The notes under the pieces: generated by a model
What the model was told of the DNA's origin: nothing
What the model saw: only the letters and a program-made list of their open reading frames with translations
Databases searched by the model: none
Position numbers and translations under genes: made by a program
Shown here: positions 1 through 64,000 of the stretch, piece by piece
How the letters are laid out: each line of letters starts with the position of its first letter
Position numbering within the stretch: position 1 is the stretch's first letter
Assembly (NCBI RefSeq): GCF_000184745.1
Contig: NC_014931.1
Coordinates: 3,968,001 to 4,032,000 of the forward strand
From: Variovorax paradoxus EPS
GTDB taxonomy: Bacteria; Pseudomonadota; Gammaproteobacteria; Burkholderiales; Burkholderiaceae_C
Reading direction: 5' to 3'
DNA: 64,000 nucleotides

Positions 1-2
1 TC

Positions 3-470
3 TTCGATTCGATCGCCGCGCCCACGCTGGAGCACTTCGCTGACCTGCGCGTGCAGGTGGGCGTGCCGCAGGTGCTCGGCCAGAGCGCGCGCGGGCTGCG
101 GCGCATCGTGCCCATCACGGGCGGCGAAGCGTCGGGCCACGGCTGGCGCGCACGCGTGCTGCCGGCCGGCAGCGACTTTCAATTGATCGTGAGCGACACG
201 CTCTCCGAACTCGATGCGCGCTATGGCCTCGAGACCGACGCGGGCGACCTGATCTATGTGCAGAACCATGCGGTGCGCTCGGCTGCGCCAGAGGTGATGG
301 CGAAGCTGTTGCGCGGCGAGCCGGTCGATCCGGCAGAGGTCTACTTCCGCTGCAACCCGCGCTTCGAGACGGCCTCGCCGGCGCTGCGATGGATCAATGA
401 GCGGATGTTCGTCGGCGCCGGTGTCAGGCACCCCGCCGAAGTCGTGATGCGCTTTTTCGTGCTTGCCTAG
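3..470 (+). CDS. DUF3237 domain protein, 3' part (5' end outside window)
   Basis: The open frame already runs at the left edge, so the true start lies upstream; a GTG at 51 is internal, because the preceding 16 codons (reading FDSIAAPTLEHFADLRV) are good family sequence. About 155 residues are visible. The pattern of a beta-rich domain with GGE, a long Y-x-L-E-T-x-x-G-D-L-I strand and a conserved Y-F-R-C-x-P-R-F-E-T near the C-terminus matches DUF3237 (UPF0311). The biochemical role of this family is not established. It converges on the GNAT gene, the two ends overlapping by 4 bases. I am confident of the family, not of any function. Confidence 0.85.
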   Translation, partial: FDSIAAPTLEHFADLRVQVGVPQVLGQSARGLRRIVPITGGEASGHGWRARVLPAGSDFQLIVSDTLSELDARYGLETDAGDLIYVQNHAVRSAAPEVMAKLLRGEPVDPAEVYFRCNPRFETASPALRWINERMFVGAGVRHPAEVVMRFFVLA

Positions 471-988
471 CCGTCAACCGGGTTCAGCGGGGTCGCAAGA
501 ATCCGCTGGTAGAACGCCACGTCGAGCCAGCGGCCGAACTTGAAGCCGGCCTGCCGCACGGTGCCCGAGTGTTCGAACCCCAGCCGCTCGTGCAGGCCGA
601 TGCTGCCCGCATTCGCAGCGTCGATGGCGCCGACCATCACATGCACGTCCCGCGCGATCGCCTCGGCAATGATCGCCTCCATCAGCGTGCGCCCGAGCCC
701 CGCACCGCGATGGCCGGCCTCGACGTACACCGAGTGCTCGACGGTGTACTTGTAGGCCGGAAACGCACGAAAGCTGCCGTAGCTCGCAAAGCCCAGCAGC
801 TTGCCGTTCTCGTCCTCCGCACCGATCACCGGAAAGCCGTTGGCCCGCTTGGTGGCGAACCACGCGACCATGTTCTCGGGCGTTCGCGGCTTGTAGTCGT
901 ACAGCGCGGTGGAGGTGACGATGGCGTCGTTGAGGATCGCGAGGATGGCGCCGGCGTGGGCTTCCTCGGTGCAGGTGATGAGGCGCAT
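467..988 (-). CDS. GNAT N-acetyltransferase, phosphinothricin-acetyltransferase-like
   Basis: A 173-residue GNAT-fold acetyltransferase. The acetyl-CoA pyrophosphate loop is visible as HRGAGLG at residues 93-99, followed by the alpha-helix LMEAIIAEA, and the C-terminal H-E-R-L-G-F-E-x-x-G motif is typical of the PAT/MnaT (YncA) branch, which acetylates phosphinothricin, methionine sulfone or related small amines. The ATG at 988 is preferred over an in-frame start 14 codons upstream, because the family's conserved N-terminus begins at MRLITC. It is divergent from an XRE/cupin regulator whose start lies 42 bases away, so the regulator may control it. The exact substrate cannot be read from sequence. 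Confidence 0.86.
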   Translation of the reverse strand: MRLITCTEEAHAGAILAILNDAIVTSTALYDYKPRTPENMVAWFATKRANGFPVIGAEDENGKLLGFASYGSFRAFPAYKYTVEHSVYVEAGHRGAGLGRTLMEAIIAEAIARDVHVMVGAIDAANAGSIGLHERLGFEHSGTVRQAGFKFGRWLDVAFYQRILATPLNPVDG

Positions 989-1024
989 GGTGCTTCTCTG
1001 TCGTTCAATATAAGAGAATAATAA

Positions 1025-1036
1025 TCTCATATGAGA
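1025..1036. promoter_or_regulatory. perfect 12-bp palindrome over the regulator start codon, candidate operator
   Basis: TCTCATATGAGA reads identically on both strands and contains the ATG of the XRE gene. A further GAGA half-site lies 11 bases to the left (1014-1017), giving GAGA-TCTC-GAGA spacing in an AT-rich patch between the divergent GNAT and XRE genes. Such placement is typical of an autoregulatory operator, but binding is inferred. Confidence 0.45.
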
Positions 1037-1630
1037 AACGAATCACCCCCGCCCAGCGAAGCCCCCGGCCACCTCGACGCCCTCATCGCGACCCGGCTGC
1101 TCGCGCTGCGGCAGGCCAAGGGACTCAGCCTGGCCGAGCTGGCCGAGCTGTCAGGCGTCAGCAAGGCCATGATCTCGAAGGTGGAGCGGGCACAGAGCAG
1201 CCCGACGGCCGTGCTGCTGGGCCGACTGGCGGCGGGCCTTGGCGTGTCGCTGGCGCAACTGCTCACCGAGGAAAAGGAAAAGGAAGCGCCCCAGCGGCTT
1301 CGCACGAAAGCGATGCAGGAAGTCTGGCGCGACCCCGAGGCGGGCTATTTGCGCCGCCAGGTGGCCGAGCGCGGCGCGACGGGCAGCGGGGTGGAACTGG
1401 TAGAGGTCGAGCTGCCGCGTTCGGCGCAGGTCGGCTATCCGCGATGGAGCGGCAAGCCCTATCGCCAATGCCTGTGGATGCTTGAAGGCGCGCTGCGGGT
1501 GGACTACGGCGACGAACGCTTCGAACTCGCGCCCGGGGACTGCCTGGACTTCGGCGTGGACCGGCCCCTCGTCTTCAAAGCGCTCGGGCGCACTGCCTGC
1601 CGCTACCTGCTGGTCGCGTCCGCGGACTAG
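1031..1630 (+). CDS. XRE-family transcriptional regulator with cupin sensor domain
   Basis: This 199-residue protein has an N-terminal helix-turn-helix of the XRE/Cro type (about residues 18-78; L-R-Q-A-K-G-L-S-L-A-E-L-A followed by S-G-V-S-K-A-M-I-S-K-V-E-R). A short linker leads to a C-terminal cupin-like barrel (about 105-195) with the P-G-D-C-L-D-F metal/ligand-pocket turn. Regulators of this architecture usually sense a small metabolite and repress a divergent gene, here a GNAT acetyltransferase. No clear Shine-Dalgarno sequence precedes the ATG, which sits inside a perfect palindrome. The fold is clear; the effector is unknown. Confidence 0.9.
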   Translation: MRNESPPPSEAPGHLDALIATRLLALRQAKGLSLAELAELSGVSKAMISKVERAQSSPTAVLLGRLAAGLGVSLAQLLTEEKEKEAPQRLRTKAMQEVWRDPEAGYLRRQVAERGATGSGVELVEVELPRSAQVGYPRWSGKPYRQCLWMLEGALRVDYGDERFELAPGDCLDFGVDRPLVFKALGRTACRYLLVASAD

Positions 1631-1731
1631 CCTTGCGGTAGGCACCCTCCCACACACAGAGGCGGTCGGCGCTGGTTCGAGGTGTTCAGCACATCGGGAT
1701 ACTGCAGGCATCTCAGATACCGGAGGACATG

Positions 1732-1902
1732 ATGTCTTTTGCGCTTTACATGATCGGTTTCCTGATCTTCCTGGGCGGCGTTGCCTGGGGTGCTTCAGTG
1801 GCTGGCGTTCCCACGCTCTACATCGGCATCGGTGCACTGATCCTTCTGGGCATCGGCATCTTCAGCGCGGTGGGCCGCACGCGCAGCAAAGACCCATCCT
1901 GA
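1732..1902 (+). CDS. small two-helix membrane protein
   Basis: A 56-residue protein, too short for most gene finders. Two ATGs are adjacent (1729 and 1732); the second is preferred because GGAGG at 1722-1726 is then spaced 5 bases away. Two hydrophobic segments (about residues 2-22 and 26-46) are joined by a short G-V-P turn and followed by a basic tail (GRTRSKDPS), which suggests a cytoplasmic C-terminus. I do not recognise a characterised family. The strong ribosome binding site and clean membrane topology support it as real. Confidence 0.7.
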   Translation: MSFALYMIGFLIFLGGVAWGASVAGVPTLYIGIGALILLGIGIFSAVGRTRSKDPS

Positions 1903-2033
1903 CGCGCCGCGGCTGCGCGGGTTCACACAGCCTTCACGCCGCGCGCACATCGCCCGCATACCCCCCGCACATGGCGTAGCTAACTTCGCACGCGCACCAC
2001 AAACCGTGGTGCGCATTGCCAAGTCAGCTGCCC

Positions 2034-3233
2034 ATGCACTCCTCTTCCTGCTTCTTCTCCCCGCTCTCCACCTCATCCACGGCGCCTTGCCCGGCGCCGG
2101 TCGCCACGAGCGGCGGCCTCGCCAACATCAAGGTGGACCTGCTCGTCGTCGGCGCGAGCTTCGCGGGCCTCGCCTGCGCCCGCGCCGCGGCGCTCGCCGG
2201 ACTCAGCGTGATGGTGCTGGAGAAGAAAACCAGCGCCGGCGCCAAGCTCCACACCACCGGGATCATCGTGAAGGATGCGGTCGACAGCGTCCCCTGGCTG
2301 GCCGAAGTGCCACCCGTGCTGGTCCGGCGCATCGAAGGCGTGCGGCTCTATGCGCCGAACATGCGGCACGTCGACCTGCACGCACCCGGCTACTGGTTCT
2401 GGGCCACCGATGCACCCGCGCTGCTCGACTGGATGGTCGATTCCGCCCGGGCCTGCGGCGTCGATGTGCGGCTCGGCACGCTCTTCGAGCAGGCGCTCTG
2501 GATGAACGACCGCTGGGAAGTCCCGGTGACGCACGGCCCTTGCATCACCGCGACCTATCTCGTGGGCGCCGACGGCCCGCATTCGCGCGTCGCCAAGGCG
2601 CTGGGCCTTTCGCGCAACACGCGCTTTCTCTACGGCGTCGAGCATGAATACCAAGGCGCCCGCATGGCGCCCGACCTCCTTCACTGCTTCATCGACCGCC
2701 AACTCGCCCCTGGCTACATCGGCTGGGCGCTCGACGGCGTGGGCGTGAGCCAGATCGGCCTGGCCCGCCGCCTGGGCCACAACGATGCGAACGCGCTGCG
2801 GCTCGCGCCGTTCCTCAAGAAGATCGAATCGGTGGTGTCGCCGGGCGATGCACCGCCGGTCGCGGTGCGCGCCGGAATGATTCCCTGCGGCGGCGTGCTC
2901 CCGGTCGTGGCGCGCGAACGGGCGTTGCTGGTGGGCGACGCGGCCGGCATGGTGTCGCCGGTCACTGCTGGCGGCATCCACACGGCGCTGCAGCACGGAG
3001 AACGAGCGGGCGAGGCGGTAGCGCGCTTCGTGCGCGGCGAGGTGGGTGATCCGGCGACGTGGTTCGTGCGCAGCTACCCGCGCTTCCTGCTCAAGCGCTC
3101 GCTGCGCTGGGCCTTCGACCACTTCCAGAGCGACTGGATGTTCAACCACCTGCTGGGCACGCCGCAGATGCGGCGCATGGCGGAACTCGTCTACTTCCAC
3201 CGCAAGGGCGGGCCGCTGCCGAAGAAGGGCTAG
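2034..3233 (+). CDS. FAD-dependent oxidoreductase, geranylgeranyl-reductase-like
   Basis: A 399-residue flavoprotein with an N-terminal Rossmann FAD motif (VVGASFAGLA at about residues 38-47, ending at an acidic residue, E63) and the second FAD motif LLVGDAAGMVSPVTAGGI near residues 298-316. This arrangement is typical of the geranylgeranyl reductase/p-hydroxybenzoate hydroxylase superfamily. The 30-residue N-terminal extension is Ser/Pro-rich and unlike its relatives, so a GTG at 2133 just before the FAD fold is a possible alternative start; neither has a convincing ribosome binding site. It converges on rlmB with only 10 bases between stops. The substrate is unknown. Confidence 0.8.
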   Translation: MHSSSCFFSPLSTSSTAPCPAPVATSGGLANIKVDLLVVGASFAGLACARAAALAGLSVMVLEKKTSAGAKLHTTGIIVKDAVDSVPWLAEVPPVLVRRIEGVRLYAPNMRHVDLHAPGYWFWATDAPALLDWMVDSARACGVDVRLGTLFEQALWMNDRWEVPVTHGPCITATYLVGADGPHSRVAKALGLSRNTRFLYGVEHEYQGARMAPDLLHCFIDRQLAPGYIGWALDGVGVSQIGLARRLGHNDANALRLAPFLKKIESVVSPGDAPPVAVRAGMIPCGGVLPVVARERALLVGDAAGMVSPVTAGGIHTALQHGERAGEAVARFVRGEVGDPATWFVRSYPRFLLKRSLRWAFDHFQSDWMFNHLLGTPQMRRMAELVYFHRKGGPLPKKG

Positions 3234-3243
3234 CGGGAGCCGA

Positions 3244-3990
3244 TCAGGCGCCGCGCTGGCGCATCGCCTCGTAGAGACACACGCCGCTGGCCACCGAGAC
3301 ATTCAGGCTCTCCACCGCACCGGCCATCGGGATGCTCACCAGCTCATCGCAGGTCTTGCGGGTCAGCTGGCGCATGCCATCGCCTTCGGCGCCCAGCACC
3401 AGTGCCAGGGGGCGCTTCAGGTCGCTTTGGTAGATCGTGCCCGGCGCGTCGTCGCTGGTGCCCACGCACCAGATGCTGCGCTCCTTGAGTTCATTCATCG
3501 TGCGCGCGAGATTGGTCACCATGAAATACGGCACCGTCTCGGCCGCGCCGCTCGCCACCTTGGCCACGGTGGCGTTGATGCCGGCCGCATGGTCCTTGGG
3601 GGCGATCACCGCATGGGCGCCGGCGCCGTCTGCGACGCGCAGGCACGCGCCCAGGTTGTGTGGATCGGTCACGCCGTCTAGCACCAGCAAGAGGGGCACG
3701 GTGCCGGCCTCTTCGAGACCCTCGAGCAGTTCGTCGAGCGAATGGATTTGGGCGGTGGGTTCGACCCGCGCCGCCACACCTTGGTGGCCGTGGCTGCCGG
3801 CGAGCTTGGCGATGCGCAGGCTGTCGGCCTCGACCAGCCGCACACCGGCTTCTTGCGCGCGCGCGATGAACTGTTTCATGCGCGCATCGCGCCGGCTGGC
3901 ATCGAACAGAACCTCGAGCACCGATTTCGGCGCGGTCTTGATTCGCACGCCCACGGCATGGAAGCCGAAGATCACTTTGGGGGAAGACAT
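3244..3990 (-). CDS. rlmB: 23S rRNA (guanosine-2251-2'-O)-methyltransferase RlmB
   Basis: At 248 residues this matches the usual length of RlmB, which 2'-O-methylates G2251 in the P loop of 23S rRNA using SAM. An N-terminal RNA-binding domain (about 5-75) precedes the SPOUT catalytic domain. All three SPOUT motifs are visible: DGVTDPHNLGACLRVADG (105-122), LVLGAEGDGM (197-206) and IPMAGAVESLNVSVA (220-234), the last forming the trefoil knot and SAM pocket. In many betaproteobacteria it follows rnr; here no rnr is adjacent and the gene stands alone upstream of a conserved membrane operon. Identification is firm. Confidence 0.96.
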   Translation of the reverse strand: MSSPKVIFGFHAVGVRIKTAPKSVLEVLFDASRRDARMKQFIARAQEAGVRLVEADSLRIAKLAGSHGHQGVAARVEPTAQIHSLDELLEGLEEAGTVPLLLVLDGVTDPHNLGACLRVADGAGAHAVIAPKDHAAGINATVAKVASGAAETVPYFMVTNLARTMNELKERSIWCVGTSDDAPGTIYQSDLKRPLALVLGAEGDGMRQLTRKTCDELVSIPMAGAVESLNVSVASGVCLYEAMRQRGA

Positions 3991-4032
3991 CCCCCGATTA
4001 TCCCTACCCTCGGGGATCGCCCCTCAGGCCCC

Positions 4033-5013
4033 TCAGGCGATCGGCAGACCGCTGAGCGCGCGCGTGCGCTCGTCATGCAGTTCCTGCACCGCCTGCGCAT
4101 TCGGATGCACGCGCCCGGTGTTGCCCACGCTCTCCAGGTACTGGCAGGCGGCGTGGCCTTCGGCGGCCTTTTCGTATTGCGCGATCCAGGCGTCGCGCAC
4201 CGGCAGCTTCTCGGGCGACACAGGCCACACGCCCGGCTGCGGCCGGATGTGCTCTCCGATGCCGATGCGCCAAGGCTTGGCGCTCAGGCGGGCACGAAAA
4301 CAGTTCTGGTTGCGGCACATGCGCGCGTAGACCTTGTCCACGCCCAGCGCCTGGAAGCAGTCGGCCACCGTCATGTCGGTCGGACTGAAGACATCGTGCA
4401 TCGCCAGCAGGCGAAAGCCCGCGGGCGTTCGGTACACCCGCAGGTGCCAGTCGGGATGCTGGTGCAGGAAGCGCCCGACGCGCTCGGCCGCGCGCTTTTC
4501 GGGCGCGGGGTTTGTGCTGGCCTCCCCACGCTTCTTGGCCAGGCCGATGCGGTAGGCGACGATGAAGACGACGATGGCGGCAATGAGTCCGCCTATCCAG
4601 GTCTTGGCGGTCCAGCCGCCGACGATGCCCGCAATCAGCGCCGGCACCAGCGCAAAGCCGAACACGCTGGTGCGCAGGGGTTCGTCGAAATCGATGTCGA
4701 CGAACATCACGTCGGGCGTATTGAGGCAGCGTGCGCCGTAGCCGTTGCGGGTGACGACGCTCTCGCCCTGCCGCTCGACGATTTCCTCGCGGATCGGCAT
4801 GCCGTCGGCGCCGTTGTAGGCCACCTTGCGTTCGCGGCGCTCGAGCGTTTCGCCGCTCGTGATGCGATCGAAGGCTTCGCGGGTGCGCTGGTCGGCATGC
4901 GCCTGCGCGGCCAGCGGGCTGTCGTCCGACCAGCCATAGCGCCGCACGGTGATCTGCTTGCCGTCCACTCGTTCCTGGATGCGGCCTTCGGCCCAGTACT
5001 GGGGAACGATCAT
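4033..5013 (-). CDS. conserved membrane protein of unknown function with a C-terminal KPWR motif domain
   Basis: A 326-residue protein. Residues 1-110 are soluble and charged, two close hydrophobic segments (about 115-133 and 139-156) form a membrane hairpin, and residues 175-326 form a second soluble domain. That domain carries conserved-looking patterns: L-R-V-Y-R-T-P-A-G-F-R at 191-201 and C-F-R-A-R-L-S-A-K-P-W-R-I at 238-250. The motifs resemble a widespread but uncharacterised family; I cannot name a reaction. It starts 4 bases after the stop of the L7/L12-like gene, so the two are probably co-translated and may act together at the inner membrane. Confidence 0.75.
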   Translation of the reverse strand: MIVPQYWAEGRIQERVDGKQITVRRYGWSDDSPLAAQAHADQRTREAFDRITSGETLERRERKVAYNGADGMPIREEIVERQGESVVTRNGYGARCLNTPDVMFVDIDFDEPLRTSVFGFALVPALIAGIVGGWTAKTWIGGLIAAIVVFIVAYRIGLAKKRGEASTNPAPEKRAAERVGRFLHQHPDWHLRVYRTPAGFRLLAMHDVFSPTDMTVADCFQALGVDKVYARMCRNQNCFRARLSAKPWRIGIGEHIRPQPGVWPVSPEKLPVRDAWIAQYEKAAEGHAACQYLESVGNTGRVHPNAQAVQELHDERTRALSGLPIA

Positions 5014-5017
5014 CGCT

Positions 5018-5521
5018 TCAGGCGCCCTTCACGAAATACAGCCAGGCCAGCACCACGACCAGCACCACGATGACGATGGGCAGCAACTTGGAGCCCCCTT
5101 GCGACACCCGCCCCGGTTCGGCCATCGGATTCGTCGGAATGCCCGACGGCAAATGCCCGAAATCGCCGGCCGCCGGATTCTGGTGGTTTTCGACCAGCTG
5201 CTTGGCCTCGGCCAGCCCAAGGCCCGTGGCTTCGCGCGTGAGGCGGACGGCCTCGACCTTGTTGCCCTTTGCCAGCGCAGTAAGCGCAGCCGACGGCACC
5301 GCCGCTGGCCCGTTGCCCTGCATGCCCGCGCCCTCGGGTTCGCCGCGGCCCCAGTCGCCCTCCTGCCAGTCGGCCGGCGCGCCCTCGCCATTGGGGTAGC
5401 GCTCGACGGCTTCCTTGGACGACTTGAGGTCCATGCCGGTCTTGTCGCGCACGATCTTGATCGCCTCGATCAGGCTGCCGCGCTGCAATGCCGCAACGGC
5501 TTCGGGTGGAAGCTTGTCCAT
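5018..5521 (-). CDS. tail-anchored protein with two ribosomal-L7/L12-C-terminal-like repeats
   Basis: A 167-residue protein. Residues 8-41 and 78-111 are two copies of a helix-turn-helix like the C-terminal domain of ribosomal protein L7/L12: repeat 1 has I-K-I-V-R-D-K-T-G-M-D-L-K-S-S-K-E-A-V-E and repeat 2 has A-V-R-L-T-R-E-A-T-G-L-G-L-A-E-A-K-Q-L-V-E. A Gly/Pro-rich linker separates them, and a single hydrophobic segment (146-163) near the C-terminus should anchor it in the membrane with the repeats in the cytoplasm. The start is supported by GGAGAGG just upstream. It leads a two-gene operon with the 326-residue membrane protein. The function is unknown. Confidence 0.8.
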   Translation of the reverse strand: MDKLPPEAVAALQRGSLIEAIKIVRDKTGMDLKSSKEAVERYPNGEGAPADWQEGDWGRGEPEGAGMQGNGPAAVPSAALTALAKGNKVEAVRLTREATGLGLAEAKQLVENHQNPAAGDFGHLPSGIPTNPMAEPGRVSQGGSKLLPIVIVVLVVVLAWLYFVKGA

Positions 5522-5572
5522 GGACCTCTCCTCGGGTTGTTTGTTGTTGTCTCTTCGCCGCGTCTTCGACGT

Positions 5573-6295
5573 TCAGGCGGCCTGTTCGACCGTCGAGACC
5601 GGCGTCTTCTCGTTGAGCGACACACGCCCGGCCTCGATGGTGATGCGGCGCTCGCAGCGGGACGCGATGCCGCGGTCGTGGGTGACCAGCACCAGCGTCG
5701 TTCCCAGTTCGCGGTTGAGGTCGAACATCAGCTTCATCACCTGCTCGCCGGTCGCGAAGTCCAGGCTGCCGGTGGGCTCGTCGGCCAGGAGCAGCGCCGG
5801 CTGGACCACGAAGGCCCGCGCCAACGCCACGCGCTGCTGCTCGCCGCCCGAGAGCACCTTGGGGTAGTGGCCCAGGCGCTGGCCGAGCCCGACGCGACCG
5901 AGCATCTCGGTGGCGGCCTTGCGCGCGTCCTTGCGGTTGGCCAGCTCCAGCGGCAGCATCACGTTTTCGAGCGCGCTCAGGTTGCCCAGCAACTGGAAGC
6001 TCTGGAACACGAAGCCCACGCGTTGTGCGCGGAGGGCGGCGCGTTCGTCCTCGTCGATGGCGAAGATGTCGTCGCCCGCGAGCTTGACCGTGCCGCGCGT
6101 GGGCGTATCGAGCCCCGCGATGATCGACAGCAAGGTGCTCTTGCCGGAGCCCGAGGCGCCGACGATGGCGGCGGTTTCCCGCGCACCGAGGGTGAAATCG
6201 ATGTCCTGCAGAATGTCCAGCGTGCCGGCCGAATCGGTGACGGACTTGAAGACATGCTCGACGGCGACAATGGCATCAGACGGGGATTGGGACAT
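5573..6295 (-). CDS. ybbA: ABC transporter ATP-binding protein, YbbA/LolD type
   Basis: A 240-residue ATPase subunit with Walker A GASGSGKST (46-54), Q-loop V-F-Q-S-F-Q (98-102), signature LSGGEQQ (149-155), Walker B LLLADEP (169-175) and switch His in VTHD (205-208). Its closest architecture is LolD/MacB/YbbA, which power lipoprotein or envelope-related export. In Escherichia coli ybbA is divergent from tesA and followed by the large permease ybbP. Here the divergence from tesA is conserved, but no permease gene follows; the next gene is the L7/L12-like protein. Either the permease is elsewhere or this ATPase uses another partner. Confidence 0.9.
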   Translation of the reverse strand: MSQSPSDAIVAVEHVFKSVTDSAGTLDILQDIDFTLGARETAAIVGASGSGKSTLLSIIAGLDTPTRGTVKLAGDDIFAIDEDERAALRAQRVGFVFQSFQLLGNLSALENVMLPLELANRKDARKAATEMLGRVGLGQRLGHYPKVLSGGEQQRVALARAFVVQPALLLADEPTGSLDFATGEQVMKLMFDLNRELGTTLVLVTHDRGIASRCERRITIEAGRVSLNEKTPVSTVEQAA

Positions 6296-6310
6296 GGAAA
6301 GGCTTTGGTT

Positions 6311-6973
6311 TTGAATCGACGTGACTTTATCTTGACCACCGCCGCACTAGGCGGTGCGGGCAGCGCGGGAACATGGATGGCCGCGGCGCACGCCCAGTCG
6401 ACCGCAACCGGCAAGCCGGTCATCCTGGTGCTGGGCGATTCGCTGAGCGCAGAGTACGGCTTGAAGCGCGGCGAAGGCTGGGTACCCTTGCTGGAAAAAA
6501 GGCTTGCCCAGCAGAAGATCGCGGCCACCGTGGTCAACGCCAGCATCAGCGGCGACACCAGTTCCGGCGGACGCGCCCGCTTCCCCGCCCTCCTTACACA
6601 ACACAAGCCCAGCCACGTGGTGGTGGAGCTCGGCGCCAACGATGCGCTGCGCGGCCTGCCGCTCTCGGACACCGAGGCCAACCTGCTGCAGATCACCAAG
6701 GCCGCGCAGGCCGCGGGCGCGAAGGTGCTGATCGTCGGCATCCAGGTGCCGCCGAACTACGGCGGCGACTACACGCGGCGCTTCGAGGCGGTGTTCTCGA
6801 AGGTGGCGGGCGCGACCAAGTCGGCGCTCGTTCCCTTCCTGCTCAAGGGCGTGGCGGATGCGCCCAATGCGATGTCGCTGTTCCAGGCCGACCGCATCCA
6901 CCCGACGGCCGTGGCGCAGCCGCAGTTGCTCGACAACGTCTGGCCCGAACTGCGAAAGCTGCTGCCCAAGTAA
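6311..6973 (+). CDS. tesA: GDSL-family esterase TesA (arylesterase/lysophospholipase/thioesterase I)
   Basis: A 220-residue SGNH hydrolase. Catalytic features are visible: block I ILVLGDSLSAEYG with Ser44, the oxyanion Gly in block II, block III LGANDALRG with Asn110, and block V DRIHPT with Asp194 and His197. The start is taken as TTG 6311 because GGAAAGG at 6296-6302 lies 8 bases upstream; no ATG fits. The N-terminus MNRRDFIL followed by a hydrophobic stretch and AHAQ is a signal peptide with a twin-arginine-like motif, so the enzyme should be periplasmic. Only 15 bases separate its start from that of the divergent ybbA. Confidence 0.92.
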   Translation: MNRRDFILTTAALGGAGSAGTWMAAAHAQSTATGKPVILVLGDSLSAEYGLKRGEGWVPLLEKRLAQQKIAATVVNASISGDTSSGGRARFPALLTQHKPSHVVVELGANDALRGLPLSDTEANLLQITKAAQAAGAKVLIVGIQVPPNYGGDYTRRFEAVFSKVAGATKSALVPFLLKGVADAPNAMSLFQADRIHPTAVAQPQLLDNVWPELRKLLPK

Positions 6974-6995
6974 ATCGGGCGGCGCGCGAAAAGAA

Positions 6996-7031
6996 AAAAG
7001 CCGCCGCAGGCGCAGGCCTGCGGCGGCTTTT
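6996..7031. terminator. bidirectional rho-independent terminator
   Basis: A perfect 15-bp inverted repeat (6996-7010 against 7017-7031, core GCCGCCGCAGG/CCTGCGGCGGC) has a 6-base loop and is flanked by A-runs on the left and T-runs on the right. It can end both tesA (plus strand) and the 67-residue gene on the minus strand. Confidence 0.9.
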
Positions 7032-7053
7032 CGATGGGAACGCCAGAAGCGGA

Positions 7054-7257
7054 TCAACCGTTCTTGGTGGGCAACTCGGGCACCGTGGGGGGATCGCGTT
7101 CGAGCGATGCCACGTCGGTTTCCGGGTCTCCGGGAGCCAGTCCGTCGCTGCTCGGGCTGAGCTTGCGATATTGCTTCTCGCGGAGCTTTTCTTCCTTTTT
7201 CTTCTTCTTGGCCAGCTCTTTCTGGCGCTTCTCGTAGCCGTAATTTGGTGTTGCCAC
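7054..7257 (-). CDS. small lysine-rich coiled-coil protein, unknown function
   Basis: A 67-residue protein starting MATPNYGYEKRQKELAKKKK. The GTG at 7257 is chosen because AAGGAG lies 5 bases upstream; a GTG nine codons earlier has no such site. Residues 8-32 are an unbroken charged helix of alternating Lys and Glu, and residues 38-67 are Pro/Asp-rich and probably disordered. It lies alone between the tesA terminator and a membrane protein gene. I recognise this type of short protein as common in Comamonadaceae annotations but know of no function. Confidence 0.65.
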   Translation of the reverse strand: MATPNYGYEKRQKELAKKKKKEEKLREKQYRKLSPSSDGLAPGDPETDVASLERDPPTVPELPTKNG

Positions 7258-7326
7258 TGCTTCTCCTTGAGGCGAGACAGTCACGGTGACTGTGCGTCGC
7301 CTACTGTAAGCGATAACGGTGCAGTC

Positions 7327-8286
7327 TCAAGGCGTGGCGCCGGGGGCCGTTTCGAACTCGAACACACCTTGCAAACCGGGGTAACGCTGGTGCATGAACC
7401 AGCCCATCGCACCCGCGCCGACCAGCATGGCCATGACCATCGCGAACACCATCCAGCCGATATGTTCGCCCAGCGGCCAGAGGAAGATCACGCCCAGCAC
7501 CGGCACCAGCCCGCCGAGGGACGACAGCCACATCCAGCGCCTCGGGGCAAGCATCGGCTCCCAGGTCTGCGGGTCGATGCCGGCATCGATGAACACCTCC
7601 GCATCGAAGCGCAGGCGCGGCCGGGGCTGGGTGGCCAGATGCAGCAACAACGCGCGCAGCAGCGCGGCCCGGTTGCGAAAGCGAAGGACGCGGCCGGTGT
7701 CGAGGGTCAGCGCCAACGGCAGCCGGATCTCCCTGGGCTCGCCGCCCCGCACCGCCTGATGAAACACCAGCCGCTTGACGATGGCTTCGCTCGATGCGAA
7801 CTCCGTCTTCACGTCATGGAAACCCATGCGCGCACGGCACACCTCGTGCCATGCCACGGCCTGCGGCGACGCCGGATCGCCCCAGCGCATTCCTTGCGCG
7901 TCGATCCGCAGCATCGCCCCCTCGCCCACCCGCGAAAACTGGCGCAGCAGATACCAGATGCCGCCGCCCAGCAGCCCGAACAACGCCAGTCCGAGGAGCA
8001 CGAGGATCGCCTCGTTGCCGCGCGCGTTGGACCAGTCCTCCTGCAGCACGGCACCGGCGGCGAGTACCGCAGCCATCAACACGAAAAACGCCACGAGGCC
8101 ACCGATCAGGAGCCGCGTCCCGCGCAGGTCCGGCACGCCTTCCAGCGGACCCGACTGTGCGAGCGACTCCAGCACCTGCGCGGGCACGGTCAGCACCCGC
8201 GGCGCAACGACTTGCGACGCGGGCGGCACCACCTCGCGCGCAGCACGCGGCGCGACGTGCCAGCTCTTGCGGTTTTTTCTGCCCAC
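7327..8286 (-). CDS. membrane protein of unknown function
   Basis: A 319-residue protein starting from GTG. Residues 1-55 are basic and Pro-rich. Two hydrophobic segments (about 60-82 and 92-113) come next, then a soluble domain of about 125 residues (including M-L-R-I-D-A-Q-G-M-R-W-G-D), then two more hydrophobic segments (about 251-270 and 275-296). Four membrane spans with a central soluble domain resemble small PH-like-domain membrane proteins, but I cannot assign a family. It begins 15 bases after the stop of the cystathionine lyase-like gene, so the two may be cotranscribed. Confidence 0.7.
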   Translation of the reverse strand: MGRKNRKSWHVAPRAAREVVPPASQVVAPRVLTVPAQVLESLAQSGPLEGVPDLRGTRLLIGGLVAFFVLMAAVLAAGAVLQEDWSNARGNEAILVLLGLALFGLLGGGIWYLLRQFSRVGEGAMLRIDAQGMRWGDPASPQAVAWHEVCRARMGFHDVKTEFASSEAIVKRLVFHQAVRGGEPREIRLPLALTLDTGRVLRFRNRAALLRALLLHLATQPRPRLRFDAEVFIDAGIDPQTWEPMLAPRRWMWLSSLGGLVPVLGVIFLWPLGEHIGWMVFAMVMAMLVGAGAMGWFMHQRYPGLQGVFEFETAPGATP

Positions 8287-8301
8287 TGCGCGCAGCAGGC
8301 C

Positions 8302-9495
8302 TTACATCTGCCCCAGCGCCTGCTGCAGGTCGGCTCGCAGGTCGTCGACGTCTTCCAGCCCGATCGAAAATCGCACCAGCGTGCCCTTGTAGGGCCAGCG
8401 CGCCACGCTCGCATCGCGCATCAGGCCGATGTCGTAGGGCACCACCAGACTGATCGGGCCGCCCCACGAATAGCCGAGGCGGAAGAGCTTCAGGCTGTCG
8501 CAGAAACGGTCGACCTGCTCGGTGCTGTAGCGCTCGTCGAACACCACCGAGAACAGGCCCGCGGCCAGGTCGGTGGCGCCGCACAGTGCGCGCCAGTTGG
8601 CGTGGCCGGGCGAATCTTCCAGCGCGGGGTGCAGCACCTGCGCGATCTCCTCGCAGCCGTTGAGCCAGCCGGCCAGTTCGCGCGCCACACGATCGTGCGC
8701 CGCATAGCGCAGGCCGATGCTCGGCAGCGAGCGCAGCAGGGTCTCGACATCGCCCACGCCGGCGCCGAAGCCGATGCGCATGTGCGAGAGCTTGAGCGCG
8801 CGGTGCAGCCGCTCGTCATTGGTGACCACGCTGCCCATCAGCACGTCGCCGCCGCCGCTCGGGTACTTGGTGAGCGCGTGCACCGAGATGTCGACGCCCT
8901 GCCCCGTGCCGTTGAAATCGAAGGGCGCGAAAGCCAGGCCGGCGCCCCAGGTGTTGTCCAGCGCCGTCACCACTCCGCGCGAGCGGCAGACGTCCACGAG
9001 TGCGGGCAGGTTCGGAAATTCCATCGTGACCGAGCCCGCAGCCTCCAGCCACACCAGCCGCGTGCGATGCGAGATCTTGGCCTCCAGGTCGGCCGGGTTC
9101 ATCGCGTCGTAGAGGCGATGGGTGATGCCGAAGTTGGCAAGCTCGCCCGTGGCCAGCGCCTTGTTGGGGCCGTAGGCGTTGTCGGGAATCAGCACCTCGT
9201 CGCCGGTCTTCAGGAACGCGAACGAAACCAGCGAAATGGCGGCCAGTCCACTGGGCACCAGAAGGCATTCGGTGCCGCCTTCTAGCGTGGCCAGGCGCTC
9301 TTCGAGCGTGAACGTGGTCGGCGTGCCGTGCAGGCCGTAGGTGTAGCCCGCCTTGGTCTTCCAGTCGCGTGCGCGCATGGCGGCCACGTCGGCGAAGAAG
9401 ACGGTCGATGCCTTGAACACGCCGGGCTGCGGCGCGGCGAAGGTGGCCGGCGGGGTGTAGGGATGGTGGATCAGGGTCGTCGAAGGCTTGCTCAT
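8302..9495 (-). CDS. metC: PLP-dependent cystathionine beta-lyase-type enzyme
   Basis: A 397-residue member of the Cys/Met-metabolism PLP enzyme family. The PLP Schiff-base lysine is K210 in HALTKYPSGGGD, with the cofactor-nitrogen aspartate at D180 in ALDNTW and the YTYGLHGTPT substrate/PLP loop near residues 51-60. Family members cleave cystathionine to homocysteine (MetC) or handle related C-S bonds. The Y-x-Y-G-L-H-G-T-P-T and G-G-G-D-V-L-M-G patterns favour the MetC branch over MetB/MetZ. A 115-base gap separates it from the divergent DUF5713 gene. The family is certain; the precise reaction is likely but not proven by sequence. Confidence 0.88.
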   Translation of the reverse strand: MSKPSTTLIHHPYTPPATFAAPQPGVFKASTVFFADVAAMRARDWKTKAGYTYGLHGTPTTFTLEERLATLEGGTECLLVPSGLAAISLVSFAFLKTGDEVLIPDNAYGPNKALATGELANFGITHRLYDAMNPADLEAKISHRTRLVWLEAAGSVTMEFPNLPALVDVCRSRGVVTALDNTWGAGLAFAPFDFNGTGQGVDISVHALTKYPSGGGDVLMGSVVTNDERLHRALKLSHMRIGFGAGVGDVETLLRSLPSIGLRYAAHDRVARELAGWLNGCEEIAQVLHPALEDSPGHANWRALCGATDLAAGLFSVVFDERYSTEQVDRFCDSLKLFRLGYSWGGPISLVVPYDIGLMRDASVARWPYKGTLVRFSIGLEDVDDLRADLQQALGQM

Positions 9496-9610
9496 GTACC
9501 GATGCTAGCGCGCCCGTCACACGCGGGGAAACCGGGCGCCCTAGACTCGCGGCTTCGCGACCTCGCGCTTTTGCGAACCACGCCGCACACCCCTCACCAG
9601 GAGCCCGTCG

Positions 9611-9952
9611 ATGCCGATCACGAACCCGCAGTTGCAGAACCACCCATTCCTTCAGGACATGTACCGCGACGCGTACTTTCCCGACTTCCTGGTGGACAAG
9701 TGCAAGCAGATCCTGGTCGAACTCTGCGAGGCGATCGAGGCCAAGAAACCATCCGACGACGCCGGCCTGCTGAAGCTGACGCACGCCGCCACGAATCGGT
9801 TCAACGACCTGGTCGAGGAATTCGAAGAGAACGACAGCGAACTGGAAACAGGCGCGCGCGAAGCCATTGGCGCGGACTTCGAGACCATCGTCAGGGCCTA
9901 TGGGTTCGTCGATGTGGACATCGAGGACGTGATCGCCACGCGCGACTGGTAA
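9611..9952 (+). CDS. DUF5713 family protein
   Basis: A 113-residue acidic, all-helical protein with no signal peptide or membrane segment. The start M-P-I-T-N-P-Q-L and the block F-L-x-D-M-Y-R-D-A-Y-F-P-D-F-L-V-D-K-C-K match the DUF5713 family, followed by the characteristic N-R-F-N-D-L-x-E-E-F-E-E. Start ATG 9611 is preceded by CAGGAG about 7 bases upstream. No function is known. It precedes an AraC-family regulator by 65 bases on the same strand, which may be coincidental. Confidence 0.85.
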   Translation: MPITNPQLQNHPFLQDMYRDAYFPDFLVDKCKQILVELCEAIEAKKPSDDAGLLKLTHAATNRFNDLVEEFEENDSELETGAREAIGADFETIVRAYGFVDVDIEDVIATRDW

Positions 9953-10017
9953 GCGGGGCGGCGCCATCGCACAATCCGCCCGATGGGCCACAGCCTGTTC
10001 CAACCGGGGTTCGCAGC

Positions 10018-10884
10018 GTGCAGCTGACGCGGCCCCCTCCTCCCCATCTGCAGCCATTCATCAAGCTGCTGTGGGCCTCCGCACCCGAAGGCGCGCCGAC
10101 TGAACGGCCGGGCGCCCGCGAACACGTGCTGCCTACTGGCGGCATGCACCTGGTGTTCCGACTGTCGGGTCCGCCGCTGAAGCTGTTCGGGAGTGCCGAC
10201 GACATGCGCGGCCAGACCTGCGGCTACGCGATCGTCGGCGGCGCGCGCGCCGCCTCCTACATGCGCGATGTTTCGGTGGCCACACGCTCTGTCGGCGCGC
10301 AGCTTCAGCCCGGCGCCGCGCGCGCGTTGCTCGGCGCGCCCGAGGACGCATTGGCCAGCCAGCACACGCCGCTCGACGCGCTCTGGGGCGCGCGGCAGAC
10401 AGATGCCGCGCTCGAACAAGTCCATGCGGCGGGCGACCTCGAAAGGCAGCTGAACGTCTTCGAAGCGCTGCTCGCCCAGCGTGTCATCGACGCGCTCGGT
10501 GCCGGCCTGCGCGGCCTGCATCCGGCTATCGCCGCAACACTCGGGCCGCTGGCCGATGAGAACCCCTCGATCACCGGACTGGTAGCGCGCAGCGGCTACA
10601 GCCATCGCCGCTTCATCGCGCTCTTTCGCGGCGCGATCGGCCTCAGTCCCAAGGAGTACGCGCGCGTGATGCGTTTCGATCGCGCACTGACCTTGGCAGG
10701 CGACCCCGCTCAAAGCTGGGCCGAGATCGCGCTCACCGCCGGCTACAGCGACCAGGCGCACCTGAGCCGCGAGTTCTCCGCGCTGGCGGGCATGTCGCCG
10801 CAGGCGTGGCGGCGGACCGGCGCCACGTCGCCGCGGCACGTGCCGACGGGCACGTCAACAGGTCAAATTCGTTCAAGACGCTAA
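10018..10884 (+). CDS. AraC-family transcriptional regulator
   Basis: A 288-residue regulator, start GTG. The N-terminal half (about 1-130; L-P-T-G-G-M-H-L-V-F-R-L) is the ligand/regulatory domain typical of DUF6597-type AraC proteins. The C-terminal 100 residues hold the paired helix-turn-helix: G-L-V-A-R-S-G-Y-S-H-R-R-F-I-A-L-F-R, then the W-A-E-I-A-L-T-A-G-Y-S-D-Q-A-H-L-S-R-E-F signature. It is followed after 62 bases by a VOC-family gene, a pairing often seen where the regulator controls a small-molecule resistance or modification enzyme. The target is inferred from context only. Confidence 0.9.
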   Translation: MQLTRPPPPHLQPFIKLLWASAPEGAPTERPGAREHVLPTGGMHLVFRLSGPPLKLFGSADDMRGQTCGYAIVGGARAASYMRDVSVATRSVGAQLQPGAARALLGAPEDALASQHTPLDALWGARQTDAALEQVHAAGDLERQLNVFEALLAQRVIDALGAGLRGLHPAIAATLGPLADENPSITGLVARSGYSHRRFIALFRGAIGLSPKEYARVMRFDRALTLAGDPAQSWAEIALTAGYSDQAHLSREFSALAGMSPQAWRRTGATSPRHVPTGTSTGQIRSRR

Positions 10885-10946
10885 CGGCACGCCGGCTCAG
10901 AATCGGCGCCACGACAACTGCTTTCCCCCTTACGAAAGGCACCCTC

Positions 10947-11411
10947 ATGGCGATCCACGAACTGTTTCCATACCTCTGCGTCGACGATGCCGGCGCGGCC
11001 ATCGACTTCTATTGCGAGGTTTTTGAAGTGAAGGAAATCTTCCGCCTCACCGAGCCCAGCGGGCGCATCGGCCACGCGGAGCTGGACTTCCACAACGGCG
11101 CGATCCTGATGATCTCGGACGAGTTCGCCGAATTCAACATCCGCAGCGCCAAGACGCTGGGCGGCAGCGCAGTGACGCTGCACTTGCACGTGGACGATGC
11201 GGATGCGGTGGTGGCGCGGGCCGTGGCGGCCGGCGCGACGCTCGACATGGCGCCACAGGACCAGTTCTACGGCGAGCGCTCAGGGGTTTTTCGCGACCCC
11301 TTCGGCCATCGCTGGAACGTGGGCCACAGCATCGAAAAACTGACGCCGGAAGAGATGCAGCGGCGCTACACCGCAATGCTCACTTCCGGCAACGGAACGT
11401 GCGGGGCCTGA
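10947..11411 (+). CDS. VOC-family (glyoxalase/PhnB-like) protein
   Basis: A 154-residue protein with two beta-alpha-beta-beta-beta modules typical of the vicinal oxygen chelate fold. The N-terminus L-F-P-Y-L-C-V-D-D-A-G-A-A-I-D-F-Y and the C-terminal D-P-F-G-H-R-W-N-V match the PhnB-like branch. Such proteins include glyoxalases, bleomycin-binding and metal-dependent enzymes; the substrate here is unknown. GAAAGG lies about 8 bases before the ATG. It likely shares a transcript with the AraC gene upstream. It converges on the phosphoribosyltransferase gene, both stop codons lying within one inverted repeat. Confidence 0.88.
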   Translation: MAIHELFPYLCVDDAGAAIDFYCEVFEVKEIFRLTEPSGRIGHAELDFHNGAILMISDEFAEFNIRSAKTLGGSAVTLHLHVDDADAVVARAVAAGATLDMAPQDQFYGERSGVFRDPFGHRWNVGHSIEKLTPEEMQRRYTAMLTSGNGTCGA

Positions 11412-11426
11412 TCAGGGCTTGATCAG
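11408..11426. repeat. inverted repeat containing two convergent stop codons
   Basis: CTGATCA (11408-11414) and TGATCAG (11420-11426) are perfect 7-base arms around a GGGCT loop. The VOC stop TGA and the opposing phosphoribosyltransferase stop both fall inside the arms. No T-run follows, so termination by this structure alone is doubtful. Confidence 0.5.
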
Positions 11427-11947
11427 ACCGACCACTTCTCGAGCAGCTTCTCTGCGCCGAGCGAGTCATAGCCCTCGAAGGGCTGGTGGATCCAGGGGTT
11501 GGTCGCCAGGTACTCGACCGAGTAGTCGGGCGTGAAGGTCGACAGCGCCTTGGTCCAGATCACCGCGCTGCGCAGTTCGGTGATCGGCTTGTAGTTGTTG
11601 CGCAGCATGTCCATCACGGCATGCAGCGTGTGGCCCGAATCGGCCAGGTCGTCCACCAGCAGCACCTTGCCGGCGATCTCGCCCTTGGGGGTGGTGATGA
11701 AGCGGGCGATGTCCAGGTGGCCCTGCACCGTGCCGGCGTCGGCGCGGTAGGAGCTGGTCGACATGATCGCCAGCGGCTTGTCGAAGATGCGCGAGAGCAC
11801 GTCGCCCGGGCGCATGCCGCCGCGCGCGAGACACAGGATGGTGTCGAACTCCCAGCCCGACTGGTGCACCTTGATCGCGAGCTTCTCGATCAGATTGTGG
11901 TACTCGTCGTAGCTGACGTAGAGATGCTTGCCGTCTTCGGTCAACAT
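11423..11947 (-). CDS. purine-type phosphoribosyltransferase
   Basis: A 174-residue type I phosphoribosyltransferase. The PRPP-binding motif VLLVDDLADSGHT spans residues 95-107, and the CLARGGMRPGD loop (39-49) binds pyrophosphate. Its size and motifs fit the xanthine/hypoxanthine/guanine salvage group, which transfers ribose-5-phosphate from PRPP to a purine base. It lies 17 bases downstream of purA on the same strand, so salvage and de novo AMP synthesis genes are probably cotranscribed. The base preference cannot be fixed from sequence. Confidence 0.88.
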   Translation of the reverse strand: MLTEDGKHLYVSYDEYHNLIEKLAIKVHQSGWEFDTILCLARGGMRPGDVLSRIFDKPLAIMSTSSYRADAGTVQGHLDIARFITTPKGEIAGKVLLVDDLADSGHTLHAVMDMLRNNYKPITELRSAVIWTKALSTFTPDYSVEYLATNPWIHQPFEGYDSLGAEKLLEKWSV

Positions 11948-11964
11948 GGTCTGTTCGTTCCTGT

Positions 11965-14479
<2,515 letters not shown>

Positions 14480-14523
14480 GGGGATCGGGGGCGTGGTTAA
14501 ACCGGGATTCTACCGGGACCGCG

Positions 14524-14712
14524 CTACGCCAAAACCCAAAGTAGTACCAAGCCCAGCAAGATGCTGCAAAGACCGAAGAATCGAAGCTGCCCGTCGCGCA
14601 ACTGCATCAGTTGCCCGAAGCCGCGCCGCCACCCTCCCGGCGACACGAAGGGCAGGATGCCTTCGATCACCAGGACGAGCGCCAACGCGCTCCAGAAGGT
14701 CTCGGCGCTCAC
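14524..14712 (-). CDS. DUF2065 (YjeT-like) small membrane protein
   Basis: A 62-residue protein read from a GTG at 14712. Two hydrophobic helices (about 7-25 and 42-61) flank a short loop holding P-G-G-W-R-R and L-M-Q-L-R-D-G-Q-L-R, the hallmark of the DUF2065/YjeT family. YjeT-like genes regularly follow hflK-hflC, as here (16 bases after hflC), which suggests a link to the HflKC complex, but no function has been shown. The much longer in-frame extension upstream is not conserved. Confidence 0.88.
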   Translation of the reverse strand: MSAETFWSALALVLVIEGILPFVSPGGWRRGFGQLMQLRDGQLRFFGLCSILLGLVLLWVLA

Positions 14713-14728
14713 TGAACCCTGAAACGGA

Positions 14729-15628
14729 TCAGCGGCGGGGTGCGTTGCCCGCGGAGCCGGAGCCCTGCATGGCACGGAAGAAGTCGGACGACGGGTCAAC
14801 CACCAGCACGTCGCTCTTCTTGTTGAAGCTCTGCTTGTAGGCTTCGAGGCTGCGATAGAACTGGGCGAACTGCGGGTCGCGGCCGAAGGCCTCGCTGTAG
14901 GCGCTGGCGGCCTGGGCATCGCCCTCGCCCTTGATCTTCTGGGCGTCGCGATAGGCGTTTGCCACAATCACTTCACGCTGGCGATCGGCATCGGCGCGAA
15001 TCTTTTCGCCTTCGGCCGTACCGGTCGAGCGCAGTTCGTTGGCCACGCGCTTGCGTTCGGCTTCCATGCGGCGATAGACCGATTCGGTGATCGCTTCCAC
15101 ATAGTCCACGCGGGTGATCCGCACGTCGACCACGTCGACGCCCCAGGGCTTGCTGCCCTTCACCACAGCCAGCACTTCGCGCTGCACGTCGGCCATCAAG
15201 GCCTCGCGACGGACCGAGATCAAGTCGCGCACGGTGCGCTTGTTGATGTTTTCCTGGAACGCATTGCGCACGACGCGGTTCAACTGCATGGCACCCGCGT
15301 TCTCGTCGAGGCCGACGTTCCGGATGTAGGCCTGCGGGTCGCTGATGCGCCAGCGCACATACCAGTCGATCACCACGCGCTGCTTTTCAGCCGTGAGCAT
15401 GGGCTCGGTGTCGATGCTCGACAGCGTCAGGAGGCGCTTGTCGATGTACGACACGTTCTGGAACGGCGGCGGCAACTTGAAGTTGAGGCCGGGCTCGGTG
15501 ATGACGCTCTTGATTTGGCCAAGGGCATAGACCACGCCGAACTGGCGCTGGTCGACCACGAAGAGGGTCGAGCTCAGCAGCACGAGCAAGACAAGGATCG
15601 ACGAGGCGATGAATCCGATTCTGTTCAT
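14729..15628 (-). CDS. hflC: HflC, SPFH/prohibitin membrane protein
   Basis: A 299-residue SPFH protein which, with HflK, forms the large periplasm-facing cage that surrounds and modulates the FtsH protease. An N-terminal transmembrane segment (about 5-24) is followed by the SPFH/band-7 domain (from residue 25; D-Q-R-Q-F-G-V-V-Y-A-L-G-Q-I). A long coiled-coil stretch follows, with G-T-A-E-G-E-K-I-R-A-D-A-D and a C-terminal R-S-L-E-A-Y-K. The start MNRIGFIASS follows hflK by 17 bases. Identification is firm. Confidence 0.95.
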   Translation of the reverse strand: MNRIGFIASSILVLLVLLSSTLFVVDQRQFGVVYALGQIKSVITEPGLNFKLPPPFQNVSYIDKRLLTLSSIDTEPMLTAEKQRVVIDWYVRWRISDPQAYIRNVGLDENAGAMQLNRVVRNAFQENINKRTVRDLISVRREALMADVQREVLAVVKGSKPWGVDVVDVRITRVDYVEAITESVYRRMEAERKRVANELRSTGTAEGEKIRADADRQREVIVANAYRDAQKIKGEGDAQAASAYSEAFGRDPQFAQFYRSLEAYKQSFNKKSDVLVVDPSSDFFRAMQGSGSAGNAPRR

Positions 15629-15645
15629 GTTCTTCTAGGCCTTTA

Positions 15646-17019
15646 TCAACGCACGTCACGTTCACGCGAACGGCCGTCGCGTCCACGGCTCTCGCCCGTG
15701 GGCGGGGCCACCGGGATCACCGACGACTGGGCCGGTGCGGTGCCAGCCACGCTCGGGCTGGCAGCATCGACGGGCGTTGCGGCGTTGTTGCCGCTCATCT
15801 GCATGAGCTTGTCCAGCGGCAAGTACAACAGATTGGAGCCTTGCTTGGTGTCGACCAGCACCTTGGTCGTGCTGGCGTAGATCTGCTGCATGGCGTCGGT
15901 GTACATGCGGTCGCGGGTGACCTGCGGTGCCTTCTGGTACTCCGCCAGCACCGCGCTGAAGCGGCCGGCGTCACCTTGTGCCTGGGCCACGATGCGTGCC
16001 TTGTAGGCTTCGGACTCTTCCTTGAGGCGCGAGGATGTACCGGAGGCAAGCGGCACGACCTGGTTGGCGTAGGCCTGCGCATCGTTCTTGGTGCGTTCGC
16101 GCTCCTGGCCAGCCTTGAGCACGTCGTCGAACGCGGCCTGCACCTGCTCGGGAGGACGCACACCACCCTGTTGCAGGTTGATGCCGACCACTTCAACGCC
16201 AATCTTGTAGCGGTCGAGGATGGTTTGCATCAATTGCCGCACGCGCGGGGCGATCTGATCGCGCTCTTCGGCCAGTGCCGCATCCATCTTCATCTTGCCG
16301 ACCACTTCGCGCACGGAGCTCTCGGCCACCTGCACGATGGTTTCAGCCGGCGACTTGCTCTCGTAGAGCCAGGCCTGTGCATTGCTCAGGCGGTACTGCA
16401 CGGCGAACTTGATCTCGACGATGTTCTCGTCTTCGGTCAGCATGGCCGATTCGCGCAGGCCCGTGGAACGCACGATGGCGTCGCGGCCCACGTCGGTGGA
16501 ACGGATCTGCGTGGTCACCACCACCTCGTGGCGCTGAATCGGATATGGCAGACGCCAATTGAAGCCGGCGTTCACCGTCGACTTATAGCGGCCAAACTGC
16601 GTGACAACGGCCTGCTGGCCTTCGTTCACGATGAAGAAGCCGGTGCCGAGCCAGATCAGGACCGCCACGGCAGCCACCAGGCCGAGGCCGAATCCTGCGT
16701 TTTTCATATCGGGTCTGTAGCCGTTGCCGCCACCGCCGCTGTTGTTGCCGTTGGGACGGTTTCCGCCGCCTTTGCCGCCACCGAAGAAACCGCCGAGCTT
16801 GCGATTGAGGTCGCGCCAGAGTTCATCGAGGTCAGGCGGACCCTGGTTGGGACCTTGGCCGCGGGGGCGGTTGCCGTTGTTATTGTTGTTGCCCGAAGGC
16901 GGGGGCGTCGGTGCGCCCGGAGGATCGGCATCGGGGGGCCGGTTGCCGGCTGGGCGGTCGCCGTTGGAGGACGACGGCTCGTCGCCGCGACCCCATCGGC
17001 CATCGTTCAGATTGAACAT
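15646..17019 (-). CDS. hflK: HflK, SPFH/prohibitin membrane protein
   Basis: A 457-residue partner of HflC in the FtsH-regulating complex. The cytoplasmic N-terminus is low complexity, rich in Gly, Asn and Pro (about 10-110). A transmembrane segment follows (about 118-137), then the SPFH domain starting E-G-Q-Q-A-V-V-T-Q-F-G-R-Y, a coiled coil with A-E-Y-Q-K-A-P-Q-V-T-R-D-R, and a disordered tail. ATG 17019 is favoured because GAGAGGG precedes it at good spacing; an ATG 12 codons upstream is possible. Together with hflX and hflC it is probably cotranscribed. Confidence 0.94.
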   Translation of the reverse strand: MFNLNDGRWGRGDEPSSSNGDRPAGNRPPDADPPGAPTPPPSGNNNNNGNRPRGQGPNQGPPDLDELWRDLNRKLGGFFGGGKGGGNRPNGNNSGGGGNGYRPDMKNAGFGLGLVAAVAVLIWLGTGFFIVNEGQQAVVTQFGRYKSTVNAGFNWRLPYPIQRHEVVVTTQIRSTDVGRDAIVRSTGLRESAMLTEDENIVEIKFAVQYRLSNAQAWLYESKSPAETIVQVAESSVREVVGKMKMDAALAEERDQIAPRVRQLMQTILDRYKIGVEVVGINLQQGGVRPPEQVQAAFDDVLKAGQERERTKNDAQAYANQVVPLASGTSSRLKEESEAYKARIVAQAQGDAGRFSAVLAEYQKAPQVTRDRMYTDAMQQIYASTTKVLVDTKQGSNLLYLPLDKLMQMSGNNAATPVDAASPSVAGTAPAQSSVIPVAPPTGESRGRDGRSRERDVR

Positions 17020-17093
17020 GCCCAGAAACCCTCTCCACGCTGGCTTTGCATTCATTCGCTTCGTTCTCTTGTCAGTGGCGGGATTGTGCCCAA

Positions 17094-18263
17094 TCAAAGG
17101 GCAGCATCGTGCAATTCAGTGTCGTCCGCAGGGGTCATCGTATCGGCTACGGAGCCCGACAGCCGAGCCAGCTCGGCGCGCAGCAACGGCACGCCCTCGC
17201 CGCTTTTGGCACTGAGGAAGATGCGGGGAACCTGAACTCCATCGATTTCCATCTCGTCCTGCAGATGCAGTGGACGTTGCGCACTTTCAAGAGCGTCGAG
17301 CTTGTTGAATACCAACAGTTGCGGAACGGTGTCAGCGCCGATCTCGCGCAGGACGCTTTGCACCTCGGCCATCTGCTCGGGGTAATGGGGGTTGGAGGCG
17401 TCGATCACGTGCAGCAGCAGATCGGCATCGACCGCCTCCTGCAATGTGGCCTTGAACGCGTCGACGAGGCCGTGCGGCAGGTCGCGGATGAATCCGACGG
17501 TGTCGGAGATCGACACTTGGCGCTTCGCATCGCCGAGATAGAGGTTGCGGGTGGTGGTATCGAGCGTCGCGAAGAGCTGGTCGGCTGCGTAAGCGCGCGC
17601 CTTGACGAGCGCATTGAAGAGCGAAGACTTGCCCGCGTTGGTGTAGCCAACGAGCGAAATGTTGAAGGTCTCGCGCCGTTCGCGCTGCCGACGCTGCGTG
17701 CCGCGCTGCTTCTGCACCTTGGCCAGACGCTCGCGCGTGCGCTTGATCGACTCGCTGATCATGCGGCGGTCGAGCTCGATCTGCTTCTCGCCCGGGCCGC
17801 CGCGCACGCCTGCACCGCCGGTCTGGCGCTCCAGATGGGACCATCGGCGAACCAGCCGCGTGCTGAGGTACTGCAGGCGAGCGAGCTCTACCTGCAGCTT
17901 GCCCTCATGCGAACGCGCGCGCTGGGCGAAGATTTCGAGAATGAGGAAAGTGCGGTCGTAGACAGCGATGTCGAGCTGGCGCTCGAGGTTGCGCTGCTGC
18001 GCCGGGCTCAAGGACTGGTCGAAGATGACCTCGCTCGCCTGGTGCATGGCGGCGAGTTCTTTGATCTCGTCGGCCTTGCCGCTGCCAACGAACAGGGCCG
18101 CATCGGGCGCCTTGCGTTTGCAGGTGAGTCGGGCGACAGGCGTGAGGCCCGCAGTCTGCGCGAGCAGGCCGAGTTCCTCGAGTTCGCTGTCGAAATGGGG
18201 CAGCCCAAAGTCGACGCCGACGAGAACGGCGGCGCCTTCCTGGCGGTGGATCAGTTCAGACAA
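17094..18263 (-). CDS. hflX: ribosome-associated GTPase HflX
   Basis: A 389-residue GTPase that binds the 50S subunit and splits stalled or hibernating ribosomes. The N-terminal domain (1-165) ends in the glycine-rich G-G-A-G-V-R-G-G-P-G-E-K (149-160) characteristic of HflX, and a helical linker rich in Arg and Lys follows (about 165-200). The GTPase domain then shows G1 GYTNAGKSS (206-214), G3 DTVG (254-257) and G4 NKLD. It follows hfq after a strong hairpin terminator, so its expression may depend on read-through or a local promoter. Confidence 0.96.
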   Translation of the reverse strand: MSELIHRQEGAAVLVGVDFGLPHFDSELEELGLLAQTAGLTPVARLTCKRKAPDAALFVGSGKADEIKELAAMHQASEVIFDQSLSPAQQRNLERQLDIAVYDRTFLILEIFAQRARSHEGKLQVELARLQYLSTRLVRRWSHLERQTGGAGVRGGPGEKQIELDRRMISESIKRTRERLAKVQKQRGTQRRQRERRETFNISLVGYTNAGKSSLFNALVKARAYAADQLFATLDTTTRNLYLGDAKRQVSISDTVGFIRDLPHGLVDAFKATLQEAVDADLLLHVIDASNPHYPEQMAEVQSVLREIGADTVPQLLVFNKLDALESAQRPLHLQDEMEIDGVQVPRIFLSAKSGEGVPLLRAELARLSGSVADTMTPADDTELHDAAL

Positions 18264-18283
18264 GCGGAATCAGAAAATGAAAA

Positions 18284-18311
18284 AGCGCGACGGAGGGGGC
18301 TCCGTCGCGCT
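18284..18311 (-). terminator. intercistronic rho-independent terminator between hfq and hflX
   Basis: A perfect 12-bp stem (AGCGCGACGGAG against CTCCGTCGCGCT) with a 4-base loop is followed on the minus strand by five Ts. It lies 8 bases after the hfq stop and 20 bases before hflX, so it should make most hfq transcripts monocistronic. Confidence 0.82.
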
Positions 18312-18319
18312 CCGCGCGA

Positions 18320-18565
18320 TCAGGCTGCGGCGTCGTCGTTCTCGGCAGCCGAGAAGTTGACGGCACGACCCGGCACGATGGTGGAAATGGCGTGCTTGTA
18401 GACCATTTGCGTCACTGTGTTGCGGAGCAACACGACGTATTGGTCAAAAGACTCGATCTGGCCCTGCAGCTTGATGCCGTTCACCAAATAAATGGAAACC
18501 GGCACATGCTCGCGACGCAGGGTGTTCAGAAACGGGTCTTGCAGAAGTTGCCCTTTATTGCTCAC
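18320..18565 (-). CDS. hfq: RNA chaperone Hfq
   Basis: An 81-residue Sm-like protein that forms a hexameric ring and pairs small RNAs with mRNAs. Sm1 (residues 25-48, [14 protein letters not shown]) and Sm2 ([10 protein letters not shown], 56-65) are intact. The start is GTG 18565, giving the conserved [18 protein letters not shown] sits 7 bases before it. The C-terminal tail is very short and acidic (S-A-A-E-N-D-D). An N-terminal extension in the same frame has no family support. The position between der and hflX is standard for this group. Confidence 0.97.
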
Positions 18566-18704
18566 GATATTCTCCGTGTTCAAGAGTAGTTGTTGGAGAG
18601 ATGACCTTAACACAGGGTTTCTGCGCTGCAGCAATAGGAGCCAAAAGCCTTGAGAAAATAACGGCTCTCAAAAGACGGAACTTCCATTCCAGCTGCAACT
18701 CATC

Positions 18705-18721
18705 GGCCGCCATCGGCGGCC
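18705..18721. other. GC-rich hairpin between der and hfq
   Basis: GGCCGCC and GGCGGCC form a perfect 7-bp stem around ATC, 19 bases after the der stop on the minus strand. There is no T-run, so it may stabilise the der 3' end rather than terminate transcription. Confidence 0.35.
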
Positions 18722-18739
18722 AAGCGCCCCAAACTTAAT

Positions 18740-20083
18740 TCAGCTGTCCTTGTCCGCAAAGGGATTCTGTGAACTCTTGAACTGGATCCGCAAGGGCGTG
18801 CCAACCAGGTCGAATTCCTTGCGGAAGCGCCCTTCCAGGAATCGCTTGTACGCGTCGGTCACGTGCTCCAGCGAATTGCCGTGGATGATGATCACCGGCG
18901 GATTCATGCCGCCCTGGTGCGCATAGCGCAGCTTGGGCCGGAACATGCCGCCGCGCTGGGGCGCCTGGAATTGCACCGCCTCCAGCAACAACCGGGTCAG
19001 CACCGGCGTCGACATCTTGCGGGTGGCCGATTTGTGCGCCTGCGCAATCGCCTGCCACACCGGACCGAGCCCCTGGCGCTTGATGGCCGAGATGAAATGC
19101 AATGACGCGAACTTCAGGAACGGCAACCGGGTCTCGATTTGCCGCTGGATCTGCTCGCGCTGATAGCTGTCGACGGCATCCCATTTGTTGATGGCGATCA
19201 CCACCGCGCGGCCGCTCTCAAGGATGTAGCCGGCAATGTGCGCGTCCTGGTCAGTCACGCCTTGTGTGGCGTCGAGCAGCAACAGCACGACATTGGCCGA
19301 CTCGATGGCCTGCAGCGTCTTGACCACCGAGAACTTCTCGATCGCCTCGAACACCTTGCCCTTGCGGCGCAGCCCCGCGGTGTCGATCAGCTCGAAGCGC
19401 TGGCCATTGCGCTCGAACGGCACCGAGATGGCGTCGCGCGTGGTGCCCGGCATATCGAAGGCCACCAGACGTTCTTCACCGAGCCAGGTGTTGATGAGCG
19501 TGGACTTGCCGACATTGGGCCGGCCAGCTACCGCCAGCTTGATGGGCTTGTTGACGTCGTCTTCGTCCGTCTCATCGTCCGGATCAGGCAGGTTCAGCGG
19601 CTCGAGGGCCAGCTCGACCAGATCGCGCATGCCCTGTCCGTGTGCAGCGGACACACCGTGCACATCGCCAAAGCCAAGTTCGTAGAAGTCGACCAGCTTG
19701 GTGCCGTCGTGCATGCCTTCGGCCTTGTTGGCCGCCAGCACGCAGGGCTTGCCCAGCCGGCGCAGCTCGTTGGCGATGTCGTGGTCTTGTGCCGAGAGGC
19801 CTTCGCGGGCATCGACCACGAAGATCACGACGTCGGCCTCGGCCACGGCCTGCCGCGTCTGCTTGGCCATTTCCTTGTAGATGCCGCTGCCGGCATCGGG
19901 CTCGAAGCCGCCGGTGTCGATCACGATGAACTCGTGCTTGCCCAGGCGGCCGTTGCCGTAGTGGCGGTCGCGCGTGAGGCCGGCGTAGTCGGCGACGATG
20001 GCGTCGCGCGTCTGGGTCAGGCGGTTGAAGAGCGTCGACTTGCCGACGTTGGGACGGCCGACCAGGGCCACGACCGGCTTCAT
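18740..20083 (-). CDS. der: double-domain ribosome assembly GTPase Der (EngA)
   Basis: A 447-residue essential GTPase for 50S maturation. Two tandem GTPase domains each carry GRPNVGKS (residues 9-16 and 187-194), with an acidic linker between them ([10 protein letters not shown], about 167-176). D-T-G-G and D-T-A-G G3 motifs and N-K-A-E/N-K-W-D G4 motifs are present, and a KH-like C-terminal domain follows from about residue 355. It follows bamB by 60 bases, as in most proteobacteria. Confidence 0.97.
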
Positions 20084-20143
20084 GGCCGGCCTTTCGATGG
20101 CGCGGTTTTCATGGTCGGGCCTTGAGAGTGGGAAAAGAAAAGA

Positions 20144-21286
20144 TTAGTCAGGGCGATAGCCAAACACGCCGCCCTTGGCAGTCACGACCACGACCGTGTT
20201 GCCGGCCAGGACCGGCGCAACGGTGATGGCGGAGCCATCGGGCGTGACACGATTGAGCAGCGCGCCGTCTTCTCGCGAGACGAAATGCAGCGAGCCGGTG
20301 TCCTCGCCGATGATCAGCGAGCGCCCCACCGCGAGCGGCGAGGTCAGCACACGGTTCTTGAAGCGGGTCATTTGCCAGGCGCGTTCGCCGTCGCCGCGGC
20401 GCCAGGCCGTGACGCTGCCGTCGGATTCAGTACCGTAGACAAAGCCTTCGTCACCGGAGACGCCGTCCGCGCCCGAGGCCGGTTTGCTCCAGACCAGCGT
20501 ACCGCGCTGTGTCTCGACGCAACCGACGCTGGCGTAGTAGGCCCGCGCGCAAATGCTGTCACCGAAGCGGCTCACGCTGCCGGTCAGGTCGACCAGGCGC
20601 TCCACGTCGTTGGTGCCGCGCGGCGCCGCAATGGGCGACTCCCAGCGCGAGGTGCCATTGGCCGGGTTGATGCCGACCAGCCGGCCGCCGATGCCCGCGA
20701 TCAGGGTATCGCCCACGGCAATCAGCACGCCCGACTTGCGCAGCACCAGGTTTTCACTGGGGCGTTGCTGCAGCCAGAGGCGGCGGCCGCTCTGGCCGTC
20801 CCAGGCGCTGATGCTGCGGTCGGCGGTCTGCACGAACACACGGCGGCCTGCGACCAGCGGTGCGGTGAAGGCCTGGGCCGCCAGCTTCTGCTTCCACAGG
20901 ACCTTGCCGCCTTCGATGGCAACGAGTTCGTTGTTGGTGGTGACGACCGCGGCCATCGTGCCGTCGCTGCCGACGCCTGCCGCCAATGTGGCGCCGGCGC
21001 TCGCACGCCAGGTTTCACGGCCGGCACGGGCGTCGATGGCCACGACGGTGCCGTCGTTGCCGGCCACCGTCACGATGTCGCCGCTGACGTCGGTGGTGAG
21101 CGGGAAGCTCACTTCCGGGATCTTCACGCTCCAGGCCTGACGCACGCCGAGCGTGGCGGGGTTGGCGGGCAGCTCGGCCGGCTTCGGCTTGCCGGAGCCC
21201 GAACAGGCGGCCAACAGCGCTACCAAAACAAGAGCGGAACCTGCGCGCAGGGCGCCCGATTCAGGCATGAGACGCTTGAGATTCAT
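20144..21286 (-). CDS. bamB: outer-membrane assembly lipoprotein BamB
   Basis: A 380-residue lipoprotein of the BAM complex, which inserts beta-barrel proteins into the outer membrane. A signal peptide with lipobox L-L-A-A-C places the lipidated Cys at residue 28. The rest is an eight-bladed PQQ-like beta-propeller with repeated A-x-D-x-x-x-G-x-x-x-W blades (for example G-T-V-V-A-I-D-A-R-A-G-R-E-T-W). The ATG at 21286 is used; the frame is open further upstream but only this start gives the signal peptide. Seven bases separate it from the yfgM stop. Confidence 0.96.
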   Translation of the reverse strand: MNLKRLMPESGALRAGSALVLVALLAACSGSGKPKPAELPANPATLGVRQAWSVKIPEVSFPLTTDVSGDIVTVAGNDGTVVAIDARAGRETWRASAGATLAAGVGSDGTMAAVVTTNNELVAIEGGKVLWKQKLAAQAFTAPLVAGRRVFVQTADRSISAWDGQSGRRLWLQQRPSENLVLRKSGVLIAVGDTLIAGIGGRLVGINPANGTSRWESPIAAPRGTNDVERLVDLTGSVSRFGDSICARAYYASVGCVETQRGTLVWSKPASGADGVSGDEGFVYGTESDGSVTAWRRGDGERAWQMTRFKNRVLTSPLAVGRSLIIGEDTGSLHFVSREDGALLNRVTPDGSAITVAPVLAGNTVVVVTAKGGVFGYRPD

Positions 21287-21293
21287 GATGCGG

Positions 21294-21986
21294 TCAGGAG
21301 TTTTTGGGGGCTGCGGGTGTGACAGTGATGGTTGGCGCCAGGCTCTTCGGGTCGACACCGACCGCGTTCAGCTTGATCTCGACCAGGCGGCGGTAGTCGG
21401 AGGTTGCGCCGAGACCCGTCCAAGCCTTGCGGTATTCCTGCTGCGCCTCGTCGCGCTTGCCCTGCGCCATGTAGATGTCGCCCTTGCGGTCGGCCACCAG
21501 CGGTTCGAACTCCTTGGGCACATTGCCGTCGAGTTGCTTCAAGGCTTCGTCGTACGACTTGCCGTCGAGCAGTTCGGCCGCGAGCCGCAGCTTTGCGATG
21601 GCCTGGTAGCCCGGATCGACGGCGCTCTGCGCCACCCAACCCAGTGCTGCACGCGATTCCTCGACCTTGCCCTTTTCGTACAGCGTCTTGGCAGCCAGGA
21701 GGCCCGCCTGCTGCGCATAAGCGGTGCCGGCAAAGCGCTCCTTCATGTCGCCCAGCACGCGCTGGATGCGCTCGACGTCGCCGGACTGCGTGCTGCGCTC
21801 GACCTCGTCGTAAAGAGCCGCGGCCTGGGCTGCCTTGTTGCGCTGGAAGTACTGCCAGCCGTTCCAGGCCACGAAGGCGCCAGCGACAAGCAGCACGACC
21901 CAGGTAATCAGGGTGCCGTAGGTGTTCCAGAAATGCTTGAGCTGGTCGAGCTGTTCCTGTTCTTCGAGATCGAGATGGGTTGCCAT
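21294..21986 (-). CDS. yfgM: YfgM-family membrane-anchored TPR protein
   Basis: A 230-residue protein. A short cytoplasmic N-terminus (H-L-D-L-E-E-Q-E-Q-L-D-Q-L-K) is followed by one transmembrane helix (about 25-44) and a periplasmic tetratricopeptide-like domain. In Escherichia coli YfgM associates with PpiD and the SecYEG translocon and influences the RcsB stress response; the same role is likely. It sits between hisS and bamB with spacers of only 6 and 7 bases, so translation is probably coupled. Confidence 0.92.
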   Translation of the reverse strand: MATHLDLEEQEQLDQLKHFWNTYGTLITWVVLLVAGAFVAWNGWQYFQRNKAAQAAALYDEVERSTQSGDVERIQRVLGDMKERFAGTAYAQQAGLLAAKTLYEKGKVEESRAALGWVAQSAVDPGYQAIAKLRLAAELLDGKSYDEALKQLDGNVPKEFEPLVADRKGDIYMAQGKRDEAQQEYRKAWTGLGATSDYRRLVEIKLNAVGVDPKSLAPTITVTPAAPKNS

Positions 21987-21992
21987 GCGCTG

Positions 21993-23303
21993 TCAGGTGT
22001 TGGGAGCCGGGGATTGTAGGGTGGCGGCCCAGGTGGCCACCTCGGCGAGCGGCCGGGCGATTTGCGCGCCGCTGCCGTCGCGCAGAGACTTGAGAGTCAC
22101 TTCGCCGCGTGCAAGTTCATCGGCGCCGAAGATCAGGGCGTAGGTGGCGCCGCTGTTGTCGGCCTTTTTCATCTGCGACTTGAAGCTTGCCAAGCCCTCG
22201 GCCGTGGCGCCGTGCATCTGCACGCGCACGCCGGCTTCGCGCAACTGCTGCAGCGTACGCAGCACCAGCGGCATGGCGCCCGCGTCGGGCACGACGGCGT
22301 AGGCATCGGGAGCCGGTACGGGAATGTCTGCGCCCTGCTCTTTCAGCAAGTCGAGGACGCGCTCCACGCCCATGGCCCAGCCCACGGCCGGTGCAGGCTT
22401 GCCGCCGATCTGCTCGATCAGGCCGTCGTAACGGCCGCCGCCGCAGACAGTGCCTTGCGCGCCGAGGCGATCGGTAACGAACTCGAACACCGTGAGGTTG
22501 TAGTAGTCGAGACCGCGCACGAGACGCGGGTTGATCGTGTAGGTGATGCCGTTGGCCTGGAGGATCGCCTGCAGCCCCTCGAAGTGCGCGCGCGATTCGG
22601 CACCGAGGAACTCGCTCAGCTTGGGTGCCGACTCGACCACGTCCTTCATGGCCGGGTTCTTGGTATCGAGGATGCGCAGCGGGTTGCTGTGCAGGCGGCG
22701 CTTGCCGTCTTCGTCGAGTTTGTCGGCATGCTGCTCGAAGTGGGCGATGAGCTGAGCACGATGCAGCGCGCGCTCGGCGGGCTGGCCCAGACTGTTGAGT
22801 TCGAGCCGCACATCGGTCAGGCCGATGGCCTTCCAGAGCGCGCTGGCCAGCAGGATCAACTCTGCATCGACATCGGGGCCGGCAAAGCCGAGCGCCTCGG
22901 CGCCAATCTGGTGGAACTGGCGATAGCGCCCGCGCTGCGGCTTCTCGCGGCGAAACATCGGCCCCGTGTACCAAAGGCGCCGGGGACCGTCGTAGAGCAT
23001 GTTGTGCTCGATCACTGCGCGCACGAGGCCGGCGGTGTTTTCCGGACGCATCGCGAGGTGCTCGGCTTGGCCGTGCTTGTCCGAGCGGTCCTCGAAGGCG
23101 TACATCTCTTTTTCGACGATGTCCGTGACCTCGCCAATACCGCGCACAAACAGCGCGGTGTGCTCGAGGATCGGCGTGCGCACGTTGCGATAGGCGAAGC
23201 GGCCCATCTGCTCGCGCACGGTGGCCTCGAGCCACTCCCAGCGCGCCGATTCGGGCGGCAATATGTCGTTCATGCCTTTGACGGCATTCAATTTTTCAGC
23301 CAT
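21993..23303 (-). CDS. hisS: histidyl-tRNA synthetase
   Basis: A 436-residue class II synthetase that charges tRNA-His. Motif 1 ([11 protein letters not shown]), motif 2 ([18 protein letters not shown]) and motif 3 (G-W-A-M-G-V-E-R) are all present, with the histidine-specific motifs L-V-R-G-L-D-Y-Y and [11 protein letters not shown]-terminal anticodon-binding domain starts near residue 335. The length is normal. It differs from the hisZ paralogue in this window by having the full anticodon domain. Confidence 0.97.
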
Positions 23304-23318
23304 GAGTCTGCGGAGGTG

Positions 23319-24592
<1,274 letters not shown>

Positions 24593-24596
<4 letters not shown>

Positions 24597-25558
24597 GATT
24601 TCACCTCGAAGCGCGCTACGCCACCACCGCGGGTGACGGGCTTCAGATCGTAGGGCTTTCCGTTCACCTGCACATCGACCGCCGACGCACGGCCCACCAC
24701 CACAGAAAGCGGCAGGGTGCCGGACAACCCGACAGTCTCGCCAGCCTGCAGGCTGCGGCGCAGCAGTTGTTTGCCACCGACTTCGGTCACGGTGATCCAG
24801 CACTCTTCGCGCGCAACGAAAACCAGTTGCTGGCTGCTGCTCGCGACGCCAGCGGGAGATGCCGCGCCGGGCGCGACGGTTGCAGGAGCGGCTGCAGCAG
24901 GCGCAGGCCCATTGACGGCAGCAGCGGGTGCGACACCCGCCGGCCCGGTGGGCGCCACGGCTTGCACGGGAACGTTTTCTGCCACGACGCCAGGCGTTCC
25001 CGAGGCTGCTCCGCCCGCAGGCGCTTCGCTCGTCGAAGATGCTTCAGGTTCGCCGCGCGATGTGAGGCGCGACACCGAGGCGCCGATCTGGTCGAAAACC
25101 GACTGCGGCAGCCAGAACAGCGCGCCCGCGCCGATCAGCAGGAGCACGACCACCGTCAGCAGCGCCCGCGACGGCAGCACGCTGGAGCGCCCGCCGTTCC
25201 AGCGTGGCGTGCCGGAGACGATGTTGGTCTTCAAGGTCCGGTCGGCCACCGCCAGACCCGCCTGTTTGGTGGCCGGCAGCTTGGCGAGCACTGGCGCCGG
25301 ATCGATGCGCAAGGCGCGGCAGACGCTGCTGGCCAAGGCACGCGCGAAGACAGGATCGGGCAGCGAATCGATGTCGTCCGCCTCCAGCGCCGCGAGCTTC
25401 TGCGGCGGCACCTTGAGGGCGGCCGCCACCATTTCGATGTGCAGTCCGTGCGCCTCGCGCGCTTCGCGCAGCAGGTCGCCGGCCGTCTTGTGCGCGATGT
25501 CGCTTTCCTCGAGCGGCAGTGCCGCGGAGGTTCCGAACTCCGAAACCCGTTCAGTCAT
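24593..25558 (-). CDS. rodZ: cytoskeletal membrane protein RodZ
   Basis: A 321-residue bitopic protein that links the MreB cytoskeleton to cell-wall synthesis. It has a cytoplasmic helix-turn-helix domain (about 24-92; [14 protein letters not shown]), a transmembrane helix (131-151), an Ala/Pro/Gly-rich periplasmic linker (about 165-235) and a C-terminal DUF4115 beta-domain (about 240-321; E-E-C-W-I-T-V-T). ATG 25558 overlaps the pilW stop by 8 bases. The gene order pilW-rodZ-ispG-hisS is characteristic of beta- and gammaproteobacteria. Confidence 0.94.
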
Positions 25559-26405
25559 TGAAATTCCCGCGCTCGTACGCTGATGCCTCCCGCGATTGAG
25601 GGAAGCGGCGTTGCAGTTGGCCTCCCAACTGCGCGATCGCCTCGCGGTTGTTGAGCTTTCGTTCGATCTTGATGCCGAGCCACAGCGTCTCGGCACTGGC
25701 CGAGGGACTGTTGTTGACGCGGCGAATGTAGAACTGCGCGCGCTGCCACTCCTCGCGCTGCGCCAGCACCGACGCCAGGTTGAAACCGACCACCGGATTG
25801 CCCGCGTCGATTTCGTAGGCCTGCAAGAGGCTGCGCTCGGCCTGCGGGCGCAGCCCGGCCTTGAGCTCGCAGACGCCTTGCGTCATGAGCGTCTTGGCGC
25901 GGTCGTTATAGCTGGGTACGGCGAGCGCTTCGGTGAACTGCTGCGCCGCGTCGCCAAAGCGGTTCTGCTGGCACAGCAGCCAGCCGTAGTTGTGGCGGAT
26001 GTTGGGGTCGCGCGGTGCGATCGCGATCGCGCGGCGGAAACTGTCTTCGGCCAGACCCGCATCTTCCAGGCGCATGTAGACGAGGCCGCGCAGGTTGTAG
26101 GCGTCCGCGTAGTTGGGGTCGGCCACCAGCGCCTGCTTGATCTCGTCGAGCGCGACGGTGGTCTGCCCATGCTCGAAATAGCCCGACGCCAGTTCCATGC
26201 GCAGCCGCGCGCGGCGCTGGCGGTTGGTTTCGTCGGATTCGGTGACGATCTCGGCGCCCTTGCCCGAGCTGGTGTCGGCCAGGCTGGTGGTGGTGGTCCG
26301 CGTGTTGACGCAGCCGGCGAGCAGAAACGCCACGGCGACACCGGCAAGGCTTGCAGCCAGGATGCGCTGCGTGCTCGCGGTGATCATCGGAAAGGCCTTG
26401 CTCAT
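25551..26405 (-). CDS. pilW: type IV pilus biogenesis lipoprotein PilW (PilF)
   Basis: A 284-residue outer-membrane pilotin lipoprotein that stabilises the PilQ secretin multimer in type IV pili. The signal peptide ends in the lipobox L-L-A-G-C, with the lipidated Cys at residue 32. About six TPR units follow (for example A-L-V-A-D-P-N-Y-A-D-A-Y-N-L-R-G-L-V-Y). ATG 26405 is 4 bases from the rlmN stop. The upstream extension of the frame lies within rlmN and is not used. Confidence 0.93.
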   Translation of the reverse strand: MSKAFPMITASTQRILAASLAGVAVAFLLAGCVNTRTTTTSLADTSSGKGAEIVTESDETNRQRRARLRMELASGYFEHGQTTVALDEIKQALVADPNYADAYNLRGLVYMRLEDAGLAEDSFRRAIAIAPRDPNIRHNYGWLLCQQNRFGDAAQQFTEALAVPSYNDRAKTLMTQGVCELKAGLRPQAERSLLQAYEIDAGNPVVGFNLASVLAQREEWQRAQFYIRRVNNSPSASAETLWLGIKIERKLNNREAIAQLGGQLQRRFPQSREASAYERGNFND

Positions 26406-26409
26406 CGGT

Positions 26410-27564
26410 TCAATGCTCCTGGGAGACGGTGGGGTTCTTGCGCATCGGGTGCAAGACAACGGGACGTTCGGTTGCACGGCGCTGGGCCATGCGTTCGGCG
26501 GCGCGGGTGCGGTCCTTGACGTCGCCAGCGAGCTGCCCGCAGGCGGCATCGATGTCGTCGCCGCGCGTCTTGCGCACGGTGGTCACGAGGCCCGCCTCGC
26601 TCAGCGTCCGGGCGAACGCCAGCACGCGCGGCTGAGGTGAACGCAGCAGGCCCGAGGCTGGAAAGGGGTTGAACGGAATCAGGTTGAACTTGCACGAGAC
26701 GTCGTGCTTGCGCACGAGCTCGACCAGCTGGCGCGCATGTTCGGGCTGGTCGTTCACGCCGTCGAGCATGCAGTACTCGAAGGTGATGAAGTCGCGCGGC
26801 GCATGTTCGAGGTAGCGCTTGCAGGCTTCGAGCAACTCGGCGATCGGGTACTTGCGATTGAGCGGCACGAGGTCGTCGCGCAGCGCATCGTTGGGCGCAT
26901 GCAGCGAAACGGCCATGGCCACGGCGCAGTCGGTGCCCAGGCGGTCGATCATCGGCACGACGCCGGAAGTCGACACGGTGACACGGCGGCGCGACAGCCC
27001 GTAGGCGTTGTCGTCGAGCATGGTGCGCAGCGCGGGCACAAGCGCGGTGTAGTTCTGCAGCGGCTCGCCCATGCCCATCATCACCACGTTGGAGATGACG
27101 CGTTCGTCGCGTTTCAGGTGCTTGCGCAGGAAGTGTTCGGCAAACCAGAGCTGGGCGACGATTTCGCCCGTGCTCAGGTTGCGGCTGAAGCCCTGATGCC
27201 CAGTCGAGCAAAAGCGGCAACCGACCGCACAGCCGGCTTGGGACGACACGCACAGCGTGCCGCGGTCGTCCTCGGGAATGAATACGGCTTCGACGGCATT
27301 GCCGTCGCCGACGTCGAACAGCCACTTGATCGTGCCGTCCTTGGATTCGTGCTGCGTGAGGACCGGCAAGGCCTCCACGCGCGCGGTGGTCGCGAGCTTC
27401 TCGCGCAGCGACTTGGCCAGATCGGTCATCTGGGTGAAGTCGCTGGCGCCACGCTGGTGAATCCAGCGGAACAGCTGCGTGGCGCGGAAACGCTTCTCGC
27501 CGAGTTTTTCGCAGAACGCGGCCAGTCCCTCGAGATCGAAGTCGAGCAGGTTGGCCGTGGTCAT
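26410..27564 (-). CDS. rlmN: dual-specificity RNA methyltransferase RlmN
   Basis: A 384-residue radical-SAM enzyme that methylates C2 of A2503 in 23S rRNA and A37 in some tRNAs. The radical-SAM cluster motif is C-A-V-G-C-R-F-C (residues 112-119, following S-S-Q-A-G). M-G-M-G-E-P-L and the C-terminal A-A-C-G-Q-L, containing the methyl-carrying cysteine, are present, with an N-terminal accessory domain for RNA binding. It follows ndk by 21 bases and heads the pilW-rodZ-ispG chain. Confidence 0.97.
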
Positions 27565-27585
27565 GGAATCAGTCGGCAGACAGCC

Positions 27586-28011
27586 TCAGCGTGCGTAGAC
27601 GTTGAGGCCGGCGAAGAAGAACGAGACTTCGTTCGCTGCGGTTTCAGGAGCGTCCGAACCGTGCACGGCGTTCGCGTCGATGCTGTCGGCGAAATCGGCG
27701 CGGATGGTGCCGGCGGCTGCCTTCTTGGGGTCGGTGGCGCCCATCAGGTCACGGTTCTTGGCAATGGCGTTCTCGCCTTCGAGCACTTGCACGAACACGG
27801 GGCCCGAGATCATGAACTCGACCAGGTCCTTGAAGAAGGGGCGCTCCTTATGGACCGAGTAGAACTGTTCGGCTTCGTTGCGCGACAGATGCACCAGCTT
27901 GGCGGCAACGATCTTGAGGCCGGCGGCCTCGAAGCGGGAAACGATCTTGCCGATGACGTTCTTGGCAACGGCGTCGGGCTTGATGATGGAGAGGGTACGT
28001 TCGATAGCCAT
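27586..28011 (-). CDS. ndk: nucleoside diphosphate kinase
   Basis: A 141-residue kinase that balances NTP and dNTP pools by a ping-pong mechanism. The active-site histidine H117 lies in N-A-V-H-G-S-D, and [11 protein letters not shown] at the N-terminus is the family signature. ATG 28011 gives exact family length; the frame's upstream extension is not conserved. It is the first gene of the long minus-strand run ending at purA, with an AT-richer 150-base region upstream as the probable promoter. Confidence 0.97.
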
Positions 28012-28137
28012 TGAAATGCTTCCTGCAGCTTTGATTTTGAAGTGTTTTGTCACAACTGCAACGAGTTTGTTTCGCCACCAGTCGACAAAGCCTCTGATTT
28101 TAACCGGCCCAGCCTCCGGGATTGGTGAAAACCCCGC

Positions 28138-28165
28138 GAAAGCCGCGCCGCGACGGCTGGCTTTC
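28138..28165 (-). terminator. possible terminator downstream of rluB
   Basis: Arms GAAAGCC and GGCTTTC flank a 14-base GC-rich loop that overlaps the rluB stop; on the minus strand it is followed by GCGGGGTTTTC. The stem is good, but the T-run is offset by five bases. Confidence 0.35.
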
Positions 28166-29969
28166 AGCGTCCGCGTCGGCGCGAGCCTGCCGGCCCGCCG
28201 TAGCCACCACCGCCCGAGGTACCACCGCCGCCGGTGCGACGCCCCCCCGGTCCTCCGCGCTGCTCCTTGCGCTGGCGCGAGAAGCTGTCGGCGCCGATGT
28301 AGCCCAGCGAGGTCTTCATCGGATCGGGCTGGTTGGCGCCGCTCGGCTGGCGATCGTCGCCTTGTTGGCGATTGCCGCCGCCCTGCCCCTGGCGGTTGTT
28401 GCCGCCGGCATTGCCACGGCGCTGCTGCGGCGGGCCGCCGTTGCCACCACCGCCGCCACCGCGGTTGGCTCGGCCACCGCGATCGCCGCGCGGCGGACGA
28501 CCGTCGCCCAGCGGATTCGGAATGGGCGCCTCGCGCCCGTCATCGCGCATCTCGCGCGGTTGCTGTTGTCCTTGCCCCTGACCTTGGCCGCCGCCATTGC
28601 GGTTGCCACGGCGCTTCTTGTTGCGTCCGTTGCGGCCACCGCCTTCGGGACCGCCAGGGCCACGTTGCTGCGGCGCCGCGGGGCGGGCCGCCGCACCGCC
28701 CGAGGCCTGGAACAGCGCACGGATATCGCGCTCGTCGAGTTCCATCCAGGCGCCGCGCTTCAGACCGCGCGGCAGCACCATCGCGCCATAGCGGATGCGA
28801 ATCAGCCGGCTGACCGCATGGCCCACCGACTCGAACAGCCGGCGCACTTCGCGGTTGCGGCCTTCGGAAATGGTGACGCGATACCAGCAGTTGGAACCTT
28901 CGCCGCCGCCCTCTTCGATGGTGCCGAACTGGGCCATGCCGTCTTCGAGGCGCACGCCGTCGAGCAGCTTCTGCTTCTCTTCGCTGCTGAGGGCGCCCAG
29001 CACGCGCACCGCGTACTCGCGCTCCAGGCCGAAGCGCGGATGCATCAGTTGATTGGCCAGATCACCGGAACTGCTGAACAGCAGCAGGCCTTCGGTGTTC
29101 AGGTCGAGCCGACCGACCGATTGCCACTTGCCCTGCTGCAGCCGCGGGAGCTTGCGGAACACGGTGGGCCGGTTCTGCGGGTCGTCATGCGTGACCACTT
29201 CGCCGACCGGCTTGTGGTACGCGATCACGCGCGGCGGCGGCGGCGCGATGCGGTAGCGGATCGGCTTGCCGTTGATCTTGACCTGGTCGCCGTACTGGAT
29301 GCGCTGGCCGATGTGGGCGGGTTCGTTGTTGACGGAAATGCGGCCCTGCAGGATCAGCGCCTCCATCTCGAGCCGCGAACCCAGGCCGGCTTGTGCGAGC
29401 ACCTTGTGCAGCTTGGGCGAATCGGCCTCGGGCAGCAGCACGCGCTTGAGCGGCGGCACCTCGGGGCTTTCCTCGTCGGCGTCGAACTGGCCCGAGATGA
29501 CGTCCGAGAAGCGGATCGGCTCGGTCGGGGGCGCGTTGCGTTGCTCGCGTTCGGCGGCACGGCGGGCACGGTCGAGGTCGTCTTCTTCCTCGTCGGGCTC
29601 TTCGTCTTCGTCCTCATCGTCACCCTGGTCGCCCTGGTCGCCTTGATCACCACGGGGAGCCTCTTCGGCAGGACGCTCTTGGCGAGCGGCTGCTACAGGA
29701 GCGGCTTCTTCGGATGCAGCCACTGGCGACTCGACTGCCGGCTCAACAGGCTCGGCTTGCTCGACTGCTGGAGATACCTCGGCCTCATCGGCCACAGCCT
29801 CGACGACCTTCTTCTTGCGCGGGCGCCGCTTCTTGGGAGCCTCGCCATCGGCAGGCGCTGCGGAGTCGATGCCAGCATCCGCAGCTTGCTCAGGCGCCGG
29901 CGCCTCTTTCTTCTCGGATTCAGGCGCGATCGGCAGGTTTCCCGCGTCGTCGATGTCAGATGGGCTCAT
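28164..29969 (-). CDS. rluB: 23S rRNA pseudouridine synthase RluB-type, with long disordered tails
   Basis: A 601-residue protein, about twice the usual RluB length. An S4 RNA-binding domain (about 184-230; [14 protein letters not shown]) precedes the RsuA/RluB catalytic domain (about 245-425). The catalytic Asp is D289 in [10 protein letters not shown]. Flanking these are an acidic, Lys/Arg-punctuated N-terminal tail (1-180) and a Gly/Arg/Asn/Gln-rich C-terminal tail (430-601) that look disordered and RNA-binding. The family modifies U2605 of 23S rRNA. The start overlaps the scpB end by 14 bases. Confidence 0.93.
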
Positions 29970-30855
29970 GGGGTTTTTCCGGAGGAACTGCGTGGGGATC
30001 GACCTCGTCCTGGGACGCGGCATCGGGGTCGGAATCGGTGGTAACGGGGGCGGGCTCGGCTTCGGCGGGAGATTCGGCCTCTTCGCCCGCGGAAAGCGGG
30101 GCTTCCTCCGCTTCGGCAACGTCAGCGGACGCAATGTCTTCGGCTACTTGCGCTGCGGCGGCTTCCAGCACTTCGGGGGCGGCTTCGACGGAGTCGCCGG
30201 CGGACAGCGGCGCCTCTTGTGGCATCACATCTGCATCGCCAACGGCGGACGCATCGGCATCCGACTCGGCAACGGCGTCCATGGGCAGGCCCTGCTGGCT
30301 GCCGGACGCCTGCTCGAGCGCATCGACCAACGCGGCCTGCTGCGCGGGGGTTTCGATCAGCGGCAGTTGATCGAGCGAGGCCAGGCCGAGGTCGTCGAGA
30401 AACTGGCGGGTGGTCGCGTACAGCGCGGGCCGGCCAACGGTTTCGCGGTGGCCGATCACTTCGACCCAGCCGCGGTCCTCGAGTTGCTTCAGGATCAGCG
30501 AGTTGATCGTGACGCCCCGAATATCTTCCATGTCGCCGCGCGTGGCCGGCTGGCGGTAGGCAATGATGGCCAGGGTCTCGAGCGCGGCGCGCGTGTAGCG
30601 CGGCGGCTTCTCGGGGTGCAGGCGATCGAGGTGGTCTCGCATCTCGGGCCGGCTCTGGAAGCGCCAGCCGCTGCCGACGCTCACAAGCTCCAGGCCGCGT
30701 TGCGCCCAGTCTTCCTGCAGTTCAAGCAACAGCACCTTGATGGTGTCCACACCCAGCTCGTCGTCGAACAGCACGCGCAGATCGCGCACCGGCAACGGCT
30801 GACTCGAACAGATCAAGGCGGTTTCGAGAATGCGCTTGGCATCCGCCGTATTCAT
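29956..30855 (-). CDS. scpB: segregation and condensation protein ScpB
   Basis: A 299-residue kleisin-interacting winged-helix subunit of the SMC-ScpAB chromosome condensation complex. Residues 1-175 are the conserved tandem winged helices ([36 protein letters not shown]). The last 110 residues form an Ala/Glu/Asp-rich tail not needed in shorter homologues. The adjacent rluB gene overlaps its 3' end, an arrangement known in betaproteobacteria. No scpA is nearby in the window. Confidence 0.94.
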
Positions 30856-30983
30856 GGTTCGCGTTATCCGGGAAAAGGCGCCTCAAGGGCGCTTGTTCAG
30901 AAGGATGAAAGAAGAGGCGTTGCCGGCACGCGGCGAGTGCAACGCAGGGCCGGCTTAGGGAGGCCGGCGCGGCCCTTGGGCCG

Positions 30984-31952
30984 TCAGGCGCGATTGTAGT
31001 CCAGCCCCCAGGACTGCAAAGCCTGAACGAGGTCCGGCGGCGGCAGCGAGTGGAACTCGAGCGCCGCCTGCGTGACGGGATGCACGAAGGCCAGCCGGAA
31101 CGCATGCAGCGCCTGACGCGCGAGCCCCACGGCCGGAGCGCCGCCGTAAAGCGCATCGCCAACCAGCGGATGGCCGATCGACGCCATGTGCACCCGAATC
31201 TGATGGGTGCGGCCCGTTTCGAGCGTGCAGCGCACCACACAGCCTTCCGAATGGCTGTCGAGCCGCTCGATCAGCGTGCGGGCCGTCTTGCCCGAATGGC
31301 GCTCCAGGTCGACCACGGCCATGCGCAGCCGGTTGCGCGGATCGCGCCCGATCGGCGCATCGACCTGGCGGGCCGCGGCGCCCACCCACGGCTTGTGCCC
31401 GATGGCGAGGTATTGCCGCTTGACCTCGCGCGCGGCGATCAGCGCCACCAGCGCGTCCATCGCGGCACGGGTGCGCGCGACGACCATCAGCCCGCTGGTG
31501 TCGCGGTCGAGCCGGTGCACGATGCCCGCGCGGGGCAGCAGCACGGCCTTCGGGTCCAGCGCCAGCAGCCCGTTCAGGAGCGTGCCGCTCCAGTGCCCCG
31601 GGGCCGGGTGCACGACGAGGCCGGCGGGCTTGTCGACGATGCGCAGGTGCTCGTCCTCGAACACGGTGACGAGATCCATCGGCTCGGGTCGGAAGGCCTG
31701 GCTCTGGGGCGTGGGGCGCAGCTCGATGCGCCCCGCCTGCCCCGCGCGCACCGTGGCCGAAGCCTTGGTGAGCGTGCGGCCCTGGAACTCGACGGCACCG
31801 GCCTCGATCAATTGCTGCAGGTAACTTCTGGAAAATTCGGGCACCAGGGCGGCCAACGCACGGTCGAGCCGCTGGCCGTGCAGTGCTTCGCTGACCACAA
31901 AGGGACGCAGCTCGCTCGGTTCGACCGGATCGGCGCCCTCTTCGAGTTCCAT
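30984..31952 (-). CDS. rluD: 23S rRNA pseudouridine synthase RluD
   Basis: A 322-residue enzyme making pseudouridines 1911, 1915 and 1917 in helix 69. An S4 domain (about 27-75; Q-R-L-D-R-A-L-A-A-L) is followed by the catalytic domain, with H-R-L-D-R-D-T-S-G-L at 146-155 (catalytic D149), plus Y-L-A-I-G-H and R-T-H-Q-I-R-V-H. ATG 31952 is preferred over an in-frame GTG 19 codons earlier, because a TATAAT box for bamD lies between them and conserved sequence begins after the ATG. It is divergent from bamD, as is common in proteobacteria. Confidence 0.93.
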   Translation of the reverse strand: MELEEGADPVEPSELRPFVVSEALHGQRLDRALAALVPEFSRSYLQQLIEAGAVEFQGRTLTKASATVRAGQAGRIELRPTPQSQAFRPEPMDLVTVFEDEHLRIVDKPAGLVVHPAPGHWSGTLLNGLLALDPKAVLLPRAGIVHRLDRDTSGLMVVARTRAAMDALVALIAAREVKRQYLAIGHKPWVGAAARQVDAPIGRDPRNRLRMAVVDLERHSGKTARTLIERLDSHSEGCVVRCTLETGRTHQIRVHMASIGHPLVGDALYGGAPAVGLARQALHAFRLAFVHPVTQAALEFHSLPPPDLVQALQSWGLDYNRA

Positions 31953-31985
31953 GGTTTCCGGGGGATCGGCCAAAGGGTCGGTCGA

Positions 31986-31991
31986 TATAAT
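31986..31991 (+). promoter_or_regulatory. -10 element of the bamD promoter
   Basis: A perfect TATAAT lies 33 bases before the bamD ATG, with no obvious -35 consensus 16-18 bases upstream. Its position in the rluD-bamD divergent gap supports the shorter rluD start. Confidence 0.55.
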
Positions 31992-32023
31992 TGAAGGCAA
32001 CTGTTTCACGAAAGCCGTATGTG

Positions 32024-32830
32024 ATGTTTCGCGCCAAATTATCGGTCCCTGCCTGGATCGCGCTCAGCGCGGCGGCCTTGCTCGCTACCGGCTGCTCCTC
32101 CACCAAGGAAGACAAGACCGCTTCCTGGAGCCCTAACCGCATTTACTCGGAAGCCAAGGAAGAGTCCAGTTCGGGCGCCTACGACAAGGCGGTTCCCCTG
32201 TATGAAAAGCTCGAAGGCCGCGCCGCCGGCACGCCGCTCGCGCAGCAGGCTCAGCTGGAAAAGGCCTACGCCCAATACAAGGGCGGCGAAAAGGCCAGTG
32301 CCATCGCCACCATCGACCGCTTCATGAAGCTGCACCCAGCCAGCCCGGCGCTCGATTACGCGCTCTACCTGAAGGGCGTCATCAACTTTAACGACGACCT
32401 GGGCATGTTCGCCTTCCTCACGCGCCAGGACCTGTCCGAGCGTGACCAGAAGGCCGCCAAGGAATCGTTCGAGTCGTTCCGCGACCTCGTGACGCGCTTC
32501 CCCGATTCGCGCTATGCGCCCGACGCGCGCCAGCGCATGAACTACATCGTGAATTCGCTCGCGCAATACGAGGTTCACGTGGCTCGCTACTACTACACGC
32601 GCGGCGCCTACCTCGCGGCCATCAACCGGGCACAGATCGCACTGGCCGACTACCGCGAAGTGCCGGCGCTCGAAGAAGCCCTGTACATCATGGTGAAGTC
32701 GTACGACGCCCTTGGCATGAAGGACCTGCGCGACGATGCCCAGCGCGTGCTGACCACCAACTACCCACAGAGCACCTACCTGGCGAACGGCTTCAAGGGC
32801 AACAACGACCCTTGGTGGAAGGTCTGGTGA
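32024..32830 (+). CDS. bamD: outer-membrane assembly lipoprotein BamD
   Basis: A 268-residue essential lipoprotein of the BAM complex that contacts BamA and nascent outer-membrane proteins. A signal peptide ends in the lipobox L-L-A-T-G-C, with Cys24 lipidated. Five TPR motifs follow (I-Y-S-E-A-K-E-E-S-S-S-G-A-Y-D-K-A; Y-Y-T-R-G-A-Y-L-A-A-I-N-R-A). The characteristic F-L-T-R-Q-D-L-S-E-R-D and the D-S-R-Y-A motifs are present. ATG 32024 gives the signal peptide directly. Small hairpins follow the stop. Confidence 0.96.
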   Translation: MFRAKLSVPAWIALSAAALLATGCSSTKEDKTASWSPNRIYSEAKEESSSGAYDKAVPLYEKLEGRAAGTPLAQQAQLEKAYAQYKGGEKASAIATIDRFMKLHPASPALDYALYLKGVINFNDDLGMFAFLTRQDLSERDQKAAKESFESFRDLVTRFPDSRYAPDARQRMNYIVNSLAQYEVHVARYYYTRGAYLAAINRAQIALADYREVPALEEALYIMVKSYDALGMKDLRDDAQRVLTTNYPQSTYLANGFKGNNDPWWKVW

Positions 32831-32836
32831 GGTAAG

Positions 32837-32884
32837 AGAGCCTCCGGCTCTTCACTTCGCTTCGTGCTGCTCCCGCAAAGGGAG
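32837..32884 (-). repeat. degenerate intergenic hairpin repeat, copy 1
   Basis: Between the convergent bamD and dinG ends lie two hairpins (AGAGCC/GGCTCT and CTCCC/GGGAG) around, on the minus strand, GCACGAAGCGAAGTG. The layout resembles a second element at 39353-39403. I judge them members of one intergenic repeat class from layout and the shared GAAGCGA...GAAGTG core. Confidence 0.4.
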
Positions 32885-32889
32885 GCACA

Positions 32890-34956
32890 TCAGTACGGGT
32901 TCTTGAGGGCGCCGATGGCGCTCTCGAAATCTGCCTCGGTTTCGAGCCGCCGCATCGGCGGCAGCGCCGCCAGCAAGCGGCGGCCATAGCCCATCGCCAC
33001 CAGCCGGGTGTCGCAGATTGCCAGCACGCCGCTGTCGGTCTCGCGGCGAATCAAACGCCCCGCACCCTGCTTGAGCGCCACCGCCGCCTCGGGCAGCGAA
33101 TAGTCGCTGAACGAACTGCGCCCTTGCGCTTCGAGGCGCTGCGAACGCGCCTCGACCAGCGGATCGTTGGGCGGCGGGAACGGCAGCTTGTCGATCACCA
33201 CCAGCTGCAGCGCATCGCCGGGTGCATCGAAGCCCTCCCAGAACGACGCCGACGCCACCAGCACGCAGCCGGCACGCCCCTCGTTCGCGCCTTCGCGGAA
33301 TCGCTCCATGAGCACACGCTTGGGCAGTTCGCCCTGGACCAATACTTCGGGTCGCACTGCCGCATCGAGCAGCTCGAAATGCTGTTTCATCGCGTCGCCG
33401 ATGGTGCGCAACGCGCGCAGCGTGGTCGTCAGCACCAGCGTGCGTCCGCCGAGCTCCGCGGCGCCGCGTGCGGCCAATTGCGCAACCTTCGCGCTGTGCG
33501 ATGGGTCGTTGGGTTTCGGAAAGACGCGCGGCACGTACAACGCCGCTTGCGATGCATAGTCGAACGGGCTCTGCACGCGCAGCACCTCGGCATCGCCCAA
33601 GCCGCAAGGCTCGGTGAACCAGCGCAGCGTGGGCTCGTCGCCCAGCGTGGCGGAAGTGAAGACCCAGGCGCGGCGGTCGTGTTCCCGCTCATGCGCCGCG
33701 GGGCGCTCGCCGTACGCGTCGGTGTCGCTGTCGTCGCCGTCGTCCGGCTCGCTGATCTTGAGCACGCGCTTGCGCATCGCCTCGGCAATGTCGAGGGGCG
33801 ACTCGATGAGCCGCAGTTGAGAGCCCACGTCCACCCAGCGCACTGAATCGACCGCACACGGCAATGCGAAGCGCGCCGAGCGCTTGGCGAGCTGCTGGGC
33901 CCGCTCGTGCAGGCGCACGAAGTCAGGAGAAATTTCGCTGACGGTATCGAGCCCTTCGGCTGCAAGTTCGAACGAATGCTGCAGGTCTTCGAGCGCCTTC
34001 TGCCAGGCACCCGGATCGACGCCCTCGGGCGACTCACCCAGCCAGCGCAGCTTGGCGCCGGGCCATTGCTTGCCGACCACGAGCCGCAACTCGCGCGCGG
34101 CGCGCTCGACCGCCGCCACCAGCTGCTGCCAATCGACCAGCCCGCGCGCATGCTGCAAACCGGCGCCCAGCATGTCGCGCGCGAAGTCGAGCGCCTGGCC
34201 GCTGCCCAGCTGCGCACCGAGAAATTGCACGCCGGTTTCGTTGAGCTGATGCGCTTCGTCGAACACCACCACGCTCACGCTCGGCAGCAGTTCGGCCATG
34301 CCGGTCTCGCGCACCGCGAGATCGGCAAAGAACAGGTGATGGTTGATAACCACGATGTCGGCCGCCAGCGCCTCGCGCCGCGCCAGGTTCACGTGGCAGG
34401 GCTTGAACTGCGGGCACTGCGCGCCCAGGCAGTTCTCGCGCGTGGACGTGATGAGTGGAATGAGCGGCGAGCGCTCGTCGAGCCCCGGCAGCTCGGCCAG
34501 GTCACCGGTGCGCGTGGCCTTGGACCATTGCTCGATCTTGGCGAGCGTTCGCAGGCTGCCGCGTTCGGGCAGCGAGGCGTCGTGGCGCGCCGTGTCGAGC
34601 CGATGCAGGCACAGGTAACTGCCCCGTCCCTTCAATAGCGCCGTTCGCACCGGCAGCCCGAAAGCCTCGACCAAACGCGGCAGGTCGCGGCCGAACAACT
34701 GGTCCTGCAAGGTCTTGGTGGCCGTCGACAGCAGCACGCGTTCGCCGCTCAACAGCGCCGGCACGAGGTACGAAAAAGTCTTGCCGACGCCGGTGCCGGC
34801 CTCGACCACCAGCACGCCCCCCTGGTCGATGGTGCGGGCCACGGCCATCGCCATGTCGGTCTGGCCCGTACGTTCGCGAAACTGATCGGCGGCATGCGAG
34901 AGCACTCCGCCCTGCGCGAACGCATCGCGCACCTTGTCCTCGAGCGTCTCGGTCAC
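32890..34956 (-). CDS. dinG: DinG/YoaA-type ATP-dependent DNA helicase with Fe-S cluster
   Basis: A 688-residue superfamily-2 (XPD-like) 5'-3' helicase. Walker A is AGTGVGKT (53-60), and motif II is DEAH (233-236, in V-F-D-E-A-H-Q-L). The Fe-S cluster is presumably ligated by Cys116, 176, 181 and 187. Motif V/VI residues appear in G-C-V-L-V-A-S-A-S-F-W-E-G and Q-G-A-G-R-L-I-R. Homologues repair or restart replication at R-loops and unusual structures. The GTG start overlaps the DUF465 stop as GTGA, implying coupling. YoaA is the closer alternative name. Confidence 0.93.
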   Translation of the reverse strand: MTETLEDKVRDAFAQGGVLSHAADQFRERTGQTDMAMAVARTIDQGGVLVVEAGTGVGKTFSYLVPALLSGERVLLSTATKTLQDQLFGRDLPRLVEAFGLPVRTALLKGRGSYLCLHRLDTARHDASLPERGSLRTLAKIEQWSKATRTGDLAELPGLDERSPLIPLITSTRENCLGAQCPQFKPCHVNLARREALAADIVVINHHLFFADLAVRETGMAELLPSVSVVVFDEAHQLNETGVQFLGAQLGSGQALDFARDMLGAGLQHARGLVDWQQLVAAVERAARELRLVVGKQWPGAKLRWLGESPEGVDPGAWQKALEDLQHSFELAAEGLDTVSEISPDFVRLHERAQQLAKRSARFALPCAVDSVRWVDVGSQLRLIESPLDIAEAMRKRVLKISEPDDGDDSDTDAYGERPAAHEREHDRRAWVFTSATLGDEPTLRWFTEPCGLGDAEVLRVQSPFDYASQAALYVPRVFPKPNDPSHSAKVAQLAARGAAELGGRTLVLTTTLRALRTIGDAMKQHFELLDAAVRPEVLVQGELPKRVLMERFREGANEGRAGCVLVASASFWEGFDAPGDALQLVVIDKLPFPPPNDPLVEARSQRLEAQGRSSFSDYSLPEAAVALKQGAGRLIRRETDSGVLAICDTRLVAMGYGRRLLAALPPMRRLETEADFESAIGALKNPY

Positions 34957-35198
34957 GCGGGCTCTCTCGGATCGAGCATGTTCTCCACGCGCGTGATCTG
35001 GTCGCGCAGCGCGAGACGGCGCTTCTTCAGGCGCCGCAGCAGGAGCTCGTCTTGCGGCGAGGCTTCGGCGAGGCGGTCGATGGTGGCGTCGAGATCGGCG
35101 TGCTCGATGCGCAGTTCGATCAGCTGGCGGGAAAGGGAGTGGAGATTGGAGTCCAACGGTGGGGGTGCGAACGCGAGGTTTGCGCGGCGCATGTTCAT
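34953..35198 (-). CDS. DUF465 (YdcH-like) small coiled-coil protein
   Basis: An 81-residue helical protein. The conserved DUF465 pattern is clear: L-R-I-E-H-A-D-L-D-A-T-I-D-R-L (residues 29-43), then D-E-L-L-L-R-R-L-K-K-R-R-L-A-L-R-D-Q-I (50-68). These small proteins are widespread in proteobacteria and have no known function. A second Met at residue 3 could also start translation. The stop codon is embedded in the dinG start (GTGA), so it precedes the helicase in a two-gene operon. Confidence 0.9.
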   Translation of the reverse strand: MNMRRANLAFAPPPLDSNLHSLSRQLIELRIEHADLDATIDRLAEASPQDELLLRRLKKRRLALRDQITRVENMLDPREPA

Positions 35199-35264
35199 TC
35201 GATAATACGTCCTGATACGAATTTACGAGAAGACAGGAAGCGCGCCTTCGGCGCACATGTGCTC

Positions 35265-36059
35265 ATGACCCAAGGCTTTCGACTTGCCGCCGCCACCGGA
35301 CTCCACAAGGGAGACCGCCCCTATCAACAGGACCAGGTGTTGATGATGAGCCATCCGCGCACGCCAGGCTGTGTCCTTGGCGTCATCGCCGATGGCATGG
35401 GCGGCCGCAGCGGGGGCCGCAAGGCCTCCGACCAGGTGCTGATGACGGCGCGCCAGCTCTTCACGCGCTACCACCCCGAGCGCGACGACCCCGAGGCCAT
35501 CCTGCGCCAATTGCTCGACGACGCGCACACGGTCATCAAGCTCACCGCGATCTCCAGCGAGCAGGAGCCGCACAGCACGCTCGCGGCCTTCCTCATGAAC
35601 CCCAAGGGCGACTGCGCCTGGATTCATGCAGGCGACTCGCGCATCTATCACTTCCGCGACGGGCAACTGGTCAAGCGCACGCGCGACCATTCGTACGTGC
35701 AGGCGCTGGTGGATCGCGGCCAGATCAGCGAGGCAGAGGCCAATGTGCATCCGCAGGGCAACATCCTGCTCGGGTGCCTGGGCATGGCGACGACGCCGCC
35801 GCCCATCGATCCGCACTACATCCCGAAGATGCAGCCGGGCGACCTGCTGATGGCATGCAGCGACGGGCTCTGGCACTACTTCAGCCCCGCGGAACTGGCG
35901 AGCGTGCTGTACGCGCAGTCGCCGCGCGATGCGGTCGAGATCCTGGTGGGAGAAGCGCGTCGCCGAGCCCGCGGCACGGGCGACAACATTTCCATTGCAG
36001 TGCTGAAGCTCGATTCGCTGCCGACGACGGCAACGGCCGCCACCGCAACAACGGCCTGA
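35265..36059 (+). CDS. PP2C-family (PPM) protein serine/threonine phosphatase
   Basis: A 264-residue metal-dependent phosphatase. The metal-binding motifs are visible: Q-Q-D-Q with D23, I-A-D-G-M-G-G (41-47, D43), A-G-D-S-R-I-Y (122-128), C-S-D-G-L-W (198-203) and G-D-N-I-S (239-243). It is a single-domain cytoplasmic enzyme without membrane or FHA segments. Partners of such phosphatases are usually Hanks-type kinases, but none is encoded in the window. It is divergent from the DUF465/dinG operon with 66 bases between. The C-terminus is a short Thr/Ala-rich tail. Confidence 0.92.
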   Translation: MTQGFRLAAATGLHKGDRPYQQDQVLMMSHPRTPGCVLGVIADGMGGRSGGRKASDQVLMTARQLFTRYHPERDDPEAILRQLLDDAHTVIKLTAISSEQEPHSTLAAFLMNPKGDCAWIHAGDSRIYHFRDGQLVKRTRDHSYVQALVDRGQISEAEANVHPQGNILLGCLGMATTPPPIDPHYIPKMQPGDLLMACSDGLWHYFSPAELASVLYAQSPRDAVEILVGEARRRARGTGDNISIAVLKLDSLPTTATAATATTA

Positions 36060-36076
36060 TCGCAGCAGCAGCGCCC

Positions 36077-36742
36077 TCAGCGCGCTGGCGCTGACGCGGG
36101 CGCCGCTGGCGGCAGCGGTGCACCGCGTGGCTTCGTGCGATTGGCATTCTGGCGCTCGCGGCTCGCCCTGTGCTCTTCCGCCTTTCGCTGCTTTTCTGCA
36201 AAGCGCTCCGCCTCAGCGGGCGCCTCGGCACGGCGTTGAGCGGCCTTGGCCTGTGCGTCGGCGTGCGCCTTCTGCTTGTCGTCGAACTGCTTCTGCCGCT
36301 CGGCGGCTTCGGCCGCTGTGGAGGCCCGGCTGGCTGCATGGTCCGCTGCGCGCTGTTCGCGGTCCTTCTGGTCCTTGGCCGACTGGTCGCGCTTTTCCTG
36401 CGTATCCGCCGGGCGCTGCGTGGCGGCCTTCTGGTCGAGCTTCTGCTGCTCCGCCGCACCGGCACGTTGGCGCTGGATGTCGTTGATCGCCGTTTCCTGG
36501 CGTTTGATGCTGTCGAGCTCCGTGCGCCGGCGGCCGCGGCTCTCGCGCAGGCAATCCTCGACCGCGAATTTCTTGTAGCAAGCCGTTCGCTCCTGCAGGA
36601 AGCGCGCCTCGATCGCGTCGCGTTCGGCAGAAAGCCGGGTGCGCTCGGCTTCGAGATTGGCGTTGCCCGCCGCAGCATTCGACTGCGCCCAGAGCGGAAG
36701 GCTGGCCAGGGTCATCAGCAGGGCAAGGGCAATTTTTTTCAT
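36077..36742 (-). CDS. periplasmic coiled-coil protein of unknown function
   Basis: A 221-residue protein with a clear signal peptide (M-K-K-I-A-L-A-L-L-M-T-L-A-S-L-P-L-W-A-Q, cleavage about residue 20). The mature part is almost entirely charged helix: residues 28-100 carry two Cys (in A-C-Y-K-K and D-C-L-R-E), and residues 100-200 are Gln/Lys/Glu/Ala-rich, followed by a Pro/Ala-rich end. The ATG overlaps the zapE stop as ATGA, placing it last in the OGDH-zapE transcript. I recognise no characterised family. Composition suggests an elongated coiled coil in the periplasm. Confidence 0.75.
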   Translation of the reverse strand: MKKIALALLMTLASLPLWAQSNAAAGNANLEAERTRLSAERDAIEARFLQERTACYKKFAVEDCLRESRGRRRTELDSIKRQETAINDIQRQRAGAAEQQKLDQKAATQRPADTQEKRDQSAKDQKDREQRAADHAASRASTAAEAAERQKQFDDKQKAHADAQAKAAQRRAEAPAEAERFAEKQRKAEEHRASRERQNANRTKPRGAPLPPAAPASAPAR

Positions 36743-37836
36743 GTGAGTCGGGTATCGACGATGCGGCGTTCCAGGGAGAGGAACTCGCTCGACTGCATTT
36801 CAGTGAGGCGGGAAACCGTGCGCGGGAACTCGTGCGCGAGCGGCCCCTCGGTGTACAACGCCTCCGGCGGGACCTCTGCCGACATGATGAGCTTGACGCG
36901 CCGGTCGTACAAGACGTCGACCAGCCAGGTGAAACGGCGTGCTTCCGAAGCCATTCGCACGGGCATGTGCGGCACGTCGGACAAGAGCACCGTGTGGAAC
37001 TGGCTCGCGATTTCGAGGTAGTCGTTCTGCGAACGCGGTCCGCCGCACAGCGTCTTGAAGTCGAACCAGACCACGCCGCCGGCCTTGCGCCGTGCGCGGA
37101 TTTCGCGCGCCTCGATGTGCAGCACCGGGTTCTCGTCGGCCGTCTCGGCCAGCTTGTCGAAGGCCTTGCGCATTTCCTTCTCGGCCGCCGCATCGTTCGG
37201 CGTGAGATACATGCGCAGTTGCTCGAGCGTGCGGCGCCGGTAGTCGGTGCCGTTGTCCACGCTAAGCACTTCGAGCTTCTCCTTGAGCAGCGCGATCGCG
37301 GGCAGGATGCGGTCGCGGTGCAGTCCGCCGGGGTACAGGTCGTCGGGCTTGAAATTGGAGGTGGTGACGAAGCCCACGCCGTTCTCGAACAGCGACACCA
37401 GCAGCCGATGAAGAATCATCGCGTCGGTGATGTCCGCCACGTGGAACTCGTCGAAGCAGATCAGCTTGTAGCGCTTCGAAATCCGCAGGCCCAGCTCGTC
37501 GAGCGGATTGACCGTGCCCTGGAGCTCCCGCAGTTCGCGGTGCACTTCGCGCATGAATTCGTGAAAGTGCAGCCGCGTCTTGCGGCGCAGCGGCACAGCG
37601 TTGAAGAACAGGTCCATCAGGAAGCTCTTGCCGCGCCCGACGCCACCGTACATGTAGACGCCACGCGGCAGCTCGGGCCGGTTGATGAACTTCTTCAGCG
37701 CGTTGGAACGCTGGGCCTTGTACTCGGCCCATTCGTTCGCACAGCGGTCCAGCGCCTCCACGGCGCGCAGTTGCGCGGGATCGCTGTGGAACCCGCGCAA
37801 GGCGAGTTCCTTTTCGTAAGCCTCTTTGACGCTCAA
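36739..37836 (-). CDS. zapE: cell division protein ZapE (AFG1-like ATPase)
   Basis: A 365-residue AAA-type ATPase of the AFG1/ZapE family, reported to associate with the FtsZ ring in Escherichia coli. Walker A is G-G-V-G-R-G-K-S (64-71) and Walker B is L-I-C-F-D-E-F (125-131); V-T-T-S-N and the late A-S-E-A-R-R-F-T-W-L-V-D motif are conserved. The start is read as TTG 37836, giving the family N-terminus M-S-V-K-E-A-Y; no ATG is available. Only 4 bases separate it from the lpdA stop, so it is very likely part of the sucAB-lpdA transcript. Confidence 0.93.
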   Translation of the reverse strand: MSVKEAYEKELALRGFHSDPAQLRAVEALDRCANEWAEYKAQRSNALKKFINRPELPRGVYMYGGVGRGKSFLMDLFFNAVPLRRKTRLHFHEFMREVHRELRELQGTVNPLDELGLRISKRYKLICFDEFHVADITDAMILHRLLVSLFENGVGFVTTSNFKPDDLYPGGLHRDRILPAIALLKEKLEVLSVDNGTDYRRRTLEQLRMYLTPNDAAAEKEMRKAFDKLAETADENPVLHIEAREIRARRKAGGVVWFDFKTLCGGPRSQNDYLEIASQFHTVLLSDVPHMPVRMASEARRFTWLVDVLYDRRVKLIMSAEVPPEALYTEGPLAHEFPRTVSRLTEMQSSEFLSLERRIVDTRLT

Positions 37837-37840
37837 GGGA

Positions 37841-39268
37841 TCAGAAGTTGAGCGTGCGCTTGTCGACAGCGAGCGCGGCTTCCTTCGTGGCTTCCGACAG
37901 CGACGGGTGCGCATGGCAGATGCGCGCGATGTCTTCGGCGCTCGCCTTGAACTCCATCGCCACCACGGCTTCGGAGATCAGTTCGCTGACCTGCGGGCCC
38001 ACCATGTGCACGCCCAGGATCTCGTCGGTCGTGGCATCGGCCAGGAACTTGACCATGCCGGTCGTGTCGCCCAGCGCGCGTGCGCGGCCGTTCGCGAGGA
38101 ACGGGAAGGTGCCGGCCTTGTAGGCGCGGCCTTCGGCCTTGAGCTGCTGCTCGGTCTGGCCGACCCATGCGATCTCGGGGTGCGTGTAGATCACCCACGG
38201 AATCGTGTTGAAGTTGACGTGCCCGTGCTGGCCGGCAATGCGCTCGGCCACGGCAACGCCCTCTTCCTCGGCCTTGTGCGCGAGCATCGGGCCGCGCACC
38301 ACGTCGCCGATCGCCCACACGTTGGGCAGGTTGGTCTTGCAGTCGCCGTCCACGGTGATGGCACCGCGCTCGTCGAGCGCCAGGCCCACGGCGTCAGCGG
38401 CCAGGCCGATGGTGTTGGGCACGCGGCCGATCGACACGATCAGCTTGTCGACGTCCAGCACCTGGGCTTCGCCCTTGGCGTTGGTCCAGGCGATCGAGAC
38501 GCCCTTCTTGCCCGACTTGATCTCGCCGACCTTCACGCCCAACTCGATCTTCAGGCCCTGCTTGTCGAAGGCCTTCTTGGCTTCCTTGGCGATCTGTTCG
38601 TCCACTGCACCAAGGAACGTGGGCAGCGCTTCGAGCACTGTCACTTCGGAGCCGAGGCGACGCCAGACCGAGCCCATTTCGAGGCCGATCACGCCCGAGC
38701 CGATCAACGCGAGCTTCTTGGGCACTGCGCCGATGCGCAGCGCGCCATCGTTCGACAGGATGTTCTCTTCGTCGAAGGCCGCACCCGGCAGCGCGCGGGC
38801 GTTGGAGCCCGTGGCCACGATGATGTGCTTGCCGACGATGGTTTCCTCGGCGGCGCCCGCCACCTTGATTTCGTAGCCGCCTTCGGCAGCCTTCACGAAC
38901 GAGCCACGGCCGTGGAACGACGTGATCTTGTTCTTCTTGAACAGGTAGGTGATGCCGTCGTTGTTCTGCTTCACGACCTGGTCCTTGCGGGCCAGCATCT
39001 TGCCGATATCGAGTTCCAGGCCCGACACCTTGATGCCATGGTCCGCGAAGCCGTGGCCGGCGTGCTCGAAGTGCTCCGACGATTGCAGCAGCGCCTTCGA
39101 GGGAATGCAGCCCACGTTCGTGCAGGTGCCGCCGAGCGCGGGACCGCCCTTGGCGTTCTTCCACTCGTCGATGCAGGCCACGTTGAAGCCGAGTTGCGCC
39201 GCACGGATCGCGGCGATGTAGCCGCCGGGGCCGCCGCCGATGACGATGACGTCGAATTGTTTGCTCAT
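37841..39268 (-). CDS. lpdA: dihydrolipoyl dehydrogenase (E3) of the 2-oxoglutarate dehydrogenase complex
   Basis: A 475-residue flavoprotein disulphide reductase that reoxidises lipoyl groups with NAD+. The FAD motif [10 protein letters not shown] (11-20), redox-active pair C49/C54 in [14 protein letters not shown] motif I-G-S-G-V-I-G-L-E and the C-terminal H-A-H-P-S-L-S-E catalytic base are present. Unlike the second E3 in the window it has no lipoyl domain. Its position after sucA and sucB marks it as the OGDH E3. Confidence 0.95.
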
Positions 39269-39352
39269 AGGGTTTCCGTTTCAGTTGGCGGACGCGTCAC
39301 TGGATTGGCATCCTTCGCGGAACCCGCGGAACCGGCTTTGCCGGGCCGCAGG

Positions 39353-39403
39353 TGTTGCCCCCGGTAGGGGGTTGGCGAAGCGACACGAAGTGCGCGCAGC
39401 CTG
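39353..39403 (+). repeat. degenerate intergenic hairpin repeat, copy 2
   Basis: The 154-base gap between sucB and lpdA contains a CCCCC/GGGGG hairpin (39358-39371), then GGCGAAGCGACACGAAGTG, then a second G-rich block (CCTGGGGG). I recognise this GAAGCGAcacGAAGTG core as a recurrent intergenic element of Comamonadaceae genomes. It may affect mRNA folding between the E2 and E3 genes. Confidence 0.5.
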
Positions 39404-39422
39404 GGGGTGAGTCAGATGCCGG

Positions 39423-40688
39423 TCAGATATCGAACAGCAGGCGCGACGGATCTTCCAGCGCTTCCTTCATCGCGACCAGGCCCAGCACGGCTTCGCGGCC
39501 GTCGATGATGCGGTGGTCATAGCTCATGGCCAGGTAGTTCATCGGACGGATGACGATCTGGCCGTTCTCCACCACAGCGCGGTCCTTGGTGGCGTGCACG
39601 CCGAGGATGGCCGACTGAGGCGGGTTGATGATCGGCGTCGAGAGCATCGAGCCGAAGGTGCCGCCGTTCGAGATGGAGAACGTGCCGCCGGTCATCTCTT
39701 CGATGCCCAGCTTGCCGTCTTGCGCCTTCTTGCCGTACTCGGCGATCTTCTTCTCGATGTCGGCAAAGCTCATCTGGTCGGCGTTGCGCAGGATCGGCAC
39801 GACCAGGCCGCGCGGCGAACCGACGGCGATGCCGATGTCGAAGTAGCCGTGGTACAGGATGTCGTTGCCGTCGACCGAGGCGTTGATCACCGGGTACTTC
39901 TTCAGTGCGTGCACCGCGGCCTTCACGAAGAAGGACATGAAGCCGAGCTTCACGCCGTGTTCCTTGATGAAGCTGTCCTGGAAGCGCTTGCGCAGTTCCA
40001 TGACGGGCGCCATGTTCACTTCGTTGAAGGTGGTCAGGATCGCGTTGGTCGACTGCGACTGGATCAGGCGCTCGGCGATGCGGGCGCGCAGGCGGCTCAT
40101 CGGCACGCGCTGTTCCGGACGCTCTCCGAGGTCGGACGAACCGACCGGCGAGGCGACCTGCGGCAGTGCGGGCTTGGCAGCCGGTGCGGGGATGGCGGCA
40201 GCGGCAGGCTTGGCGCCCGAAGCCACTGCACCGAGCACGTCGCCCTTGGTCACGCGGCCGTCCTTGCCGGTGCCGACAACGTCGCCGGTCTTGAGGTTGT
40301 TGTCGGCCAGCAGCTTGGCGGCGGCGGGCATGGCAACGTCCGACTTCGAACCGCCGGTGGCGGCGGCAGCGGCTGCCGGAGCAGGCGCGGCAGCAGCCGG
40401 AGCAGCGGCAGCAGGTGCTGCAGCCGGGGCAGCGGCGCTGGCCTTGCCTTCGGTGTCGATCTTGGCGATCAGCTGATCCGCCACCACGGTGGCGCCATCG
40501 GGCTGCACGATTTCGGCCAGCACGCCGGCCGAGGGGGCGGGCACTTCCAGCACGACCTTGTCGGTCTCGATCTCGATCAGGATTTCATCGACGGCGACGG
40601 CTTCGCCGGCCTTCTTCTTCCAGGTGAGCATGGTGGCTTCGGCCACGGATTCGGAAAGCTGGGGGACTTTGACTTCTACGATAGACAT
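39423..40688 (-). CDS. sucB: dihydrolipoyl succinyltransferase (E2) of 2-oxoglutarate dehydrogenase
   Basis: A 421-residue E2 that transfers the succinyl group from the lipoyl arm to CoA. One lipoyl domain (1-78) carries the lipoylated Lys44 in E-T-D-K-V. An Ala/Pro-rich swinging linker (80-115) leads to the peripheral-subunit-binding domain (about 118-155; A-A-K-L-L-A-D-N-N) and the catalytic core (190-421), with S-Y-D-H-R-I-I-D-G near the end. It follows sucA by about 55 bases and is separated from lpdA by a repeat-bearing gap. Confidence 0.96.
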
Positions 40689-40742
40689 TTGGAGGTTGCT
40701 CCGTATTTTTCTTGAGGGTGTTCGTGTGAAAAGAGGCTTGTA

Positions 40743-43619
40743 TTACTTGGTCAGCACGAAGCCCTTGAGCTTGCCAAATGCGCCATCGACGAGCGCCTTC
40801 TGCTGTTCCTGGTGCAGGTGCGAATACCCGACCGCCGGCGATGCCGAAGCGGCACGGCCGGAGTAGCCGAGCTTTTGGCCTTCCTGCATGTTTTCGTGGA
40901 TGTAGTGCTGCACGAAGAACCAGGCGCCCTGGTTCTGCGGTTCGTCCTGGCACCACACCACGTCCGTGAGGTTCGGGTACTTCTTGATCTCGGCGGCAAA
41001 GGCCTTGTGCGGGAACGGGTAGAGCTGCTCGACGCGGATGATCGCCACGTCGTCGTTGCCCTGCTCCTCGCGCTTCTTGGCCAGGTCGTAGTAGACCTTG
41101 CCCGAGCAGGCGATCAGGCGCTTGACCTTCTCTGCCTTCAGACCCTTGCTGTCGGGAATGACGGTCTGGAAGCTGCCCTTGGTGAACTCGGACAGCGGCG
41201 AGGTCGCGTCCTTGTTCCGCAGGAGCGACTTGGGCGTCATGATGATCAGGGGCTTCCGCAGGTTGCGCACCATCTGGCGGCGCAGCACGTGGAAGATCTG
41301 GCTGGCGGTGGTGGGCTGAACCACCTGCATGTTGGTGTCGGCGCTCAGCTGCATGAAGCGCTCCAGGCGTGCCGAGCTGTGCTCGGGGCCCTGGCCTTCG
41401 TAGCCGTGCGGCAGCATCATCGTGAGGCCGTTGACGCGGCCCCACTTCACTTCGCCCGAAGCGATGAACTGGTCGATCACCACTTGCGCGCCGTTCACGA
41501 AGTCGCCGAACTGGGCTTCCCAGATGACGAGCGTGTTCGGGTCGTTCGAGGCGTAACCGTATTCGAACGCGAGCACGGCTTCTTCGGACAGGATCGAGTC
41601 GATCACGACGAACGGTGCCTGGTTCTCGGCCACGTTCTGCAGCGGCGTGTAGGTGCCTTCGTCGAACTTCTCGCGGTTCTGGTCGTGCAGCACGGCGTGG
41701 CGGTGCGTGAACGTGCCGCGGCCCGAGTCTTCGCCCGACAGGCGCACCGGGTAGCCGCTGGCCACCAACGAGGCGAAGGCCATGTGCTCGCCCATGCCCC
41801 AGTCGACGTTGACGTCGCCGCGGCCCATGGCGGCGCGGTCGTCCAGCACCTTCTTCACCAGCGGATGCACGGTGAAGCCTTGCGGCACGGTGGTGATCTT
41901 CTCGGCCAGGCGCTTCCACTCGGACGACGGAATGGCGGTGTCGCCGGCGTCGGTCCACTTCTTGTTGAGGTACGGGCTCCAGTCGACGGCGTACTTGCTC
42001 TTGAAGTTGGTGAGCACCGGATCGACGGTGTTCTTGCCTTCGTCGAACGCGGCGCGCTGCGCCTTGACCATGTCATCGCCGAGCGTGTCGCCCAGGCCCT
42101 GAGCGGCCAGCTTGTCGGCGTACAGCTTGCGCGTGCCGGGGTGCTGGGCGATCTTCTTGTACATGAGCGGCTGGGTGAGCGAGGGCGTGTCCTGCTCGTT
42201 GTGGCCCAGCTTGCGGAAGCAGATGATGTCGACAACCACGTCCTTCTGGAATTCCATGCGGAACTCCAGCGCGAGCTGGGTGGCGAGCACCACGGCTTCG
42301 GGGTCGTCGCCGTTCACGTGCAGCACCGGCGCATCGACCATCTTGACGATGTCGGTGCAATACAGCGTCGAGCGGCTGTCGCGCGGGTCGCTGGTGGTGA
42401 AGCCGATCTGGTTGTTGATGACGATGTGCACCGTGCCGCCGGTGGAGTAGCCACGGGTTTCGGCCAGCGCCAGCGTTTCCATCACGACGCCCTGGCCTGC
42501 GAAGGCGGCGTCGCCGTGCACGATCACGGGCAGCACCTGCTTGCCCAGCGGGTCGGCGCGGCGGTCCATGCGGGCGCGCACCGAGCCTTCGACCACGGGG
42601 TTCACGATTTCAAGGTGCGAGGGGTTGAACGCAAGGCTCAGGTGCACCGGGCCGCCGGGGGTGGTCACGTCCGAGCTGAAGCCCTGGTGGTACTTCACGT
42701 CGCCGCTGGGCAGCTCTTCGGGGGCGGTGTGGTCGAACTCTGCGAACAGGTCGGCCGGCATCTTGCCGAGCGAATTGACCAGCACGTTCAGGCGGCCGCG
42801 GTGGGCCATGCCGATCACGATTTCCTGCACGCCCTTGACGCCGGCCTGGGTGATCAGTTCGTCCATCGAGACGATGAAGCTTTCGCCGCCTTCAAGCGAG
42901 AAACGCTTCTGGCCGACGTACTTGGTGTGCAGGAAGCGCTCGAGGCCTTCGGCCGCGGTCAGGCGGTTGAGCACGTGCTTCTTCTGCTCGGCGCTCAGCT
43001 TCGGGTTGGTGCGCGCGCTTTCGAGCTTCTGCTGCCACCAGCGCTTGTGGTTCTGGTCGGTGGTGTACATGTACTCGGCGCCCATGGTGCCGCAGTACGT
43101 TTCGCGCAAGGCATTGAGCAGGTCGCGCAGCGACATGGTCTCCTTGCCGAAGAAGGTGTTGCTGGTGTTGAACACCGTCTCGAGATCGGCATCGGCGAAG
43201 CCGTAGAACGAGGGCTCGAGTTCCGGAATGGCCGGGCGCTCGGCGCGCTTCAGGGGATCGAGGTCGGCCCAGCGTGCGCCGACGTTGCGGTAGGCGGCGA
43301 TCAGCTGCTGGACGGCGGTGCGCTTGCGACCGAGTTCGGAGTCGGCGCCGCTGGCCTGCACGACTTTGGTCGTGCCCTGCTTCGCGCGTTCGGCGAAAGC
43401 ATTGATGACCGGCAGGTGCGGGACGTCACGGGTGTTGGTGCCGTCGGCGGCGGGAACGTTCTGCAGGGCGTCGAAGTACGAACGCCAGTTGTCGGGAACG
43501 CTGCCGGGGTTGGAGAGGTAGTTTTCGTACATCTCCTCGACATAGGGCGCATTGCCGCCGAAGAGGTAGGTGTTGCCTTGATAGGCGGTGTACGCCGTGG
43601 GCGTAGAGGAATCGCTCAT
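40743..43619 (-). CDS. sucA: 2-oxoglutarate dehydrogenase E1 component
   Basis: A 958-residue thiamine-diphosphate enzyme that decarboxylates 2-oxoglutarate and succinylates the E2 lipoyl group in the TCA cycle. An N-terminal E2-binding segment (Y-V-E-E-M-Y-E-N-Y-L-S-N-P near residue 26), the TPP region with G-M-A-H-R-G-R-L-N-V-L and H-G-D-A-A-F-A-G-Q-G, and the transketolase-like domain with L-S-G-E-D-S-G-R-G-T-F are visible. The length fits the family. It is the first gene of the sucA-sucB-lpdA-zapE operon, with a 180-base upstream gap as promoter region. Confidence 0.97.
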   Translation of the reverse strand: MSDSSTPTAYTAYQGNTYLFGGNAPYVEEMYENYLSNPGSVPDNWRSYFDALQNVPAADGTNTRDVPHLPVINAFAERAKQGTTKVVQASGADSELGRKRTAVQQLIAAYRNVGARWADLDPLKRAERPAIPELEPSFYGFADADLETVFNTSNTFFGKETMSLRDLLNALRETYCGTMGAEYMYTTDQNHKRWWQQKLESARTNPKLSAEQKKHVLNRLTAAEGLERFLHTKYVGQKRFSLEGGESFIVSMDELITQAGVKGVQEIVIGMAHRGRLNVLVNSLGKMPADLFAEFDHTAPEELPSGDVKYHQGFSSDVTTPGGPVHLSLAFNPSHLEIVNPVVEGSVRARMDRRADPLGKQVLPVIVHGDAAFAGQGVVMETLALAETRGYSTGGTVHIVINNQIGFTTSDPRDSRSTLYCTDIVKMVDAPVLHVNGDDPEAVVLATQLALEFRMEFQKDVVVDIICFRKLGHNEQDTPSLTQPLMYKKIAQHPGTRKLYADKLAAQGLGDTLGDDMVKAQRAAFDEGKNTVDPVLTNFKSKYAVDWSPYLNKKWTDAGDTAIPSSEWKRLAEKITTVPQGFTVHPLVKKVLDDRAAMGRGDVNVDWGMGEHMAFASLVASGYPVRLSGEDSGRGTFTHRHAVLHDQNREKFDEGTYTPLQNVAENQAPFVVIDSILSEEAVLAFEYGYASNDPNTLVIWEAQFGDFVNGAQVVIDQFIASGEVKWGRVNGLTMMLPHGYEGQGPEHSSARLERFMQLSADTNMQVVQPTTASQIFHVLRRQMVRNLRKPLIIMTPKSLLRNKDATSPLSEFTKGSFQTVIPDSKGLKAEKVKRLIACSGKVYYDLAKKREEQGNDDVAIIRVEQLYPFPHKAFAAEIKKYPNLTDVVWCQDEPQNQGAWFFVQHYIHENMQEGQKLGYSGRAASASPAVGYSHLHQEQQKALVDGAFGKLKGFVLTK

Positions 43620-43634
43620 GATCCGCTGACCTTC

Positions 43635-43651
43635 GCTTCCCTGAAGGAAGC
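43635..43651 (-). promoter_or_regulatory. hairpin in the sucA leader
   Basis: GCTTCC and GGAAGC form a 6-bp stem around CTGAA, with its 3' arm 16 bases before the sucA ATG on the minus strand. It may influence ribosome access; the role is speculative. Confidence 0.3.
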
Positions 43652-43799
43652 ACTAGCTGGTTTAAGAAACCTTCCGCGACACGGCTGAACCGGTTGGCGG
43701 ATGCGACTGTGGCTGGGGAAGGGCCTGAGTACCTTGGCATTGTGCCACGTCAACCATATGACGTCGCGATGGGGGTGTGCAACCCCCATCGGGGAGATA

Positions 43800-45713
43800 T
43801 CAGCCCCGATCGAGTAACTGTTTGATCTGCTGCAGCGTGGCGGGGTCGTCGATGGTGGTCAGGTCGCCCGGGTCGCGCTGCTCGCACACGGCCTGGATGG
43901 CGCGGCGCAGCAGCTTGCCGCTGCGGGTCTTGGGCAAGCCAGAGACGAAGCGCACGCGGGCGGGTCTTGCAAGGGCACCGAGCTGATCGGCCACCACTTT
44001 CATGATCTCGCCTTCGAGCTTCAGCGCCGCCTCGGCATCGGTCGCCGCGCGCCCGTCCTTCGGCACGACGAAAGCCATCGCCACCTGCCCCTTGAGCGCG
44101 TCGGCCACGCCGACCACCGCGACCTCGGCCACGTTGGCGTGGCCCGAAATGCTCTCCTCGATCTCGCGCGTGCCGAGCCGGTGGCCCGCCACGTTGATCA
44201 CGTCGTCGGTGCGGCCCAGGATGTAGAAATAGCCATCCGCATCGCGAATGCCCCAGTCGAAAGTCGAATAGACCATCTTGCCGGGCACGCTCTTCCAGTA
44301 GGTGTCGACGAAGCGCTTGTCGTCCTTCCACACGGTCTGCATGAAGCCGGGCGGCGTCGGGCCCTCGACCACGACCACGCCCTTCTCGTTCGGCCCCGTC
44401 AGTTCCTCGCCGGTCGATTCGTGAAGGATCTTGATGCGGTAGCCGTACATCGGAACGCCCGGGCTGCCGAACTTGCTCGGCTTGGCTTCCACGCCATTGG
44501 CGATGGTGATCATCGGCCAGCCCGATTCGGTCTGCCAGTAGTTGTCGATGATCGGCACGCCAAGGCCTTCGCTGATCCAGCGCGCGGTCGGCTCGTCGAG
44601 CGGCTCGCCCGCGAGGAACAGCGCGCGCAGGGTCGAGAGGTCATATTTCTTCAGCAGCGCCGGGTCTTGTTTCTTGAGCACGCGCACCGCGGTGGGCGCG
44701 CTGAACATCACCGTCACCTTGTACTTCTCGACCAGGCGCCACCAGATCCCGCCGTCGGGCTGCTGGTCGATGCCCTGGGTCGGCAGGCCCTCGTACATGA
44801 TGGTCGCCATGCCGGCGATCAGCGGGCCGTAGACGATGTAGCTGTGGCCCACGACCCAGCCGATGTCGCTGGTGGAGAAGTACGTTTCGCCGGGCCGGCC
44901 GTCGAAGATGTGCTTCATGCTTGCGGCCAGCGCCACCGCGTAGCCGCCCACGTCGCGCTGCACGCCCTTGGGCCTGCCGGTGGTGCCGCTCGTGTAGATC
45001 GTGTAGCTGATGTCGGTGGAGGCCAGCCATGCGCAGGGCACTTGCGCATCGATGTGCTTCTGCCGCAGTTCGCTGGCCAGATGGTCGCGGCCAGCGACGA
45101 GCTCCATCGGCGCGAGGCCGCGGTCGGCAAGGAGGACGGCCGCCGGCTTGTACTTCGACAGCCGGATCGCCTCGTCGAGCAGCGGCTTGTACGCGATGAC
45201 CTTGCCGCCGCGCGAGCCGGCATCGGCGCTCACGATCACCTTGGGCTCGGCGTCCTCGATGCGCGTGGCGAGCGAGCCGCTCGCGAAACCGCCGAACACC
45301 ACGCAGTGGATCGCCCCGATTCGCGCGCAGGCCAGCATTGCGAAGGCGGCCTCGGGAATCATCGGCATGTATATCAGGACGCGATCGCCCTTCCCCACGC
45401 CCAGTTCGACCAGGCTGGCGGCGGTGCGCTGCACCTCTGCGTGCAGCTCGCTGAAGCTGTAGCTCTTCTCGAAGCCGGTTTCGGTGGAAACGAAGATCAG
45501 CGCCGGCTGGTCGCCGCGCGCGGCCAGATGCCGGTCGACCGCGTTGTGGCACAGGTTCGTCGTGCCGCCGACGAACCAGCGCGCGAACGGCGGCTGGCTG
45601 GCGTCGAGGATCTGCTCTGCGGGGGTCTGCCAGTCGATCAGCTTGGCCTGTTCGGCCCAGAAGGCCTCGGGCGCATCGACGGATTGGCGATAGAACTCTT
45701 CGTAGCGGCTCAT
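43800..45713 (-). CDS. prpE: propionate-CoA ligase (PrpE-type acyl-CoA synthetase)
   Basis: A 637-residue ANL-family synthetase that activates short acyl acids via an acyl-AMP. The ATP loop T-S-G-T-T-G-R-P-K-G, the acyl-pocket Y-W-Q-T-E-S-G-W-P, the hinge G-R-T-D-D-V-I-N-V-A-G-H-R-L and the C-terminal catalytic lysine in K-T-R-S-G-K-L-L-R-R are intact. The N-terminal D-A-P-E-A-F-W-A-E-Q and overall pattern favour PrpE over acetyl-CoA synthetase. ATG 45713 is taken because GGAG lies about 10 bases upstream. It appears monocistronic; no methylcitrate-cycle genes adjoin it. Confidence 0.9.
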   Translation of the reverse strand: MSRYEEFYRQSVDAPEAFWAEQAKLIDWQTPAEQILDASQPPFARWFVGGTTNLCHNAVDRHLAARGDQPALIFVSTETGFEKSYSFSELHAEVQRTAASLVELGVGKGDRVLIYMPMIPEAAFAMLACARIGAIHCVVFGGFASGSLATRIEDAEPKVIVSADAGSRGGKVIAYKPLLDEAIRLSKYKPAAVLLADRGLAPMELVAGRDHLASELRQKHIDAQVPCAWLASTDISYTIYTSGTTGRPKGVQRDVGGYAVALAASMKHIFDGRPGETYFSTSDIGWVVGHSYIVYGPLIAGMATIMYEGLPTQGIDQQPDGGIWWRLVEKYKVTVMFSAPTAVRVLKKQDPALLKKYDLSTLRALFLAGEPLDEPTARWISEGLGVPIIDNYWQTESGWPMITIANGVEAKPSKFGSPGVPMYGYRIKILHESTGEELTGPNEKGVVVVEGPTPPGFMQTVWKDDKRFVDTYWKSVPGKMVYSTFDWGIRDADGYFYILGRTDDVINVAGHRLGTREIEESISGHANVAEVAVVGVADALKGQVAMAFVVPKDGRAATDAEAALKLEGEIMKVVADQLGALARPARVRFVSGLPKTRSGKLLRRAIQAVCEQRDPGDLTTIDDPATLQQIKQLLDRG

Positions 45714-45803
45714 CTGGACTTGTCTCCTGTTATTCATTCCATTCCGGCTGCCTCGCCGAAACTGAATTCATAATTATGGAGACCGATCTTGCAACAAGCT
45801 GAC

Positions 45804-45821
45804 GGCCGGAACAATCCGGCC
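45804..45821. other. GC-rich hairpin between isochorismatase and prpE genes
   Basis: GGCCGGA and TCCGGCC form a perfect 7-bp stem around ACAA, downstream of the isochorismatase stop on the minus strand. Without a T-run it is only a weak terminator candidate. Confidence 0.35.
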
Positions 45822-45849
45822 GCGCCCTGCCTTGCAGGCCGCGATGCGG

Positions 45850-46452
45850 CTATCGAACCAAGGCGAGCACTTCAGGAAATGCGGGATGTTCCGCGGTGCG
45901 CAGCCACTCGAAGGCGACCATCTCGGTCGTCACGAGTTCGGCACCGGCGCCGGCCAGCCGGTCGAAGGCGGCGTCGCGATTGCGCTCGGTGCGCGAGCCG
46001 CAGGCGTCGGTGACGACCCAGACCTCGAATTCGTCTTCCAGCAGGTCGAGCGCGGTCTGCAGCAGGCAGACGTGGGCTTCGCAGCCGGCGATCACGATGG
46101 TATTGCGTTCTTCGGCCGCGGCGGCCGGCTTCTGCAGATGCTTCGGAAGGCTGCGGGCATTGCCCTGCGGCGCCTTGGCCGGCACGCGCAGCCATTCGCC
46201 CAAGCCCTCTTCCACGCCGCTGAAATGCATCTTCGGCAAGGTGCGTTGGCACAGCGCGCGGATGTCGGGCACGTTCTCGCCCAGCTTGGAAGGGTTGTGC
46301 TCGGTGCCGAACACCGGCACCTCGAACAGCCGCGCCAGCTTGCCCAGCCGCACCGCGTTCTGCGCGACGGATTCACTCTCGAAGATCGCCGGCATCAGCC
46401 GCGCCTGGTAGTCGACCAGAACGAGTTGGGAGAGCGAGGCGTCGAGCAGCAT
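45850..46452 (-). CDS. isochorismatase-family cysteine hydrolase
   Basis: A 200-residue member of the isochorismatase/nicotinamidase/YcaC superfamily. The catalytic triad is readable as D14 (L-V-D-Y-Q-A-R-L), K74 (T-L-P-K-M-H-F) and C129 (A-G-C-E-A-H-V-C-L-L-Q-T). Members hydrolyse small amides or enol ethers; this short, YcaC-like form has no assigned substrate. It lies 12 bases after a TetR gene on the same strand, so it may be co-regulated with that gene. The family is certain, the reaction is not. Confidence 0.88.
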   Translation of the reverse strand: MLLDASLSQLVLVDYQARLMPAIFESESVAQNAVRLGKLARLFEVPVFGTEHNPSKLGENVPDIRALCQRTLPKMHFSGVEEGLGEWLRVPAKAPQGNARSLPKHLQKPAAAAEERNTIVIAGCEAHVCLLQTALDLLEDEFEVWVVTDACGSRTERNRDAAFDRLAGAGAELVTTEMVAFEWLRTAEHPAFPEVLALVR

Positions 46453-46464
46453 GAACGGGATCTT

Positions 46465-47169
46465 TCAGGTATCGGTTGAATTGGGCTGAACCGTACCACC
46501 GAAAAGATCGGGTTGGCCCGCCTCGACCGGTTCGCCGGCATCTTCATTCATCGCCGGTGCGGCGGAACGCTGCGTCAGTTGCGCCAGATAGGTCTTGAAC
46601 AAGGCATCGGCCGACTGCCGGAACATCCGGATGCGGCCGGTGTGCTGCATCAGCAGCAGGCCGACGCCGTGCGCGAAAAGGGCCGTGTTTTCCCGCAGCG
46701 CGAGGGCGTCGTCCAGGCCCATGGCGAGCAATGCGTCTTCGCAGGGGCGCAGCGCGTCGTAGAGGCGGTCGTTCAGTTCGTGGTCCAGCTCGCTGGTCAG
46801 CCCGCGGGGGCGCATGCCGTGCACCAGATAAAAGCCGAGATCGAGGTCGCGCGGGTTCGCCGCGTAGAAGTCGAACCAGGCCTGGGCTTTGGCCGCCAGG
46901 GTCTTGTCGGGCCGGCTTTTAGACACGTTCGCCTCGGCCACCGCGGCCTGCAGGCGCATCAGCGATTCGTCGAGCAGCGCGGCGTAGATCGCCTCCTTGC
47001 TCTCGAAGTACGAATAGATGGCGCCCGGTGTATAGCCGGCCTTCTTTGCGATCTCCCGGATGCTCGCGCCCTCGATTCCCGCTTCCGAAAACACCGTGCG
47101 GGCGGCGTCGAGCACCAGGGCACGACGGGCGTCGGTGAGGGTCTGGCGGCGTTGGAGCTTGGCGTGCAT
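46465..47169 (-). CDS. TetR-family transcriptional regulator
   Basis: A 234-residue repressor-type regulator. The N-terminal HTH spans about residues 15-65, with the signature A-S-I-R-E-I-A-K-K-A-G-Y-T-P-G-A-I-Y-S-Y-F. The C-terminal ligand domain is helical, ending in an acidic Gly/Pro tail with D-L-F-G-G. ATG 47169 is used; the frame is open further upstream through the divergent promoter. It is divergent from the HpaB-superfamily gene across a 114-base AT-rich gap holding an inverted repeat, so that gene is the probable target. Confidence 0.9.
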   Translation of the reverse strand: MHAKLQRRQTLTDARRALVLDAARTVFSEAGIEGASIREIAKKAGYTPGAIYSYFESKEAIYAALLDESLMRLQAAVAEANVSKSRPDKTLAAKAQAWFDFYAANPRDLDLGFYLVHGMRPRGLTSELDHELNDRLYDALRPCEDALLAMGLDDALALRENTALFAHGVGLLLMQHTGRIRMFRQSADALFKTYLAQLTQRSAAPAMNEDAGEPVEAGQPDLFGGTVQPNSTDT

Positions 47170-47214
47170 GGGGGGCACTATAAGTCTCGGATTACGCTCC
47201 GGTTCAAATTTTTT

Positions 47215-47242
47215 AACATTGATATAAAAAATAAACAATGTT
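47215..47242. promoter_or_regulatory. inverted repeat and putative promoter in the TetR/HpaB divergent gap
   Basis: AACATTG (47215-47221) and CAATGTT (47236-47242) are perfect arms 14 bases apart in an AT-rich island unlike the surrounding sequence. A TTGATA/TCAAAT pair at 17-base spacing (47219-47224, 47242-47247) could drive the plus-strand gene, so the arms would bracket the promoter. This suits a TetR operator. Confidence 0.5.
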
Positions 47243-47283
47243 CAAATATTTGTGCCGACGATCAAAAAACACGGAGACAAACG

Positions 47284-48903
47284 ATGAACGCCCCGCTCCC
47301 CGCCAGCCTCATGTCCGGCGCCGACTACCGCGAATCGCTGCGCCGCTACAGCCCCAACGTGTTTGTCGATGGCCGCCGCGTCGACAGCGTGGCCGACGAA
47401 GCCGCCTTCCAGCCCGGCATCAATGCCATCGCCCTCACCTACGACTACGCGCTGAAGACCCAGTACGAGCCCCTGATGACCGCCGTGCAGCACACCAGCG
47501 GCAAGCGGGTGAACCGGCTCTCGCATATCAACACCAGCTCGGGCGACCTGCTCAACAAGCTGGAGGCCGTGCGGCTGGTCTGCCAGGAAACCGGCTGCGC
47601 CCAGCGCTACCTGACGCACGACGCGCTCAACGCCATCGCCCAGGTGTCGGCGCGCATCGACGACGCGCGCGGCAGCACCGAGCACACCGCGCGCTTTCAC
47701 GAGTACCTGCACCGCGTGCAGGACCAAGACCTGACCCTGGGCGTCGCCATGACCGATGCGAAGGGCGACCGCAGCCGCCGGCCGCACGAGCAGGCGAACA
47801 TCGACAGCTACCTGCACGTGGTCGAGCGCAATGCGCGCGGCATCGTGATTTCGGGCACCAAGGCCATCGTGACCGGCGCGCCTTATGTGCACGAACTGCT
47901 CGTCATGCCCTGCCGGAACATGGGCCGCGAAGATGCCGACTTCGCCGTGTGCTGCGCCGTGCCGCTCGACGCACCCGGCCTCACCATCGTCGCGCGACCG
48001 GCAGGCCGCCCTGGCGAAAAGCTCGAGCATGGCGATGCCCTCTTCAGCCGCAAGTACGGCCAGAGCACCGGCGTGTGCATGTTCGACAAGGTCTTCGTGC
48101 CCTGGGAGCGCGTCTTCTACGCCGGCGAATGGGAGCATTCCGGCCACCTCACCTACAGCTACGCCACGCACCATCGCCACAGCTGCATCGGTGCCCGCGC
48201 CGGGTTCGGCGACCTGCTGATCGGTGCCGGTGCTCTGATGTGCGAGGCCAACGGCTTCGACCCCGGAAAGGAAAGCCACCTGCGCGAGCAGATGGTCGAA
48301 CTCATCACCATCACCGAGAGCTTCTTCGCCTGCGGCGTGGCGGCCAGCGTCTACGGCAAGGCCGACGAACACTGCGAGGTTTTCATGCCCGACCCGGTGT
48401 TCAGCAACATCGGCAAGCTGCTGCTGGCGACAAAGATCTACGACATGCACCGCATTGCGCACTACGTGAGCGGCGGCCTGATCGTCACCCTGCCCGGCCC
48501 CGACGAAGACCACAACCCCGAAACCGCCGCGCGTCTTTCGGACGTGCTGCGCGCCAACCCGGCGATTCCCTACGAGCAGCGCATCGAAACGGCCCGCTTC
48601 ATCGAAGACCTCACCGCCGGCTACCAGGGCGGCTGGTACAGCGTGATCAGTCTGCATGGCGGCGGCTCGCCGGCGGCGATGAAGCAGGAGATCTGGCGCA
48701 ACTACCCGGTCGGCTCGAAGGTCGAGCTGGTCGAGCGCATCCTGGAACGCGGCATCGCGGCAGATGGCTCGCCGGCAGCAGCGCCGCACGATCCGGCACG
48801 CGCCATCACCAGGAACCGCCAGCCCGGCAAATGCTGCGACACCGGCTGCACCACGCCCGGCCAGCCGGTGATGGTCGAACTGCCGGTGTCGCTGCGCATC
48901 TAG
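47284..48903 (+). CDS. HpaB/4-hydroxybutyryl-CoA-dehydratase-superfamily flavoprotein
   Basis: A 539-residue protein of the acyl-CoA-dehydrogenase-like fold shared by 4-hydroxyphenylacetate 3-monooxygenases (HpaB) and 4-hydroxybutyryl-CoA dehydratase (AbfD). Long stretches (S-G-D-L-L-N-K; R-G-I-V-I-S-G-T-K-A; F-V-P-W-E-R-V-F; L-H-G-G-G-S-P) follow the AbfD pattern. From recalled alignment, AbfD cluster ligands C99 and H292 match C105 and H297, but C103 and C299 align with Y109 and A304, so the Fe-S dehydratase centre seems absent. The C-terminus has an unusual C-C-D-T-G-C (517-522). GGAG precedes the ATG. No flavin reductase is adjacent. The substrate is unknown. Confidence 0.82.
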   Translation: MNAPLPASLMSGADYRESLRRYSPNVFVDGRRVDSVADEAAFQPGINAIALTYDYALKTQYEPLMTAVQHTSGKRVNRLSHINTSSGDLLNKLEAVRLVCQETGCAQRYLTHDALNAIAQVSARIDDARGSTEHTARFHEYLHRVQDQDLTLGVAMTDAKGDRSRRPHEQANIDSYLHVVERNARGIVISGTKAIVTGAPYVHELLVMPCRNMGREDADFAVCCAVPLDAPGLTIVARPAGRPGEKLEHGDALFSRKYGQSTGVCMFDKVFVPWERVFYAGEWEHSGHLTYSYATHHRHSCIGARAGFGDLLIGAGALMCEANGFDPGKESHLREQMVELITITESFFACGVAASVYGKADEHCEVFMPDPVFSNIGKLLLATKIYDMHRIAHYVSGGLIVTLPGPDEDHNPETAARLSDVLRANPAIPYEQRIETARFIEDLTAGYQGGWYSVISLHGGGSPAAMKQEIWRNYPVGSKVELVERILERGIAADGSPAAAPHDPARAITRNRQPGKCCDTGCTTPGQPVMVELPVSLRI

Positions 48904-48913
48904 ACTCCGGCGA

Positions 48914-49687
48914 ATGCGAATTCTTCTGGCTGCTCTTTTCGCGACTGTTCTGGCCACCGGCTGCGGCGGCCTGCGCACGGCCAAGGTTCCTCTGGATACC
49001 AAGCTCGAAAAAAGCACCTGCACACCGAACGCCGACACGCTCGTTGTGATGCTGCCCGGCGCGTACTCGCACCCCGACGAGTTCGTGCGCGAAGGCTTCG
49101 TCAGCGCCCTGAACGACAACCGGCTCGCGGTGGATGTGATGCGGGTCGACGCCCACCTCGGCTACTACAACAGCAAGACCATCCTCGAGCGCCTGAGCCA
49201 GGACGTGATGGCGCCGGCGCGCAGCCAGGGCTACAAGTCGATCTGGATCGTCGGCATCTCGGTCGGCGGCTTCGGCGGATTGCTCTATGCGCAGACGCAC
49301 CCCGGCGAGCTCGCGGGCCTCGTCACCCTTGCGCCCTACCTCGGAGAACGCGGCCTCAGCACCGACATCGCGAATGCCGGCGGCATCGCACGCTGGACCG
49401 GACCGCTGGGCGCCCCACCCGGCAGTGACCCGCGCACCCCGAACGAAACACAGCTCTGGCAATGGCTGCGCGGCTACGTCGGCACCACCGCCACCTTCGG
49501 CGCGCGGCCGCCGCTCTATCTTGGGTACGCGCTCGACGACCGCTTCGCCTTCAGCCACCGGCTGCTGGGGGCCGCGCTGCCTTCGGATCGCGTCTTCACG
49601 ACGGAAGGCGGCCACGACTGGCCCGAGTGGACGCGGCTCTGGCGCCGCATGCTGCCGACCCTGCCGCTGCCGGGCTGCCCCGGCTGA
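48914..49687 (+). CDS. alpha/beta-hydrolase-like lipoprotein
   Basis: A 257-residue protein. The signal peptide ends in V-L-A-T-G-C, with lipidated Cys17. The body is an alpha/beta hydrolase: nucleophile elbow G-I-S-V-G-G with Ser116, likely acid D209 in Y-A-L-D-D-R-F and base H234 in E-G-G-H-D-W-P-E-W. It should sit on the periplasmic face of a membrane. It starts 10 bases after the flavoprotein stop, so the two are probably cotranscribed. The substrate is unknown. Confidence 0.8.
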   Translation: MRILLAALFATVLATGCGGLRTAKVPLDTKLEKSTCTPNADTLVVMLPGAYSHPDEFVREGFVSALNDNRLAVDVMRVDAHLGYYNSKTILERLSQDVMAPARSQGYKSIWIVGISVGGFGGLLYAQTHPGELAGLVTLAPYLGERGLSTDIANAGGIARWTGPLGAPPGSDPRTPNETQLWQWLRGYVGTTATFGARPPLYLGYALDDRFAFSHRLLGAALPSDRVFTTEGGHDWPEWTRLWRRMLPTLPLPGCPG

Positions 49688-49696
49688 AGCACAGCC

Positions 49697-50827
49697 TCAA
49701 TTCGGACGCAGGCGCAGCAGCTTGCCGTCGGCCTCGTCCGTCAGCACGTAGAGCAGGCCATCGGGCCCCTGCTTCACGTCGCGGATGCGGGCTTTCCCAT
49801 GTGCCAGCAGCTTGTGCTCGGCGACCACCTTGCCGTCCTTGAGTTCGATGCGGTCGAGGTAGCCGAACTTCAGCGAGCCCACGAAGAGGTTGCCCTTCCA
49901 GCCGGCGCCGTAGCGATCGCTCGTCAGGAACGCCATGCCCGATGTCGCGATCGATGGCACCCAGTAGTGCAGCGGCTGCTCCAGGCCGTCCTTGGCCGTG
50001 ATGCCGTCGCCAATCTTCCCGCCCCCATAGTTCTCGCCATAGGTGATCACCGGCCAGCCATAGTTGCGGCCAGCCTGCGGGACGTTGATTTCGTCGCCGC
50101 CCTGCGGGCCGTGCTCGGTCATCCAGAAGCGGCCGTCGGGCGCGAGCGTAGCGCCCTGCCCGTTGCGGTGGCCATAGCTCCAGATCTCGGGCAGCGCGCC
50201 TGCCTTGCCGACGAAGGGGTTGTCCTTCGGCACCGAGCCATCCTTGTTGACGCGCACCACCTTGCCCAGGTGGTTGTCTAGCTTCTGTGCATCTTCCTTG
50301 CGGCTGAAGCGATCGCCCAGTGTGAGGAACAGCGTGCTGTCGCGCGCTTCGACGATGCGGCAACCGAAATGCGCGCGGCTCGCCACCTTGGGTTTTTGGC
50401 TGAAGATGATCTTCAGGTTTTCGAGCCGGGCGCCGTCGGTCGACAGCTGCGTGCTCGCCAGCGCGGTGCTGTTGCCGGAACCGCCGGCTTCGGGTTCGGA
50501 GAAGCAGAAGTACAGCGTGCGATTCTTGTCGAAGCCGGAGTCGGCCAGCACATCGAGCAATCCACCCTGGCCGCCGGCCGCGATGGCGGGTAAACCAGCA
50601 ATGGGCGCGTTCACCTTGCCGTCCGCATCAATCAACCGCAGGCGTCCCGGACGTTCCGTGACCACGTAGCGGCCGCCCGGCAGGAAGGCGAGGCCCCATG
50701 GGTTCTCCAGGCCCGACGCCAGGATTTCGGACCGTGCTTGCGCCAGAGCGAGGCCGCAAAATCCGAATCCGGCAATGACCGTGGCACGGCGCGCAAGGCG
50801 AAAGGCCGCCTGAATTTGCAAGTTCAT
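49697..50827 (-). CDS. PQQ-dependent soluble aldose sugar dehydrogenase-like protein
   Basis: A 376-residue secreted beta-propeller. The N-terminal signal peptide (to about L-A-L-A-Q-A, residue 31) precedes a six-bladed glucose/sorbosone dehydrogenase domain. Family features are L-E-N-P-W-G-L-A-F-L-P, the PQQ/His region F-G-C-R-I, S-Y-G-H-R-N-G-Q-G, T-E-H-G-P-Q-G-G-D-E-I-N and R-N-Y-G-W-P. Relatives (YliI, Asd) oxidise aldoses in the periplasm using PQQ. It converges on the lipoprotein hydrolase gene with a 9-base gap. Upstream is an AT-rich region of about 240 bases. Confidence 0.9.
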   Translation of the reverse strand: MNLQIQAAFRLARRATVIAGFGFCGLALAQARSEILASGLENPWGLAFLPGGRYVVTERPGRLRLIDADGKVNAPIAGLPAIAAGGQGGLLDVLADSGFDKNRTLYFCFSEPEAGGSGNSTALASTQLSTDGARLENLKIIFSQKPKVASRAHFGCRIVEARDSTLFLTLGDRFSRKEDAQKLDNHLGKVVRVNKDGSVPKDNPFVGKAGALPEIWSYGHRNGQGATLAPDGRFWMTEHGPQGGDEINVPQAGRNYGWPVITYGENYGGGKIGDGITAKDGLEQPLHYWVPSIATSGMAFLTSDRYGAGWKGNLFVGSLKFGYLDRIELKDGKVVAEHKLLAHGKARIRDVKQGPDGLLYVLTDEADGKLLRLRPN

Positions 50828-51032
50828 GTCTTTTCCGAAGAGTTGGCACGATCTTGACGATAAATAGCGCCCGAATCCAGACTGTTGGCCATTTCACCTT
50901 GGTCACGAGGGCCCATTCGAAACGAACCGCTTATGGCGCATAAAGATCGACCGTTACATTTTTTCTTAGGCGAGATCGAAAAACTTCAAGCAAATCAACG
51001 ATTTGCAGCCATATTCGCTAATCCGGATTAAA

Positions 51033-51061
51033 TTGACATAACCGCGCGTCATCAATATCCT
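51033..51061 (+). promoter_or_regulatory. sigma-70-like promoter close to the C40 peptidase start
   Basis: TTGACA (51033-51038) and TATCCT (51056-51061) are 17 bases apart. Transcription would begin about 7 bases after the -10 box, at or within a base or two of the ATG at 51069, and no Shine-Dalgarno sequence is present, so the mRNA may be leaderless. Confidence 0.5.
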
Positions 51062-51068
51062 ACGCGCC

Positions 51069-51656
51069 ATGCGTTTTTTCGTCCTACCCGCGTCCCTCCT
51101 CTTTGCCGTCGCTGTTCATGCAGCCCCTCAACAGGACCGACCCGATGACGAATTGGCCGGCTTGCTCGCAGACAAGGGCCTGATCAGCCAGCTCAAGCAG
51201 GTCCGTCAAACAGTCACCGAACGAACTTCCGACCTGGTGGTGACTGCCATCGGTTTCCTCGGAGTTCCTTACCGCCGCGGCGGTAACACGGCGGAATCCG
51301 GTTTCGATTGCAGCGGCTTCGTCCGCGCGATGTACAACCAGACCGTCGGCCACATGCTCCCCCGCCGCGCCGAAGAGCAAGCCGCCGCCACCGAAAAAAT
51401 CGATCGCAGCCAGCTCAAGCCCGGCGACCTCGTGTTCTTCAACACCATGCGCCGCGCCTTCAGCCATGTCGGCATCTACGTCGGCGAAGGCAAGTTCATT
51501 CATTCCCCCCGCTCCGGCGCGCAGGTTCGTGTCGAAGACATGAACGGTAGCTACTGGCAGCGCCGCTTCGACGGCGCCCGCCGCGTGCTCGGCGGCGCAG
51601 TACCGACCGAAGAGATCAAGGCCGCAGCGGCCAACGCCCGCACCGGCGACGACTGA
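51069..51656 (+). CDS. NlpC/P60 (C40) cell-wall peptidase
   Basis: A 195-residue exported peptidase that likely cleaves peptidoglycan stem peptides. The signal peptide (M-R-F-F-V-L-P-A-S-L-L-F-A-V-A-V-H-A, cleavage near residue 18) is followed by the C40 domain (about 55-175). Catalytic Cys81 is in F-D-C-S-G-F-V, His133 in F-S-H-V-G-I-Y, and the third polar residue is His145 in F-I-H-S-P. No lipobox is present, so it should be soluble in the periplasm. It stands alone, with its own promoter and a strong terminator. Confidence 0.93.
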   Translation: MRFFVLPASLLFAVAVHAAPQQDRPDDELAGLLADKGLISQLKQVRQTVTERTSDLVVTAIGFLGVPYRRGGNTAESGFDCSGFVRAMYNQTVGHMLPRRAEEQAAATEKIDRSQLKPGDLVFFNTMRRAFSHVGIYVGEGKFIHSPRSGAQVRVEDMNGSYWQRRFDGARRVLGGAVPTEEIKAAAANARTGDD

Positions 51657-51679
51657 TCGCCCTCCCCGCATCCAAGACG

Positions 51680-51707
51680 AAAAAATCCCGCCGCGGCGGG
51701 ATTTTTT
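51680..51707. terminator. bidirectional rho-independent terminator
   Basis: A 28-base perfect palindrome: A-run, ATCCCGCCG/CGGCGGGAT, T-run. It ends the C40 peptidase gene on the plus strand and the PDH operon (lpdA stop 29 bases away) on the minus strand. Confidence 0.92.
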
Positions 51708-51735
51708 GTGGGCGCTCGATGGCGCCCCTGGCCGA

Positions 51736-53568
51736 TCAGGCCGCCTTCTTTGCTGGCGGCAGGTCGGTGCAAGTGCCGTGCGCCACTTCCGCCGCCATGC
51801 CGATGCTTTCGCCCAGCGTCGGATGCGGATGGATGGTCTTGCCGATGTCGATCTCGTCCGCACCCATCTCGATGGCCAGCGCGATCTCGCCGATCATGTC
51901 GCCCGCATGCGTGCCGACGATGCCGCCGCCCAGGATGCGATGCGTCTCGGCGTCGAACAGCAGCTTGGTGAAGCCCTCGTCGCGACCGTTGGCGATGGCG
52001 CGGCCCGAAGCGGTCCACGGGAAGTGGCCCTTCTTGACCTTGATGCCTTCGGCCTTGGCCTGGTCTTCCGTGAGGCCGACCCACGCCACCTCGGGGTCGG
52101 TGTAGGCGACGCTCGGGATCACACGGGCGTTGAAGGCGGCGCTGGAGAGCTCCTTGTCGCCCTTCTGCTCGCCGGCGATCACCTCGGCCGCCACATGGGC
52201 CTCGTGCACCGCCTTGTGCGCCAGCATGGGCTGGCCCACGATGTCGCCGATGGCGAAGATGTGCGGCACGTTGGTGCGCATCTGGATGTCGACCGGAATG
52301 AACCCACGATCGCTCACCGTGACGCCGGCCTTCTCGGCGCCGATCTTCTTGCCGTTGGGGCTGCGGCCCACGGCCTGCAGCACCAGGTCGTACACCTGCG
52401 GCTCCTTGGGCGCGTTCTCGCCCTCGAAGGTGACCTTGATGCCTTCCTTCGTGGCTTCGGCGCCGACCGTCTTGGTCTTCAACATGATGTTGTCGAAGCG
52501 CGGTGCGTTCATCTTCTGCCAGACCTTCACCAGGTCGCGGTCGGCGCCCTGCATGAGACCGTCGAGCATTTCGACCACATCGAGGCGCGCGCCCAGCGTC
52601 GAATACACCGTGCCCATTTCGAGGCCGATGATGCCGCCGCCCAGCACGAGCATGCGCTTGGGGTCGGTGCCCATTTCGAGCGCACCGGTGGAATCCACGA
52701 TCCGCGGATCGCCCTTGGGCATGAACGGCAGGCTGACCGACTGCGAGCCGGCCGCGATGATCGCGTTGCGGAATTTGACGGTCTGCTTCTTGCCGGTGGT
52801 GTCCCAGCTGGTGCCGGAGGTTTCTTCGACTTCCAGGTGGTACGGATCGATGAAGTTGCCCACGCCGCGCAGCACCGTCACCTTGCGCATCTTGGCCATG
52901 GCCGTGAGGCCGCCGGTGAGCTTGCCCACCACTTTGTTCTTGTGGCCGAGCAGCTTGGCGCGGTCGACCGTGGGCGCGGCGAAGCTCACTCCCAGGTCGG
53001 CGAAGTGCTTGACCTCGTCCATGACCGAAGCCACGTGCAGCAGCGCCTTCGAGGGGATGCAGCCGACGTTCAGGCACACACCGCCGAGGGTGGCGTAGCG
53101 CTCGATCAGCACGACCTTCAGGCCCAGGTCGGCCGCGCGGAAAGCTGCCGAATAGCCGCCGGGGCCGGCGCCGAGCACGATCACGTCGCACTCGACATCG
53201 ACCTTGCCGCCATAGGTGGATGCGACAGGCGCTGCGGCCGGAGCTGGCGCAGGTGCCGCGGCCTTGGGCGCAGGAGGCGCTGCGGCAGGCGCCGGCGCAG
53301 CGGCGGCCGGAGCAGCAGCCGCGGCAGCCCCCTCCACCTCCAGCGTCAGCACGACCGAGCCTTCCTTGACCTTGTCACCCACCTTCACGGCAATGGCTTT
53401 CACCACGCCGGCCGCAGACGACGGAATCTCCATCGAGGCCTTGTCCGATTCGACCGTGATCAGCGACTGCTCGGCCTTGACCGTGTCTCCGACATTGACC
53501 AGCACCTCGATCACCGCGACTTCGTCGAAGTCGCCGATGTCGGGCACCTTGATTTGTTGTTCGCTCAT
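51736..53568 (-). CDS. lpdA: dihydrolipoyl dehydrogenase (E3) of pyruvate dehydrogenase, with N-terminal lipoyl domain
   Basis: A 610-residue E3. Residues 1-80 are a lipoyl domain (lipoylated Lys43 in E-S-D-K-A) and residues 81-120 an Ala/Pro linker; the rest is the flavoprotein, with FAD motif G-A-G-P-G-G-Y-S, redox cysteines C165/C170 in [14 protein letters not shown] motif G-G-G-I-I-G-L-E and C-terminal H-P-H-P-T-L-G-E. The lipoyl extension is known in betaproteobacterial and neisserial PDH E3. The ATG overlaps the stop of the preceding proteasome-like gene (ATGA). Confidence 0.95.
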
Positions 53569-54158
53569 TTGGACACTTTCAGTTTGAGTGTGAGAACGTC
53601 GACCGGTGGGGCCGAATTGCGATCGAATTCGCAGGCGGCGGCGATCCCCGCCTCCGCCACGTCGCGCGCGCTGCGCGACTTGATGTCATAGGCCGCGTGC
53701 ATGGCGCCGAGCGCAAAGCTGCGTCCCGAACCGATGGCCCAGAACTCCTTGAACTCGAACACCTCGCGGTAGCTGTAGATGCCGTAGATGCCGCTCTGGT
53801 TGGCCATCAGCATCGTGAACTGGCTCGACTCGTAGGGCTCGTGGTCGTCTTCCTTGGTCTGCATGAAGAACGAGTCCTTGAGCACCGGATGCAGCATCGT
53901 GAAGGTGCGGAAGATTTCGTGCTTGCTGCCGAACAGGAGCTTCTCGCGCTCCTGCGCGGCCAGCGCGTGCTGCAGCACCAAAAAATGGGCCGCGGCGCCG
54001 GCCATGGCGAACAGGCTGGTGCCCGCCGCGTCCTCGACGGTGAAGATCTTCTGGTTCTTCTCGGCGCGGTGCGAGAGCCGCGTGTCGCCGAAGGTCACCA
54101 GTGAATCGGCTGCCATCGTGACCTGGCCGCCTTTGCGGACGGCCACTACGGTGGTCAT
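53565..54158 (-). CDS. HslV/proteasome-like Ntn hydrolase, probable betaproteobacterial proteasome homologue (BPH)
   Basis: A 197-residue protein beginning M-T-T-V-V-A-V-R. Removal of Met would expose a catalytic N-terminal Thr, as in HslV and proteasome beta subunits. Counting that Thr as 1, the proteasome residues Asp17 (M-A-A-D-S) and Lys33 (R-A-E-K-N) fall exactly in register, and A-I-G-S-G-R-S-F-A matches the HslV I-G-S-G turn. It is longer than HslV and has inserts around residues 90-125. I assign it to the BPH group, which forms double rings without a known ATPase. Both ends overlap neighbours as ATGA, coupling it to aceF and lpdA. The cellular substrate is unknown. Confidence 0.85.
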
Positions 54159-55834
54159 AGCAGGATTCGACGGTAGTCCGCGAGCACTTGCCCAAGGTAG
54201 GCGTTGAAGCGCGCAGCCAGAGCCCCGTCGATCACGCGGTGGTCGTAAGACAGCGACAGCGGCAGCGTCAGGCGCGGCACGAACTGTTTGCCGTCCCACA
54301 CCGGTTTCATCTGGCCCTTGGAGAGGCCGAGGATGGCCACTTCGGGGGCGTTGATGATGGGCGTGAAGTGCGTGCCGCCGATGCCGCCGAGCGAGCTGAT
54401 CGACATGCAGCCGCCCTGCATGTCGGCCGAGCCGAGCTTGCCGTCGCGCGCCTTCTTGGCGAGCTCGCCCATCTCGGCGCTGATCTGCAGAATGCCCTTC
54501 TTGTCGGCATCTTTCAGCACCGGCACCACGAGCCCGTTGGGCGTGTCCGCCGCGAAGCCGATGTTGAAGTACTGCTTGTAGACGAGCTGGTCGCCATCCA
54601 GGCTGGCGTTGAAGTCGGGGAATTTCTTCAGCGCCGCGACCACCGCCTTGATCACGAAGGCCAGCATCGTGACCTTCACGCCCGACTTTTCGTTCTCCTT
54701 GTTGGTGGAGACGCGGAAGGCCTCGAGCTCGGTGATGTCGGCTTCGTCGTTGTTGGTGACGTGCGGAATCATCACCCAGTTGCGGTGCAGGTTCGCGCCG
54801 CTGAGCTTCTTGATGCGCGATAGGTCCTTGCGCTCGACCGCGCCGAACTTGGCGAAGTCGACCTTGGGCCACGGAATGAGGCCCAGCGCCGCGCCATCCG
54901 CGCTGCCACCACCGGCCGGCGCCTTGGCCGCCGAGGCCTTGGTGCTGGCCTGGCCGCTCATCACGGCCTTGGTGAAGCCCTGGACGTCTTCCTGCGTGAT
55001 GCGGCCCTTGGGACCGGAGCCCTTGACCTCTTCGAGCGGCACGCCGAGTTCGCGGGCGAACTTGCGTACCGACGGCGAAGCGTGCGGCAGGTTGGCGCTG
55101 GGCGCCGTGGTGGGATCGTGCGGTGCAGCGGCGGCTGCCGGGCTTGCGGCCGGCGCCGGCGAAGCAGCGGCCGGCGCGGGGGCGCTGGCGGTTGCCGCGG
55201 CCGGGGCTGCTGCGGCAGCTTGCGCAGGCGCGGGTGCGGCAGCACCTGCCGAACCTTCCAGGATCGCGATCAGGTCACCGATGTTGACCGTGTCGCCGAC
55301 CTTGACCTTGAGCTCCTTCAGCACGCCGGCACCCGACGACGGAATCTCCATCGAGGCCTTGTCCGACTCCACCGTGATCAGCGACTGGTCGGCCGCGATC
55401 GTGTCGCCGGGCTTGACCAGCAGTTCGATGACCGCGACGTCCTTGAAATCGCCGATGTCCGGCACCTTGATCTCGACCGGTCCGGAGGCTGCTGCGGGCG
55501 CGGCAGCCGGTGCAGGCGCCGTGGCTGCGGGTGCCGGAGCGGCAGCCGCAGGAGCCGGAGCTGCTGCAGGCGCGGGGGCCGGTGCGGCGGCGGCACCTTC
55601 GGCCTCCAGCACGAGCACCACCGAGCCCTCTTTCACCTTGCCGCCGATCTCGACCTTGATTTCCTTGACCACACCGGCCGTCGAAGAAGGAATCTCCATC
55701 GACGCCTTGTCCGATTCCACCGTGATGAGCGACTGCTCGGCCTTGACCGTGTCGCCCACCTTCACCAGCACCTCGATCACCGCGACTTCATCGAAATCGC
55801 CGATGTCCGGCACCTTCACTTCCACTGCTGCCAT
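54155..55834 (-). CDS. aceF: dihydrolipoyl acetyltransferase (E2) of pyruvate dehydrogenase
   Basis: A 559-residue E2 that passes the acetyl group to CoA. Two lipoyl domains are visible, with lipoylated Lys43 and Lys159 in E-S-D-K-A. Long Ala/Pro linkers (80-117, 200-250) separate them from the subunit-binding domain (about 256-292; [13 protein letters not shown]) and the catalytic core (about 325-559) with [12 protein letters not shown] 55834 follows the aceE stop by 49 bases. Its stop is part of the next gene's start (ATGA). Confidence 0.96.
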
Positions 55835-55883
55835 ATCGTTGTCTCCCGCCGCGAGGCGCCGTTCGTTCGTTGGTTGTTGATGT

Positions 55884-58613
55884 TCAAGCGTAGAGCGGGT
55901 TGACCTTGTCGACATTGATGCCGTACTTCTTGATCGCTTCCACCACCTTGGCCACCGGCACGGTGCCATCTTCGCTCAGCGCCTTGAGCGCGGCCACCAC
56001 GATGTAGTGACGATTGATCTCGAAGTGTTCGCGCAGCTTGTTGCGGAAGTCGCTGCGGCCGAAACCGTCGGTGCCCAGCACCTTGTAGGTGCGGCCCTTC
56101 GGAATGAAGGGGCGGATCTGTTCCGCATAGGCCTTCATGTAGTCGGTCGATGCGACCACCGGGCCGGTCGTGGGCGCGAGTTGCTCGGCCACGAAGGGCA
56201 CGCGCGGGGTCTGGTCGGGGTGCAGCAGGTTCCAGCGGTCGGCGTCCTGGCCGTCGCGGGTGAGCTCGTTGAAGCTCGGGCAGCTCCACACGGAAGCCGA
56301 CACGCCCCAGTCCTTCTCGAGCAGCTCTTGCGCCGCGAAGCTCTCGCGCAGGATGGTGCCGCTACCGAGCAGTTGCACGGTCGGCGCTTCCTTGCTGCCC
56401 TTGGCGGCCTTGACCACCGGCCCCTGCTTGGACAGGTACATGCCCTTGATGATCTGCTCTTCGGTGCCGGGCTGCAGGCCTGGCATCGCGTAGTTCTCGT
56501 TCAGCAGCGTCAGGTAGTAATAGACGTTGTCCTGCTTCTCGACCATGCGCTTCAAGCCATGGTGCAGGATCACGCCGACTTCGTGCGCGAAGGTCGGGTC
56601 GTAGCTCACGCAGTTCGGGATGGTGTTGGCCAGGATGTGGCTGTGACCGTCTTCGTGCTGCAGGCCTTCGCCGTTGAGCGTAGTGCGCCCCGAGGTGCCG
56701 CCCAGAAGGAAGCCGCGCGCCTGCATGTCGCCGGCCGCCCAGGCCAGGTCGCCGATGCGCTGGAAGCCGAACATCGAGTAGTACACGTAGAACGGCACCA
56801 TGATGCGGTTGTTCGTGCTGTACGAGGTGGCCGCCGCGATCCAGCTGGACATGCCGCCGGCCTCGTTGATGCCTTCCTGCAGGATCTGGCCGGCCTTGTC
56901 TTCCTTGTAGTACATGACCTGGTCTTTATCGACCGGGGTGTACTGCTGGCCTGCGGGGTTGTAGATGCCGATCTGGCGGAACAACCCTTCCATGCCGAAG
57001 GTGCGGGCTTCGTCCACCAGGATGGGCACCACGCGCGGACCGAGCGCCTTGTCGCGCAGGAGCTGCGTGAGGAAGCGAACGTAGGCCTGCGTCGTCGAGA
57101 TCTCACGGCCTTCGGCCGTGGGTTCCATCACCGACTTGAAAGTCTCGAGCGAGGGCACCGTGAAGCTCTCGTCGGCCTTGGTGCGGCGGTGCGGCAGGTA
57201 ACCGCCCAGGGCCTTGCGGCGCTCGTGCAGGTACTTCATTTCCGGGGTGTCGTCAGCCGGCTTGTAGAACGGCAGGTCGGCGATCTGGCTGTCCGGGATC
57301 GGGATGTTGAAGCGGTCGCGGAAGGCCATGATGTCCTCGTCGCTCAGCTTCTTGGTCTGGTGGACGTTGTTCTTGCCCTCACCGATCTTGCCCATCCCGA
57401 AGCCCTTGACCGTCTTGATCAGGAGCACCGTGGGCTGGCCCTTGTGCTTGACGGCCGCGTCGAAGGCCGCGTAGACCTTCTGCGAGTCGTGGCCGCCGCG
57501 GCGCAGCTGCCAGATGTCGTCGTCGCTCATCTTGGCGACCATCTCCAGCGTGCGCGGATCGCGGCCGAAGAAGTGCTTGCGTACGTAGGCACCGTCGTTG
57601 GCCTTGAACGACTGGTAGTCGCCGTCGTTCGTCTCCATCATGATCTTGCGGAGGGCCCCTTCCTTGTCGCGTGCTATCAACTGGTCCCAGCCGCTGCCCC
57701 AGATCAGCTTGATGACGTTCCAGCCCGAGCCGCGGAATTCGCCTTCCAGTTCCTGGATGATCTTGCCGTTGCCGCGCACCGGGCCGTCCAGGCGCTGCAG
57801 GTTGCAGTTGATGACGAAGACAAGGTTGTCCAGGCCTTCGCGCGCTGCGAGGCCGATGGCGCCCATCGATTCGACTTCGTCCATTTCGCCGTCGCCGCAG
57901 AACACCCAGACCTTGCGGTTCTCGGTGTTGGCGATGCCGCGGGCATGCAGGTACTTGAGGAAACGAGCCTGGTAGATGGCCATCAGCGGTCCGAGGCCCA
58001 TCGACACCGTGGGGAACTGCCAGAACTCGGGCATCAGCTTCGGATGCGGGTAGCTGGAGAGACCCTTGCCGTCCACTTCCTGGCGGAAGTTGAGCAGTTG
58101 CTCTTCGGTCAGGCGGCCTTCAAGGTAGGCGCGGGCGTAAATGCCGGGGGAGACGTGGCCCTGGATGTAGAGGCAGTCGCCGCCGTGGTTTTCGCTCTCG
58201 GCGTGCCAGAAGTGGTTGAAGCCGGCGCCGAACATGTTCGCCAGCGAGGCGAAGGAGCCGATGTGGCCGCCGAGGTCGCCGCCTTCAGGGGGATGGTGAC
58301 GGTTGGCCTTGACCACCATCGCCATCGCGTTCCAACGCATGTAGGCGCGCAGGCGCTCCTCGATCTCGAGGTTGCCGGGGCAACGCTCTTCCTGATCGGG
58401 CTCGATGGTGTTGACGTAGGCGGTGTTGGCAGAGAACGGCTTGTCGATGCTGTGCTGCCGGGCATGTTCGAGCAGCTGCTCGAGAAGGAAGTGGGCCCGC
58501 TCCGGACCCTCGCTCTGGATGACGGAGGACAGTGCATCCATCCATTCACGGGTCTCCTGGGCGTCCGCATCGTTTGCGGCCGAGCCGAACAGGTTCTCGG
58601 GATTTGCCGACAT
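55884..58613 (-). CDS. aceE: pyruvate dehydrogenase E1 component (homodimeric type)
   Basis: A 909-residue thiamine-diphosphate enzyme that decarboxylates pyruvate and acetylates the E2 lipoyl arm. The TPP motif runs from [10 protein letters not shown] to V-I-N-C-N, and [10 protein letters not shown] and [13 protein letters not shown] are typical of the AceE family. G-G-A-G with strong A-A-A lacking rules out the alpha2beta2 form. AAAAGGAGA precedes the ATG. It heads the aceE-aceF-BPH-lpdA operon and is divergent from a two-component system across 217 AT-rich bases. Confidence 0.97.
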
Positions 58614-58830
58614 GCTTGTCTCTCCTTTTAGGGCTGTGGCTGTAATTTAGTGCGCTCTGCAATAAACGCGGGCGAGTTTCGCATAGAAATCCCGTTATTT
58701 CAAATGGCGCATGATGATTTCTTATTGTGATATTTTTTGTGAGTTTCCAAGCCGAACGCGACCGCAACCGGATCAATGGCACTGGCGCTTTTCCGTCAGC
58801 TCTCAAGGGGCAATCCCCTAAACTCGCCGG

Positions 58831-61371
58831 ATGCCCCTCTCCTCCCCGCTGGCGGTTGCCCGCAGTGCCGTGAATGCCTCGCCGCTCTCCTGGTGGCGCC
58901 GCTGGTGGCGTCGACAAACGCCGGTCCTGCAGGACGCGGTCGCCATGCTCGCGCCGATGGCGGCAGTGCTGCTTTTCCTCGCGGCCATCGTTTCCGCTTT
59001 CTGGTATCTGCGAACCGAGGAAGTCGAGCGCGAGCAGGAGTCGGTACGCCGCGACGTCGAATACGCCCAGCAGCGCATGCGCCTTCGGTTGCTGGAGCGC
59101 CAGGAACAGTTGATGCGCATTGCGCGCGATGCGTCCAACCGCGAGATCGACCCGACCGAGTTCACGAGCCGCGCCGAATCGCTCGTGAGCCAGTTCCCCG
59201 AGTTGCAGACCATCACCTGGATCGACGACCGCCGCCGCTTCAAGGCCGGCTATGCGGCGCCCAGCGTGCATCCCGCGCAGCAGCACCTGATCGGCGACGT
59301 GCTGCGGCCCGGCGACATCGAAAGCAACTACGCCCTGGCGCGCGAACTGCGCCAGCCGGTGTATTCGCAACCCGTGGCCGGCGGCGATCCGGCCGCGATG
59401 CTGCAGTTGCACATTCCTCTTTTCGATCAGGGCCTGTTCGCGGGGGTGGTGCTCGGCGAGTTCTCGGTCGATGGGCTGCTGCGCTACGGCATGCCTTCTG
59501 AAGTGCAGGCGCGCTACGCGGTCTCGCTGCTCGACGCCAAGGGCAACGTGATCGCCGGCAACACGACCAACCTGAAGGACAGCGGCACGCGGCTGCTGCC
59601 CTGGTCGGAGCGCACCAACGAATACGAGGTGCCCGTGTCCCCCGTCGGCAATGCGCTGATCCTGCGTGCGCAGGCTTACCGCACCTCGCAGGGCGTGGTG
59701 GGCAACGGCCTCTTCTGGCTGGTCTGCGCGCTCAGCGTGCTCACGAGCTGGATGCTGATCGGCACCTGGCGCCACACGCGCCGACGGCTGCAGGCCCAGC
59801 AACGCCTGGTCGCCGAGACGAATTTCCGCCGAGCAATGGAAAACTCCATGCTGACCGGCATGCGCGTGCTCGACCTGCAAGGCCGCATCACCTACGTGAA
59901 CGCCGCGTTCTGCGCGATGACCGGCTGGAGCGAAGCCGAACTGGTCGGCCAGTCGCCGCCCTTTCCCTACTGGCTGGAATCCGACCGCGAAGTGATGAAC
60001 GAGCGGCTCGAAGAAGAGCTGCACGGACGCGCCCTCCCCGGCGGCTTTCAGGTACGCGTGAAGCGCAAGAACGGCAGCGTGTTCAACGCCCGCCTCTACG
60101 TCTCTCCACTGATCGATGCGCGCGGCCATCAGACCGGCTGGATGACGTCGATGACCGACATCACCGAGCCGACGCGCATCCGCGAGCAGTTGTCGGCGTC
60201 GTACGAACGCTTCACCACGGTGCTCGAGGCGCTCGATGCGGCGGTGTCGGTCGCGCCCATCGGCAGCGAGGAACTGCTGTTCGCCAACAAGCTGTACCGC
60301 CTCTGGTTCGGCTCCGACACCGTGGGCCACTTGGGCATGGTGGCGCAGGCCGGCGTGCCGGCGTCGAACGCGCACGACGAGGGCCTGGACGACGTGGACC
60401 CGTACGCCGGTCTTCCCATCGACACGCTCACCGCCGCGCAAGCCGCCAACAACGAAATCTTCGTGCCGCACCTCGGCAAATGGCTCGAAGTGCGCTCGCG
60501 CTACCTGACGTGGGTGGACGGCCGTCTTGCGCAACTCGTGATCGCCACCGACATCACGCCGCGCCGCGATGCCGAGGAGCAGGCAGCCGCGCAGGCGGAC
60601 AAGGCCCAGGCCGCGAGCCGCCTGATCACGATGGGTGAAATGGCATCGAGCGTGGCACACGAACTCAACCAGCCGCTCACGGCCATCACCAACTACTGCA
60701 ACGGGATGATGTCGCGCATCAAGGGGCAGACGATCGACACCGAGGCGCTGCTTGCAGCGCTGGAGAAGACATCGAAGCAGGCCCAGCGCGCCGGCCAGAT
60801 CATTCAGCGCATCCGCTCTTTCGTGAAGCGCAGCGAACCGAACCGCACGCCTGCCGACGTGGCCACCATGGTGAGCGAAGCCGTCGAGCTCGCGGGCATC
60901 GAGCTGCGCCGCCGCAACGTGCGCCTGAACCACTACGTGGCCGCGCGGCTGCCGGTGGTGCGGGTCGATCCGATCCTGATCGAGCAGGTGATGGTCAACC
61001 TGCTGAAGAACGCGGCCGAATCCATCGACCTCGCCGACCGGCCGCTCGCGCGCCGCAGCGTCGAGCTGCGCGTGCTGCCCAAGACCATCGAGGGGCAGAA
61101 CGCCATCGAGTTTTCGGTGCAGGACACGGGCAAGGGCCTGTCGCCCGAAGTCATGGACCGGCTGTACGAAGCCTTCTTCTCCACCAAGCCCGAAGGCATG
61201 GGCATCGGGCTGAATCTGTGCCGCACCATCGTCGAGTCGCACCGCGGCCGGATGCAGGCGGAGAACATCTACAATGGCCCGGATGTGATCGGATGCCGTT
61301 TTTCCTTCTGGATTCCGGTGTTGGACGCTATCAGTTCCGTAGCTAGCGACGAGGCAAAGGTACCTGCATGA
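58831..61371 (+). CDS. membrane-bound PAS-domain sensor histidine kinase (FixL/DctB-like)
   Basis: An 846-residue sensor kinase. Two transmembrane helices (about 38-60 and 291-312) enclose a periplasmic sensor domain of about 230 residues. Two PAS domains follow (about 332-450, with I-T-Y-V-N-A-A-F-C-A-M-T-G-W, and about 455-585). The kinase core comes next: phospho-acceptor H610 in V-A-H-E-L-N-Q-P-L, N box L-L-K-N-A-A-E-S, and G boxes D-T-G-K-G-L and G-M-G-I-G-L. The stop overlaps the response-regulator start (ATGA). The ligand is unknown; the position beside aceE suggests a carbon or redox signal, which is inference. Confidence 0.93.
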   Translation: MPLSSPLAVARSAVNASPLSWWRRWWRRQTPVLQDAVAMLAPMAAVLLFLAAIVSAFWYLRTEEVEREQESVRRDVEYAQQRMRLRLLERQEQLMRIARDASNREIDPTEFTSRAESLVSQFPELQTITWIDDRRRFKAGYAAPSVHPAQQHLIGDVLRPGDIESNYALARELRQPVYSQPVAGGDPAAMLQLHIPLFDQGLFAGVVLGEFSVDGLLRYGMPSEVQARYAVSLLDAKGNVIAGNTTNLKDSGTRLLPWSERTNEYEVPVSPVGNALILRAQAYRTSQGVVGNGLFWLVCALSVLTSWMLIGTWRHTRRRLQAQQRLVAETNFRRAMENSMLTGMRVLDLQGRITYVNAAFCAMTGWSEAELVGQSPPFPYWLESDREVMNERLEEELHGRALPGGFQVRVKRKNGSVFNARLYVSPLIDARGHQTGWMTSMTDITEPTRIREQLSASYERFTTVLEALDAAVSVAPIGSEELLFANKLYRLWFGSDTVGHLGMVAQAGVPASNAHDEGLDDVDPYAGLPIDTLTAAQAANNEIFVPHLGKWLEVRSRYLTWVDGRLAQLVIATDITPRRDAEEQAAAQADKAQAASRLITMGEMASSVAHELNQPLTAITNYCNGMMSRIKGQTIDTEALLAALEKTSKQAQRAGQIIQRIRSFVKRSEPNRTPADVATMVSEAVELAGIELRRRNVRLNHYVAARLPVVRVDPILIEQVMVNLLKNAAESIDLADRPLARRSVELRVLPKTIEGQNAIEFSVQDTGKGLSPEVMDRLYEAFFSTKPEGMGIGLNLCRTIVESHRGRMQAENIYNGPDVIGCRFSFWIPVLDAISSVASDEAKVPA

Positions 61372-62000
61372 GTTTGATTCCGAAGAAGGGCACGGTCTAT
61401 GTCGTCGACGACGACGAAGCCGTACGCGATTCGCTGCAATGGCTGCTCGAAGGCAAGGACTACAGAGTCCGCTGTTTCGATTCCGCCGAATCCTTTCTCT
61501 CCCGATACGACCCGCGCGAAGTCGCCTGTTTGATCGTCGACATCCGCATGGCCGGCATGACCGGCCTCGAATTGCAGGATCGGTTGATCGAGCGGCGCTC
61601 CCCGCTGCCGATCGTGGTCATCACCGGTCACGGCGACGTGCCGATGGCGGTCGACAGCATGAAGAAGGGCGCGATGGATTTCATCCAGAAGCCTTTCAAC
61701 GACGAAGAACTCGTCACGCTGGTCGAGCGCATGCTCGAACATGCGCGCGGCGCGTTCACACAGCACCAGCAGTCGGCCAGCCGCGACGCGCTGCTGTCCA
61801 AGCTCACCGGCCGTGAGGCGCAGGTGCTCGAGCGCATCGTCGCCGGCCGCCTGAACAAGCAGATCGCCGACGACCTGGGCATCAGCATCAAGACGGTGGA
61901 GGCGCACCGCGCCAACATCATGGAAAAGCTCAACGCCAACACCGTGGCCGATCTGCTGAAGATCGCGCTCGGCCAAGCGGCCCCTGCTGCCAAGGCCTAG
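61368..62000 (+). CDS. FixJ/NarL-type response regulator
   Basis: A 210-residue regulator. The receiver domain (about 8-125) has the acidic pocket D14-D16 in V-D-D-D-E, phospho-acceptor D58 in L-I-V-D-I-R-M, the T of V-I-T-G-H-G-D and the conserved Lys in I-Q-K-P-F. The C-terminal LuxR-type HTH (about 140-200) includes L-T-G-R-E-A-Q-V-L and [19 protein letters not shown]. It is coupled by ATGA overlap to the kinase, so they are a cognate pair, FixL/FixJ-like in layout. Target genes are not visible from sequence. Confidence 0.94.
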
Positions 62001-62033
62001 ACGCTATCTCCGCTATAGCGATGCATATCCCTC

Positions 62034-62057
62034 ACGCCTGCGCAAGCGGGCGTTTTT
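62034..62057 (+). terminator. rho-independent terminator after the two-component operon
   Basis: ACGCCTGC and GCGGGCGT form an 8-bp stem (one G-T pair) around GCAA, followed by TTTTT. It lies between the response regulator and folD and should insulate folD. Confidence 0.75.
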
Positions 62058-62076
62058 ACTTGGAAAATCGAAACCG

Positions 62077-62928
62077 ATGACCGCCCAACTGATCGACGGC
62101 AACGCCCTCGCCAAAACCATCCGCGCCGAAGTCGCAGGCCGCACCGCCGCACTCAAGGCCCGTGGCGTGAACCCGGCTCTTTCCATCATCCTCGTGGGCG
62201 AAGACCCGGCCAGCCAGGTCTACACGAAGCACAAGGTCAACGACAGCACGCAGACGGGCCTCGAGGCCACGCTGGAGACCTACCCCGCCGACATGACCGA
62301 GGCCGACCTGCTGGCCCGCGTCCGCGCCCTCAACGACGACCCCGAGGTGCACGGCATCCTGGTTCAGTTGCCGCTGCCCAAGCACATGGACAGCCAGAAG
62401 GTCATCGAGACCATCTCGCCCGCCAAGGATGTCGACGGCTTCCACGTTGCCAGCGCCGGTGCGCTGATGACCGGCGCTCCCGGCTTCTGGCCCTGCACGC
62501 CGCACGGCTGCATGAAGATGCTCGAAGCGATCGGCTACGACCTGCGCGGCAAGCATGCGGTGGTCATCGGCCGCAGCAACATCGTCGGCAAGCCGATGGC
62601 CATGATGCTGCTCGCCAAGAGCGCCACCGTGACCATCTGCCACAGCGCCACGCAAGACCTGGGCGCCATCACGCGACAGGCCGACGTGATCGTCGCCGCC
62701 GTCGGCAAGCTGAACCTGCTCACGGCCGACATGGTGAAGCCCGGCGCCGTCGTCATCGACGTCGGCATGAATCGCAAGGCGGACGGCAAGCTGGCAGGCG
62801 ACGTCGATTTCGACGGCGTGAAGGAAGTGGCCGGATGGATCACCCCCGTACCCGGCGGTGTCGGCCCGATGACCCGCGCCATGCTGCTCGCCAACACCCT
62901 TGAAGCGGCCGAACGCGCCGCCAAGTAA
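62077..62928 (+). CDS. folD: bifunctional methylenetetrahydrofolate dehydrogenase/cyclohydrolase FolD
   Basis: A 283-residue enzyme interconverting methylene-, methenyl- and formyl-tetrahydrofolate with NADP+. Signature blocks are present: [14 protein letters not shown] with Tyr49 and catalytic Lys53, the V-Q-L-P-L-P block, K-D-V-D-G-F-H, the NADP-binding [11 protein letters not shown] and the C-terminal P-G-G-V-G-P-M-T. The length is normal. It lies 5 bases upstream of the oligopeptidase gene and just after a terminator, so it probably has its own promoter in the preceding 75 bases. Confidence 0.97.
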
Positions 62929-62933
62929 CTTTC

Positions 62934-64000
62934 ATGGCCATGACTAACAACCCCCTTCTCGACTTCACCGATCTCCCGCTGTTCGACCGCATCAGGCCCG
63001 AGCATGTGGCGCCCGCCGTTGACATCCTGCTGGCAGAAGGCGAGGCCAATCTGGAGACTGTGGTCGCGCCGGAGTTTCCCGCGGATTGGCTCAAGATTTC
63101 GCGGGTGCTCGACGTGGGGGGAGAACGATTCACCCGCGCCTGGAGCGCCGTCGGCCACCTCAACGCCGTGGCCGACACGCCTGAATTGCGTGCCGCCTAC
63201 AACGAAGCCATGCCCCGCGTCACCGCGTTCTGGACCCGGGTGGGGTCCGACGAACGGCTCTACGCCAAGTACAAGGCCATCGACGTCGCCACGCTCAATG
63301 CCGAGCAGCGCCAGGCGCACCGCAACGCCGTGCGCAACTTCGTGCTTGGTGGCGCAGAGTTGCAGGGCGACGCAAAGAAGCGCTTTGCCGACATCCAGGA
63401 ACGCCAGGCCGAGCTCAGCCAGAAGTTCAGCGAGAACGCACTCGATGCCACCGATGCCTTTGCGTACTACGCCAAGCTCGGCGAACTCGAAGGCGTGCCT
63501 GAAGACGTGGTGAGCGCCGCGCGCGCTGCCGCCGAAGCCGACGGCAAGGACGGCTACAAGCTCACGCTCAAGATGCCCTGCTACCTGCCGGTGATGCAGT
63601 TCGCCAAGAGCAGCGCCTTGCGCGAAACGCTTTACCGCGCCTACGTCACGCGTGCGAGCGAGTTCGGCGATGCGGCCTTCGACAACACCGCGCTGATCAC
63701 CGAGATCCTGGCGCTGCGCGAAGAAGAGGCGAAGCTCCTGGGCTACAAGAATTTCGGCGAGTTGTCGGTCGTTCCGAAGATGGCCGAATCGCCCGAGCAG
63801 GTCGTCAAGTTCCTGCGCGATCTGGCAACGAAGGCCAAGCCGTATGGCGAACGCGACCTGGCCGACCTGCGCGCCTTTGCCGCCGAGCAACTGAACATCA
63901 CCGACCCGCAGCCCTGGGACTGGAGCTACATCGGCGAGAAGCTCAAGGAAGCGCGCTATGCCTTCAGCGAACAGGAGGTGAAGCAGTACTTCCCCGCGCC
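62934..64000 (+). CDS. prlC: M3-family oligopeptidase A (PrlC), 5' part; runs off the window
   Basis: The frame from ATG 62934 (a second ATG at 62940 is equally possible) stays open to the right edge, about 355 codons. The N-terminus N-N-P-L-L-D-F-T-D-L-P-L-F-D-R-I-R-P-E-H-V and the blocks F-T-R-A-W-S-A-V-G-H-L-N-A-V and Q-R-Q-A-H-R-N-A-V-R-N-F match the thimet-oligopeptidase-like PrlC/OpdA group, which degrades signal peptides and other short peptides in the cytoplasm. The zinc site H-E-x-x-H would lie beyond the window. It starts 5 bases after folD. Confidence 0.92.
   Translation, partial: MAMTNNPLLDFTDLPLFDRIRPEHVAPAVDILLAEGEANLETVVAPEFPADWLKISRVLDVGGERFTRAWSAVGHLNAVADTPELRAAYNEAMPRVTAFWTRVGSDERLYAKYKAIDVATLNAEQRQAHRNAVRNFVLGGAELQGDAKKRFADIQERQAELSQKFSENALDATDAFAYYAKLGELEGVPEDVVSAARAAAEADGKDGYKLTLKMPCYLPVMQFAKSSALRETLYRAYVTRASEFGDAAFDNTALITEILALREEEAKLLGYKNFGELSVVPKMAESPEQVVKFLRDLATKAKPYGERDLADLRAFAAEQLNITDPQPWDWSYIGEKLKEARYAFSEQEVKQYFPA

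Follow-up and report, generated by a model that had tools for sequence, protein, structure and literature searches.

The analysed window comprises 64,000 nucleotides of the Variovorax paradoxus EPS genome. Four genes on its minus strand are arranged in the order aceE-aceF-BPH-lpdA, with families assigned by matches to curated models or Pfam. The group is headed by aceE (55884..58613), which encodes the homodimeric E1 component of the pyruvate dehydrogenase complex (PDC; TIGR00759, 1428 bits), and 49 nt separate it from the start of aceF (54155..55834). The latter encodes the E2 component with two lipoyl domains (TIGR01348, 761 bits; Biotin_lipoyl twice, E3_binding, 2-oxoacid_dh), while lpdA (51736..53568) encodes an E3 component with an N-terminal lipoyl domain (TIGR01350, 478 bits; Biotin_lipoyl at 5-76). 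Between them lies an ORF of 197 codons (53565..54158, minus strand) opening with Met-Thr-Thr, identified from sequence matches, active-site residues and a fold model as the gene of a betaproteobacterial proteasome homologue (BPH). The aceF stop overlaps the BPH start by ATGA, and the BPH stop overlaps the lpdA start in the same manner. Both the 197-residue frame with Thr after Met and the two overlaps had been pointed out in an earlier, sequence-only reading of this DNA, and both were borne out. The double ATGA overlap was found in 30 of 35 Variovorax loci versus 5 of the 58 PDC-type loci in a wider survey; it is mainly a Variovorax feature.

The BPH product matched Pfam PF00227 with 43.1 bits (cut-off 22.4), which is far beyond chance. 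Its closest known relatives are the BPHs of Cupriavidus metallidurans (Cm-BPH; Rmet_1198, PDB 5ovu) and Thiobacillus denitrificans (Td-BPH; 5ovs, 5ovt), described in PMC5777263. The sequence scored 202 bits against 5ovu and 112 bits against 5ovs, compared to 33.5 bits for the best HslV, and is thus nearer to BPH than to HslV or the 20S proteasome. An AlphaFold2 monomer model (pLDDT 91.4, pTM 0.88) had a proteasome-type Ntn fold, and the top three matches in a structure search with this model were the three BPH structures, with 38-49% identity over the aligned structure. The proposal of a BPH with an Ntn fold is therefore well supported, and the gene is a genuine, already described BPH. The match to the curated HslV models stayed below both cut-offs (45.2 of 137 and 43.3 of 157.75 bits), as did that to two 20S proteasome models (40.1 of 224 and 19 of 191.9 bits). 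The protein further differs from HslV in its long acidic pore loop and in its neighbours, aceF and lpdA, with no adjacent hslU. More distant relatives include 20S beta subunits, connectase and other proteasome-like homologues, as outlined in the excerpts of PMC8665760 drawn on here. The host genome carries a true hslV elsewhere, followed by a frame judged by eye to encode an HslU-like ATPase. Replacement of HslV by BPH was rejected, since HslV exceeded its cut-off in 40 of 50 BPH-bearing and 126 of 150 BPH-less genomes of the family (counted by eye; p 0.52). PF00227 counts aimed at a third proteasome-like gene were unreliable, as some BPH-bearing genomes gave fewer matches than expected.

The active site of the window BPH consists of the nucleophile Thr at residue 2, Asp18, the catalytic Lys37, the oxyanion Gly54 and a GSG motif at 143-145; an elongated, net acidic pore loop spans approximately residues 98-114. 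To assess conservation, 200 of the 203 loci collected in the survey described below were aligned (L186, L187 and L284, broken or partial, were left out). Residue 18 (mature Asp17) is D in 198 sequences and E in 2, and residue 37 (mature 36) is Lys in all 200. Conservation extends to Gly54, the GSG motif and the acidic loop; the loop was net acidic by 4-5 in 58/58 PDC-type rows. The sequence-only reading had placed Asp17 and Lys33 in exact register with the proteasome and HslV. This holds for Asp17; residue 34 (mature 33) is Lys in the window BPH, but Ala predominates in its column, where Val, Asp and Arg are also frequent. Lys-37 of Td-BPH, named as the catalytic equivalent of proteasome Lys-33 (excerpts of PMC5777263), aligns with residue 37, and the stretch before the catalytic Lys is therefore three residues longer than that of the proteasome. 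Judged from this alignment, the register of Lys33 was a coincidence. Among 30 of the 35 Variovorax loci, the median dN/dS of BPH was 0.173 (389 pairs), compared to 0.068 (426 pairs) for the catalytic part of aceF, so BPH is under purifying selection that is looser than that on aceF.

BPH, a relative of the proteasome with solved structures, has no known substrate. According to the excerpts of PMC5777263 on which this account relies, Cm-BPH and Td-BPH form tetradecamers, closed double rings that react with epoxomicin; despite this binding, BPH was inert on the peptides and casein tried, and neither a substrate nor peptidase activity emerged from the assays. In the same excerpts, pull-downs from C. 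metallidurans, with and without cross-linker, yielded no PDC subunit, no HslU and no other partner, and oxidation tests were negative, with unchanged carbonylation patterns. The prevailing gene contexts named there are arg, PDC and Hsp33. The PDC operon context was reported for C. metallidurans and is already known, while Td-BPH, unlike the window BPH, is encoded in an arginine operon. A further detail that sets the window BPH apart from Cm-BPH and Td-BPH is its double ATGA coupling, found mainly in Variovorax.

The survey described here turns a published example of operon context into counts. Of 163 relatives, 80 were retained as the closest named loci (with Variovorax, Xenophilus, Ramlibacter, Polaromonas, Curvibacter and Caenimonas among the record titles), and all 80 carried the PDC label. 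In the draw from the host family, 50 of 200 genomes matched BPH, two of them (G045 and G101) in pieces only, and no BPH was found in the remaining 150. The order draw gave matches in 119 of 300 genomes, 3 of them at HslV level; G287, G324 and G395 (about 20 bits) were excluded from the BPH count. Of the 321 genomes in the class draw, 62 matched, only 37 of them (own included) above 70 bits, plus a broken gene in G675; weaker matches at class level (about 36 bits or less) were also excluded, apart from the G675 pieces. At phylum level, 6 of 299 genomes matched at E <= 1e-10, all within the host class. The search of 72,556 plasmid records (E 1e-5) returned a single match, annotated as HslV, and plasmid carriage of BPH was rejected on this basis.

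In total, 203 BPH loci were collected. A context label required a same-strand match within 700 bp (for PDC, aceF upstream or lpdA downstream), and for each kind of non-PDC neighbour a single representative was tested against curated models. The contexts were PDC (60 loci), hslO (44), argG (41), ribD-BPH-ribE (26) and other (32). PDC-type loci had aceF before and lpdA after BPH on one strand in 59 of 60 cases, the contig of the remaining one ending after BPH. Within the host family, the label was PDC in 50/50 BPH-bearing genomes, and BPH was found nowhere else there. The suggested fixed linkage to the PDC operon is thus supported within the lineage, by these genomes and the 80 closest named loci. 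The earlier reading had set such conservation against a gene lying next to aceF in this lineage only and at random elsewhere: adjacency to aceF was indeed limited to one part of the BPH tree, but the other loci were mostly in other fixed operons, with 32/203 in none of the four. Hence PDC linkage belongs to one part of the tree and is no general rule. Of the argG-type loci, 38/41 carried yajQ on the opposite side of BPH, and in 16/41 the upstream gap was 298-361 bp, leaving room for a small gene.

The 26 loci with ribD-BPH-ribE on one strand (L139-L153, L155-L164 and L284, the last a broken gene) came from families outside the host order, sampled in the class draw, and all encode Ser-1. Upstream gaps were below 60 bp in 24/26 and downstream gaps below 30 bp in 21/26, so that this arrangement, too, looks like an operon. 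The word riboflavin does not occur in the main text of either PMC5777263 or PMC8665760, and a limited search of the open-licence literature was likewise empty. As a fourth context, ribD-BPH-ribE may be new. Five Ser-1 BPHs (L232, L248, L255, L272 and L274) were located inside the host order, which in the taxonomy used we take to be the classical Betaproteobacteria, and five Thr-1 BPHs (L165, L166, L276, L279 and L280) outside it; the latter are all divergent and may belong to other families. These ten loci are exceptions to the published split, as the excerpts of PMC5777263 assign Ser-1 to all BPHs outside Betaproteobacteria. Two genomes, G315 (L259/L272) and G354 (L260/L274), carry two BPH copies each, a Thr-1 form by argG and a Ser-1 form elsewhere.

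A BPH tree was built from 119 of the 203 rows, after dropping broken and odd-length rows and limiting each combination of family and context to 3 rows (host family, 14); it had no outgroup, was midpoint-rooted and left 37 of 116 branches open. The five context labels required 9 changes on this tree, compared to a mean of 72.1 after shuffling. For the PDC label 1 change sufficed, compatible with one entry into the gap between aceF and lpdA, and 21 of the 23 PDC rows formed a starred clade. The branch joining all 23 had a support of 0; the two f21 loci were left unplaced beside four rows of other context. These two may represent a second entry, but the position of BPH in the PDC operon probably derives from one ancestral move.

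From the 150 BPH-less family genomes, 60 were hand-picked to favour good assemblies and cover many genera, and same-genus partners of four BPH-bearing genomes were among them; no BPH was seen at the aceF loci of these 60. In 56 of them lpdA came directly after aceF: in 55 the gap measured -4 to 132 bp and the lpdA product had an N-terminal lipoyl domain, and in 1 this domain was missing. Of the others, 3 had a longer insert and 1 showed no lpdA within reach. A lipoyl-E3 was encoded downstream of aceF in 58/60, and two lipoyl motifs were present in E2 in 49/60, compared to 16/18 genomes with BPH (a simple pattern count). Nearly all of these genomes seem to retain an intact PDC operon, and a tie between BPH and a special PDC architecture was rejected on the E3 layout and the E2 motif counts. 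The longer inserts (L311, L323 and L341) comprised one DUF4253 protein and, for the other two, presumed ORFs without a Pfam match; they indicate that the aceF-lpdA junction accepts insertions. Four genera contained one BPH-bearing and one BPH-less species each (G071/G177, G070/G176, G143/G011 and G194/G092) and offer natural comparison pairs; the BPH-less member of each is among the 56 with lpdA directly after aceF. In the first pair, the BPH-bearing species has BPH and two spacers, while its partner has a short gap reading AAGGAG before lpdA. In G101 (L187), only BPH residues 1-40 and 140-196 are left between aceF and lpdA, 12 bases apart, which argues for loss of BPH.

On a tree of the catalytic part of aceF, of low resolution with 11 of 117 branches starred, BPH presence required 25 changes over 110 family rows, and 27 over all 120 rows (shuffled mean 40.5), at least 7 of these being forced by starred branches; such counts do not tell gain from loss. 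BPH presence is thus clustered on the aceF tree. In 46 genomes, protein distances correlated at 0.55 for BPH-lpdA, 0.32 for BPH-aceF and 0.32 for aceF-lpdA, and in each case 0 of 999 permutations reached the observed value. This is as expected of a jointly inherited operon, although the excess for BPH-lpdA could be read as co-evolution. The mean log distance was 0.355 for BPH, compared to 0.18 and 0.233 for its neighbours.

Taken together, these data make it fairly probable that BPH is an ATP-independent protease, general or narrow in range, that rides on a housekeeping operon. By homology, the 197-aa subunits would lose Met and expose Thr-1; by analogy with Cm-BPH and Td-BPH, they would form two heptamers joined in a closed double ring, its active sites facing inward and its pore lined by an acidic loop, and would work without HslU or another dedicated ATPase. 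We infer that cellular substrates are proteolysed, the likeliest job being the ATP-independent cutting of a restricted range of unfolded, damaged or peptide substrates able to thread the acidic pore. The gene would have moved once into the ancestral aceF-lpdA gap, thereafter being passed on together with the operon and repeatedly lost. From the PDC operon it presumably obtains steady housekeeping transcription, plus translational coupling in Variovorax, and PDC would act as an expression vehicle rather than being a proven substrate. Rare moves and stable inheritance explain the context pattern, in which other clades mostly have BPH in other fixed operons, better than a special need of PDC. Given these operons and its frequent loss, BPH is probably no dedicated PDC component.

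It has to be weighed against this that the rigid aceF-BPH-lpdA position (59/60 survey loci; PDC label in 50/50 family genomes) would also be predicted if BPH were made beside E2 and E3 for PDC quality control, removing misfolded, unlipoylated or oxidised E2 or lipoyl-E3. The PDC label of all 80 named loci (80 kept of 163), the overlaps in Variovorax and the restriction of BPH to this one site in the host family favour such a role. It nevertheless appears unlikely, given that no BPH was found in 150/200 family genomes, of which 58/60 inspected keep lipoyl-E3, that the two-lipoyl motif occurs with and without BPH (16/18 and 49/60), that unrelated operons (hslO, argG/yajQ, ribD/ribE) host BPH in other clades, and that, in the excerpts of PMC5777263, pull-downs with or without cross-linker contained no PDC subunit and carbonylation was unchanged. 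The PDC-specific role proposed from the coupling alone is accordingly not supported. A modular, operon-delivered proteolytic chamber that became fixed in a different housekeeping operon in each clade (aceF-lpdA, ribD-ribE, argG-yajQ, hslO), might act on host-operon products and has Ser-1 in place of Thr-1 in the riboflavin clade is a distinctly less likely proposal, for which the Ser-1 riboflavin subfamily offers a second, independent setting of the idea that the neighbour is the substrate. Scattered absence (25 changes in the 110 family rows, and 7 or more that starred branches force in all 120), the remnant in G101 and the faster evolution of BPH than of its neighbours are what a vestigial gene would show, one being lost and kept mainly through its position in a highly expressed operon, but dN/dS of 0.173 and the conserved active site point to continuing selection, and we regard this as improbable. 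Least probable of all is that BPH is no protease in the host clade and serves as a narrow Ntn amidase or ligase (compare connectase, a ligase) on a modified or specific target, such as lipoyl- or another acyl-lysine. Inertness on peptides and casein despite epoxomicin binding (excerpts of PMC5777263), the point that 'proteasome-like' need not mean polypeptide hydrolysis (excerpts of PMC8665760) and the lipoyl proteins encoded by the neighbours of the window BPH are in its favour; however, a closed ring with internal sites would suit unfolded chains better than folded lipoyl domains, and the active site and loop are shared by clades without a lipoyl neighbour.

Positions 51500-59000 were scanned for promoters and terminators: 0 promoter-like sites were detected where chance predicts 0.5, and 7 terminator-like sites where it predicts 5.7. 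Divergent from aceE, a PAS histidine kinase and a LuxR-type response regulator are encoded at 58831-62000 on the plus strand, their genes overlapping by 4 bases; this pair may take part in the regulation of the operon.

Follow-up and report, generated by a model that had tools for sequence, protein, structure and literature searches.

We find that Variovorax paradoxus EPS encodes, between the genes for the E2 and E3 subunits of pyruvate dehydrogenase (PDH), an orthologue of the betaproteobacteria proteasome homologue (BPH) in which the active site Thr1/Asp17/Lys36 is conserved. We read this protein as a general, dispensable, ATP-independent chambered peptidase whose location in the PDH operon serves mainly to keep its co-expression steady, and we assign this reading a probability of about 0.5; a PDH-specific role appears unlikely. 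The gene lies in a window of 64,000 nucleotides (contig NC_014931.1, positions 3,968,001 to 4,032,000), the whole stretch of DNA analysed, in whose numbering all coordinates below are given.

The BPH gene within the PDH operon

An earlier note on this DNA had described a 197-residue frame at 53565-54158 between aceF and lpdA, leaving its strand unstated. The frame is intact and runs on the minus strand (54158..53565, 197 codons, with a Met-Thr start and a TGA stop); the plus-strand reading of the same interval contains a stop. The E1, E2 and E3 genes, confirmed by Pfam, follow one another in order on a single strand, with BPH set between the E2 stop codon (54157-54155) and the E3 ATG (53568-53566) and overlapping each neighbour by four bases, in the ATGA motifs that the note had reported. 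The features on the minus strand are as follows, the aceF start having been picked by eye at the Met preceding AAVEVKV (the listed frame starts at 55969).

51736..53568, minus: lpdA, PDH E3 with an N-terminal lipoyl domain, 610 aa (Pfam)
53565..53568, minus: ATGA overlap of the BPH stop and the E3 start (sequence)
53565..54158, minus: BPH, 197 aa (translation, Pfam, solved relatives, AlphaFold, Foldseek)
54155..54158, minus: ATGA overlap of the E2 stop and the BPH start (sequence)
54155..55834, minus: aceF, PDH E2 with two lipoyl domains, an E3-binding domain and a catalytic domain (Pfam)
55884..58613, minus: aceE, PDH E1, 909 aa (Pfam)

Both E2 and E3 bear long Ala/Pro-rich linkers. Adjoining the operon and divergent from it is a gene for a PAS sensor kinase with a FixL-like kinase domain (58831-61371), which overlaps by four bases a gene for a LuxR-type response regulator, recognized by eye (61368-62000); this pair is a possible regulator of the PDH operon.

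Fold, active site and closest relatives

The protein contains a single Pfam family, PF00227 (E = 4.7e-11), and among solved structures it matches the BPHs 5ovu (E = 5.5e-59) and 5ovs (E = 2.4e-31) more closely than the best HslV (E = 3.6e-07), an assignment far beyond chance. The earlier note had called it a BPH/HslV-type Ntn hydrolase and had named a predicted structure lacking the Ntn fold as the outcome that would count against this; the AlphaFold model (mean pLDDT 86.9, from a 17-row alignment) has the proteasome-type Ntn fold and matches 5ovu first in Foldseek (5.4e-22), followed by 5ovs (2.2e-17). The pore loop is the least certain part of the model, with pLDDT below 50 at residues 101-104 and 108-110 (Met = 1).

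HslV (ClpQ) shares the parent fold and the active-site plan, but the HslV, archaeal and bacterial proteasome models match the protein weakly and far below their cut-offs (for HslV, 45.2 against 137 and 43.3 against 157.75 bits), and the gene adjoins those for PDH E2 and E3 rather than hslU. A true HslV is encoded separately in the V. paradoxus EPS genome. Replacement of HslV by BPH was considered and rejected: of the relatives that carry BPH, 62 of 64 also have HslV, as do 30 of the 37 that lack BPH. Published work on BPH, cited here in part, describes double rings of 14 subunits whose inner surface is acidic, the double heptameric arrangement being known for two orthologues, and reports the loss of HslU-binding residues (PMC5777263).

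The elements of the active site and pore map to the minus strand as follows.

54153..54155, minus: Thr1 codon, predicted N-terminal nucleophile after Met removal (translation; Thr in 35/35 PDH-clade representatives)
54105..54107, minus: Asp17 codon, active-site aspartate (D in 50/50 loci and 105/106 representatives)
54048..54050, minus: Lys36 codon, catalytic lysine, equivalent of proteasome Lys33
53823..53861, minus: acidic pore loop, residues 99-111 with the Thr after Met as 1 (translation; a loop of this kind is described in the cited part of PMC5777263)

As the note had observed, Thr directly follows the start Met, with no propeptide, and Asp17 is in register; together with the long acidic pore loop these are features of BPH. 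The catalytic lysine had been placed at position 33. A lysine does stand there, but within a set of 50 BPH loci, 30 of which come from the search of the organism's own genus, K33 occurs in just 2, whereas K36 is invariant (50/50 loci and 106/106 representatives). We identify K36 as the catalytic lysine because it aligns with Lys-37 of the Thiobacillus BPH, which is named as the counterpart of proteasome Lys-33 in the cited part of PMC5777263. Across the 106 representatives, 21 positions are kept at 97% or more, among them K8, D17, K36 and, flanking the pore loop, H89, K93, E109 and S110. These positions, catalytic and pore-loop residues included, are common to all four of the operon-context clades set out below, which argues for one common chemistry, as judged from sequence.

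Comparisons within the genus give BPH a median dN/dS of 0.19 (440 non-independent pairs from 31 sequences), which places the gene under purifying selection in the genomes that carry it. A reading of synonymous constraint, suggested by fourfold-site divergence below that of E3 in 363 of 378 pairs, was dropped because block profiles placed inflated flanking values in the Ala/Pro linkers; the E2 and E3 dN/dS values share this inflation and were left unused.

The closest solved relative, Cupriavidus metallidurans BPH (PDB 5ovu), has the same fold, Thr1, Asp17, later Lys and acidic pore loop, but is 48% identical over the Foldseek alignment and lacks four residues (41-44) present in the V. paradoxus EPS protein; its gene is in a PDH operon, the E2-BPH-E3 order being unstated in the part of PMC5777263 cited. 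Thiobacillus denitrificans BPH (PDB 5ovs, 5ovt) shares the fold and active site but is only 36-37% identical (Foldseek), occurs in an argG context (PMC5777263, in part) and, by eye, carries ARG-clade motifs.

PDH-linked loci are uniform across the lineage

Within the genus, 46 of 61 genomes carry BPH, V. paradoxus EPS among them, as do 18 of 40 genomes belonging to other families in the order. Within the family, 71 of 300 genomes gave a match, one of them a fossil; of the 70 near full-length matches, 69 were taken in (G338 was left out). All 69 have frames of at least 190 codons, and in 68 BPH is preceded by E2 (at most 192 bp away) and followed by E3 (at most 175 bp away), all three on one strand; the remaining locus is cut by a contig end. 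Among the best 80 of 426 confirmed stretches with named hosts (Variovorax, Xenophilus, Ramlibacter, Polaromonas, Curvibacter and others), both flanks are visible in 76, the other four being cut by contig ends. The proposed conservation of aceF-BPH-lpdA is thus borne out in this lineage, and PDH-linked BPH also occurs elsewhere in the order, under another five family codes (f3, f8, f10, f21 and f32).

The ATGA overlaps are a narrower trait. In the genus they occur at 25 of 31 loci on one side and 30 of 31 on the other, whereas among 125 further PDH-linked loci, a set that counts some genomes twice, they occur in 21 and 25 of the 124 measured. The coupled translation of the three genes that the earlier note had proposed accordingly fits the double overlap usual in the genus but does not extend to the wider lineage, and tight translational coupling would be a feature local to the genus.

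One genus locus in a fragmented genome (L025) has a BPH frame between E2 and E3 that stops after 129 residues, reflecting either decay or a sequence error. Two BPH-less genus genomes (G005 and G008; loci L174 and L175) carry a second E2-E3 pair with no BPH between, whose E3 is 67-73% like the PDH E3.

Other clades keep BPH in unrelated gene contexts

We next consider loci beyond the family. The order-level search found BPH in 107 of 299 genomes, and all 107 were classed by neighbours: Hsp33 downstream (48), argG upstream (27), PDH (12), Hsp15 downstream (12) and unclassed (8). Of the unclassed loci, two lie at contig ends, one follows GluQRS, as happens in Hsp33-type relatives, and five have other neighbours, these five being split three and two between a pair of family codes. 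At many argG loci the distance is 300-620 bp, which leaves a common transcript uncertain there. Hsp33, Hsp15, ArgG, ArgF and ArgD were named on example loci and located at the others by tblastn. Operon contexts of this kind were reportedly described earlier by Valas and Bourne (2008). The cited part of PMC5777263 gives three prevailing contexts: PDH in C. metallidurans, argG in T. denitrificans and Hsp33 in L. hongkongensis.

The class-level search gave matches in 33 of 281 genomes, own included, and the remaining 32 all lie outside the order. Thirty of these were covered (G766 and G795 were left out): 22 loci place BPH beside ribD and/or ribE, 21 of them between both (L272, 1-3564, and 20 further loci among L269-L291), and eight lie elsewhere. 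Within the roughly 1.5 kb fetched, nrdR stands upstream in 20 of the 22 riboflavin-type loci and ribBA downstream in 19; NCBIfam identified NrdR, RibD, RibE and RibBA on L272, and tblastn located them at the other loci. Ser replaces Thr1 in all 22, as it does in four of the eight other class-level loci and in one of 27 of the arg type. We found no description of a riboflavin context for Ser1 BPH in the literature searched, including the available part of PMC5777263; a literature search linking the proteasome with aceF or lpdA likewise gave nothing related, as judged by title. In two loci (L292 and L295) BPH immediately follows nrdR, but neither ribD nor ribE was found next to it, a partial riboflavin-type context. 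The single arg-type protein with Ser1 (L045, 8026-8601) lies inside the order of V. paradoxus, whereas Ser1 BPHs are placed outside the betaproteobacteria in the cited part of PMC5777263. A phylum-level search matched 17 of 397 genomes, including four weak matches (E about 8e-4); the genomes drawn included many near relatives, and no new context emerged.

BPH contexts are therefore clade-specific and functionally unrelated: PDH, Hsp33/Hsp15, argG and riboflavin. The earlier note had held that the PDH link would be undone if the gene adjoined aceF in this lineage alone and was placed at random elsewhere; BPH indeed adjoins aceF in one clade only, but its contexts elsewhere are mostly non-random.

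A probable single entry into the PDH operon and frequent changes in presence

In a BPH tree of 119 representatives (<80% identity, from 325 sequences) plus HslV, built by a quick method, the PDH-linked rows form one clade (35 rows, support 97), consistent with a single entry into the PDH operon. HslV serves solely as a very long outgroup branch, so the tree adds little on the closeness of BPH to HslV. The Hsp types are not a single clade, and the riboflavin (RIB) branch has support 83. The four contexts need three changes, the minimum, with Hsp33 and Hsp15 joined and 13 other-context rows left out; counting all groups apart and other-context rows included, 12 changes are needed against a least possible six.

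Presence of the gene is less stable than its position. On an E3 tree of 128 rows (88 with BPH, 39 without and one fossil, thinned at 93% identity from 225; quick method, no outgroup), BPH presence changes 21 times, at least 14 of these being forced by well-supported branches. The BPH-less sample comprised 16 genus genomes, all 15 of those lacking BPH in the genus search and one from the family search, and 30 of 229 BPH-less family genomes, one per genus (19 listed as BPH-less and 11 inferred so), and yielded 44 loci with a PDH-type E3, in 42 of which the E2-E3 junction is visible. The two genes lie at most 135 bp apart in 41 of the 42, and no BPH trace was found in any of these 42 junctions. 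The exception (L223, 810 bp) has an unrelated ORF of about 240 codons where BPH would be; with another ORF in only this one of 42, the junction was rejected as a general insertion site.

In the fossil locus (L188, 7158-7307), whose genome has no full-length BPH, only about 30 residues from the BPH C terminus survive between E2 and E3, and the E3 groups with that of a BPH-bearing Polaromonas (support 97, E3 tree). The change counts are compatible with loss or with regain by recombination; we favour loss as the probable course because the PDH clade is single, the site is fixed and this fossil remains.

Discussion

Under our preferred reading, by analogy with the solved orthologues, Met would be removed to expose Thr1, 14 subunits would assemble into a double ring that encloses the active sites and is fed by no ATPase, and the acidic pore loop would help to select the substrate. 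Substrates may be unfolded chains or short peptides, processed by identical chemistry in all BPH lineages. An ancestor would have entered the housekeeping PDH operon and gained steady co-expression there, with PDH not marked as a substrate. In favour of a general peptidase are the catalytic and pore-loop residues common to all four clades, the functionally unrelated contexts and their three changes, the close apposition of E2 and E3 in BPH-less loci alongside the 21 presence changes and the L188 remnant, purifying selection within the genus, and the co-occurrence of HslV. Published biochemistry, as far as the cited part of PMC5777263 goes, adds that epoxomicin binds an exposed and reactive Thr1, that pulldowns of C. 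metallidurans BPH, itself of the PDH-operon type, contained neither PDH subunits nor HslU, and that no partner ATPase was found. Several points tell against it. Standard peptides and casein were uncut and carbonylation patterns unchanged in the same source; transient substrates would be compatible with the negative pulldowns; and, if expression alone mattered, occasional relocation would be expected, whereas clade context is nearly always kept, a pattern that would suit a functional tie between BPH and its host operon. The count of 12 changes against a minimum of six, with other-context rows included, also weighs against it.

Such a tie could take two forms. PDH turnover, quality control or sensing, which the earlier note had drawn from the gene's position, would have BPH clear damaged or unassembled E2 and E3, or clip their flexible linkers, alongside synthesis. 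The nearly universal E2-BPH-E3 order in the family, the overlaps in most of the genus and the long linkers speak for it, but the inference from position gives way: a PDH-specific role is unlikely because the same enzyme sits in other operons and its presence often changes while E2 and E3 remain adjacent. The overlaps are not general beyond the genus, and the PDH-free pulldowns of the C. metallidurans orthologue (PMC5777263, in part) run counter to the proposed role, which we judge improbable. A broader form, in which four unrelated kinds of housekeeping operon each took in BPH as a resident protease, kept or lost but rarely moved, made with and acting on nascent or damaged host products, with a Ser1 form in the riboflavin operon and co-residence under selection, is a tentative and rather unlikely option. 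It draws on the strongly clade-bound contexts (three changes among the four, other-context rows aside) and on the scarcity of other ORFs at BPH-less junctions. Yet the host products have no evident property in common, eight of the 107 order-level loci are unclassed (the two contig ends, the GluQRS neighbour and the five others), a shared transcript is uncertain at the wider argG distances, and operon inertia accounts for persistence equally well. A specialized enzyme acting on a single motif, perhaps a transpeptidase or ligase rather than a degrading protease, would explain inertness on standard peptides and casein despite a reactive Thr1, and connectase, a proteasome homologue acting as a ligase, provides a precedent (PMC8665760, in part). 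The closed ring with inward-facing active sites (PMC5777263, in part) nevertheless suits degradation, and neither motif nor partner is known, making this option distinctly doubtful.

The presence of BPH in a PDH operon and its ring structure are already published in kind (PMC5777263, in part). New here are the riboflavin context of the Ser1 clade and, from sequence comparison, the apparently clade-bound contexts with a probable single PDH entry and frequent changes in presence. BPH is a proteasome relative with solved structures whose substrate remains to be found, and our survey weakens the tempting inference that PDH is its dedicated target. Close relatives with and without BPH, their E2 and E3 genes otherwise adjacent, together with the Ser1 riboflavin clade form a natural experiment, and comparison across clades combined with these natural absences offers a direct route toward BPH function.
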